Origin: a virus
IMG/VR virus record: IMGVR_UViG_3300034190_001504
Coordinates: 1 to 35,246 of that record
Direction: 5' to 3' (one strand)
Length of the DNA: 35,246 nt
Positions 1 through 35,246 of this stretch are shown here, piece by piece. Below the pieces are notes generated by a model. That model saw only the letters and a program-made list of their open reading frames with translations, made no database searches and had not been told where the DNA came from. The translations under genes and the position numbers were made by a program. The stretch's first letter is position 1, and the number at the start of each line of letters is the position of its first letter.

Positions 1-122
1 GCATCATTATACACTTCGTGCATCTCAGCATGATTAGGAGAATTTAAATTAGCAGTATCAGAAATACTAGCAGGAAGCGCACTCGTCGTATCAAGACTAG
101 CCGGATAATTAGAAGTAGCCAT
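1..122 (-). CDS. Tail fibre-like virion protein, N-terminal fragment
   Basis: Forty codons from an ATG at 120-122, preceded on the minus strand by the Shine-Dalgarno-like GGAGGGTGA. The gene runs off the left edge, so only the N-terminus is present. It begins MATSNYPASLDT and continues to NHAEMHEVYNDA. This matches in style the start of the protein at 33837-34571 (MATNFPSSLDT, then a conserved H...H...E stretch). Such N-termini are usual on phage fibre and appendage proteins of the type H-x-MH-x-x-x-NDA. I infer a virion appendage protein anchored by this shared N-terminal module. The C-terminal receptor-binding part is not visible. Confidence 0.6.
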   Translation of the reverse strand, partial: MATSNYPASLDTTSALPASISDTANLNSPNHAEMHEVYND

Positions 123-130
123 TCACCCTC

Positions 131-559
131 CTACGGAGTCAAATCAATAGTAAATATACCGCCAGCAGCAAACGTAATCGTAAACGTTCCATTACTAGAC
201 GAGAAATCAGAACCAAAATCAATATACGCAATCAACGGGTCATCAGTCAAAGAATCATCATAAATCACAGCACCCCTAGCATTCGTAATAGTCGCAGACG
301 ACCACGACGTATCAGCAGCATCAAACTTAATCGTGCCACCTGTCTGCGTCAAAGCCAAACTACTTAACGTGTTACCACCAGAAGTATACCCTGACCCAGA
401 AACCTCATTAGATACATCAGCTTTAAAGTCATGCGCCCCAAAGTCAGGGGTATACGATGACGTAACCAACATAATTTTAATCGTGTCACTATCTAAATCC
501 AACGCCAAAGTATTCTTCAAAGCGTTAAGAAACGTTATTCCATAAAGACCACTAGCCAT
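131..559 (-). CDS. Small virion structural protein of a widespread phage family, function unknown
   Basis: 142 residues from the ATG at 559, chosen because GAGGAGA lies 6 nt upstream; an earlier in-frame start has no such site. The sequence MASGLYGITFLNALKN, then IKIMLVTSSYTPD, then ARGAVIYDDS and LIAYIDFG is a pattern I recognise from many tailed-phage proteins of about 140 residues with no firmly assigned role. It is predominantly beta-type and rich in Ser, Thr and Gly, with no signal peptide or membrane segment. It lies in the late unit just downstream of the capsid gene and its terminator, which suggests a capsid-decorating or tail-associated protein. The family recognition is from memory; the role is inference. 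Confidence 0.75.
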   Translation of the reverse strand: MASGLYGITFLNALKNTLALDLDSDTIKIMLVTSSYTPDFGAHDFKADVSNEVSGSGYTSGGNTLSSLALTQTGGTIKFDAADTSWSSATITNARGAVIYDDSLTDDPLIAYIDFGSDFSSSNGTFTITFAAGGIFTIDLTP

Positions 560-638
560 CAGCGTTCTCCTCGTCTGCCACAACCTTCGCCTTAATAGTC
601 TCAGGTGCTATAACTACGTGTACTTGTTCTTCTTCCAT
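552..638 (-). CDS. Possible 28-residue acidic protein
   Basis: ATG at 638 to TAG at 552, encoding 28 residues beginning MEEEQVHVVIAPET and ending ENADG. Its end overlaps the start of the next gene (559) by 8 nt, the tight packing usual in this late unit. The ribosome site is weak (TTGGAC). It sits directly after the terminator at 664-713, so its expression would need read-through or another promoter. No family recognised. The alternative is that it is only leader sequence of the 131-559 gene. Confidence 0.35.
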   Translation of the reverse strand: MEEEQVHVVIAPETIKAKVVADEENADG

Positions 639-663
639 GATGTCCAATAATAATCTAATCAAA

Positions 664-713
664 TAAAAAAAGATAGAGGGTAGGCTAACCTCCCAGTAAA
701 GTCAGCCTACCCT
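664..713 (-). terminator. Intrinsic terminator after the capsid gene
   Basis: On the minus strand GGGTAGGCT (712-704) pairs perfectly with AGCCTACCC (686-678), extendable to about 13 bp with one mismatch. A run of seven U (TCTATCTTTTTTTATTT) follows. It lies just past the capsid stop codon at 732, so it would end the scaffold-capsid transcript that starts at the promoter at 2279-2307. Confidence 0.85.
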
Positions 714-731
714 ACTACCAGTGAGGAGCTA

Positions 732-1673
732 TTAGTTAGCGCCTATTGAGGATGATGTTTCAATCCTTCGGATACATTCCTCACGGAATCTTCCGTATCC
801 TACAAGATGATACCAACCAACTGTGTTGAATCGGCGTAAACTGTCGGTTACAGGACCGAATACGATGCTTGGGTCAGCACCGAAACCAGCAGCAGCACTG
901 TGCGCTTTTGCTAGACCTTGTTTACCAACTATTACAGTTTTGTATTCATCAACGTTAGAAGCACCAGCGTCAGCGGTTAGCGTGATTCTTGGTGTTTCAA
1001 TGAAGTCAACTCCACCGAATGTGCCGATGCTACCTGTGCGGACAGCATTTGCGTCTTGGCGGATTTGGTGTTGAATAACGTCAGTTACGGCAGCAGCAGC
1101 ACGCAGATCGTAGGAAACGTCAGGGTGGATAAATCCAACGTAAACGTTGCCATTGAATGCAGGTGCAGAAGCAGCCCGTAGGTTAGCAACAGCTTTACGG
1201 ATAAGAGCAGCGGTGATAACATCGCCTGCTGCTAGTTCTCCTGTAGCTGTAGCATCGCCACCATATAGAACGTTAGTTCCTTCAGTTACAATGTCGTGAA
1301 CAATCTTATCAAGGCTGTCACCCATGTTGTAACCGATAATGTTCGCAGCATCAGCATCTATGTTCAAGAAGCTGGTTCCACGTGCTTTAGCGGTGGTTTG
1401 TACTGAATTACCATACTCTTCAAGAGTTACCGTAACCTGTGCATCACCCAATGTTGCAGGGGAAATGTCATTGACTTCAGAAATTACTGAAGTAGATTGT
1501 GATAAATCGCTGTACTTTGTGAACTTAACGCTTGAACCAGCGTGCGATTGGTTTGTCGTTTTAACATCGCAAACCATCTCAAAAAGAGGTTGTGATCGCA
1601 ACGCAAAGTAAGCGAGCTGTTCAAATGCTGCATTACCAGCGGAGCTCAGCGAACTCATTTGTGTTTGTGCCAT
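732..1673 (-). CDS. Major capsid protein, HK97-fold, N4 gp56-like
   Basis: 313 residues from ATG 1673 (MAQTQMSS). GGAGA lies about 9 nt upstream, so the in-frame TTG at 1688 is less likely. The body carries the N4-gp56-type capsid pattern: an early hydrophobic helix (AFEQLAYFALR), a GSSVKFTKYSDL strand, VTVTLEEYGNSV near residue 85-95, then NMGDSLDKIVHD and GTNVLYGG; the C-terminal half ends in a long stretch with VGWYHLVGYGRF. Length is as expected for this family. It lies downstream of the scaffold gene (1708-2175), upstream of a strong terminator, and both are served by a promoter at 2279-2307, giving high late expression. This shell protein forms the icosahedral head. Assignment rests on sequence pattern and context. 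Confidence 0.85.
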   Translation of the reverse strand: MAQTQMSSLSSAGNAAFEQLAYFALRSQPLFEMVCDVKTTNQSHAGSSVKFTKYSDLSQSTSVISEVNDISPATLGDAQVTVTLEEYGNSVQTTAKARGTSFLNIDADAANIIGYNMGDSLDKIVHDIVTEGTNVLYGGDATATGELAAGDVITAALIRKAVANLRAASAPAFNGNVYVGFIHPDVSYDLRAAAAVTDVIQHQIRQDANAVRTGSIGTFGGVDFIETPRITLTADAGASNVDEYKTVIVGKQGLAKAHSAAAGFGADPSIVFGPVTDSLRRFNTVGWYHLVGYGRFREECIRRIETSSSIGAN

Positions 1674-1707
1674 TAGGCTATTCTCCAATTAAATTTTGGA
1701 GCCTACC

Positions 1708-2175
1708 TCACGTCATTGCGTTAAAAGTACCGCCATTAGATTCCCACAACTGTCGCAGTTCATCTTCGTTCTTAGTTTGTTTAATTAAACTCTCAAATTG
1801 TGGGTCAGTGACAGGACCAGCATCATCACCAGCTTCAGCGATTCTTCGTTCCGCCTCTACCTGTGCTGCAAACTGCGCCTGTTGATCTACCAAAGACGTA
1901 TCAGCTTGAGCTACCACATTGGATAACCCTGCGCTATTAGCCTCAGCTTGTATCGCATCAACAGTTAACTCGCCTTCGTAGCCTTTCATAAAGTACTCAG
2001 TCATCCTATTGGATGGGTCTAAGCCAGCATCACGAAACACTTCTTTGCGTTGCATCTGTTGAACTTGCGCTTCAAGCTCATCAGCTCTCTTGGCTTTCGC
2101 CTCAAGTTCTCTACGCCAATTTGGTTTGGATTCGGTACTAGAAACTTCTTCCGTTTCTGTAGACTCATTTTCCAT
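1708..2175 (-). CDS. Probable capsid scaffolding protein
   Basis: 155 residues from ATG 2175 (MENESTETEEV), preceded by GAAGGTGAG. It has an acidic, low-complexity N-terminus, then a strongly helical charged segment near residues 22-50 (RRELEAKAKRADELEAQVQQ) that looks like a coiled coil, a second helical region rich in Ala/Gln/Glu, and a C-terminal helix (DELRQLWESNGG). Length, composition and position directly before the capsid gene match phage scaffolding proteins, which guide capsid assembly and then leave the head. No catalytic motif of a maturation protease is visible. The assignment is by context rather than a conserved motif. Confidence 0.75.
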   Translation of the reverse strand: MENESTETEEVSSTESKPNWRRELEAKAKRADELEAQVQQMQRKEVFRDAGLDPSNRMTEYFMKGYEGELTVDAIQAEANSAGLSNVVAQADTSLVDQQAQFAAQVEAERRIAEAGDDAGPVTDPQFESLIKQTKNEDELRQLWESNGGTFNAMT

Positions 2176-2198
2176 TATGTCACTCACCTTCTCATACA

Positions 2199-2223
2199 CG
2201 CTAACAACGGTGGAATGTTAGCG
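2199..2223 (-). other. Hairpin in the scaffold-gene leader
   Basis: CGCTAAC at 2199-2205 pairs perfectly with GTTAGCG at 2217-2223 (7 bp, 11-nt loop). It lies between the promoter at 2279-2307 and the scaffold start at 2175, so it is in the 5' leader of the scaffold-capsid mRNA. It has no U-tract on the minus strand. A 5' stabilising hairpin is a reasonable guess. Confidence 0.5.
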
Positions 2224-2278
2224 GAGTTTAATTTTGTGTGAACGGCTCACCCTCTTAGTGGGGCAGATCACATAATTA

Positions 2279-2307
2279 AATATAAGTAAAATACAGGGTT
2301 TTGTAAA
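2279..2307 (-). promoter_or_regulatory. Sigma70-type promoter for scaffold and capsid genes
   Basis: On the minus strand TTTACA (2307-2302), a 17-bp spacer, then TATATT (2284-2279). It lies in the only sizeable gap (2176-2311) in the left late region, right before the scaffold and capsid genes, whose transcript would end at 664-713. A dedicated promoter for capsid genes makes functional sense. Not tested. Confidence 0.65.
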
Positions 2308-2311
2308 CAAC

Positions 2312-3124
2312 CTATGACATTTGGGCAGAACCTAACCCAGTAACACCTACTTGTTGAGCAGAAGCACCCATGCCTCCACCCCCAACATTAGCCCTCTTTT
2401 GACGCAACCTATTAACCCTAGCGACCATTTCACTATCTAAACCAAAGTTTGCAGAAGCAATCTCATCACTAGATAATCCTTGCGTACTAAGAGTTTCTTC
2501 TGTCAAGCCAGCAGTTTGCGCCATAGCTAAACTAACTTCACGTTCTTGAACATTCTGATCTACTAACTCCCTAGCAACACCCTCAGATAAGCCTTGCCCA
2601 GTAGTTTTTCTAGAAGCTAACGATATGCCAGCGCTTTCAAGTTGTAACCGTTGCTCAAGAACAGTTACTGCCCTATCAGGGTCTAAATAGTATGCAGTTA
2701 AATCAGCGTCATCAATATTGTACAACGACAGTAACTCTTGTTTTAAATCTTTGTTTGCTTCAGCAGTTGCTTTAGCAGCTAACGCAACACGTTCTTCTAT
2801 TTCAGTAGCTGAAACATCATTGCCTATAAATTCTGCAAAGTCTTCTGGCTCATCATAAAACCTTTCAGGCAACCCATACGCAGCCATAGCCTGCTGATAA
2901 TCACGTTCTAATTGTATGTAATCATCAACAGAAATAGCAGGCAAACCATTTTCTCGTCGTTTATCCATGCCAGAAAAACGTTCTTGAAATTTAGGTTGGT
3001 TACGTAACTGCACAAGAACATCAGAAGCAGTTGACCCCTCAACCCACAAATTCTGAGCAAAACTATACAAATCTTCCAACCCGTAATCTTTTAATATGCT
3101 CATCAAAATATCATTCGCAGCCAT
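2312..3124 (-). CDS. Internal virion protein, actinophage-type, function unknown
   Basis: 270 residues from ATG 3124, whose first base overlaps the stop of the neighbouring gene (TAATG-type coupling). Residues 40-80 contain PKFQERFSGMDKRRENGLPA, then a YIQLERDY helix and AYGLPERFYDEPEDF, a pattern seen in actinobacteriophage virion proteins (F-x-x-RF...R...GLP...Y...E...YGLP..FYD). The middle is helical and charged (ATEIEERVALAA). The C-terminus is Gly/Gln/Ser-rich. There is no membrane segment. It lies between the scaffold gene and the large internal proteins, so I infer a component of the ejected internal core. The exact role is unknown. Confidence 0.6.
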   Translation of the reverse strand: MAANDILMSILKDYGLEDLYSFAQNLWVEGSTASDVLVQLRNQPKFQERFSGMDKRRENGLPAISVDDYIQLERDYQQAMAAYGLPERFYDEPEDFAEFIGNDVSATEIEERVALAAKATAEANKDLKQELLSLYNIDDADLTAYYLDPDRAVTVLEQRLQLESAGISLASRKTTGQGLSEGVARELVDQNVQEREVSLAMAQTAGLTEETLSTQGLSSDEIASANFGLDSEMVARVNRLRQKRANVGGGGMGASAQQVGVTGLGSAQMS

Positions 3125-5334
3125 TAATACTTCACCATTCCAAACTCTTGCGCAATTAATGTAGCTAATTCTCTAGCTTTTAACTCAGCGTTCTTAGTGC
3201 CTTGCCATTCAGAGCTTTTCCTAATCTTTGTTTCTAAATTAGACAAACTCATAGGGTTACCGTTCTCATCAGAAAATTGCAACACATCTTTAAATTCGCC
3301 AAACATGTCAACAGGGCGCTCAAGCATATCTTCTATAGTTTTTTTGTGTGTAGAAAAATAATTACTTGGCATAACACCTCGTTCTAACACAGGTTTAGCT
3401 AACGCAGGGTACAAAGCAGCAGCTCGTTGAGCAAATTCTTCTAAAATTTCTGCGTCAGTTTTTTCTTCAGTAAATCGTTGGTCAGCTAACAACTGAGCTT
3501 CTTCATCGCTTAAGTTAAGAAAATAATTATTAGCGTTAGCTTTTATAGTTCTTACATCAGACATTAACTGTGTGTAATCGCCAACAGTTTCTTTCTGTGC
3601 CTTATCAGCCATAACAAATTCTCTAACAAACCGTTCATCGCTAATCTTATTACCACGTGTCAAAAACAACGACTTTTCATCTAACTCTTCATCAGTATAA
3701 GCAATACCTAACTGCCTTGCTAAATCTTCTAACATTCTTTTAGCAGGCAACAACTCTTCTTCTTTTTGAGGGTCACTCATTCTTTCAAACCGAGTATCAA
3801 ACTCTCTTTGAAAAGAAGTCGTTGTTTGAAAATAATTAGTAAAAGAAAATAGTTGCTCTACCCTAGCTGGGTCATTTAGAATGCCTTGCTGTTGTATGTA
3901 ATCAACAATGTGCATAGTAGTAACTTTGTTAGGGTCATTAACATCAACAGGTATTAAAAACGGAGTTATCATTCCCGTTGCGTAAATTGGTGCTCTTGAC
4001 ATTGCCTCTGGATTTGAACCAAGACCAATATGGAAATCTAAATTATTAGAATCAAGAAACAACCCATAGCCACCATATTGCTCTAACACCGGATTATCTA
4101 AAAATTGTGTTAAATAATTGCTTTCATCGTCATCATTCAAACCAGCATCTTGCGCCATTTGGCGACCTACATTAAAACCACTAACACTTCTAGCACTAAA
4201 ATCACCGCCTTTAGGAGGTCCGCTAAACGTAGCAGCAGTAGTGCTTTCCCCAACTACAGGTGCAGTAGTAGAAGTAGGGTTTAAATTAATCCCTTGAGAT
4301 TGCACTAGCCTATTTACAGTTGGATGATACGCTAAATGCCTGTCTATACTAACCGTATTATCTAACCCATAGTTTTGTGGATTTTGACCTTCAGGGTCAA
4401 CCATATACTGACCTTCTTGTTTCCTTCTTGTTTCTAAAATTGCTTCTTCTCCAGCTAATTTAGTTCCAGTTGTACCAGCCCAATGTTGTGCTAAAGGCTC
4501 GTAATTACCAGACTCAGTAGCTGCAAGAACTTTACGTATAGTTTCAGGACCAGAAGAACCAGCATTAAAAACTAAAGACAAAGTAGAAGCCTGCACAGTT
4601 TCAGGCATACTCATAAAAATTTGACGACCAGCAGCTATAACTTCTTCTCTGTCGTTAAAACCATAAACTGTAGTATCCCCATTGCTTTTTACTTCTAGCC
4701 TTACAGGACCATCCCCACCTTCATAGTTAATATTTTTAAGTCCCCAAGCACTTGCCCAATTATTTTTAAGGCTTTGATCTGCAAATTCTGATATTACATT
4801 ATTTTCACCATAATGAGTTCGTGCAGATTCCCCAAATGCTAACTCACCATAATAAATTTCTAAATGCGTTTGAAAATCTTGTTCAAATAATTTATACGCA
4901 GCATCATCAGGAATACCATTATTAGGACCAGCAATATTGTATGTCTCGCCATTAATAGTTATACTTCTATTTTCAATTTCGTCATCAGAAAGACGATGCC
5001 CAAAACCTATTGTTTTAATTCCTTTAGCATCGTCGTAAACAGGATGCAAACCTGTTGCAGCATTGTACTCTTCACCTTCAAATGAAAGAATCAGCGCTTT
5101 ATGATTATCAAAATTAGAAGATGCACTAGGGTCAGAAGGTGCAATAGGTCTTCCTGTAGCTGAAATAATAGATCGTTCTCCCCCAACAGTACCTGTCGTA
5201 AAAGAATTTATAGTATTAAAAGCAGCTTTAGCATTAACATACTCATCGCCCCCAAGTCCATGCTGACTCTTTGCATACTCAGGGTCATCAATTATTTTTT
5301 GAAACTCACCCCAATTAATTTCAGGAATTGCCAC
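3124..5334 (-). CDS. Virion-associated lysozyme (GH24-like domain) in a large internal protein
   Basis: 736 residues from a GTG at 5334, chosen because GGGGGG lies about 7 nt upstream and the overlap with the previous gene is then only 14 nt; an upstream start at 5421 would overlap by 101 nt. Near residues 82-112 it has FEGEEYNA, then YDDAKG and KTIGFGH. These are the marks of phage T4/P22-type lysozymes (catalytic Glu about residue 86, Asp about 102, Thr about 108, then GFGH), followed by a helical segment with VFNAGSSG. The spacing from Glu to Asp is about 7 residues longer than in T4 lysozyme. The remaining 400 residues are helical and unrecognised. It probably travels inside the head and opens peptidoglycan for DNA entry. 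Confidence 0.75.
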   Translation of the reverse strand: MAIPEINWGEFQKIIDDPEYAKSQHGLGGDEYVNAKAAFNTINSFTTGTVGGERSIISATGRPIAPSDPSASSNFDNHKALILSFEGEEYNAATGLHPVYDDAKGIKTIGFGHRLSDDEIENRSITINGETYNIAGPNNGIPDDAAYKLFEQDFQTHLEIYYGELAFGESARTHYGENNVISEFADQSLKNNWASAWGLKNINYEGGDGPVRLEVKSNGDTTVYGFNDREEVIAAGRQIFMSMPETVQASTLSLVFNAGSSGPETIRKVLAATESGNYEPLAQHWAGTTGTKLAGEEAILETRRKQEGQYMVDPEGQNPQNYGLDNTVSIDRHLAYHPTVNRLVQSQGINLNPTSTTAPVVGESTTAATFSGPPKGGDFSARSVSGFNVGRQMAQDAGLNDDDESNYLTQFLDNPVLEQYGGYGLFLDSNNLDFHIGLGSNPEAMSRAPIYATGMITPFLIPVDVNDPNKVTTMHIVDYIQQQGILNDPARVEQLFSFTNYFQTTTSFQREFDTRFERMSDPQKEEELLPAKRMLEDLARQLGIAYTDEELDEKSLFLTRGNKISDERFVREFVMADKAQKETVGDYTQLMSDVRTIKANANNYFLNLSDEEAQLLADQRFTEEKTDAEILEEFAQRAAALYPALAKPVLERGVMPSNYFSTHKKTIEDMLERPVDMFGEFKDVLQFSDENGNPMSLSNLETKIRKSSEWQGTKNAELKARELATLIAQEFGMVKY

Positions 5335-6496
5335 GTGCGCTACCCCCCAAAGACCTAATAACATTAACAACCTGTTCAGCAGCGTTAACAGTTTCCCTAG
5401 CTTGATACCGTTGCGTAACATTTCTACCTAAATCACCTTCAGTAATAGCATCACCAGCTCTTGCAGCTAAATTAATATTAACCGGAGCATTTTCAGATAA
5501 TTGCAAATCAAAAATCATTTCCATAAAAATATCTTTTTCTCGTTTAGTAGCTTTTCTACCTAACAAATTAACGGAAGCAGTTTCCATAGCATTGAATACG
5601 CTAACTTGATCTATCATTCTAAACGCATCGTTACGACGGGTTGCTGCTCTTTCTTGCGCAAACAAAGTTCTAATTTCATCGCTACTTAAACCTGTTTCAT
5701 CTGTTTGTACACGTGCAAGAATATTAAAGAATAAAGGCACATCAAACCCACCAGTAAATTGATCTCCGAATACTCCTTGTGGGTCAGGGAATTGTTGTAA
5801 ATCTGGACCGAATCTTGTAGCTAACCGTACAGCGTTATTTACTGCTTGGTCAAACGCAGCGTAATCTAATTCGTATTCGCCTTCATCTTCGCCTCTTAAA
5901 AAAACAGCATCATAATTGTCTTTGCCATATAGCCCGTGATAAGCAAGCTCCATCGCAAAATCAATTAATTCATCGTCAGTTAACTCAGTAAGTAACTCCC
6001 GTACATCACGTTCAGTTTGGCGCACTCTTTCATTAGTTTCTTCATCATAAATGTATCCAAGAGTAGGTTCTTGCCCTGCCCGTAATGCTGCTTCTTCCTC
6101 AACATCTGCTACGTCGTATACTGGTTCTTCAAAATCAATAACTGCATTCAATAAATTATTAGCCGCATACCTGCTAAAATCTGCATTATCAAATGCGTTG
6201 CCGTCAGCATCTTTAAATGCCTTGTTTATTGTTTCATTAGCTAACCTGTCATTAGTTACTTTTAATATTTCTATATCTAAAAAATCAAGCAAATTATCTG
6301 TAATAGCGTCTTTATCATCAGCTTTACCTAATGATTTCCCATTAAAATTAGTAAAAAAACTTTCAGCAAACGTTTTAAGTTCGTCATCGCTTAAACCTTG
6401 AACATACGTAATAACAGCTAACGCATTAGCTTCTGTTAAATACAGATATTCAAAATCTCCATCGTCGTCTCTGTAATCGTCAAGGTTTCTACTCAT
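5321..6496 (-). CDS. Internal virion protein of unknown function
   Basis: 391 residues from ATG 6496, overlapping the end of the giant gene by 8 nt; its ribosome site is weak, so translational coupling is likely. The protein is acidic and helical, with two similar helical stretches (GLSDDELKTFAESFF near residue 34 and ELTDDELIDFAMELA near residue 172), each with a DDEL-x-x-FA core, suggesting an internal duplication. No signal peptide, membrane segment or catalytic motif. Its place between the giant protein and the lysozyme protein suggests one of a set of three or four proteins of the internal core. No family recognised. Confidence 0.6.
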   Translation of the reverse strand: MSRNLDDYRDDDGDFEYLYLTEANALAVITYVQGLSDDELKTFAESFFTNFNGKSLGKADDKDAITDNLLDFLDIEILKVTNDRLANETINKAFKDADGNAFDNADFSRYAANNLLNAVIDFEEPVYDVADVEEEAALRAGQEPTLGYIYDEETNERVRQTERDVRELLTELTDDELIDFAMELAYHGLYGKDNYDAVFLRGEDEGEYELDYAAFDQAVNNAVRLATRFGPDLQQFPDPQGVFGDQFTGGFDVPLFFNILARVQTDETGLSSDEIRTLFAQERAATRRNDAFRMIDQVSVFNAMETASVNLLGRKATKREKDIFMEMIFDLQLSENAPVNINLAARAGDAITEGDLGRNVTQRYQARETVNAAEQVVNVIRSLGGSARGNS

Positions 6497-9400
6497 AATT
6501 ATTTGCGTACCAAATCTCTGCTTCTGTTAATAATAGTTCAAGTTCCTGCTCTCGGAATATACCTTTGTCAGTAAAACTTTTAGGAATAGTCCAAGTGCTT
6601 TCAGCTACCATATCATCTTGAAAATACCTAATATACGTACTAGCAAACGCAGGTCTATTCGCATAATCAGCTTTTATACCAAGCCAAATTGCAAGAAGGT
6701 CAGTATTTTTTTCATTTGTTATATCTTTGTTTTTTCTTTGAGACAACAAAACTTCTATCATTTGCCTATCGTTAATAAATAAAAGCACATCACGTGAAGC
6801 GCCATTAACTTTCCACGCATCACTTTCATCTTCAAACAAAGCAGCAAACCCTTTATACACCTCACGCAACCTATTATTTGCAGAAAAATCTTCATACGCA
6901 TCTTTCCACTGAGGAAACTCCCTACCTAACTGATGCACAAGAAAATCTTTTTGCATTTTCAAATCAAAATTAAACTCATGGTTAATATCGGTATACGCAC
7001 TATTTAATTGCCCACGCTTGTACAGCTCATTATTAATATCTTGCATACCTTCACCATTGTAATAAATAGGATTATCAGCAAGAAGAACACCAGCAACAGG
7101 CTCATAATAAAATGCACTAATCTCTAAACCTAAACCTTCTTTATACGGATACTCTCGCCCAGTCGCAGGGTCTATATACGCTTGCGGAGTCCTAGCAAAT
7201 TCCGTACTATGTTGCTGAATTTGTTCTGGGTCAAACCCACTATCATAAAGATTCCAACCCCTATCTAACATACCTTTATTTAATATTTGATCTAAACTTT
7301 TTAAAGACCTCATTGGCTCATTAGAACCAACAAAGAACTCATTTCTTTGCTTGTTGTAAACTACAGAACTAAACATTTCATTAGTTGTAGCTCCAACATC
7401 TCCTTGCAAAAACGCAGCAATAACCGGATGGGCTTGTATTAATTCTTTATGAGCTTCATACAATTTCCAACCTTCAACAGTAGGAGCTATACCATACGCT
7501 GCTCTAGAATTAGTCAAACTTTGCGTTATCCAAAAGAACTCGTCGCCTTCTTCAGCTAAAAATCTAGCATCCGTATAATCTCTACCAGTTAAAATAGGAC
7601 CATTAACTATTCGTTTATTACCATCAGGGTCTGTTATTTCTATTCTTGCTGGAAAACTTGCATTAGGATTATCAGGGTCAACAAATCCACGTTCAATATC
7701 TTCTTCTAACATTTCGTTATATCTAAGTTTTTTAGCATAGAAAGGAGACATTTGATCTACAGCTATAGGAATATTTAAAGCTGCATACGTTTTAAACCAG
7801 CCAAACCCTTGCGCAGCTACGTGTGCGTCACGCATAATGCTATTACGTACTTGTTCATCAGATAAATCTATATACGGAGTATCAGAGTTTTCATTGTTTT
7901 GTTGTACTTGCGTTAACTTATCTAAAAATATTTGACCAACACGTGTTTCATATTGATTTCCCCTGTATATACCAGTTCTGTACGCTATAGATTCTGTCCA
8001 TGTAGGCAAAGTTTCTTTAATAAATCTTTCATACCAAGGACCGCTTTGCACACCATACGGGAACATAAACCCAAACACATCTTCAAGTTTAGGGTCTGCA
8101 TACATTCCTTCTTGAATAATAAAGTTTACTAATGGACCTGTGCTTGGCAACGGACTTGATGTAACTAACGAAAATAAACTATCAGTATCAAACGCTATAG
8201 GATTTTCAGTCGCTAATTTACTAATACTTCCAAACGGACCAAACGTTAACTTATCGCTATCAAGCAACTCTTTAAGAAAAGGAATATCATTTAAAATACT
8301 GTCACTAAAATTAAACACTAATTTTTTTTCACCAAAAGCGTCTTTCTCTGTTGTCAACCCAAGAACAGGTGCTTGTATATCGCTTGTAAATAAACGTATA
8401 CCTCTAGCAACATACACAGGATTATCAAACGCCAACGAAGCCCACCTACCAATAACCTCTTGCCATGCGTTAAAGAACGGTGACGCAAACCCTAACACTT
8501 CCGCAAACCTTGTATGCTCAACTAACTCATACATAACTGTACGTGTATCTTCTAACGCTCTGCGCCTAGCAATAGCTTCCATTTCAGTTTTTTGTCTAGG
8601 CGTAAACACATAATTATCATCAAAGTTTTTATACGCAGTAGTTTGCTCTAACAAATATTCTTTATATTTACGATTGTAAAAAGGATGCCTTGATAACGCA
8701 TCAGAAGGCATTGTGCCAAGAGTTTCAAACATGCTGTCAGTAAAATTTCTAAGACGACTTACTTGTTGTTTAACTACATTAGCTCTGTCAAAAATACCTT
8801 CTGTTCCGTTATGTTTAGCAAAATTTTCATACATGCCTCCATCCATAGTTCTAATAAACCCAACAACCTCATTAAAGGTTGCTGAACTATCTAAACCTAA
8901 ATCACTTTTTAATTTAGAAGAGTTAACCATGGCTTGTATATCTTCCCATTTAACAGCCTGACCTGAAGCAGCTTTCCTACGCAATCCTTTAAATATGCGA
9001 TCTGGCAATATGTGGTTAGCGTCTAAAACAAACCTTGTGGAAATATGTTTAATGTAATCATCCATAGCAACTTTAGGAATAGTTATATCAACAACTACAT
9101 CTTCTAAAATATTTGGATTGTTTTTAAAAAACTCTTCTACTTTTTGTATACGTTGCGCTACCGGCAATTCAGTATCAAAAACAATATTAAAAATTCTTTG
9201 TTTAGCAGGGTCAGGGCTTTGCCATTGCTGCCAATGTTCAGTAAAAATATCATTCCGTTTTGCAGCAGGCACATCTACAAAATCATAAGTTTTAACTGGA
9301 CCTCCACCTTGCAACTCTAACAACTCTCTAGTATGCGCACTATAAATACCTTGCATAGCAGACTTATTACTGCGCCTAGCAGAAATTTGGCTAGCGTTCA

Positions 9401-12400
9401 TTTGTTGATGTGCCATAGTATCACCCATAGCGTTTTGGAAAACATTATCTCCAATGCGTACAGTAGGCGCATCATTAAGCACAGCATACGTATCAGCTAT
9501 TTCAAAGGCATCAACAATATCATCAACATTTTTTAGGTTAAATCCTTCACGATTACCTGATTCTAACAAACGTTGTTTAGTTAATTCTCCCTCAAATAAC
9601 GCTCTATCCGCTAATTCATTCCAAGCCGGATTATCAGGGTCAGCTTTGCGTAACAACTCTCTACCAATAGCATTGTAAGAATCTTTCATTGTGCCAGCAG
9701 CTTTACCAGACATGTAATTATTTAAAGAGTTGTACCTATGCGACCTGTATTTTCCAGCATGATATACCCCTGCTGCTGGATGCACTAACCCACTCATAGC
9801 TAATCTAGCTGCTGCGCCGCCAGCAGTTTTAGCTTTGTACGTTAAAGTATTAGCGTTTGCAACACCTTCTTTAATAAGTTGCTCATAAGACACACCATTT
9901 TTTTCTAACAACGCAACTTTATCAGCAAGCTGCGCATCTTTAGCAACTTTAATTTTTTTATCTTTTAATGCTTTACTAGCATAAATATCAAGCCAATCAT
10001 CCCTAACCTTTGCGCCTTTAGCAGCTTGGTTTTCAAGCAAAGTTCGCCAATTACCTTTAGCTTTAGTTAACGTTTCTAACGCACCAAACGTAGCAGCAAA
10101 CCGCAACTGCTCATCAGAACCAACCACACGCATAGCCCAACGAGGCGTTAACAAAACAGAAGCAGTCCAAATAGGTCTAATCGTTGCATCTATACCTGCT
10201 GACACAGCCTTACGAGCTGTCCTAGCCATCATGCGAGGATTATACGCAATATCATAATTTTTAAATACGCCGTTTTCGTGTTTGCCTACTCTGTTAATAG
10301 CATCCTCTAACAAATCCCAACGAGGCATTGGGCTACTTTGCGCCATTTGCGTAGGAGTTACACCATGATGCGCTTCAGCCAACAAACTACCGTCAGGACC
10401 ATAAAAAACAAAAGTAGTAGCCTCTTTCTGATTACCACTTTTCCTAAGAATTGTTTTGTCATCAGTGCTAAACACAGGCTTGTAACTAGAATCTACAGCA
10501 TTCCCATTACGAAGCATTTCATCATACTCAAGTTTAGAATTTGTTAACTGATCGTACAAACTAAAAACTTCATTGCTTCCTTCTTGAGTAAATTTAATAT
10601 TTGTTTCGCTTCCTATTAACTTATTAGCACGATCACACAACAATTTAGTAGTTCTATCATAAAGTTGTTTACGTTGCCCTACAGTAGCGTTACGAGCAAC
10701 TAACGAAAGATATTGCCCATTAAGCGATTCAGCTTCAGCACGTGTAAGTATTGATTTGCCATTAATAGTAAACTTATTAGCGTCAGCTAGCATTCTTTCA
10801 AATTGTTGGCTTGCTTGCACACGATCATAATGGTGCATTACTCGCTGGTTAACACGTTGCGTAAAATACGTTAACCTTTGAGAACCTAAAGGTTTTAACG
10901 TAGAAGGAATAGGCAATACATCTACTAAGAAATCATCTGAAATGCCTACTCGGTTACGTAACTTTTGTGCATTTAAAGCAGCAGCTTTAGAGTACGTATT
11001 TCCACTAAAAGGTTTCACAAGCAAATTAGTAGCAAAATCTTTTACGCCACCAAACACTTCACCAGTTAACGTATCCCGACCCATACGAGGAAAATCTGTA
11101 ACAGTACCAGCACCTGTACGCAAACTTGTATCAGACATTCGTAACGGAGAGCCAGTAAATTGGTCTACATAATCCACACGCATGTTACGTGCAGCGTAAT
11201 CTAACACATCAGCAAGAACAATTTTATCTAACGCTATATCTTCAAACGTAGCTATTTTGTTCATATTTAACCGAGTGAATCCTGTTTCAAACGGACCGTT
11301 AACAACTTGTTTTGCAATAGACTCTCTTAACGTGGCTCTAAAATCAAAAAGCGCAACCCAATCAGTGTTTGTTAAAACCTCATGTTCCTTCATTAAATTA
11401 GTTTTTAATTTCTGTGATTGTTTCCCAAGAATAGTATGTTGAGCATTAGCTACTAACAAATCTTGTTGTTTAGAAAAAATATCTTCAGCTAAATTAGAAG
11501 GCAAACCTTTTTCTGTCATTTCTTTTAACTGAGCTTTAAGTTTTTTAATTTTTTGTTCTTCTTTAGGAATAGTTTTTTTATCAACTAAAGATTTATTTGT
11601 TTTAGTTTTTAATTTATTTACATCTTTTGTACGTTTTGCAATTTCTTCTTTTAAATTATTAATATTTTTTGAAGTTCCTCGTAAAATTTCTAATTTCTCT
11701 AATTCATCAGTTAACTTAATAGCATCTTCCCCAGCAGCAACACTTCTTGCTTGCAACGAATTAGCTTCCTCAAGTAAATCAAAAAAATCACCATCAACTA
11801 ATTTATTAAATGCTGCACCAGCATTACCCATAGCTTCAGCAGCTACAGCAGTATCACCTAACACAAACCGTAACGTCTTAGCCCTAGCCGCAGCAGTAGC
11901 GCCCCTAGCAATTAAATACAACGCTTCAGCAGACAACTTCTTAGCTTGCCTTGTAGTCAACGCAGCACGCAAAGCCCCTACCCTTTTATTAATTAATGCA
12001 GTATCGCCTTGACTAGCTAAATGCGTTAACGCATACTGAGGACTAAACTCATCCCTACGTGCAGCGTTTTCAATAACTTCATCTAACGCTTGCCACGTTT
12101 TAGAAGCAGCAAAAGCTCTTGCACGATATTGAGAACTAGTCTTAGCTAACTGATCGTAATTTAACGCTAACTTTTTTTCACCGATTGTTATTAGTTTAGG
12201 TTCAGGCAAATCAGCAGTAAACCCAAAACGTTTAGATTGTTTTGTAGGTTTAACAGTATGCCAACCAAATCCGCTTTCTCTAATAATATGTATTTTGCCA
12301 GTAGGAGTTACTTTCCTAACTCTAGCGTTACTAGCTAAAACATCTTCAAACGAAACATGTTTAATATCTAAAGGAGTTCCAGCTAATCCAGTGCCTTTAC

Positions 12401-13253
12401 CAGTTTGTGTAGTAACAGGTCGCATAATAGCGCTAGTGCCTCTGGCTAACGAAACTCCTTTACCTACTACAAGTAACGGATCTAAAAAGATTTCTTGCAG
12501 AAAATCAGCGCCACCTGATAACACATTAAAGTATAATGTTCCTTCTAACGCATTGTATTGGTAATCGTTAAAAGGGTCTATGCCAGAGTACAAAGATGCA
12601 AAGGCTTGCCCAAATGAACGTTCTTCTTCTCCATAAGCTACAGCGTATGCTTGCTTGTATGTGTCAGGGTCAAAATAATTTAAAATAGGTATTCTATTAG
12701 ACCAACTAAAATTACTATCTGAACTTATACGTTCTATTTCTTTATCACTAAATGGATTGTATTTAATGTAACCTTTATCGGCTTGGTCTTTATAAAAATC
12801 AGGAAGACCATTATACCAAATAGCTTCTTCTTGATCGTTGCCAGATGCAAGCACAGTAAAAATAAACGCACCTGTATCATCAATAACTTCAATAGTGTCT
12901 AAGTATGATTCCCATAAAGGCTCTCTAACGTAGCTTGGAAGAACTTTAGTTGAGCCACCAACCAAACCGTACTCACCTGTTAACCAACCAAAATTACTTT
13001 CTCCACCTAAACCTAACGTATCTCTAAAAAAATTTTCTCTAAGCGCTGTAAGAGAAGCATCTTTAAATTCGTCAAAGTCTCCTTTTTTAATAGCATTATA
13101 CGAACCAATAAGAATTTCTCCTCCTGATTCAAACGCTTGAACAAAAGGATTTAAAACTAAACTATAACCTGCACCTGAAACACCTTTAAGAGCCTCTACA
13201 CCATAACCAACAAGAGAATCACCTTGTTCTTCTACCCAATCAATTAAACCCAT
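6489..13253 (-). CDS. Giant internal virion protein, possible ejection or polyvalent protein
   Basis: 2254 residues, the longest gene in the window. The N-terminal 300 residues are mixed and hydrophobic, with short stretches that could insert in a membrane (AGAFIFTVL-type and FLDPLLVVGKG). Residues about 500-650 are a Lys/Glu-rich coiled coil (EEIAKRTKDVNKLKTKTNK and following). The middle and C-terminal parts are mostly alpha-helical and Arg-rich, with no tape-measure-like repeated hydrophobic pattern and no nuclease, protease or glycosidase motif I can identify. It sits between the portal-side gene (13257) and the smaller internal proteins. Very large internal proteins with this placement are ejected with DNA in podoviruses; that role is inference. 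A large polyvalent protein is the alternative. Confidence 0.6.
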   Translation of the reverse strand: MGLIDWVEEQGDSLVGYGVEALKGVSGAGYSLVLNPFVQAFESGGEILIGSYNAIKKGDFDEFKDASLTALRENFFRDTLGLGGESNFGWLTGEYGLVGGSTKVLPSYVREPLWESYLDTIEVIDDTGAFIFTVLASGNDQEEAIWYNGLPDFYKDQADKGYIKYNPFSDKEIERISSDSNFSWSNRIPILNYFDPDTYKQAYAVAYGEEERSFGQAFASLYSGIDPFNDYQYNALEGTLYFNVLSGGADFLQEIFLDPLLVVGKGVSLARGTSAIMRPVTTQTGKGTGLAGTPLDIKHVSFEDVLASNARVRKVTPTGKIHIIRESGFGWHTVKPTKQSKRFGFTADLPEPKLITIGEKKLALNYDQLAKTSSQYRARAFAASKTWQALDEVIENAARRDEFSPQYALTHLASQGDTALINKRVGALRAALTTRQAKKLSAEALYLIARGATAAARAKTLRFVLGDTAVAAEAMGNAGAAFNKLVDGDFFDLLEEANSLQARSVAAGEDAIKLTDELEKLEILRGTSKNINNLKEEIAKRTKDVNKLKTKTNKSLVDKKTIPKEEQKIKKLKAQLKEMTEKGLPSNLAEDIFSKQQDLLVANAQHTILGKQSQKLKTNLMKEHEVLTNTDWVALFDFRATLRESIAKQVVNGPFETGFTRLNMNKIATFEDIALDKIVLADVLDYAARNMRVDYVDQFTGSPLRMSDTSLRTGAGTVTDFPRMGRDTLTGEVFGGVKDFATNLLVKPFSGNTYSKAAALNAQKLRNRVGISDDFLVDVLPIPSTLKPLGSQRLTYFTQRVNQRVMHHYDRVQASQQFERMLADANKFTINGKSILTRAEAESLNGQYLSLVARNATVGQRKQLYDRTTKLLCDRANKLIGSETNIKFTQEGSNEVFSLYDQLTNSKLEYDEMLRNGNAVDSSYKPVFSTDDKTILRKSGNQKEATTFVFYGPDGSLLAEAHHGVTPTQMAQSSPMPRWDLLEDAINRVGKHENGVFKNYDIAYNPRMMARTARKAVSAGIDATIRPIWTASVLLTPRWAMRVVGSDEQLRFAATFGALETLTKAKGNWRTLLENQAAKGAKVRDDWLDIYASKALKDKKIKVAKDAQLADKVALLEKNGVSYEQLIKEGVANANTLTYKAKTAGGAAARLAMSGLVHPAAGVYHAGKYRSHRYNSLNNYMSGKAAGTMKDSYNAIGRELLRKADPDNPAWNELADRALFEGELTKQRLLESGNREGFNLKNVDDIVDAFEIADTYAVLNDAPTVRIGDNVFQNAMGDTMAHQQMNASQISARRSNKSAMQGIYSAHTRELLELQGGGPVKTYDFVDVPAAKRNDIFTEHWQQWQSPDPAKQRIFNIVFDTELPVAQRIQKVEEFFKNNPNILEDVVVDITIPKVAMDDYIKHISTRFVLDANHILPDRIFKGLRRKAASGQAVKWEDIQAMVNSSKLKSDLGLDSSATFNEVVGFIRTMDGGMYENFAKHNGTEGIFDRANVVKQQVSRLRNFTDSMFETLGTMPSDALSRHPFYNRKYKEYLLEQTTAYKNFDDNYVFTPRQKTEMEAIARRRALEDTRTVMYELVEHTRFAEVLGFASPFFNAWQEVIGRWASLAFDNPVYVARGIRLFTSDIQAPVLGLTTEKDAFGEKKLVFNFSDSILNDIPFLKELLDSDKLTFGPFGSISKLATENPIAFDTDSLFSLVTSSPLPSTGPLVNFIIQEGMYADPKLEDVFGFMFPYGVQSGPWYERFIKETLPTWTESIAYRTGIYRGNQYETRVGQIFLDKLTQVQQNNENSDTPYIDLSDEQVRNSIMRDAHVAAQGFGWFKTYAALNIPIAVDQMSPFYAKKLRYNEMLEEDIERGFVDPDNPNASFPARIEITDPDGNKRIVNGPILTGRDYTDARFLAEEGDEFFWITQSLTNSRAAYGIAPTVEGWKLYEAHKELIQAHPVIAAFLQGDVGATTNEMFSSVVYNKQRNEFFVGSNEPMRSLKSLDQILNKGMLDRGWNLYDSGFDPEQIQQHSTEFARTPQAYIDPATGREYPYKEGLGLEISAFYYEPVAGVLLADNPIYYNGEGMQDINNELYKRGQLNSAYTDINHEFNFDLKMQKDFLVHQLGREFPQWKDAYEDFSANNRLREVYKGFAALFEDESDAWKVNGASRDVLLFINDRQMIEVLLSQRKNKDITNEKNTDLLAIWLGIKADYANRPAFASTYIRYFQDDMVAESTWTIPKSFTDKGIFREQELELLLTEAEIWYANNYE

Positions 13254-13256
13254 TAT

Positions 13257-13646
13257 TTAATTTTCTTCTTGTGTTGCTTTAAAAGAAGAAACACTACGTT
13301 TCACATCCATAACAGCACTACGTATTTTTGCACTAGAATCATAATCAGAAGCCATACGCTCTAACACAGGCAACAAATTAATAATTTTAGTTTGCTGCCG
13401 TTTAGTAAAAACATCATTACCCATACTATTAGACGGCGCATACCCTTGCTGCATAACAGACTCAGCAGGTCGCTCAGTCATCCTACCAAAAGGTTTTTCA
13501 CCAGCTCTCATTGAAGGAATAACAGGTTCAGAATCTTCTATATTAGGCAAAGGAACAACAGCCTGAGCATCCTCTTGCATTTTAGCTTGCCCATATTGTT
13601 GCCCTCTAACAGCTTGAACTTTTTGTCCTCTACCTTTACGTGGCAT
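13257..13646 (-). CDS. Small basic virion protein of unknown function
   Basis: 129 residues from ATG 13646, overlapping the portal stop by one base. It has a basic N-terminus (MPRKGRGQKVQAVRGQQYG), a disordered Pro/Glu/Met middle, and a helical C-terminal third (KIINLLPVLERMASDY) that could form a small helical bundle. It directly follows the portal gene in the transcript. Position and size allow a head-completion or core-attachment protein, but nothing in the sequence proves it. Confidence 0.55.
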   Translation of the reverse strand: MPRKGRGQKVQAVRGQQYGQAKMQEDAQAVVPLPNIEDSEPVIPSMRAGEKPFGRMTERPAESVMQQGYAPSNSMGNDVFTKRQQTKIINLLPVLERMASDYDSSAKIRSAVMDVKRSVSSFKATQEEN

Positions 13647-15400
13647 TACAACGCTCCTAACAGTTGACGCAACCCAGCAGCTCCGCCTTCAGCAGGAGGA
13701 GGTGCTGCCATAGCTTCTGCACCTGCACCGGCTTGAGCTATACCGGATTGCGCTTCAGGGGATGTAGGCGAAACCATAGTAGCTTGCCTTTCTTGCGCTT
13801 CACGCTGTACTTTTTCAACAGCCGCAGCGAGTTCAGCTTTATCTGATTTAACAAGATCAATAATACGAGCAATATCCGCAGGCGGTATTGCCCCTGTTGC
13901 TGCTTGTTGTTGCAAACCAGACAACAAACTTTGCTCTAACTGTTCAGCAGTAACACAATCACGTTCTGCTTCAACATCCTCAACAAGAGGGTCTATTTTC
14001 ATAAACGATTCTTTTGACATTGTTCCCATTGAAAGCCTTTGACCACCAGCAATAACAAGATTGTTAATGTCAGCCCCAGCTTGGCTATAAGATACCACGT
14101 TGTCATCCGTTGTGAAGTGTTTGTTTGGGACATAATCTACCTTACCTTTAACTTTACCCATAGAAATATAAAACGATTTAGACTTATTGCCAGCATATTC
14201 TTTAGCCATAGCAATAGCTATTTTGTTTTCAGCTTCTAATGAACGAGCCAATATTTTTTGTGACTCTTGCACAGCAAAATCAACAACCGCAGATAACACA
14301 GCGTCGCCACGACGACCAGTACGAATATTACTTGTAGACTCGCCACCAAACTCAGCAGGCACACCAGCAGTTAAACGTTGCGCTCTTTCTAAACGATCAA
14401 TAGCAGGGTTTGTCATAAACCCTACATTTAATTGCATGTCTCTTAAGTCACCACCACGGATAACACCAACCTCACCAGTTAATCCATTCGCAGGATTAAT
14501 AATGCTAGGTTGCTCACCAGCACGACCCACTAACCATGTATCAGGGAAAATACCTTTTTGCACAGCTATGACTTCTAACGCCATTAGCTTAGCTTGTTGC
14601 TGATACATTCCTAGTATGCCGTCAAACTGACCGTTAGGTTCATCTAACGAAATACGTTCTGCCATAACAACAGGACAAATATTTGTAGGATTTTGCACAC
14701 GCTCTAACTCAGCTATAACAGGTTCAGCGTCACCAGAGCCAATAGTATGCGCAGGGTTACGCAACGCTACAAGCACATACTCTTCATGGTCAACATACTC
14801 AATAAGTTCAACAGCTTTATGCGTATCATACGGGGCATCAGCAACGCCAGCAAACCGCAACGCAGCATCAGGATAATGTCTACGTATCCAACCAAACGAA
14901 CGCTCATACCCAAACACACAATCCGAAGGACTCATACCATCAGAGCCACGCAAATTAGACGGATACGCAGTTAACGGGTCACGCACATGCCATGTAGGGC
15001 AACCCTTTTCCATATCAAACCGAACCTGCACAATCGTATTGTTGTAACCAATTAAATGCCTTGCACGTTTAGCAAGCTGCATATCTATACGAGAATTTTG
15101 CCACCAACCAAACAATGCTTTACGACGAATAGACGCAAACTTTTGCGCTTGCTTAGATGCCTCATCTTCAGGTGGGCAAACAATATCAGGAGTAACAGAC
15201 GCTATACGCATAGCAGTTTGATCTAAACCCTGTGCTAACAAATTAGCAACAGAAGAAGCCTCAGTAGAATCTATTTCAGGCAACGGCACAATAACATCAC
15301 CATTGTAATGATCACGTATTAAACGCATTTTTTCTTTTACACCAGCATGGTTAGATGAACGGGTGTAGTACAGGTCTACAATTTCTTCTGCTGTTTTCAA
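13646..15400 (-). CDS. Portal protein
   Basis: 584 residues, starting MKTAEEIVDLYYTRSSN, 4 nt after the terminase gene. It forms the dodecameric ring at one head vertex through which DNA is packed and ejected. The sequence shows portal-type features: an N-terminal helical region (VKEKMRLIRDHYNGD), a wing region ending in RDPLTAYPS, a long helical stem/clip region near residues 290-400 (QQQAKLMALEVIAVQKG, then DRLERAQRLTAGVP), and a Gln/Ala-rich C-terminal barrel-like tail (LLSGLQQQAATG). Length and position right after the large terminase subunit are the usual ones. No catalytic motif is expected. The call depends on context plus general pattern. Confidence 0.8.
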   Translation of the reverse strand: MKTAEEIVDLYYTRSSNHAGVKEKMRLIRDHYNGDVIVPLPEIDSTEASSVANLLAQGLDQTAMRIASVTPDIVCPPEDEASKQAQKFASIRRKALFGWWQNSRIDMQLAKRARHLIGYNNTIVQVRFDMEKGCPTWHVRDPLTAYPSNLRGSDGMSPSDCVFGYERSFGWIRRHYPDAALRFAGVADAPYDTHKAVELIEYVDHEEYVLVALRNPAHTIGSGDAEPVIAELERVQNPTNICPVVMAERISLDEPNGQFDGILGMYQQQAKLMALEVIAVQKGIFPDTWLVGRAGEQPSIINPANGLTGEVGVIRGGDLRDMQLNVGFMTNPAIDRLERAQRLTAGVPAEFGGESTSNIRTGRRGDAVLSAVVDFAVQESQKILARSLEAENKIAIAMAKEYAGNKSKSFYISMGKVKGKVDYVPNKHFTTDDNVVSYSQAGADINNLVIAGGQRLSMGTMSKESFMKIDPLVEDVEAERDCVTAEQLEQSLLSGLQQQAATGAIPPADIARIIDLVKSDKAELAAAVEKVQREAQERQATMVSPTSPEAQSGIAQAGAGAEAMAAPPPAEGGAAGLRQLLGAL

Positions 15401-15404
15401 TGTA

Positions 15405-17315
15405 TTAACTTTCTGTTACCCAAGTTGGTCGCCACTGTCTAATAGGCTCAGACGGAGGCACGTACAATTTATTAAGATTATGTTCTACGAACCATTGTGC
15501 CATTACACAGTCATCAGTTCTAGACCCTGTGCCTTCTGGATTCCATTTTGTTACTTCATTAATTAAAAGCAACGAATGAGGTCTAGCATCAGTATGCTGT
15601 TTACCAGCAAGCCTAATACGACCCAAACGATACAACGGTGCAAGCATTTGCACACCATACTTAGGGTCACCTTTGTTACGAGAATGCGTGTAGTGCGGAA
15701 TAAGCTCTACACCACGCAACGCAGACCACCGCCGGAAATGATCGTACTGCAAAATAAACTTTTGAGCAGCGTTAGCCTCAACTATCCAATGCGTAATCGG
15801 ATGACCAATATCGTTACTTATTTGCCACCACTCTTCAGCTATCCCAGTAAACCGTTGCGTGTCATGGTTCCAATCAAGAAACGACGGAGCATCCATTTTT
15901 TTTCTATACGACTCTAACAAATACCTGTACTCTGACTCAGGACAATACGCCCAACATTGCAACGCCCAAAAATTAGACGGTGACGGGTCCGCAGACGCTA
16001 TAACCATAACTTCGCCAGCTAAATACTTTGGCACTTCCCACAAGTCACGGTCTTTATCCCAACACCCAATATACTCTACACCATTATCGCCTTGCCCCCC
16101 ACTAATCCATAAAGGGTCTACAAGCACAGACGCAGGGTCAGTGTCTTCCTGTTGATATAGTATTTCGTAACGGTCAGGTGTTTGCGCTTTAATATGTCGT
16201 ATACGTCGCCACGGCAACCTACGAGGATACAACAAACAACCTTCAGGATACGCAACGTCACTAGGTTTATGCAAATGATTGCACCTGTCATCATAATGCG
16301 CTTTAAATTTAAGATGCGTGTACTTACGTTCGCCTTCCGTATCTACTTTATTTTCATCAAGTTCTTCAACATCATCTTCATCATCTATCGGAGCAAACTT
16401 ATCTAACGCATAGCGGTAAATATCGTCAGAAGCCATACGCTGTCCCTGCAATATAAGCAACCCAGCAGGCTCTAACCGTGTTTCAGCTACCTCATCCCAC
16501 CAACGATACATATCAGAACGAGACTCAGAGTTACGCATCTTGCGAGGGTCCCACACATCATCCCAAATAATAAGATCAAAACGACCACCAAGAAAACCAG
16601 AGTCCATACCAAACGCAGACCACGACGGTTCTTTCTGCGATAACGGCACATCACCTTGTTGCACTACAGTAAACGCTTCAGCACGCCAAATTTCTTTAGC
16701 GTCAGGCTTAAACTGCCCAAAGTCTTGTTGCATAGTACGTTCAGCGTCAACCGCTAAACCTAACTTAATGTCGTTTAGCTCAGCACGGGCAACATGCTCA
16801 CGTTCAAACTCCGCTCTCAAACGCCGTGTATACCATTCAGCGAGACGTTGGGTTGAGGAACCGAGCATCCCTCTAATGGCTCTGTTACGAACCGTTGCCC
16901 ATGCTGGCAAAACTTTAGCAAAAAATGTAGATTTTCCACTTCCAGGTGGTGCATTAATAACACAATATTCCTCTAATGGTGTTTCAAATAATTCAAATAT
17001 CTTTTCTGTAGCTTCTATTTGCCACGGCTGCAAAACAATACCAAAATAACGCAACGCAAATTTTTCAATATTATCCCAACACTCCTGAACTTCTACATCC
17101 AGCTCCTCATACACAGGTATAGTAGATACACCTACACGTTCAGTTTGCTCTTTAGCGACAACATAGTTGCGTGTAGACACACGCCCAGACTCATTGTCCC
17201 TAGCTGAATGATAATTAACGCCAGCCTGTTTAGCAGCCTGATACATACTTAAACTGCGACGCAGCAATAAATACTCAGCCCACTTTTCTACAGGTGTAGC
17301 TTTACCAGACCCCAT
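15405..17315 (-). CDS. terL: Terminase large subunit with an N-terminal helix-turn-helix-like segment
   Basis: 636 residues. It is the DNA-packaging motor: ATPase plus headful or site-specific nuclease. Walker A is APPGSGKST at residues 122-130, Walker B is FDLIIWDD at 246-253, and the nuclease domain begins with VIASADPSPSNFWAL, with a later acidic TDDCVMAQWF. Residues 17-45 (LLRRSLSMYQAAKQAGVNYH) look like a helix-turn-helix, unusual at the N-terminus of a large subunit. The gene starts directly after the TAG of the upstream small gene. No separate small terminase subunit was recognised, so the N-terminal segment may carry DNA recognition. Terminase identity is well supported; the fusion idea is inference. 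Confidence 0.92.
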   Translation of the reverse strand: MGSGKATPVEKWAEYLLLRRSLSMYQAAKQAGVNYHSARDNESGRVSTRNYVVAKEQTERVGVSTIPVYEELDVEVQECWDNIEKFALRYFGIVLQPWQIEATEKIFELFETPLEEYCVINAPPGSGKSTFFAKVLPAWATVRNRAIRGMLGSSTQRLAEWYTRRLRAEFEREHVARAELNDIKLGLAVDAERTMQQDFGQFKPDAKEIWRAEAFTVVQQGDVPLSQKEPSWSAFGMDSGFLGGRFDLIIWDDVWDPRKMRNSESRSDMYRWWDEVAETRLEPAGLLILQGQRMASDDIYRYALDKFAPIDDEDDVEELDENKVDTEGERKYTHLKFKAHYDDRCNHLHKPSDVAYPEGCLLYPRRLPWRRIRHIKAQTPDRYEILYQQEDTDPASVLVDPLWISGGQGDNGVEYIGCWDKDRDLWEVPKYLAGEVMVIASADPSPSNFWALQCWAYCPESEYRYLLESYRKKMDAPSFLDWNHDTQRFTGIAEEWWQISNDIGHPITHWIVEANAAQKFILQYDHFRRWSALRGVELIPHYTHSRNKGDPKYGVQMLAPLYRLGRIRLAGKQHTDARPHSLLLINEVTKWNPEGTGSRTDDCVMAQWFVEHNLNKLYVPPSEPIRQWRPTWVTES

Positions 17316-17606
17316 CTACCATTTAGTTTTGTTAGCCCAATACGCAGCAGAACAAACCCCTTTAGATATATTCTTTGCATGACGAGCTTTAAATGCTTTA
17401 CGCCGAGCTTTTTCTTTAGCTGTTTTAGGATTCTTACCAGCACCCTTAACACCCTGCTGACCAAAACGAATAACCTTACCGTTTTCACAACCTTTACCTT
17501 TAGCCACAACAACATGCGATTTCGTAGGATGCTTAGGAGTACGTTTAGGTTTATTAAACCCAGACACACCAACTCTAGCTAAACGAGGGTCTTTTTTCTT
17601 AGCCAT
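17316..17606 (-). CDS. Small basic phage protein, function unknown
   Basis: 96 residues, rich in Lys and Arg, from ATG 17606. The sequence MAKKKDPRLARVGVSG, then KRTPKHPTKSHVVVAKG and IRFGQQGVKGAG, then KARRKAFKARHAKNI and AAYWANK, is strikingly conserved in many marine phages as far as I recall, where it remains a domain of unknown function. Two Cys are present. It is preceded by another basic gene whose stop overlaps its start (TAATG), and followed by terminase. The strong positive charge suggests nucleic-acid contact, perhaps in packaging or ribosome interaction; this is inference only. Confidence 0.8.
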   Translation of the reverse strand: MAKKKDPRLARVGVSGFNKPKRTPKHPTKSHVVVAKGKGCENGKVIRFGQQGVKGAGKNPKTAKEKARRKAFKARHAKNISKGVCSAAYWANKTKW

Positions 17607-17770
17607 TAACGTTTCTTTCGTTTCTTAGCCGTCTTAGCAGCCTGCTTAAACGCCTTATTCGTAGGCGCACCCTTAGCGCCCTTCTTACGCATCTTCTCAC
17701 CAGAACCAGCCTTAATACGCTTACGCTTAGCATCTATATTAAAATACAAACCTTTTTTCTTAGCAGGCAT
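17606..17770 (-). CDS. 54-residue highly basic protein
   Basis: ATG at 17770 to TAA at 17606, overlapping its neighbours by one base at both ends (TAATG). It begins MPAKKKGLYFNIDAKRKRIK and ends KKRKKR; nearly half the residues are Lys or Arg. The pattern AKRKRIKAGSGEKMR with a C-terminal Lys/Arg block is common in small phage proteins encoded beside terminase. The extreme charge suggests DNA or RNA binding. Function unknown. Confidence 0.7.
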   Translation of the reverse strand: MPAKKKGLYFNIDAKRKRIKAGSGEKMRKKGAKGAPTNKAFKQAAKTAKKRKKR

Positions 17771-17871
17771 TACATTCTTTTCTTTTTCTTCATCTTCTTA
17801 CGACCAGCAGCCTTAGCCTTCTTAGACGGTCTACCAACCTTACTACCGTATGTACCCTTACCGTATGGCAT
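17770..17871 (-). CDS. 33-residue basic protein (MPYGKGTYG type)
   Basis: ATG at 17871 with a good ribosome site (AAGGAGAG) to TAA at 17770. It begins MPYGKGTYGSKVGRPSKK and ends in a lysine block (MKKKKRM). I recognise this kind of tiny basic protein from other phage genomes, always without an assigned function. It is the first clearly supported gene of the late unit and is coupled to the next gene by TAATG. Confidence 0.65.
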   Translation of the reverse strand: MPYGKGTYGSKVGRPSKKAKAAGRKKMKKKKRM

Positions 17872-17881
17872 AATACTCTCC

Positions 17882-17980
17882 TTACTGACAACTCTCACAA
17901 ATGTCAGGATTTTCTAAGCCACACTCTAGCAGCTCATCCTCAACATCATCAACTATTTCATCAAAATCTTCACAAAACAC
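17882..17980 (-). CDS. Possible 32-residue acidic, cysteine-containing protein
   Basis: GTG at 17980 with GGGAG 6 nt upstream, ending in TAA at 17882, 10 nt before the next gene. The product begins with Met (from GTG) then FCEDFDEIVDDVEDELLE and ends NPDICESCQ; it has four Cys and many Asp/Glu, in sharp contrast with the basic genes that follow. The frame stays open upstream without another good start. No family recognised. The alternative is leader sequence. Confidence 0.4.
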   Translation of the reverse strand: MFCEDFDEIVDDVEDELLECGLENPDICESCQ

Positions 17981-18040
17981 AAAAAACTCCCAACACCATG
18001 TTGTAACTAAATACCGGAAAGGGTATCCTAACCCATACCC

Positions 18041-18068
18041 AAAAACAAAAAGGGGATTGTGGACCCTT
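18041..18068 (-). terminator. Attenuator-like terminator before the first late genes
   Basis: On the minus strand AAGGG (68-64) pairs with CCCTT (54-50), followed by TTTGTTTTT (18049-18041). A competing hairpin, TTGTGG/CCACAA (18057-18062 with 18075-18080), uses the loop of this one, so the two cannot form together. The stem is short (5 bp), so the call is tentative. Confidence 0.4.
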
Positions 18069-18258
18069 GACCAACCACAACAACGCCTGTAAGCAGCGCC
18101 CGACTAACCATCGGTGAGTCACCCGTCAGAAGGGTAACTGCCCCCTATGACAACGCAAACAGGAAATGAGCGCATAGGGGCGTAACGCACAGGACAAAGC
18201 GATTACAAGGTCAAAGCAACCCCAATGCTTGGGAGGTTCCCAAGGGAAACTACGCCCC
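18057..18258 (-). ncRNA. Structured 5' leader of the late transcript with alternative pairings
   Basis: Several mutually exclusive helices lie here. The block CATAGGGGCGTA (18173-18184) can pair with CCCCTATG (18142-18149) or with TACGCCCC (18251-18258); both use its GGGG. Other stems are GGTGA/TCACC (18113-18123), ACCC/GGGT (18121-18135) and the 18057-18080 hairpin. In late-strand RNA the order is 1-2-3 with 1:2 or 2:3 pairing, as in attenuators. The stretch 17981-18358 otherwise holds no convincing gene. No known RNA family recognised. Confidence 0.45.
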
Positions 18259-18357
18259 AAAACAAATCAACCAAACACCAACAAACAAAACACCCAAACA
18301 CACACAAAAAACACCCCCACAACACACAAACCACTAAACCAAAACCCCCAAAACACC
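18255..18357. other. 103-nt A/C-only tract
   Basis: In 103 bases the plus strand has no G and only two T (18267 and 18335); all the rest is A or C. The minus strand is therefore almost pure G/T, with clusters of 3-5 G. It begins where the late promoter at 18359-18387 would start transcription. The late RNA would thus open with about 100 nt of G/U only. Confidence 0.9.
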
Positions 18358-18358
18358 G

Positions 18359-18387
18359 TATATACACATAGGAGGGGGGGGTATCAA
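18359..18387 (-). promoter_or_regulatory. Late promoter
   Basis: On the minus strand TTGATA (18387-18382), a 17-bp spacer containing eight C in a row, then TATATA (18364-18359). Both hexamers are near the sigma70/sigmaA consensus. It points at the late genes starting at 17980. Two LexA-type boxes (18416-18444) lie about 30-60 bp upstream of it. Confidence 0.7.
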
Positions 18388-18415
18388 GGCACTTCCCCCG
18401 TTAAATCATCTAGAC

Positions 18416-18429
18416 CGAACATATGTTCG
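18416..18429. promoter_or_regulatory. LexA/SOS box, perfect consensus
   Basis: CGAACATATGTTCG matches the Gram-positive/actinobacterial LexA consensus CGAAC-N4-GTTCG at every fixed position and is a full palindrome. It lies between the late and early promoters. Binding of host LexA is an inference; a phage repressor with a similar site is the alternative. Confidence 0.7.
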
Positions 18430-18430
18430 C

Positions 18431-18444
18431 CAAACGTACGTTCG
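18431..18444. promoter_or_regulatory. LexA-like box, one mismatch
   Basis: CAAACGTACGTTCG differs from CGAAC-N4-GTTCG at one position and contains the 10-bp palindrome AACGTACGTT. Its start is 15 bp from the start of the perfect box, about one and a half helical turns. Confidence 0.55.
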
Positions 18445-18476
18445 CCCTAAACCTCAAGTAGAGGGTTAGACTTTCT

Positions 18477-18524
18477 TTTTAATGGACCTCATTAGATAGG
18501 TTTTAATGGTTGCCATTAGATGGG
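18477..18524. repeat. Two tandem 24-bp direct repeats
   Basis: 18477-18500 and 18501-18524 both read TTTTAATGG, four variable bases, then CATTAGAT-x-GG or a close match; only five of 24 positions differ and the copies abut exactly. Adjacent direct repeats in a control region suggest binding sites for a regulator or replication initiator. Confidence 0.7.
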
Positions 18525-18587
18525 TGGGGCTCGTGTATATTTATGCAGTCAGATGAATAAATATGAATTTGCCTTCAGGCTCAATAT

Positions 18588-18615
18588 AACGCCCCTCAGA
18601 GCGTTGTTTTTTTTT
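18588..18615 (+). terminator. Intrinsic terminator on the plus strand
   Basis: AACGC (18588-18592) pairs with GCGTT (18601-18605) with an 8-nt loop, followed by G and nine T. A smaller GCC-TTCA-GGC hairpin lies just upstream (18571-18580). There is no gene before it on this strand, so it would end a short RNA or block read-through into the early unit. Confidence 0.65.
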
Positions 18616-18669
18616 GGGTTACTGCAGTACTAAAACCTTAAAAAAATCGCTTAGGTTGGATTGTGAAGG

Positions 18670-18683
18670 CGTACATATGTTCG
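18670..18683. promoter_or_regulatory. LexA-like box near the early promoter
   Basis: CGTACATATGTTCG has one mismatch to CGAAC-N4-GTTCG and the same ATATGTTCG half as the perfect box. It lies about 80 bp upstream of the early promoter at 18764-18791. A further GTTCG half-site follows at about 18689. Confidence 0.5.
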
Positions 18684-18700
18684 CTTTTGTTCGGTCTTAT

Positions 18701-18721
18701 GTTACAGTTAGGTTACAGTTA
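18701..18721. repeat. Tandem GTTACAGTTA direct repeat
   Basis: GTTACAGTTA occurs at 18701-18710 and 18712-18721, 11 bp apart, followed by the AT-rich stretch TATTACATATATATG. It could be an operator or activator site for the early promoter. Seen directly; function unknown. Confidence 0.6.
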
Positions 18722-18763
18722 TATTACATATATATGACAATTTAAAAAAAAGGGGTAAATAGC

Positions 18764-18791
18764 TTGCTTTTACTTAATTATGTGGTACTAT
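18764..18791 (+). promoter_or_regulatory. Early promoter
   Basis: TTGCTT (18764-18769), a 16-bp spacer, then TACTAT (18786-18791). Transcription would begin near 18798, giving a leader of about 340 nt before the first clearly supported early gene at 19141. Confidence 0.6.
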
Positions 18792-18866
18792 ATTATTACT
18801 GAAGGAAATACAGAAACCGGATTTCCACACCGCCCCGAGGAAGGGGAGCAGGAATAAGAAGGACAG

Positions 18867-18977
18867 ATGAGACATCATCAGCACAAGAGTTCTTCTGAAG
18901 GGTTGAAAGTCCCCAAAATATGCGAGTCTTTTGTCCCGATGAGAAAAAGGGGCATTAAAGGGAAGGTTCCACCGTGA
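18867..18977 (+). CDS. Possible 36-residue basic protein in the early leader
   Basis: ATG at 18867 with AAGAAGG four bases upstream, the same spacing as for the next gene at 19141, to TGA at 18975-18977. The peptide begins MRHHQHKSSSEGLK, has one Cys, and ends in a basic stretch (VPMRKRGIKGKVPP). No family firmly recognised. Its ribosome site can pair with CCTTCT at 19080-19085, which is also a strand of the hammerhead-like motif. It may be a leader peptide, or the frame may be fortuitous within a structured leader. Confidence 0.45.
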   Translation: MRHHQHKSSSEGLKVPKICESFVPMRKRGIKGKVPP

Positions 18978-19067
18978 TGACGGATAGTAAAACCCTAGTA
19001 CAATCGCTTAACCGGCACCTACCGGTATACTAGAGATGGAGGCTGTATAGCCCTAATCGTAAATTAG
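18965..19067 (+). ncRNA. Array of hairpins in the early leader
   Basis: Successive stems lie head to tail: GGTT/AACC (18965-18994) enclosing CCGT/ACGG (18972-18983), ACCGG/CCGGT (19011-19026), GGCT/AGCC (19041-19052) and CTAAT/ATTAG (19053-19067). A further stem GGAAAT/ATTTCC is at 18804-18826. They lead directly into the hammerhead-like motif. The density of perfect short stems suggests a folded RNA rather than chance. Confidence 0.5.
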
Positions 19068-19079
19068 ACATCTTTCTTT

Positions 19080-19136
19080 CCTTCTCTGTGGAATTAACCA
19101 CACTGATGAGCACCCGCAAGGGATGCAGAAAGAAGG
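19080..19136 (+). ncRNA. Type III hammerhead ribozyme candidate
   Basis: The pieces occur in hammerhead order. Stem III strand CCTTCT (19080-19085), cleavage-site C (19086), stem I hairpin TGTGG-AATTAA-CCACA (19087-19102), core CTGATGA (19103-19109), stem II GCA-CCC/GGG-TGC capped by a GCAA tetraloop (19110-19126, with A19123 bulged), core GAA (19128-19130), then AGAAGG (19131-19136) closing stem III in 6 perfect pairs including the required A15.1-U16.1. Predicted cleavage is after C19086. One departure: A19127 is an extra base between stem II and GAA. The AGAAGG strand is also the ribosome site of the gene at 19141. Confidence 0.7.
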
Positions 19137-19140
19137 CACA

Positions 19141-19332
19141 ATGGAAGAATATGAACGTAAGTTACGTAAAGCACGCCGTGACCGTGAACTTAATCAATTA
19201 CGGTTAGAGCGTCTTCGCAATCGTCAAGCGCATAAAGCGCTACGGTGGGAACGTGATCAACGATTTGACGGTGTAACCCAACTCGGTACGGGTGGACTTG
19301 CACTATTTGAAGGACAGAACTTAGTTAGTTAG
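19141..19332 (+). CDS. Small basic helical protein, first gene after the early leader
   Basis: 63 residues from ATG 19141, chosen because AGAAAGAAGG ends 4 nt upstream; an in-frame ATG at 19123 lies inside the ribozyme-like motif. The first 45 residues are a highly charged helix (MEEYERKLRKARRDRELNQL and following), Arg-rich, likely coiled coil or RNA/DNA-binding, with a short Gly-rich tail. No family recognised. Its translation may depend on opening or cleaving the hammerhead-like motif that holds its ribosome site. Confidence 0.7.
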   Translation: MEEYERKLRKARRDRELNQLRLERLRNRQAHKALRWERDQRFDGVTQLGTGGLALFEGQNLVS

Positions 19333-19336
19333 TATG

Positions 19337-19372
19337 TCGGAGCACATCGTGAGATGTGTTCTAGGGTGCTAA
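19337..19372 (+). repeat. Intergenic hairpin element, copy 1
   Basis: GAGCACATC (19340-19348) pairs over 9 bp, with one G-U, to GATGTGTTC (19353-19361), closed by a GTGA (GNRA) loop. It is followed by TAGGGTGCTAA. It lies between the genes at 19141 and 19400. Copies 2 and 3 are at 19655 and 19980. Confidence 0.8.
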
Positions 19373-19399
19373 CTGCATCAATATAGAAAGAAGGAAGAT

Positions 19400-19645
19400 A
19401 TGGATTTACAACCACTACTAAATGAGCTAGCGAAAATGTTAGTTCCTCTAGTGATAGCGAATCTTAATCCAGAAGAGTTAGACTTCTTCAAGGGTGAAGA
19501 TAAACCTGCGCTAGATGATGAGACAGTAAAGCAAGCTTTAATAGATACCCTCAAAGAAGGGTGGGTTGATAGCGAAATAGAAGAGCAGATTCAATATGTT
19601 GTTGACAATGGTAGCTGGGACTTTGGTATAAATTTCTCGGCATAG
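19400..19645 (+). CDS. Acidic early protein of unknown function
   Basis: 81 residues, ribosome site AGAAAGAAGGAAGAT. A hydrophobic N-terminal helix (LLNELAKMLVPLVIANLN) is followed by acidic helical segments (DDETVKQALIDTLKEGW) and a C-terminal VVDNGSWDFG. The N-terminal helix could contact a membrane but is short and charged at its edges. Flanked on both sides by the repeated hairpin element. No family recognised. Confidence 0.7.
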   Translation: MDLQPLLNELAKMLVPLVIANLNPEELDFFKGEDKPALDDETVKQALIDTLKEGWVDSEIEEQIQYVVDNGSWDFGINFSA

Positions 19646-19654
19646 CTTGATAGC

Positions 19655-19692
19655 TCGGAGCACATGTGTAAGCATGTGTTCTAAGGTGTTAA
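19655..19692 (+). repeat. Intergenic hairpin element, copy 2
   Basis: GAGCACATG (19658-19666) pairs with CATGTGTTC (19673-19681), loop TGTAAG, followed by TAAGGTGTTAA. Compared with copies 1 and 3 the innermost pair is G-C instead of C-G, a compensatory change that supports an RNA structure. Confidence 0.8.
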
Positions 19693-19720
19693 GTAAACAT
19701 CAATAAAGAAGGGAAAGATA

Positions 19721-19975
19721 ATGGAAAGAATAACTACACAAGATCTTGAGCGTGAAGTGGCAGTGTTAAACGGCTACTTCGGTATTCGGGATAACGACGC
19801 TCCAGAGCGCTTTGATATTTACTCTGCCGATGGTACTCACCGACTAGTTAAGAACAACGGGAGCCGTAACATCTCTAAGCGTGGAACTAAGCGTGAAATA
19901 TACGAACAGCTTTACGCAATCAATAAAGTTATCTATGAGTTCAAACAAGACTTTGGAATAGAAGTTGAAGCTTGA
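19721..19975 (+). CDS. Early phage protein of unknown function
   Basis: 84 residues with ribosome site AGAAGGGAAAGAT. The pattern is an N-terminal LEREVAVLNGYFG, a central strand with a dipeptide HRLVKNNG, then SKRGTKREIYEQLYAINK. Small proteins with this order (helix with N-x-x-x-G, a strand, then TKRE-x-Y and a C-terminal helix) occur widely in early regions of phages, without known function as far as I recall. It is flanked by hairpin elements 2 and 3. Confidence 0.7.
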   Translation: MERITTQDLEREVAVLNGYFGIRDNDAPERFDIYSADGTHRLVKNNGSRNISKRGTKREIYEQLYAINKVIYEFKQDFGIEVEA

Positions 19976-19979
19976 TAGC

Positions 19980-20015
19980 TCGGAGCACATCTTTGGATGT
20001 GTTCTAGGGTGTTAA
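19980..20015 (+). repeat. Intergenic hairpin element, copy 3
   Basis: GAGCACATC (19983-19991) pairs with GATGTGTTC (19996-20004), loop TTTG, followed by TAGGGTGTTAA. It shares the longer upstream stretch AGCTTGATAGCTCGGAGC with copy 2. Located between the genes at 19721 and 20046. Confidence 0.8.
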
Positions 20016-20045
20016 GTAATAGCATCAACAAAAGAAAGGAAAGAT

Positions 20046-20339
20046 ATGAAAGTGAACCGTAATAGTTCAATCAAAAAGATATGCGAAACCTATGATTGTA
20101 CTACTAAAGAGATCACTATTGTTATCCGTGAGAATAATGATAGCGATTACCCTTATGGTGTTGTATTAAAGGATGCTTTAGAAGAGGTGCAAGAGGTACA
20201 AAAAGCATTGAATGGTGACGACTTTGCTTGCATGACGGTAGATGATAGTTTGTCTAGTGTGATAGAGCGATGGATGTTTGAAAACAACTGTGACCATGAT
20301 GAATATAGTTTTGTATATAAAGTGTTTGAAAGTAACTAA
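20046..20339 (+). CDS. Acidic early protein of unknown function
   Basis: 97 residues from ATG 20046, with the standard early ribosome site AAAGAAAGGAAAGAT directly upstream. It has a basic N-terminus, then KEITIVIRENNDS (strand), a helix (LEEVQEVQKALNG), and an acidic C-terminal half with three spread Cys. No motif or family recognised. It is the last of the group of genes separated by the repeated hairpin. Confidence 0.65.
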   Translation: MKVNRNSSIKKICETYDCTTKEITIVIRENNDSDYPYGVVLKDALEEVQEVQKALNGDDFACMTVDDSLSSVIERWMFENNCDHDEYSFVYKVFESN

Positions 20340-20340
20340 C

Positions 20341-20472
20341 CTATGGGGCTAGCTAATTGCTAGCCTTATGGGGTGGGGACTGCCAAAGATTACAGTAGAG
20401 AAAATTTCTCTTATAGAAGCTGTTGATGCCACCTATTAAATAAAACGCAGTCATTAAAAGAAAGGAAAGATA
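20341..20472 (+). other. Structured intergenic region
   Basis: A 7-bp perfect hairpin GGCTAGC-TAATT-GCTAGCC (20347-20365) is flanked by TATGGGG direct repeats. Further on, AGAGAAA/TTTCTCT (20397-20411) sits inside a closing stem GACTGC/GCAGTC (20378-20383 with 20447-20452). No reading frame with a ribosome site is present. It may be a processing or stability element. Confidence 0.55.
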
Positions 20473-20760
20473 ATGGCACTAAGTAGAAAATACTATCAAG
20501 GATTAGCCGAAGCATTAGCCAAACCTACCGAAAGGTACGGGTCAGGCGCACTAGCTCAAAGGTTAGTTCCGATAGTAGCGACAGTACAGGCTGTAGCTGA
20601 TATGTGTTATGAAGATAATGACAGGTTTGACCGCCAAAGATTCTACGATGCTTTTATCCAAGAGATAGATAACTTGGATAAAACTGAAAATGAATCTGAT
20701 AGGTCACTGTACATATTGGATATACATTACAAAGAAGTTCTAGCTCCTTTGAATCGCTAG
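20473..20760 (+). CDS. Early phage protein of unknown function
   Basis: 95 residues with the standard ribosome site AAAGAAAGGAAAGATA. The N-terminus SRKYYQGLAEALA, the helix AVADMCYEDNDRFDR, and RFYDAFIQEI correspond to a short protein type common in actinophage and other phage early regions (D-N-x-x-FD-x-x-RF). It is helical, without catalytic residues or membrane segments. Role unknown. Confidence 0.7.
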   Translation: MALSRKYYQGLAEALAKPTERYGSGALAQRLVPIVATVQAVADMCYEDNDRFDRQRFYDAFIQEIDNLDKTENESDRSLYILDIHYKEVLAPLNR

Positions 20761-20782
20761 AGACAAAGAAAGAAGGAAGATA

Positions 20783-20950
20783 ATGGTAAGTCTTAGACCT
20801 AACCCATACAATGTTCAACCTAATGAAGATGGCGAATACATTTATTGTGATTTCTGTAATCTTCCGGTTGATTCATTAGATGGTGTCACTGACGGTTTCG
20901 TTGTCGGATGCGGTAGTGTTCGTGGTAACGGATGTGGTGACAAATTATGA
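20783..20950 (+). CDS. 55-residue cysteine-containing protein
   Basis: ATG at 20783 after AAAGAAAGAAGGAAGATA, TGA at 20948-20950. It contains YCDFCNLP and later GCGSVRGNGCGD, giving a C-x2-C pair and a second spread Cys pair, consistent with a small zinc-binding fold. The C-terminal 15 residues are Gly-rich. It is too short for many gene finders. No family recognised. Confidence 0.65.
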   Translation: MVSLRPNPYNVQPNEDGEYIYCDFCNLPVDSLDGVTDGFVVGCGSVRGNGCGDKL

Positions 20951-21049
20951 ATTGAATAAGATTCGGTGACTCGTTACATAGAGGTTGAAGTCATGGCAAC
21001 AGAAAGAGATACCTCGTTTATGAAAAGAATGAAAAAGAAAGGAAAGATA

Positions 21050-21226
21050 ATGCCAACGTACAAAGTACATCTCAACCATATCTACGAGGATGACGAGTGG
21101 GTAGAAGTTGAAGCAGATAATGATTACGATGCACGTGACATGGCTGAGAGCGAAGCAACTATTAATGATGCTTACAATCATGCTATGCACACATCAACTA
21201 TGGTTCTTGACGTACAAGAATGCTAA
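21050..21226 (+). CDS. Small acidic early protein of unknown function
   Basis: 58 residues from ATG 21050 (MPTYKVHLNHIYEDD), chosen because the full standard ribosome site AAAGAAAGGAAAGATA precedes it; in-frame ATGs further upstream (20992, 21020) would translate the ribosome site itself and have weaker signals. A beta hairpin with WVEVEADN is followed by a helix with DARDMAESEATIND, a layout common in small phage proteins. No known function. Confidence 0.65.
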   Translation: MPTYKVHLNHIYEDDEWVEVEADNDYDARDMAESEATINDAYNHAMHTSTMVLDVQEC

Positions 21227-21271
21227 AGAACTAGCAACCTCTGACGATTCAGGGAATCTCCCAGAGCTGAA

Positions 21272-21332
21272 GAGTGTCGCTCCCTGTCCACCACACTTAC
21301 CTCCCTTAGGTAGTGGACAGTGGGAAACACTC
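21272..21332 (+). other. Long intergenic hairpin
   Basis: GAGTGT (21272-21277) pairs with ACACTC (21327-21332), enclosing CTGTCCAC (21284-21291) paired with GTGGACAG (21313-21320); the internal loop is partly pairable, and TACCT/AGGTA extends inward. A smaller CTCTG/CAGAG stem precedes it. No U-tract follows. The whole 134-nt gap before the gene at 21361 is folded and non-coding. Confidence 0.6.
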
Positions 21333-21360
21333 AACATGTTTCAGAAAGGAAAGATAAATT

Positions 21361-21621
21361 ATGGCAACACAATTAGAAAAATTTGCTTTCGCTAGCGTTG
21401 GTCGCAAGGGAAAGTATGATTGGGATTTGTGGTTAGATGGTAACATCTGGGAACTTAAACGACCCGTTGATTTCCAAGGCAATAGCAATAGTATGCGTAA
21501 TGGCGCTAAGCAAGCAGGAAAAATACGTGGTCTTAAAGTTCGCACAACTCTCGTAAATGATGACACTCTTGTTATTCAAGCTTACAAAGATGACGCAAAC
21601 CAGCGGTTATCATCGTATTAA
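21361..21621 (+). CDS. Small early protein with KYDWDLWLDG motif
   Basis: 86 residues with ribosome site AGAAAGGAAAGATA, 6 nt from the ATG. The pattern KYDWDLWLDGNIWELKRPVDF near residues 18-38 resembles short actinophage early proteins (YDWD-x-WLDG-x-x-W-x-L-x-x-x-x-DF); the rest is basic (MRNGAKQAGKIRGLKVRT) with a final strand ending in QAYKDD. It may bind nucleic acid. The resemblance is from memory. Confidence 0.65.
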   Translation: MATQLEKFAFASVGRKGKYDWDLWLDGNIWELKRPVDFQGNSNSMRNGAKQAGKIRGLKVRTTLVNDDTLVIQAYKDDANQRLSSY

Positions 21622-21646
21622 AATAATAAATAAAGAAAGGAAAGAT

Positions 21647-21880
21647 ATGGCATACATAAATGTCCATCAGCGGAAATCATTAGCGGAAGATGCTAGCTTT
21701 AAAGTTGATGTTAGAAAAAGTAGTACAGATCATAGTGACTACATAGTTTTCAACATTAAGTTTTCAGATTCACACTTCACGTTCTTCATTAAACCTACAG
21801 AACATTGTTCAGTAGAAGAAGAGTTTGATATGTTCGCTGAGAAAATAAGCAAAGCATTGTACGAATCAAAGTACCTTTAA
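21647..21880 (+). CDS. Early protein of unknown function
   Basis: 77 residues from ATG 21647 (MAYINVHQRK), placed by the full ribosome site AAAGAAAGGAAAGAT ending 1-2 nt upstream; upstream in-frame codons overlap the previous gene and are not favoured. Beta strands (SDYIVFNIKFSD, HFTFFIKP) are followed by a C-terminal helix (EEEFDMFAEKISKALYE). No family recognised. Confidence 0.65.
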   Translation: MAYINVHQRKSLAEDASFKVDVRKSSTDHSDYIVFNIKFSDSHFTFFIKPTEHCSVEEEFDMFAEKISKALYESKYL

Positions 21881-21907
21881 TGCGACAACAAAAAGAAAGG
21901 AAAGATT

Positions 21908-22339
21908 ATGAAAGACTACAAGTACCCTGAGTTTGCTAAAGATGTGTTTATTACTGCTTGCGAAGGCGGTATTAACTACTGGGCAGATGTCACTGATTAC
22001 AATTACAAAAGTGATCGTGACTGGTCGGCGAAACTATCAATTCCTCACTGGCAACCATTTTTGCACAACAAGGAAGACAAAGGTAATAGTTTCTCTGTGT
22101 ACACCTTAGACTGGTGGATAATTATGACAGGCATAGCTAGATTAATTAAACACTTCAAAGATAGCCAGCCGGAGTCGTACTCTCATCCCTTGATACAATC
22201 AATGGTAGATGAGGTAGGCTTTGAGCTGTATAAGGCTGACAAAACCGATGACTATGAACGGCTTGGAAGTATGCACGACGTAGAGTGGGCAGATATTATT
22301 GTCCAATACGGGTTGTTTGATGAACTAGTTTACGGCTAG
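21908..22339 (+). CDS. Conserved phage protein of the EGGINYW type
   Basis: 143 residues with ribosome site AAAGAAAGGAAAGATT. The N-terminal ITACEGGINYWADV near residues 15-28 and C-terminal WADIIVQYGLFDELVYG are, as I recall, hallmarks of a protein found in many phages, especially of Actinobacteria. The middle has a Trp-rich helical segment (YTLDWWIIMTGIARLI). No catalytic motif is known to me. The gene ends 10 nt before the hairpin that controls or covers the whiB ribosome site. Confidence 0.75.
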   Translation: MKDYKYPEFAKDVFITACEGGINYWADVTDYNYKSDRDWSAKLSIPHWQPFLHNKEDKGNSFSVYTLDWWIIMTGIARLIKHFKDSQPESYSHPLIQSMVDEVGFELYKADKTDDYERLGSMHDVEWADIIVQYGLFDELVYG

Positions 22340-22348
22340 AATCATTAG

Positions 22349-22392
22349 ACCTCCTGCGTGGGTTTCCTTCCTTCTTTTCCTACGCAGGAGGT
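22349..22392 (+). promoter_or_regulatory. Hairpin hiding the whiB ribosome binding site
   Basis: ACCTCCTGCGT (22349-22359) pairs perfectly over 11 bp with ACGCAGGAGGT (22382-22392). The 22-nt loop is pyrimidine-rich (TTTCCTTCCTTCTTTTCC). The ribosome site GGAGG (22387-22391) of the GTG at 22399 lies in the 3' arm, masked by CCTCC. It could be an RNA switch or thermometer, and could also act as a weak terminator for the upstream gene. Confidence 0.75.
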
Positions 22393-22398
22393 TCTTTA

Positions 22399-22647
22399 GT
22401 GTATAGTAAAAGAATGGATAACTGGAGAGAGAAAGCTGGCTGTCGTGGCATGACTACGATATTCTATTCAGACCAGCATCGTAAGTGTCGGTCTGTTTGT
22501 GATGCATGCCCTGTTATTGAACAGTGTATTGCTACGTCTGCTGAAGATGAGCCAGACCCTTTCCAACTTTGGGGTTTCAGACATGGAATGACTGCATCTG
22601 AGCGTTACAGATGGAGGATGATGAGAGTCCGACTTGACAGCGTGTGA
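22399..22647 (+). CDS. whiB-like: WhiB-like iron-sulfur transcription regulator
   Basis: 82 residues from a GTG with GGAGG 7 nt upstream; ATG 22414 is a weaker alternative. WhiB-like proteins hold a 4Fe-4S cluster and act on host sigma factor and promoters. The cluster ligands are visible: Cys15, then Cys34-x2-Cys37-x5-Cys43 (VCDACPVIEQC), with W9 before the first Cys. The family turn G[VI]WGG appears as LWGFRHGMT, followed by a basic C-terminal stretch (SERYRWRMMRVR). Cys30 is an additional cysteine. Phage WhiB proteins can redirect host transcription or block superinfection; which applies here is unknown. It is the key evidence for an actinobacterial host. Translation is probably controlled by the hairpin at 22349-22392. 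Confidence 0.92.
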   Translation: MYSKRMDNWREKAGCRGMTTIFYSDQHRKCRSVCDACPVIEQCIATSAEDEPDPFQLWGFRHGMTASERYRWRMMRVRLDSV

Positions 22648-22700
22648 TACCCTGTACACAAGGTTATACACCAAGAAGGAACAAAGAAAGGAGGAACCAG

Positions 22701-22916
22701 ATGAGCAGAAGCTTTTCTAAAGAGGAATGGCTAGCACTACCTGTTGGCAGGGATCACGGTCATCGTAACGATAACATTGATTCACCAGCAGTCGTGTGGA
22801 CCGTACTTAAGGGCGGTTGGTCAGAAATGGATTGGTTTACAGTCCAGTGGAACACGCCGATTGATTTCAGCAATCCGTCAGATGACCAAGACCTTCCAAT
22901 ACCACAATACCAATAA
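22701..22916 (+). CDS. Early protein of unknown function
   Basis: 71 residues from ATG 22701 (MSRSFSKEEWLALPVGRDHG), chosen by AAAGAAAGGAGG upstream. It has four Trp residues and an acidic C-terminus (SDDQDLPIPQYQ). No motif or family recognised. It sits immediately downstream of whiB and probably shares its transcript. Confidence 0.65.
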   Translation: MSRSFSKEEWLALPVGRDHGHRNDNIDSPAVVWTVLKGGWSEMDWFTVQWNTPIDFSNPSDDQDLPIPQYQ

Positions 22917-22945
22917 AGAAAGAAGGAACAAAGAAAGGAGGAAGT

Positions 22946-23104
22946 ATGGCAGAAAACAAAAAGCAAACCAAAGCAGAGCTTGAAGAAGCTAGGCGAGCGG
23001 AAGCCATTGAAAGAAAAAGACAACAAGTAGTTGCTCACGCTATCGGTGCAGTTCAGCATAACTTTGGCAGAACCACTGGGCGAGTTAGTATTTACAAACG
23101 CTAA
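22946..23104 (+). CDS. 52-residue charged helical protein
   Basis: ATG at 22946 after AAAGAAAGGAGGAAGT, TAA at 23104. It begins MAENKKQTKAELEEARRAEA, a continuous charged helix, then RKRQQVVAHAIGAVQHNFGR. Likely a coiled coil or nucleic-acid-binding helix. No family recognised. Confidence 0.6.
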   Translation: MAENKKQTKAELEEARRAEAIERKRQQVVAHAIGAVQHNFGRTTGRVSIYKR

Positions 23105-23126
23105 CTTAATAAAGAAAGGAAGGGAT

Positions 23127-23294
23127 ATGGACTTTGATTTCTCGCAGGAGAAAAAGAAGAAGCGTAAGTCTAAAGGCTTAAGCAAGTTCTTCATTAAGTG
23201 TCTTGATTGCAGAGCTTTTATTGGTGATGCAATCTCTGACAGGTATCCGACTTGCCCGTTCTGTAATGGAGCGAACTGGTCAAACGATGTGTAA
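23127..23294 (+). CDS. 55-residue zinc-ribbon protein
   Basis: ATG at 23127 with AAAGAAAGGAAGGGAT upstream. A lysine block (QEKKKKRKSKGLSK) is followed by CLDC and CPFC, 17 residues apart, forming a zinc ribbon (C-x2-C...C-x2-C). Small two-knuckle proteins of this type bind nucleic acid or protein. It is the last gene before a strong internal promoter at 23301. Confidence 0.7.
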   Translation: MDFDFSQEKKKKRKSKGLSKFFIKCLDCRAFIGDAISDRYPTCPFCNGANWSNDV

Positions 23295-23300
23295 CATGAT

Positions 23301-23328
23301 TTGACATTTGTTACAGGTCGTGTATAAT
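23301..23328 (+). promoter_or_regulatory. Strong internal early promoter
   Basis: TTGACA (23301-23306), 16-bp spacer, TATAAT (23323-23328): both hexamers are perfect consensus. It would start the second half of the early region, which includes the recombination genes, near 23335, about 20 nt before the next start codon. Confidence 0.85.
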
Positions 23329-23354
23329 TGAATATAACAAAAGAAAGGAAAGCT

Positions 23355-23483
23355 ATGAAAATAAAACTGTTAGGGTTTACACCCGAACAAGAAGAAGCCT
23401 TTGATGAGGCTTTACAAAGAGAAACAAATGCTCTTCACGCTCAACGTGAGGAAGAGCTTTACTACAAGGAAGGATTAGAGTAA
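23355..23483 (+). CDS. 42-residue acidic protein
   Basis: ATG at 23355 with ribosome site AAAGAAAGGAAAGCT, TAA at 23483 overlapping the next ATG (TAATG). It begins MKIKLLGFTPEQEEAFDEAL and is a charged helix rich in Glu. The first gene behind the promoter at 23301. No family recognised. Confidence 0.6.
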   Translation: MKIKLLGFTPEQEEAFDEALQRETNALHAQREEELYYKEGLE

Positions 23484-23686
23484 TGGAAATACAATTTGAT
23501 GTTACTATCCATGTAACTCAAGAGTTCATTGACCACCAGTTCATGCACTACGAGGATGGGTATGAACCATCAGCGAGAGAGGTTGTGCGTAGCATACTTG
23601 AAGACATTGATGGCTCACACAGGTTTGGTATTTCTAGATATGTGCGTAACTACAGTGTCACACATGACAACATGGTGTTCGGCTAA
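23483..23686 (+). CDS. Early protein of unknown function
   Basis: 67 residues, coupled by TAATG to both neighbours. It has a beta N-terminus (MEIQFDVTIHVT), a His/Asp-rich middle (HQFMHYEDGYEPS) and a helix (REVVRSILEDID). No catalytic motif is evident. No family recognised. Confidence 0.6.
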   Translation: MEIQFDVTIHVTQEFIDHQFMHYEDGYEPSAREVVRSILEDIDGSHRFGISRYVRNYSVTHDNMVFG

Positions 23687-23862
23687 TGAGTAAGAAGATT
23701 AATGTATTAGAAATAATAATGACCGAAGAATCTATACATGATGACCGACTCGGTGACGAGATCGGTAGTTTAATTCAGCACATAGATGAACAAGGTTATT
23801 TGTTACAACACAGAGAAGGTTTAGCGGAAGCAATAGACGCTAACCCATTAAAGGAGGAATGA
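23686..23862 (+). CDS. 58-residue acidic helical protein
   Basis: ATG at 23686 within TAATG of the previous stop; TGA at 23862. It begins MSKKINVLEIIMTEESIHDD and ends ANPLKEE. The stop lies inside the ribosome site region (AAAGGAGGAATGAT) of the next gene. No family recognised. Confidence 0.6.
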   Translation: MSKKINVLEIIMTEESIHDDRLGDEIGSLIQHIDEQGYLLQHREGLAEAIDANPLKEE

Positions 23863-23863
23863 T

Positions 23864-24016
23864 ATGCCAGATGAAATAAAACCATTTGAGACAGACGAAC
23901 CTCACCTCAAAGGACTCTACAACGCTGTCAATGCGATCATTGCATCGCAGAAGATACTTGTAGAACTTATAGAGGCAGAGACAAATGTCAGGGCAGACAA
24001 TGATGACCAAACTTAA
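23864..24016 (+). CDS. 50-residue acidic protein
   Basis: ATG at 23864 after AAAGGAGGAATGAT. It begins MPDEIKPFETDEPHLKGLYN and has one amphipathic helix (AVNAIIASQKILVELIEAE). The last 10 codons overlap the next gene. No family recognised. Confidence 0.6.
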   Translation: MPDEIKPFETDEPHLKGLYNAVNAIIASQKILVELIEAETNVRADNDDQT

Positions 24017-24392
24017 ATCATGCCCGACATGCCGAAGACCATTCAGGCAACTCATGGGCGATGAGAGAGCCAGAGCAGGTTATCGGGAGGGACTTGAGCA
24101 CGAATCAGCCAAGTCCCTCAAAGACGCAGGAAAGAAATGCAAAGAAGCCTACGACTATCTCTTATACATAAAGAAGATAGCCGATGGAAGAAGCCATCGT
24201 ACTTCTGAAATAAACTCTTGGGTTTGTGGAGAGGACTTGCGCTATACACTGGGTAAAGGTGATTGGCAACGTAGGATACGCCAACTCTCTGAAGAGTTTG
24301 GTGTGCCTATTGAACGCAAGATGGATAACCCTAACGGTGGGGCAAAGGTAGCGTATTACAGATTAGGAGAAGATTATGAAACAGACTTCTGA
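23985..24392 (+). CDS. Probable DNA-binding protein with a CPTC knuckle and winged-helix-like C-terminus
   Basis: 135 residues. Start ATG 23985 has GAGG 9 nt upstream; ATG 24000 (MMTKLKSC) is an alternative that would reduce the overlap with the previous gene. CPTCRRPF lies near residue 13, a helical basic middle follows (KSLKDAGKKCKEAYDYLLYI), and the C-terminal half (TSEINSWVCGEDLRY, then GDWQRRIRQLSEEFGVPI and a strand pair) looks like a winged helix. It overlaps the start of the nuclease gene by 17 nt. Likely a DNA-contacting accessory of the recombination genes; no named family. Confidence 0.6.
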   Translation: MSGQTMMTKLKSCPTCRRPFRQLMGDERARAGYREGLEHESAKSLKDAGKKCKEAYDYLLYIKKIADGRSHRTSEINSWVCGEDLRYTLGKGDWQRRIRQLSEEFGVPIERKMDNPNGGAKVAYYRLGEDYETDF

Positions 24393-25251
24393 TATAAGCA
24401 CAGCATACGAACAATTCTTACAAGGCAATCGTTCCGTCAAGGAGACAGCTTGCGGTACGCAGAGTCGTGTGAGTGACAGCGGTGCGTGTCTACGTCAGCG
24501 AGGATTCAACGCTTTACAGACAACTGAGTGTCACGAAATAGACACATCAACCCTGCTCGCATTTGAGCTAGGAACACACATGCACAACGTGATTCAAGAA
24601 GCGTGCGCAGATCAGTTTCTAGGAGAGTATGAGACACCGATAGATTTGTCCTACACAGGTGTTAGCCTTAGTGGTAGCTGTGACGGATTAATAAAAGTCA
24701 ATGGCGAATACAGGTTGTTAGAAATAAAAACCATGTCTCCATTCGGGTTTCGCCTCAGTAGAGAATCAGGTGTGCCTAAACGAGAACACTTGTCACAAGC
24801 CAGCTTATATGCCAAAGGTATAATTGAAGCAGGTGGGCTTGTAGACGCTGTGTACCTTGTGTACATGTCTAAAGGCGACGACTTCCGTAGCAAAACAAAA
24901 GCAGGCGACATCATTGAATGGGTTATCCCATTAGATGAAGTTATCTACGAGTACGGAATGTCACCTATGCAATTAGCTGATGCTGAACTAGAACTGTTCC
25001 GCTCAGTGCAACAAGATCTCAGTAACGATATGCTTCCAGATGCCGTACTGTTTGACGACAACGGGGTAGACAAGTTAGTTGAAAGCCCTAGCCCGTATGG
25101 TGTGCCTCACAAAGGCGGACACTGGCAATGTCGTTACTGTAGATACAACGAACTTTGTCAGATGGTAGGACCAACAGAGGTTACCTTGACGACAGCTCGT
25201 TACCATGAATCATTACTGAAAGGAGATAATGATGACATCCCAGTTAGCTAA
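24376..25251 (+). CDS. PD-(D/E)XK nuclease with iron-sulfur cysteines, Cas4/AddB-like
   Basis: 291 residues. It acts as a DNA exonuclease that produces single-stranded ends for the annealing protein encoded next. Motifs: Cys38 (GACLRQ), GTHMH near 66-70, Asp103 in SGSCDG, Glu116-Ile-Lys118 in LLEIKTM, Gln131-x3-Tyr135 (QASLY), and the C-terminal Cys252-x2-Cys255-x5-Cys261. The four cysteines are those of the 4Fe-4S RecB-type nucleases (Cas4, AddB). No CRISPR array or other cas gene is present, so a recombination role is much more likely than adaptation. Its start overlaps the previous gene and its end overlaps the next by 23 nt, suggesting coupled translation. Confidence 0.88.
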   Translation: MKQTSDISTAYEQFLQGNRSVKETACGTQSRVSDSGACLRQRGFNALQTTECHEIDTSTLLAFELGTHMHNVIQEACADQFLGEYETPIDLSYTGVSLSGSCDGLIKVNGEYRLLEIKTMSPFGFRLSRESGVPKREHLSQASLYAKGIIEAGGLVDAVYLVYMSKGDDFRSKTKAGDIIEWVIPLDEVIYEYGMSPMQLADAELELFRSVQQDLSNDMLPDAVLFDDNGVDKLVESPSPYGVPHKGGHWQCRYCRYNELCQMVGPTEVTLTTARYHESLLKGDNDDIPVS

Positions 25252-25636
25252 GTTAGCTAAACCCATACCAGAAGCGTATGTAAAAGTTAAACCAACGGGA
25301 AGAGGGGACAGGTACGTTAGTCATGGAGACATAACACAATTCCTGCTTGCTCATCTTGGACCGTTTGACATGAGAATAGTAGAATTGATACGTAGCCCTG
25401 AAGGTATCGTTGAGGGTTGCATCCTTGAATGTACCTTCTCTATAGACGGGAGGGTTACGACTATCCAAGAGATCGGAGAGGTGGAAAGACCTAGTAAACA
25501 TTCAGGTCAGAACGCCAAGAATAGCGTCAGCGATGGATTAAAACGCATAGCCATGCGAGCTTCGCTGGGGCTGTCACTCTGGACAGGTGACGAAAGCTAC
25601 CGACTACACAAAGAACTCAGTAAAGGAGAAGAATGA
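25229..25636 (+). CDS. Probable single-strand annealing protein (Rad52/ERF-like)
   Basis: 135 residues from ATG 25229 (25232 is an equally placed ATG) after AAAGGAGATA. The core VSHGDITQFLLAHLG, then a strand-rich segment (CILECTFSIDGRVTTIQE), and NSVSDGLKRIAMRASLGLSLW match the Rad52/ERF pattern in which an SD-x-LKR-A helix follows a beta sheet. These proteins pair complementary strands during phage recombination. It is shorter than most ERF proteins. The neighbours are an exonuclease and an SSB, the classical set. The family choice between ERF and Rad52/Sak is open. Confidence 0.65.
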   Translation: MMTSQLAKLAKPIPEAYVKVKPTGRGDRYVSHGDITQFLLAHLGPFDMRIVELIRSPEGIVEGCILECTFSIDGRVTTIQEIGEVERPSKHSGQNAKNSVSDGLKRIAMRASLGLSLWTGDESYRLHKELSKGEE

Positions 25637-26064
25637 GTATCAACGAACACACACACTACCTTCACGGCAATCTCGGAAGAGAATGGCAAATGAAAGTAAT
25701 AGACTCAGTAGGCAAAGTCGTATACGAAAACGCATTAGCCTACCAAGTAAAGAAAGACGACCCTACCATCTGGGTAAACCTCACGATATGGGAGGACAGT
25801 AGAGATGGGTCAACAGCATTAGCAGAAACCATTGCAGACCAAACAAGCAAAGGTTCACGTGTAATGATACGAGGCAAGTTCTCACAAAGCAGTTACAAAA
25901 ACAAGGAAGGCGAAATGAAAACCTCTTGGAACTGTAACGTGTGGGATGTAGCCAACGTAATCAAACCCAAGCAAGACGACTGGGGAGGGCGAACAGCTAT
26001 CGTAGACTCAGACTCTGAACACTGGGGAGATGCACGCCAAGAAGCTAAGGAGATGCCATTCTAA
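25633..26064 (+). CDS. ssb: Single-stranded DNA-binding protein
   Basis: 143 residues, start overlapping the previous stop by 4 nt. An OB-fold core is visible: a strand with GNLGREWQMKV, IWVNLTIWED, a SKGSRVMIRGKFSQ strand pair, then TSWNCNVWDVA. The C-terminus is acidic and ends EMPF, like the DIPF-type tail of bacterial SSB that recruits partners. It protects ssDNA made by the nuclease and supports annealing by the neighbouring protein. The first strand is slightly unusual for bacterial SSBs, so it is a divergent phage type. Confidence 0.85.
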   Translation: MSINEHTHYLHGNLGREWQMKVIDSVGKVVYENALAYQVKKDDPTIWVNLTIWEDSRDGSTALAETIADQTSKGSRVMIRGKFSQSSYKNKEGEMKTSWNCNVWDVANVIKPKQDDWGGRTAIVDSDSEHWGDARQEAKEMPF

Positions 26065-26390
26065 TGACCCTTAATGAAGAAGAAGAATACTACGACTTTG
26101 ATAGCTTCAAAGAAGTTTTCTTGTCCAATTTCCCAGACAAACTACAATTAACAGATAAAGGTAAGGAATTCTTAAGGAGAAGGCGTGAAGAAACGCTAGA
26201 CACTGAAGGTTTATTTGTAGCTTATACCGACAGCGGAAAAGCATACTTTGTTCCAACCACCAAGTTTCTTAGTTTGCCTACGCTTATGCGACTTGACATT
26301 TTAAAAGATTGGATTATGGGCTTGATGAATTATTACAGCCTTGTAGGTGAAGATTGGTTAGAAGAAATAGAGGAGGAACAAAATGAGTAA
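26064..26390 (+). CDS. Early acidic protein of unknown function
   Basis: 108 residues, coupled to the SSB gene (ATG shares the last base of the stop). Acidic at both ends (NEEEEYYDFDSF, EEIEEEQNE), with a central basic helix (KGKEFLRRRREETLD) and a hydrophobic helix (LMRLDILKDWIMGLMNYY). No motif recognised. Placed inside the recombination gene set, so a partner protein is possible. Confidence 0.6.
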   Translation: MTLNEEEEYYDFDSFKEVFLSNFPDKLQLTDKGKEFLRRRREETLDTEGLFVAYTDSGKAYFVPTTKFLSLPTLMRLDILKDWIMGLMNYYSLVGEDWLEEIEEEQNE

Positions 26391-26535
26391 CGATCAACTC
26401 GTAGCTTTACGAATGCCCAAAGAATTACTTGACCAAGTAGATTTGCTAGCCCTTGAGGAAGGCAGGTCACGTTCAGGTATGCTACGTAGAATAATAAACA
26501 TCTACATAGACAACGTGCCTTACGTCAAACAGTGA
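26383..26535 (+). CDS. Ribbon-helix-helix DNA-binding protein
   Basis: 50 residues, ATG 26383 with GGAGGAACAAA upstream. LVALRMPKELLDQVDLLALE then GRSRSGMLRRIINIYI is a textbook ribbon-helix-helix (CopG/Arc) fold: one strand, a turn, two helices, dimeric, binding DNA by the strand pair. It probably represses a phage operon. Its TGA overlaps the GTG start of the next gene (GTGA). Targets could be the repeats at 18477-18524, an untested idea. Confidence 0.8.
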   Translation: MSNDQLVALRMPKELLDQVDLLALEEGRSRSGMLRRIINIYIDNVPYVKQ

Positions 26536-26903
26536 GTAAAGCACGACAGAAAGGCACTGTAGGAGAGAACATTATCCGTGATCTCTTGATACAGTGGGGA
26601 CACAAAGATGTGAAAAGGACTTCGGCTTCCACTGAATCGCATGATATCTGGTTGGGGGACACAGGCGTGACAGTGGAAGTCAAGTACCGTAAAGCATGGT
26701 CTTTGTTCAAGTGGATAGCTCGCATACGTAACGTATCAGACGACAACAAGTGGGTTATCTTTGCCATACACGGGGACAGAAGGTCCACAGTAGGCAAGCA
26801 AGTAGGCACTGTAGCTGTTATGGATGCTGACTTTGCGTCAGAACTATTAATGATCTGGCGACATCAACTAGACAAGGCTAACGGGCAGACTCTAACGCCC
26901 TGA
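26532..26903 (+). CDS. Holliday-junction-type PD-(D/E)XK nuclease (Hjc-like)
   Basis: 123 residues from GTG 26532, coupled to the RHH gene. The N-terminus RQKGTVGENIIRDLL carries Glu12, then SHDIWLG carries Asp38, and VEVKYRKAW carries Glu49-Val-Lys51, the active-site set of archaeal Hjc and related phage resolvases. It would cut branched DNA before packaging. Length is typical. The gene ends by overlapping the opposite-strand gene at 26878 by 26 nt. A related VRR-type nuclease is the alternative. Confidence 0.8.
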   Translation: MSKARQKGTVGENIIRDLLIQWGHKDVKRTSASTESHDIWLGDTGVTVEVKYRKAWSLFKWIARIRNVSDDNKWVIFAIHGDRRSTVGKQVGTVAVMDADFASELLMIWRHQLDKANGQTLTP

Positions 26904-27063
26904 TGCGTTGCTCATGGTCAGATAAACGCTTTTCCGCAGTCTCTAACGCTTCATCACCCTTAGCTAAACGTATCTCAATCTTAATTAACACGGTAGAAAT
27001 CCAAGCCATCCAAGGCACAAGACAAGCTGTAAGAATAACTAAGAACAGTGCTTCAAGAGTCAC
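26878..27063 (-). CDS. Small membrane protein with coiled-coil tail
   Basis: 61 residues from the GTG at 27063, which overlaps the previous stop (GTGA); an in-frame TTG at 27075 is an alternative. One transmembrane segment (ALFLVILTACLVPWMAWIST) is followed by a charged helical tail (DEALETAEKRLSDHEQRI). This layout fits a lysis accessory or holin-like protein. It overlaps the oppositely transcribed nuclease gene by 26 nt, with no terminator between them. Confidence 0.6.
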   Translation of the reverse strand: MTLEALFLVILTACLVPWMAWISTVLIKIEIRLAKGDEALETAEKRLSDHEQRIRALESAR

Positions 27064-27242
27064 TCTTCTTTCCAATCAATCCATACACCTACCATGTGAC
27101 ACACAAAGCTAGCTACGGTAATCCAAATACCGTACTCTCTTGTCTCCCCTGACAACGTAATCAGCACAATACCCGTAGAGCCAGCAGTTAAACTAAGAAT
27201 AAATACTTCACGTGTTAACCGTTTAAGTTTACGTTTTATCAT
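27060..27242 (-). CDS. Small membrane protein with two transmembrane segments
   Basis: 60 residues from ATG 27242 with AGGAGA 4 nt upstream, overlapping the end of the preceding gene by 14 nt. A basic N-terminus ([13 protein letters not shown]) is followed by two hydrophobic segments ([18 protein letters not shown] and [17 protein letters not shown]) and an acidic end. This is holin-like in size and topology, but a separate r1t-like holin is encoded at 34579. Together with its neighbour it may be a second lysis or membrane module. Confidence 0.65.
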
Positions 27243-28761
27243 TGTTTCTCCTGATCGTTGGACCACTGGGAGAAACAGCCGATGGACTGCTAGGTCTTTG
27301 AGGGGTTGGAGTTGTAGGTCTTGGTGTAGGTGGCGGTGTAGGTCTAGCAACCGCTACTGTAGCTATTGTAGCAGTCGCTGTAGCCACCGCAATAATACTC
27401 CGCCTTTCATCAACAGATATTGTTGAATCCTCTGGCACATACTCACCAAAACCACCAGCATACACATTAATCTCAGCCTCAAGTTCATCCTTCACCTCAT
27501 CAGAAGCCTCATTAAACAGCTCCGGTGCTGACTCAAAGATAACAGACACTTGATCTTCGGTAGCATCCTCAAAAAAATCAGGGTTGTCTTCTAAGACCTC
27601 TTCAAAAAAGACCTCAACAGCCTCTTCATCTTGTAATATCTCAGCAATAATTTCGTCGTCAAGCTCATCAGCGTCTAACTCCTCAAAGTCTATCTCTTCA
27701 ATGTCTTCGTACTCTTCAAGAACAAACTCTTCCTCTAGTTCCACATGTGATTGTACTTCATCTGGCTGTTCTTGTTCTCCCTCATCAACAAAAGTTGCCT
27801 CTTCTTCCGCCTCTGCCTCATCTTCTTCTGGTAACAGTTCATCTAATTCCTCTATCTCAGGTAACTCATCCCACTCAAAGTCATCCCATTCTACATCTTC
27901 TAAGTCCCAAATGATATCATCATTAAATGAATCATCTTCTAATTCCTCTATGTCTATTGTCACTAGTGACAACGGATTTTCTTCAAATGGTGATGGAAGA
28001 ATTAGCTCTGGGTCTGGCAATGTATCTTCTATGGGGGGTTCCCACACTGGGTCTGGTTCTGGCTCTTCTTCTGGTTCTTCTGGGAGAGGAGTGGGGCTTT
28101 GAATAGGCTCATTTACGGGAGGTTCAACTTCTTCTTCAGGCGTAGGCGTTGGTTCCGGTTCAGGGTCTGGCTCAGGCGTAGGCTCTACAGGTTCAGGCGT
28201 AGGCTCAGGAGTTGGTTCGGGCGCAGGTTCTGGTTCTGGAGTCGGTTCAGGATTAGGCGCAGGCTCAGGGTCATTAGACAACGACCAGCTCACACCAGAA
28301 AACTCTAATGTATACGTTCCAATAGTCTCCTCATCGTATGCGGTAGCTGACAATTCATAGTCCCCTGCATCTAACGTAAGGTTCAAATAACTGTCCCAAC
28401 ACATGTTAGAACCGTCATTGTGGCTAGCTGAATCGTCATCTTCACCAATAATTGTCCCACCACTGTCATATAATATGAGGTAAGGGTCTGCATAGATGCT
28501 TTCTAAGCCATGATTATCGCATGTCAATGACGTATAGGTAATGATTTCAACAGCAGTCTGATCTTCAGCGACTGTCATATACACCACAGGCGGGACATCA
28601 TAATCATTCACATGCACAGTACACGCAGTATTGTTCTCCTCTTCTTGATCTGCACACGTTGTTTCAGGCTCGCTCTCTTGTGCTGACACGGGATTGATTA
28701 TCGCCATGACAAACATGGAAGCTAACAATATGCGTGACAGGACAAAGAAAAAACGAGCCAT
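27229..28761 (-). CDS. Secreted Pro/Glu-rich protein with a PPC-like domain
   Basis: 510 residues. A signal peptide ([20 protein letters not shown], cut near VSA-QE) leads to a beta domain at about residues 50-155 with [20 protein letters not shown] and [19 protein letters not shown], typical of bacterial pre-peptidase C-terminal (PPC) domains. Then come [11 protein letters not shown]-type repeats (about 160-240), a very acidic stretch (240-380), a helical segment ([20 protein letters not shown]), an alanine-rich hydrophobic stretch ([18 protein letters not shown]) and a Thr/Pro tail. No sortase or enzyme motif is seen. It would be exported from the infected cell or displayed; surface modification or exclusion of other phages are guesses. 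Confidence 0.7.
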
Positions 28762-28783
28762 TTACCCACAGTACAACTAAACG

Positions 28784-29542
28784 CTACGGAACTATAGAGG
28801 GTTTTTCTGTTTTTTCAGCCAGCCTGCTTCTGCTATACGACCTACAATCATTGCATTGCCATTGCTGATACGAAGTAGTTTGAGTTGTCTTGTAACCTCT
28901 GCGTTGCAAGTTATATGAACCGCAAGTAGGACACGCATGTTCCTTTGTATCAATGTTAAGGTTAGGATGGTTCTTCATCCAAGGTCGCAACGCCAAATAC
29001 ACGTCACGCAACAAATCCACATCTTGCCGAGCGTACTTAATCATCGTCTTCCAAGCTTTCATATCGCCACGCATACACCCAGCCCAAGTCTGAAAGCCAC
29101 CCGTATCTACCTTCTGACCAAGCCCTAAGTGTTGCCCCACATGATTCAAACGATTTGAATTAAACATAAAATACCTGCGAGCTACCTTCAACGTATCAAC
29201 AGACTTAACAGGTGAAGCTGGACCTAACCCATGTTTCACAAACCTAGCGTTAGCTTTACGCATATCAAACTTGTCACCGTTATGCGCTATAACAATGTCA
29301 GCTTCATCAATTAATTCCCACAATTTTTTTACAACATGGTAATCGTTCTCAGGGTCTTCTAAGTAGGCTTCAGGAAAATCAACCATTGCACATACATGCG
29401 TGCGTTTCTGATGCTCCCACCGATACGATACACACATCATGTACCATTCACGCTCATGCGCTATAACGTCTTGTTGGTATTGACCCCACACATACGCTAA
29501 ATTAGGTGCTGTTTCTATATCGTAATACAGAATTTTAACCAT
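28784..29542 (-). CDS. DnaQ-like 3'-5' exonuclease with C-terminal zinc ribbon
   Basis: 252 residues. RNase H-fold DEDD exonuclease: motif I YYDIETAP (Asp8, Glu10), motif II IAHNGDKFD (Asp93), motif III YARQDVDLL (Tyr170, Asp174). The C-terminus carries a zinc ribbon, Cys204-x2-Cys207 and Cys230-x2-Cys233. It degrades or trims DNA (or RNA) from the 3' end. No DNA polymerase is present for it to proofread, and it lies in the late unit beside tail genes, so processing of DNA ends or host DNA degradation is more likely. Start ATG 29542 has only a weak ribosome site. Confidence 0.85.
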   Translation of the reverse strand: MVKILYYDIETAPNLAYVWGQYQQDVIAHEREWYMMCVSYRWEHQKRTHVCAMVDFPEAYLEDPENDYHVVKKLWELIDEADIVIAHNGDKFDMRKANARFVKHGLGPASPVKSVDTLKVARRYFMFNSNRLNHVGQHLGLGQKVDTGGFQTWAGCMRGDMKAWKTMIKYARQDVDLLRDVYLALRPWMKNHPNLNIDTKEHACPTCGSYNLQRRGYKTTQTTSYQQWQCNDCRSYSRSRLAEKTEKPSIVP

Positions 29543-29545
29543 ACT

Positions 29546-31468
29546 CTATGGTACTGTAAGTAGCCGAAGAGTGCATGTACCCTCCCACCAATTACCATCA
29601 TCAGACAATTTCTCCGCAGACATTTGAACTTGGTCAATGACTACGCTATCTGACCGTGACCCTTCCTGATATGTAACAATATCTTTGTTAACCATCGCTG
29701 AACGCAACGCTTCATACTCATCTTTAGTGTTGTACGCTGTTGCTGACCCCATGCCACGTGATGTAGCTACCCTGCTTCTAAGCATTATAGGTATAATTAT
29801 TTCGTCTACTCTGGTAGGAGCTGCGAATGCTTCTACTCGCCATGATTCTATGACAGGTCCAGCAGTCGCTACCGAATCTCTTGTTAAATTAAACTGTAAC
29901 CTGAACGACTCAGACAACTTAGGAACCAGCTCTGTGCCGTCACTAGCCGCAACGTTTACCTTTGTTTTGTTGGCTAAAGCAGCCGTAGTAATAGAATTAT
30001 TGTTATCGTTCGTTACTGTAGCGGTTATAGAACCACCTACTGTAGCTGTTTGACCTACCCAAAACTCGTCAGGGTCACCCCAAGCCACGTTAGCGTCAGC
30101 CCATGTACGCACAGCAGACACCACAGAATCAGGCGCTGAACGTATTTCAAGAGTCTGTAACACTTTATTAAACTGGCTATTCCATTTAATATCACCAATC
30201 GTTAACGTTCCTGACGCTACCAAATGCCCTAACGACTGCTCACCCTGCACTCCGTTGCCTGCATCTACAAAGAATGTTTTGCCACCTGACCTAGCAACAT
30301 ACGTAACGTTGCCTAAGCTATTGCCGTCACCAACTGACAGCATGTCGCTAGCCCATGCTGGCACAAGAGTTTCAGTAAACCGTGACAAATCAGCTCTATA
30401 CAACTTGCCTGAACCGCCTCCAAACCATATAAACCTTTGATCTGCGGTTAAACAATGCACCTCACCAGCGTCTTCTATAACAGGACCATACGTTATAGAC
30501 CCTCTGTTCGTATCTATAGCCCCTAAACGTAAACCCTTTGTGGTTGCAAGAGCAACAAACCCTGCATACGAAATCATTTCGTTAATCTCTTCACCTCTAG
30601 GGAGTTCAGTTACTTGCTGTGGTTCGTTAAGCAACCCGTCAGCTTCACCAATGCTAATATAACTTATGGCTCCTGTTCCTGCTGTGTTACTCGCAGCGTA
30701 AAACCCTGCTGGTCCAGCAGATACAGCAACCCATTCTCCGTCAAGTAACGTAGAATCTAAACTGCTTGATACCTTATGCCCATTTCCATTGTCTTCATAA
30801 ATGTTTTTGCCATCTATCCCAAACAATCTACCGCCTACAACACGTAAGTAGTCAGGGTTCAACGACCCGTTATTAGCTGGTGCTGTAGTCACACCTAACG
30901 TTTGTTTAGTTGATACATGTGCGCTTCCATACGCTATGTACACGTTAGCCCCATCAGATGTAATGTCTGTGATAGTTTCAGCGCTACCAGAAGCAGGAGC
31001 ACTCATCGTATTCCATGTCACTGACCCATCAGCAGCACTAAAGTTAGTCGCATAATACAATGAACTACCCGAAGCAACATACATGTAGTCAACGCCACCA
31101 TCTACCTTACGAAACACTTTCATAATAACGTTCGTTAAAGACAACGCATTGTTCTTAGTTTCAGACAAAGGCAACAACGAAAATTGACCCTCAGTCCACA
31201 CATCAATACCCGAAGACGAACTAAACCTACTTCTATCAGACTTAGGTTTATCAAAGAACTGTTGACCAGAACCCAAGTTCCAATCTGTTTGCGACCTCAA
31301 CCAAAACTGATTATTAATAGATTGCTCGCCTGCTTCGTCAGAAGTATCACGCTGTTCTCGCAACAACGGCACAGCAGTACGCCGATACTGTTCAATATCA
31401 ATATTATATTTACGTTCAGTGTCACCAATCGTTAGCGTAACGGGTAAACGTTCAGCTTTATGAACCAT
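29546..31468 (-). CDS. Large beta-rich tail protein, possible nozzle
   Basis: 640 residues. The body consists of repeated strand-turn segments rich in Gly and Ser (VASGSSLYYATN, FIWFGGGSGKLYRADL, AASNTAGTGAISYISI), consistent with a beta-propeller. The N-terminus ends with FDKPKSDRSRFSSSSG. No enzyme motif is seen. It starts one base after the stop of the 309-residue gene; the adjacent pair resembles the adaptor and nozzle genes of podoviruses such as T7 gp11-gp12. The nozzle role is inferred from that arrangement and the fold impression only. Confidence 0.55.
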   Translation of the reverse strand: MVHKAERLPVTLTIGDTERKYNIDIEQYRRTAVPLLREQRDTSDEAGEQSINNQFWLRSQTDWNLGSGQQFFDKPKSDRSRFSSSSGIDVWTEGQFSLLPLSETKNNALSLTNVIMKVFRKVDGGVDYMYVASGSSLYYATNFSAADGSVTWNTMSAPASGSAETITDITSDGANVYIAYGSAHVSTKQTLGVTTAPANNGSLNPDYLRVVGGRLFGIDGKNIYEDNGNGHKVSSSLDSTLLDGEWVAVSAGPAGFYAASNTAGTGAISYISIGEADGLLNEPQQVTELPRGEEINEMISYAGFVALATTKGLRLGAIDTNRGSITYGPVIEDAGEVHCLTADQRFIWFGGGSGKLYRADLSRFTETLVPAWASDMLSVGDGNSLGNVTYVARSGGKTFFVDAGNGVQGEQSLGHLVASGTLTIGDIKWNSQFNKVLQTLEIRSAPDSVVSAVRTWADANVAWGDPDEFWVGQTATVGGSITATVTNDNNNSITTAALANKTKVNVAASDGTELVPKLSESFRLQFNLTRDSVATAGPVIESWRVEAFAAPTRVDEIIIPIMLRSRVATSRGMGSATAYNTKDEYEALRSAMVNKDIVTYQEGSRSDSVVIDQVQMSAEKLSDDGNWWEGTCTLRLLTVP

Positions 31469-32398
31469 TTACACCCCTCTATACACAGAGTTTTGTGTCT
31501 TACCACCTGACCGCATCCAATACATCGGGTATTGCGTATCCAAACGTGTAGCCTCAGCGCTTATCCTTGTATCCCGTAACGCTCTAAGGTCACGCATAGA
31601 AGCAGACACAGCCCCAGAAGGAACCTCATCAGCCCTACGACTAGACCCCTGCTCATCTATAAACTCACGCCGAACAGGTCGTGTAGACATCAGCCTCAAA
31701 GCAGCACCTAGCGAAGGCAAATCGTAGGCTTGTGAATGCAAACCAACAGTACTTAACGCAGTTGATGTAGCAGCTAACGCAGTAAATCCTGTCTTGTATT
31801 GCACTCTGACTGCTTGCCCAGACGTAGCGTCATCATGTAACACCAGCGCATAGCCGGAAGCAAACGTGCTAGTGTCCCTGTCACGACGTAAACTCCACGT
31901 AGGTAACACAGGTTCAGCGTCTTCAGACCCTAAATCAGCGTAGGTTACCTGATAGATAGACAGTATATCGTCAGTTACACCCGTCAAATTGTACCCATCT
32001 TGCGACACATTGTACGTAAACGACACTGTTTTCATCTGATACAAGCCATTCTGAGGCGATGACAGGTCAGCTAATTCATCATTAACAGCGTTCAATACAA
32101 GCTGTGCAGGGAACTTAGGGTTAACAGTAACTAGATCACCTGCGGTATGAGAAGCAGCAGTTGTGCCACGGAAGCCACGCCGAACAGTAGCATCGTTCGT
32201 TGTAGCGTTAACACTAAACACGTACATTAGTTCAGTGCCTATTTCAATAATCGTTCCGGCTACTATCCCTGCCGTGTCATGCGTAAAGTTGACAGTTGTT
32301 TCAGTAGTGTTTAACCCTGTCCCTAACGTGTCGCACTCTTCAACATAGTCAGTTAACAACAAGTTCTTTGTTTCATCTATCCACGTTTGAGCAGTCAT
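31469..32398 (-). CDS. Tail or head-tail adaptor-like virion protein
   Basis: 309 residues. The N-terminal 75 residues form a beta domain (AGTIIEIGTELMYVFSV, then VRRGFRGTTAASHTAGD) of the type found in several phage virion proteins. The middle has FPAQLVLNAVNDELADLSSP (helix), typical of phage adaptor proteins. The C-terminal part is helical and Arg-rich. It overlaps the zinc-ribbon gene by 4 nt (ATGA). Together with the following large beta protein it resembles an adaptor-nozzle pair; this is inference. Confidence 0.55.
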   Translation of the reverse strand: MTAQTWIDETKNLLLTDYVEECDTLGTGLNTTETTVNFTHDTAGIVAGTIIEIGTELMYVFSVNATTNDATVRRGFRGTTAASHTAGDLVTVNPKFPAQLVLNAVNDELADLSSPQNGLYQMKTVSFTYNVSQDGYNLTGVTDDILSIYQVTYADLGSEDAEPVLPTWSLRRDRDTSTFASGYALVLHDDATSGQAVRVQYKTGFTALAATSTALSTVGLHSQAYDLPSLGAALRLMSTRPVRREFIDEQGSSRRADEVPSGAVSASMRDLRALRDTRISAEATRLDTQYPMYWMRSGGKTQNSVYRGV

Positions 32399-32787
32399 AA
32401 CGCCTCAATACTATTCATAAGTCTTTCGCTTTCTTTCCTACTCGCATCACTAGAATACAAACGACCTGCCTGAACCTCGCTCTTAGTCTCAGCATGTTTC
32501 TCTAAATGTGCTGACCCGTTAATAGATTTAGGTTGCAAACCACTCTTACGCAAACGCTTATACGCAGACATATCAGCATCTTTAGCTTTCTCAGCTTTCT
32601 TCGTAGCGTCTAAATCAATCACAGAGTTACGAGAAGGCATAGCAGAAGGCGCAATGTTCACACCAGAAATAAGTTTAGTCATTGCCTGTCCACAATCAAC
32701 GCAATGAAACGAATGCTCATTATTAAAGCCATGTATTATTTCTTCAACGTTTTCACATCTGTTGCATTTATAGTCATACCGTGGCAT
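32395..32787 (-). CDS. FmdB-type zinc-ribbon protein
   Basis: 130 residues. The N-terminus PRYDYKCNRCENVEEIIHG and then FHCVDCGQAMTKLISG is the FmdB-like zinc ribbon (C-x2-C, 17 or so residues, C-x2-C), followed by a charged helical tail. FmdB-family ribbons are common in phage late regions, where their role is unclear. Overlaps the previous gene by 14 nt. Zinc binding is well supported by the sequence; function is unknown. Confidence 0.8.
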   Translation of the reverse strand: MPRYDYKCNRCENVEEIIHGFNNEHSFHCVDCGQAMTKLISGVNIAPSAMPSRNSVIDLDATKKAEKAKDADMSAYKRLRKSGLQPKSINGSAHLEKHAETKSEVQAGRLYSSDASRKESERLMNSIEAL

Positions 32788-33589
32788 AACCCTCTACCTC
32801 TATTCCGTAGCCAGCATCTTTCAAAGCGTTTAGTTCTTCATCTGTAAAATCAGTAGGAGATTCATGCCCACCATATATTGTCCGAGAAACTGTACTCACA
32901 TCTGCCGGTTGTCGGGTCGTCACTGACCCATCGTTTAATATAAATATATTAACCCCTCTAGCCGTCGGAGGATAGAATCTCCGCAAGTTCCTAGCAGGAC
33001 TAATCACAGGAAACCTAGTAACATCTAACGTAGGCACTGTATTCTCAAACACAGGCACATATTTTTTGCGAAACAACAGTTGATCTACAGACGTAGTTGC
33101 CTGTATAACAGTAGCTGTTATGTTCTGGTCCATGCTAACAATCACAGATGGCACTGTAGACGTTCCAGTAATCACTGAAGGTGCTATACCAGCGTCACCT
33201 GTAACGGTCACAGAAGGCGTTGTAGCAGCCGTAGAAATGACGCTAGGGGCTACACTCGCTGTGCCAGATATAGTCGCAGATGGAGTTGTGGCAACACCAG
33301 CAATAACACTAGGAGCTACGCTAGCTGTGCCTGATATGGTAGCTGATGGCGTAGTAGCGCTAGTCGCTATAACGCTAGGACTTACATTAGCTGTCCCTGT
33401 TACAGTCGTAGCAGGTACAGTTGTCGTACCTGCAATCACCACAGCGGCAGCATTCGCAAAGGCTGTCACGGTTACAGCCGGTACAGTCGCAGTACAAGCT
33501 ATTGTTGAAGGAGATACGGTAACGCTGGACTCTTGATAAGCTCCAGAGTTTCTGTAGTCTGTTGAGGTACGGTATGCTACGCCAGCCAC
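32774..33589 (-). CDS. Virion protein with tandem 22-residue Thr/Val/Ala repeats
   Basis: 271 residues. Residues about 25-160 consist of six imperfect 22-residue repeats of the form SATISGTASVAPSVIAGVAT-TP, matched at DNA level by 66-bp repeats around 33150-33500. Each looks like a strand pair, so a beta-solenoid or fibrous shaft is likely. The C-terminal 90 residues are different: NLRRFYPPTARGVNIFI, then FTDEELNALKDAGYGIEV. No enzyme motif. It is placed with the fibre and assembly-chaperone genes, suggesting an appendage or shaft protein. Confidence 0.65.
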   Translation of the reverse strand: MAGVAYRTSTDYRNSGAYQESSVTVSPSTIACTATVPAVTVTAFANAAAVVIAGTTTVPATTVTGTANVSPSVIATSATTPSATISGTASVAPSVIAGVATTPSATISGTASVAPSVISTAATTPSVTVTGDAGIAPSVITGTSTVPSVIVSMDQNITATVIQATTSVDQLLFRKKYVPVFENTVPTLDVTRFPVISPARNLRRFYPPTARGVNIFILNDGSVTTRQPADVSTVSRTIYGGHESPTDFTDEELNALKDAGYGIEVEGYATV

Positions 33590-33600
33590 GCATAACCTTC

Positions 33601-33837
33601 CTAACTTGGTTGATCTGGGAAATTAACGGTATCGGCAGGACTCCATGTTTCTGGGAAGTCTCGTAGTTGTTGCCTGTATGTAGCCCATTCAGCTTTCTTG
33701 CTGTCGGTTAAAGCACTGTCAACTACTTGAGTCCAATCACTTTGCATCAATAATAGATTACGTTGATCTTTCATCCGTTCAATTAACCATTCATTTGGTA
33801 TAATTTCTGGGTCTAGTAATTCGTTTCGTAAATTCAT
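33601..33837 (-). CDS. Tail assembly chaperone-like protein
   Basis: 78 residues. The core ERMKDQRNLLLMQSDWTQVV, then KKAEWATYRQQLRDFPETW is the pattern of the phage tail assembly chaperone/XkdW-like family (R-x-x-x-L...SDW...D...W-x-x-YR-x-x-LRD-x-P). These small proteins are encoded next to tail fibre genes and help their folding. It shares one base with the stop of the fibre-like gene upstream. Good family match, function by analogy. Confidence 0.8.
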   Translation of the reverse strand: MNLRNELLDPEIIPNEWLIERMKDQRNLLLMQSDWTQVVDSALTDSKKAEWATYRQQLRDFPETWSPADTVNFPDQPS

Positions 33838-34571
33838 TATGCCAGCCTGTACACTATTTGACCTGTGAAACTGTCACCTGTCCCCCATGAAGACGCAGGC
33901 GTAGAGGCTGTAAGCCCCCCTGAATAAGAATAATTACCTACAGCATGAAATATCCCATAAAAAGAAACATTTGTTCCGCTAGTTATTACACATTGACCTT
34001 GATACAACTTTCCTCCGCTTGTGTCATGAAACCAAGCGTTACCAGCCATTTGCCAATGACTGTAGTCAGCATTTACAGGAGGCGCTAATGAAACAGTTCC
34101 TCCAACTGAAGTAGTGCTTCCAAAAATTATCTTAAATTGTGCAACACAAAGTTTACCAATCACAATATGTCTTATGGTATTAGTTGATGCGTTACCTACT
34201 GTTACGTTAGTCCATGATGGCGTACCTTCAGTCCACGAAGTGCTAGAACCATCAAGTATATTTAACTCAGCAGCAGTAGACGTAACAGCCGTAGACCCCA
34301 AAATTAAATCACCGTCAGGAATCGTAACATCCCCAGTAAACGTAGGAGTAGCATCCCACGCAGACGTACCAGAACCAGTACCCATAAGCACAGCACCAGC
34401 CGAAGGGTTAGAATCAGTACTACCCAACTTAGTCTCTAACGCAATAATCGCACCAGAATGATTCGTATGAACAACATCATGCTCCTTACCAGAATCATCC
34501 ATCTCATCCGATGCAGCAATAGTCGGTTGCTGAGTAGAAGTATCTAAACTACTAGGAAAATTTGTAGCCAT
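33837..34571 (-). CDS. Tail fibre-like protein
   Basis: 244 residues. The N-terminal module (MATNFPSSLDT, then EHDVVHTNHSGAIIALETKL) is the one shared with the truncated gene at the left edge. TIPDGDLILGSTAVTSTAAE followed by LNILDG is the short shaft motif found in many fibre proteins of marine phages. The C-terminal 130 residues are beta-rich and Gly/Ser-rich, likely the distal head. It is followed directly by the chaperone-like gene, a usual fibre/chaperone pair. Receptor unknown. Confidence 0.7.
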   Translation of the reverse strand: MATNFPSSLDTSTQQPTIAASDEMDDSGKEHDVVHTNHSGAIIALETKLGSTDSNPSAGAVLMGTGSGTSAWDATPTFTGDVTIPDGDLILGSTAVTSTAAELNILDGSSTSWTEGTPSWTNVTVGNASTNTIRHIVIGKLCVAQFKIIFGSTTSVGGTVSLAPPVNADYSHWQMAGNAWFHDTSGGKLYQGQCVITSGTNVSFYGIFHAVGNYSYSGGLTASTPASSWGTGDSFTGQIVYRLA

Positions 34572-34578
34572 TTAACCC

Positions 34579-34824
34579 CTATTCGTCGCCGTAAAGAGAC
34601 TCCTCAGATGCAGTATTTTTACCAACTAAAGAAAATGATTTGTCACCAATCTTTGTAGCAGCCCAACCTTTAAGAACCGATAGCACAGCAGCAAATCCAG
34701 AAGCTGCTACTAGTTTCCAGTTGCTTACTCCCATGTCAAGGAAGCTGTTACCACTGATCGTGGCTACTGCTGCTTGCACAAACGTTGCTGCACATCGCTC
34801 AAGTAAATCTAAATATTCTTTCAT
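34579..34824 (-). CDS. Holin, r1t-like
   Basis: 81 residues. LERCAATFVQAAVATISG near the N-terminus and LVAASGFAAVLSVLKGWAATK form two hydrophobic segments separated by a short polar stretch, and the C-terminus is acidic. This corresponds to the r1t/actinophage holin type (E-R-A-x-x-TF-x-Q...). It overlaps the endolysin gene by 4 nt (ATGA), so the pair makes a lysis cassette. Confidence 0.75.
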   Translation of the reverse strand: MKEYLDLLERCAATFVQAAVATISGNSFLDMGVSNWKLVAASGFAAVLSVLKGWAATKIGDKSFSLVGKNTASEESLYGDE

Positions 34825-35246
34825 CTAAGTAAAGCCTTCCAAGTATTTGGTCCAACTATGCCGTCAACATATAATAGCCGACGCTTTTGGAACTCCACAA
34901 CAGCCTTCCGAGTAAGCCTGCCATAATCCGAATCTACCTTATACCGATATAATCCTTTAGCAGCCAACAACTGTTGCACCACCTTCACAGCAGCCCCCTT
35001 AGAACCTTTCTTCAAAGGATGCGCAGTAACCAAAGCCTCTATCTCAGCAAACGCAGCAGCAATACCTTTAACATCTTGCTTGACTGTTTTAGTAGCTTTC
35101 GTACCTTTCAAAGCAGGCGCATCAAACCATTTAACTTTGCCATTAACAACTTTACAAGGCTGATGATGCCACCATTCGCCTCTAACATACGCAACCATGC
35201 CATAAGATTTAGCTATGGCGTTCACTTGAGAAGTACTAATACCACG
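34821..35246 (-). CDS. Endolysin, C-terminal part: M15-like peptidase end plus peptidoglycan-binding domain
   Basis: The reading frame is open to the right edge, so the N-terminus is missing. Seven codons precede a GTG at 35225, which is probably internal. The early visible part contains GEWWHHQP; E-x-W-H is the zinc/active-site end of M15-type D,D/L,D-carboxypeptidases. Then, from about 70 residues on, HPLKKGSKGAAVKVVQQLLA and a later DGIVGPNTWKALL mark a PG_binding_1 domain. It would cut cell-wall cross-links after the holin opens the membrane. The M15 call rests on one motif. Confidence 0.75.
   Translation of the reverse strand, partial: RGISTSQVNAIAKSYGMVAYVRGEWWHHQPCKVVNGKVKWFDAPALKGTKATKTVKQDVKGIAAAFAEIEALVTAHPLKKGSKGAAVKVVQQLLAAKGLYRYKVDSDYGRLTRKAVVEFQKRRLLYVDGIVGPNTWKALLR

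Follow-up and report, generated by a model that had tools for sequence, protein, structure and literature searches.

Hammerhead ribozymes have been described in phages, as a sequence-only reading of the present locus had already stated, and their functions there are unproven (PMC6155905; available text of PMC3088659). The role of hammerheads in phages and bacteria has accordingly been called an open question (PMC6155905). The available text of PMC3088659 reports that phage hammerheads often flank genes and have been proposed to cut long transcripts, that some natural core variants show little or no activity, and that active natural core insertions are on record. The closest precedent to the motif described here is HHphage of the haloviruses HF1 and HF2 (Perreault et al. 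2011, PMC3088659), which is likewise a core-insertion variant and lies 13 nt before the gene that opens an early polycistronic transcript. However, its insertion adjoins C3 and stem I, the virus is archaeal, and the available text of that paper describes no overlap with a ribosome site. The sTRSV-type type III hammerheads (RF00008) share with the present motif the topology, the NUH triplet, the CUGANGA and GAA core and the A15.1-U16.1 pair, whereas in the lineage studied here an A is inserted before G12, stem III is a Shine-Dalgarno (SD)/anti-SD helix and the motif goes undetected by Rfam. In prophages and in Streptomyces phages, clustered type II hammerheads are also found directly before gene starts and are presumed to process mRNA, but their stem II is open and the SD sequence lies outside the ribozyme. 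For the (+) hammerhead of the viroid CChMVd, De la Pena and Flores are said to have reported in 2001 that an extra A10 is kept for another function with activity retained; in contrast to the present case, that base is on the other strand, between A9 and G10.1. The glmS ribozyme is a natural, ligand-dependent ribozyme of an mRNA leader, whose cleavage leads to decay of the mRNA; it differs from the present motif in fold, and its cleavage switches expression off and releases no SD sequence. Hammerheads as such are thus already known in phages; searches of the open-access literature turned up none that is built from the SD sequence and has it as stem III.

The locus is part of a virus record of 35,246 bases, analysed in its entirety and referred to as the window. 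Terminase (15405-17315) and major head protein (732-1688) are encoded on the (-) strand, and small genes form a rightward cluster that begins at 19141 and is separated from the leftward genes by a non-coding leader (Table 1). Among the distant protein matches Streptomyces phages predominate, and the host is therefore likely actinobacterial. A blastn search of named phages returned nothing related to this region, and the predicted promoter of the first gene was no better than chance. An in-frame ATG at 19123 was discarded as a start because relatives either lack it or have it out of frame. The intergenic stretches between the first (+) strand genes hold three hairpins of almost the same sequence (CGGAGCACATC...GATGTGTTCTAGGGTG...; window 19337-19372, 19658-19693 and 19980-20015), found also after the first gene in the relatives L001 and L002; these are possible RNA processing or regulatory sites.

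Table 1. Features of the leader, the hammerhead and the first gene (window coordinates)
Feature	Position	Strand	Remarks
Conserved non-coding leader RNA, ~270 nt	18797..19069 (start approximate)	+	aligns in 5 relatives, covarying helices
Pyrimidine tract ATCTTTCTTTCCTTCT	19070..19085	+	CTTTCTTTCCTTCTCT invariant, 7 relatives
Stem III 5' strand CCTTCT (anti-SD)	19080-19085	+	last six bases of pyrimidine tract
H17 cleavage-site nucleotide C	19086	+	predicted cut 19086/19087; C in 7/7
Stem I hairpin TGTGG-AATTAA-CCACA	19087..19102	+	strands 19087-19091 / 19098-19102, loop AATTAA; covariation
Catalytic core CUGANGA (here CTGATGA)	19103..19109	+	only N7 (T or C) varies, 7/7
Stem II hairpin GCACCC-GCAA-GGG-A-TGC	19110..19126	+	GCAA loop, one bulged A at 19123; covaries
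Extra A between stem II and G12	19127	+	7/7; pairs with last base of actinobacterial 16S tail (assumed)
Core G12 A13 A14 (GAA)	19128..19130	+	invariant
Stem III 3' strand AGAAGG, within SD region	19131..19136	+	
SD region AGAAAG-AAGG	19127..19136	+	AGAAAG ends 8 nt before ATG
First gene of (+) strand cluster, 63 aa	19141..19332	+	83% identical relatives in L001, L002

A complete type III hammerhead is found at 19080-19136 (+), with every catalytic-core base present together with one extra A, and each of the parts named in the sequence-only reading was located in the order and at the coordinates given there. Stems I and II are closed by loops and stem III is open, as in type III topology. The core C3 U4 G5 A6 N7 G8 A9 and G12 A13 A14 is present in seven of seven related sequences, as are the A15.1-U16.1 pair (here T-A) and C at the cut site. 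The core is not free of extra bases (A before G12 in all seven, and in L146 also C after A9), such freedom being a usual and not an absolute mark of hammerheads. On sequence grounds, the motif is thus classed as a type III hammerhead with a conserved extra core base. A structural scan of both strands (CUGANGA, stem I ≥ 5 bp, stem II ≥ 3 bp, stem III ≥ 6 bp, a UH cleavage site and GAAA, one inserted base tolerated) matched the real window once and matched none of 400 windows randomised with a Markov-1 model. A search of the rest of the window for type I or II hammerheads found none. Rfam scans with gathering as well as E-value thresholds returned no hammerhead in the window or its relatives, the gathering threshold of RF00008 Hammerhead_3 (48.5 bits) not being reached; as the same scans also missed canonical-core hammerheads in other contigs, this negative is uninformative.

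Conservation was assessed on seven distinct related sequences, i.e. the window, L001, L002, L118, L146, L161 and L166. L001 and L002 were found through the first-gene protein, and L166 was added by a pattern scan. A terminase search yielded 79 loci, with the motif upstream in L005, L007, L008, L014 and L081, which are on the same contigs as L002, L001, L161, L118 and L146, respectively. Loss of the core or its pairings in relatives had been named beforehand as an observation that would refute a hammerhead. Instead, the core (CTGAYGA, GAA, A15.1-U16.1 and C17) is kept in all seven, with variation at N7 alone, where the consensus allows any base, and stems I and II display compensatory changes. 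Five of their pairs differ on both sides among the sequences, each occurring as three pair types, with pairing kept, as counted on a hand alignment, which was used in place of a covariance model because MAFFT shifts the stem II register between stem II variants. The variants are TGTGG/CCACA, TTGGG/CCCAA, TACGG/CCGTA and TGGG/CCCA for stem I, and GCACCC/GGG-A-TGC, GGCTCC/GGAGCT and GATACC/GGTATC for stem II, and no broken stem I or II pair occurs among the seven sequences. Stem III is conserved and almost invariant, without covariation inside the lineage (L161 has one bulged base), which is expected if it is the ribosome site. Some terminase relatives are without the element, and it is therefore not essential across the wider group. 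The hammerhead is retained behind unrelated leaders (window type, L118 and L166) and before unrelated first genes; since leaders are exchanged while the hammerhead is kept, the module is portable. As seen with L118 and L166, relatives do not all have the same gene first behind the hammerhead: it is of the MEEYERK... family or of the M.APRT.GRYS.GR family, both small.

The SD sequence is located inside stem III in all seven relatives, and the earlier proposal that the 3' strand of stem III is at the same time the SD sequence is borne out by this conserved overlap and by its recurrence in unrelated phages. The usual actinobacterial 16S tail GAUCACCUCCUUUCU (...CUUUCU-3') is taken here to be that of the host. 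With this assumed tail, the best match is AGAAAG (19127-19132), in one helix comprising U15-A19127, C14-G19128, U13-A19129, U12-A19130, U11-A19131 and C10-G19132. The AGAAAG element also precedes the neighbouring genes at 19400, 20046, 20473, 20783, 21361 and 21908. The extra A, previously flagged as the one departure that might impair activity, is invariant and does not resemble decay: it is found in all seven sequences, even in L166 where stem II is a perfect helix, and is therefore no artefact of one stem register. Its place as the outer base of the AGAAAG SD is the likely explanation of the insertion, dependent on the assumed host tail, and a catalytic core doubling as the SD sequence would account for this otherwise puzzling base. 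A base inserted between C11.1 and G12 was not among the tested insertions found in the literature and could slow cleavage. As the core GAA and the extra A would both belong to the SD sequence, the 16S tail and the ribozyme fold would compete for them. The hammerhead at this locus, built from the ribosome-binding site, is real and conserved, and almost certainly functional.

For each of the seven sequences, the fold predicted to have the lowest energy is the hammerhead itself or is no more than 0.7 kcal/mol better. In the window, the local RNA has the hammerhead as its minimum-energy fold, with a competing register that ties in a longer stretch, and in L118 and L146 a competing fold is slightly more stable. 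The mean unpaired probability predicted for the SD (stem III side) is 0.02-0.25 in the uncut RNA versus 0.53-0.86 in the 3' product alone, across all seven. After cleavage the two strands are predicted to pair still, at about -9.7 to -13.7 kcal/mol; with the assumed 16S tail, the SD gives a similar energy of about -9.3 to -10.5 kcal/mol. The post-cleavage duplex is thus as strong as SD-16S pairing, and release may be slow. The SD would open only once the strand is lost or a ribosome competes for the site, and a delay in place of a clean switch is therefore quite possible.

Self-cleavage of the hammerhead as a one-way on-switch of translation, with release of the leader, would probably be the best explanation of the locus. 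It draws on the observed sequence and structure, the covariation, the conserved core, the SD overlap and the recurrence in unrelated phages. The hammerhead lies where the structured leader RNA meets the gene that opens the rightward (+) cluster, and stem III as well as the 3' strand of the catalytic core would be made from the SD sequence of this gene. As transcribed, the fold would conceal the ribosome site. The predicted cleavage after C19086 would leave no more than a short intermolecular duplex to cover the site, and departure of the leader, presumably fast enough, or ribosome competition would then open it. The putative control of expression would consist in a one-way, ribozyme-timed translation start, accompanied by a released leader RNA of ~290 nt. 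An RBS-built hammerhead would thereby have a concrete and easily tested function, namely a ribozyme-controlled start of translation.

Similar arrangements were found in a scan of viral contigs with the pattern CCTTNT-H ... CTGANGA ... GAAANAAGG, in which a start codon was not required. Type III hammerheads over an SD sequence were observed in at least four unrelated phage groups; among the matches listed, the structure filter kept L202, L258, L266 and L271 together with the related L188, L189, L213 and L280. An ATG follows AAGG at 5-12 nt in 8/8 structured sequences among the matches listed, versus 38/110 structure-less pattern matches, many of them redundant (Fisher p = 0.0004). AAGG was built into the pattern, and the SD-using fraction of all phage hammerheads is not derivable from the scan. 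L202, L213, L258 and L266 are without an extra core base, and L188, L189, L280 and L271 have one extra base after A9. The predicted fold buries the SD in most of the eight; L271 is less clear, and in the minimum-energy fold of L258 the stem III strands are paired and stems I and II unpaired. A pattern scan of genome contigs gave only matches without hammerhead structure, and a CCTCCT/AGGAGG version of the search gave two matches, both without structure. Tentatively, such 'SD-hammerheads' may be recurrent, convergently built phage regulators with the RBS as stem III, in which cleavage would act as an irreversible on-switch or timer and release a structured leader. Ribosome binding and ribozyme folding would then be mutually exclusive, and in the present lineage the RBS would also be part of the core.

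The leader itself (Table 1) is a candidate new structured phage RNA. Across five relatives, 92.9% of cells are paired and nine pairs show two-sided change, a result not reached in any of 500 shuffles, although the structure was derived from the tested alignment itself, which favours it; pairing falls strongly once the partners are slid. Folded as a single sequence, the leader shows no unusual stability (z -1.2), no known family was matched in Rfam, and in L118 and L166 its place is taken by other leaders of about the same length. A leader conserved with covarying helices may have a function of its own, and an active hammerhead could then mainly process the transcript, cutting off the leader to give a stable leader RNA and a 5'-OH mRNA, with the SD overlap as a non-regulatory by-product of compact packing. 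We consider this rather unlikely. The proposed cutting of long transcripts by gene-flanking phage hammerheads (available text of PMC3088659) is consistent with it, as are the type II hammerheads of Streptomyces phages, which precede gene starts without the SD as a stem. Conversely, the position of the SD within stem III in all seven relatives and in several unrelated phages (in the latter AAGG was selected by the search) and the near complete predicted burial of the SD argue against a role in processing alone.

The future 3' tail of the leader (19070-19086) is invariant over 14-16 nt, versus the six needed for stem III in the window. Many genes of this phage have SDs to which the stretch is complementary (-12 to -14 kcal/mol). 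The released leader might thus act in trans, its tail AUCUUUCUUUCCUUCUC pairing with many same-phage SDs, or mimicking the 16S anti-SD, and thereby delaying translation. The predicted pairing of the tail with the SDs of the next genes (-11.9 to -14.1 kcal/mol) is stronger than that of those SDs with the 16S tail; still, any SD-complementary pyrimidine tract would behave likewise, an alternative register with the GAAAGAAGG of the leader's own gene also explains the tail, and the unrelated SD hammerheads are without such a tract, making a trans-acting leader improbable. That a degenerate hammerhead is kept solely as an SD-blocking hairpin, without cleavage, is very unlikely too: the extra core A departs from the consensus and natural variants are sometimes weak or inactive (available text of PMC3088659), but the unpaired core is invariant in all seven sequences while the paired stems drift, N7 is its sole variable position, a bare hairpin requires neither feature, and mere SD occlusion gives unpaired core bases no reason for conservation.

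Type II hammerheads were also encountered. In L258, one gene lies between the type III hammerhead over its SD (5140-5198) and a type II hammerhead (5365-5450), the latter just before the next start codon. In two annotated Streptomyces phages, the stretches L316 (VieEnRose; near 302 and 850) and L317 (Loofah; near 847 and 1159) have two type II motifs each, and the sites at 850 and 847, respectively, are directly before gene starts and unannotated.
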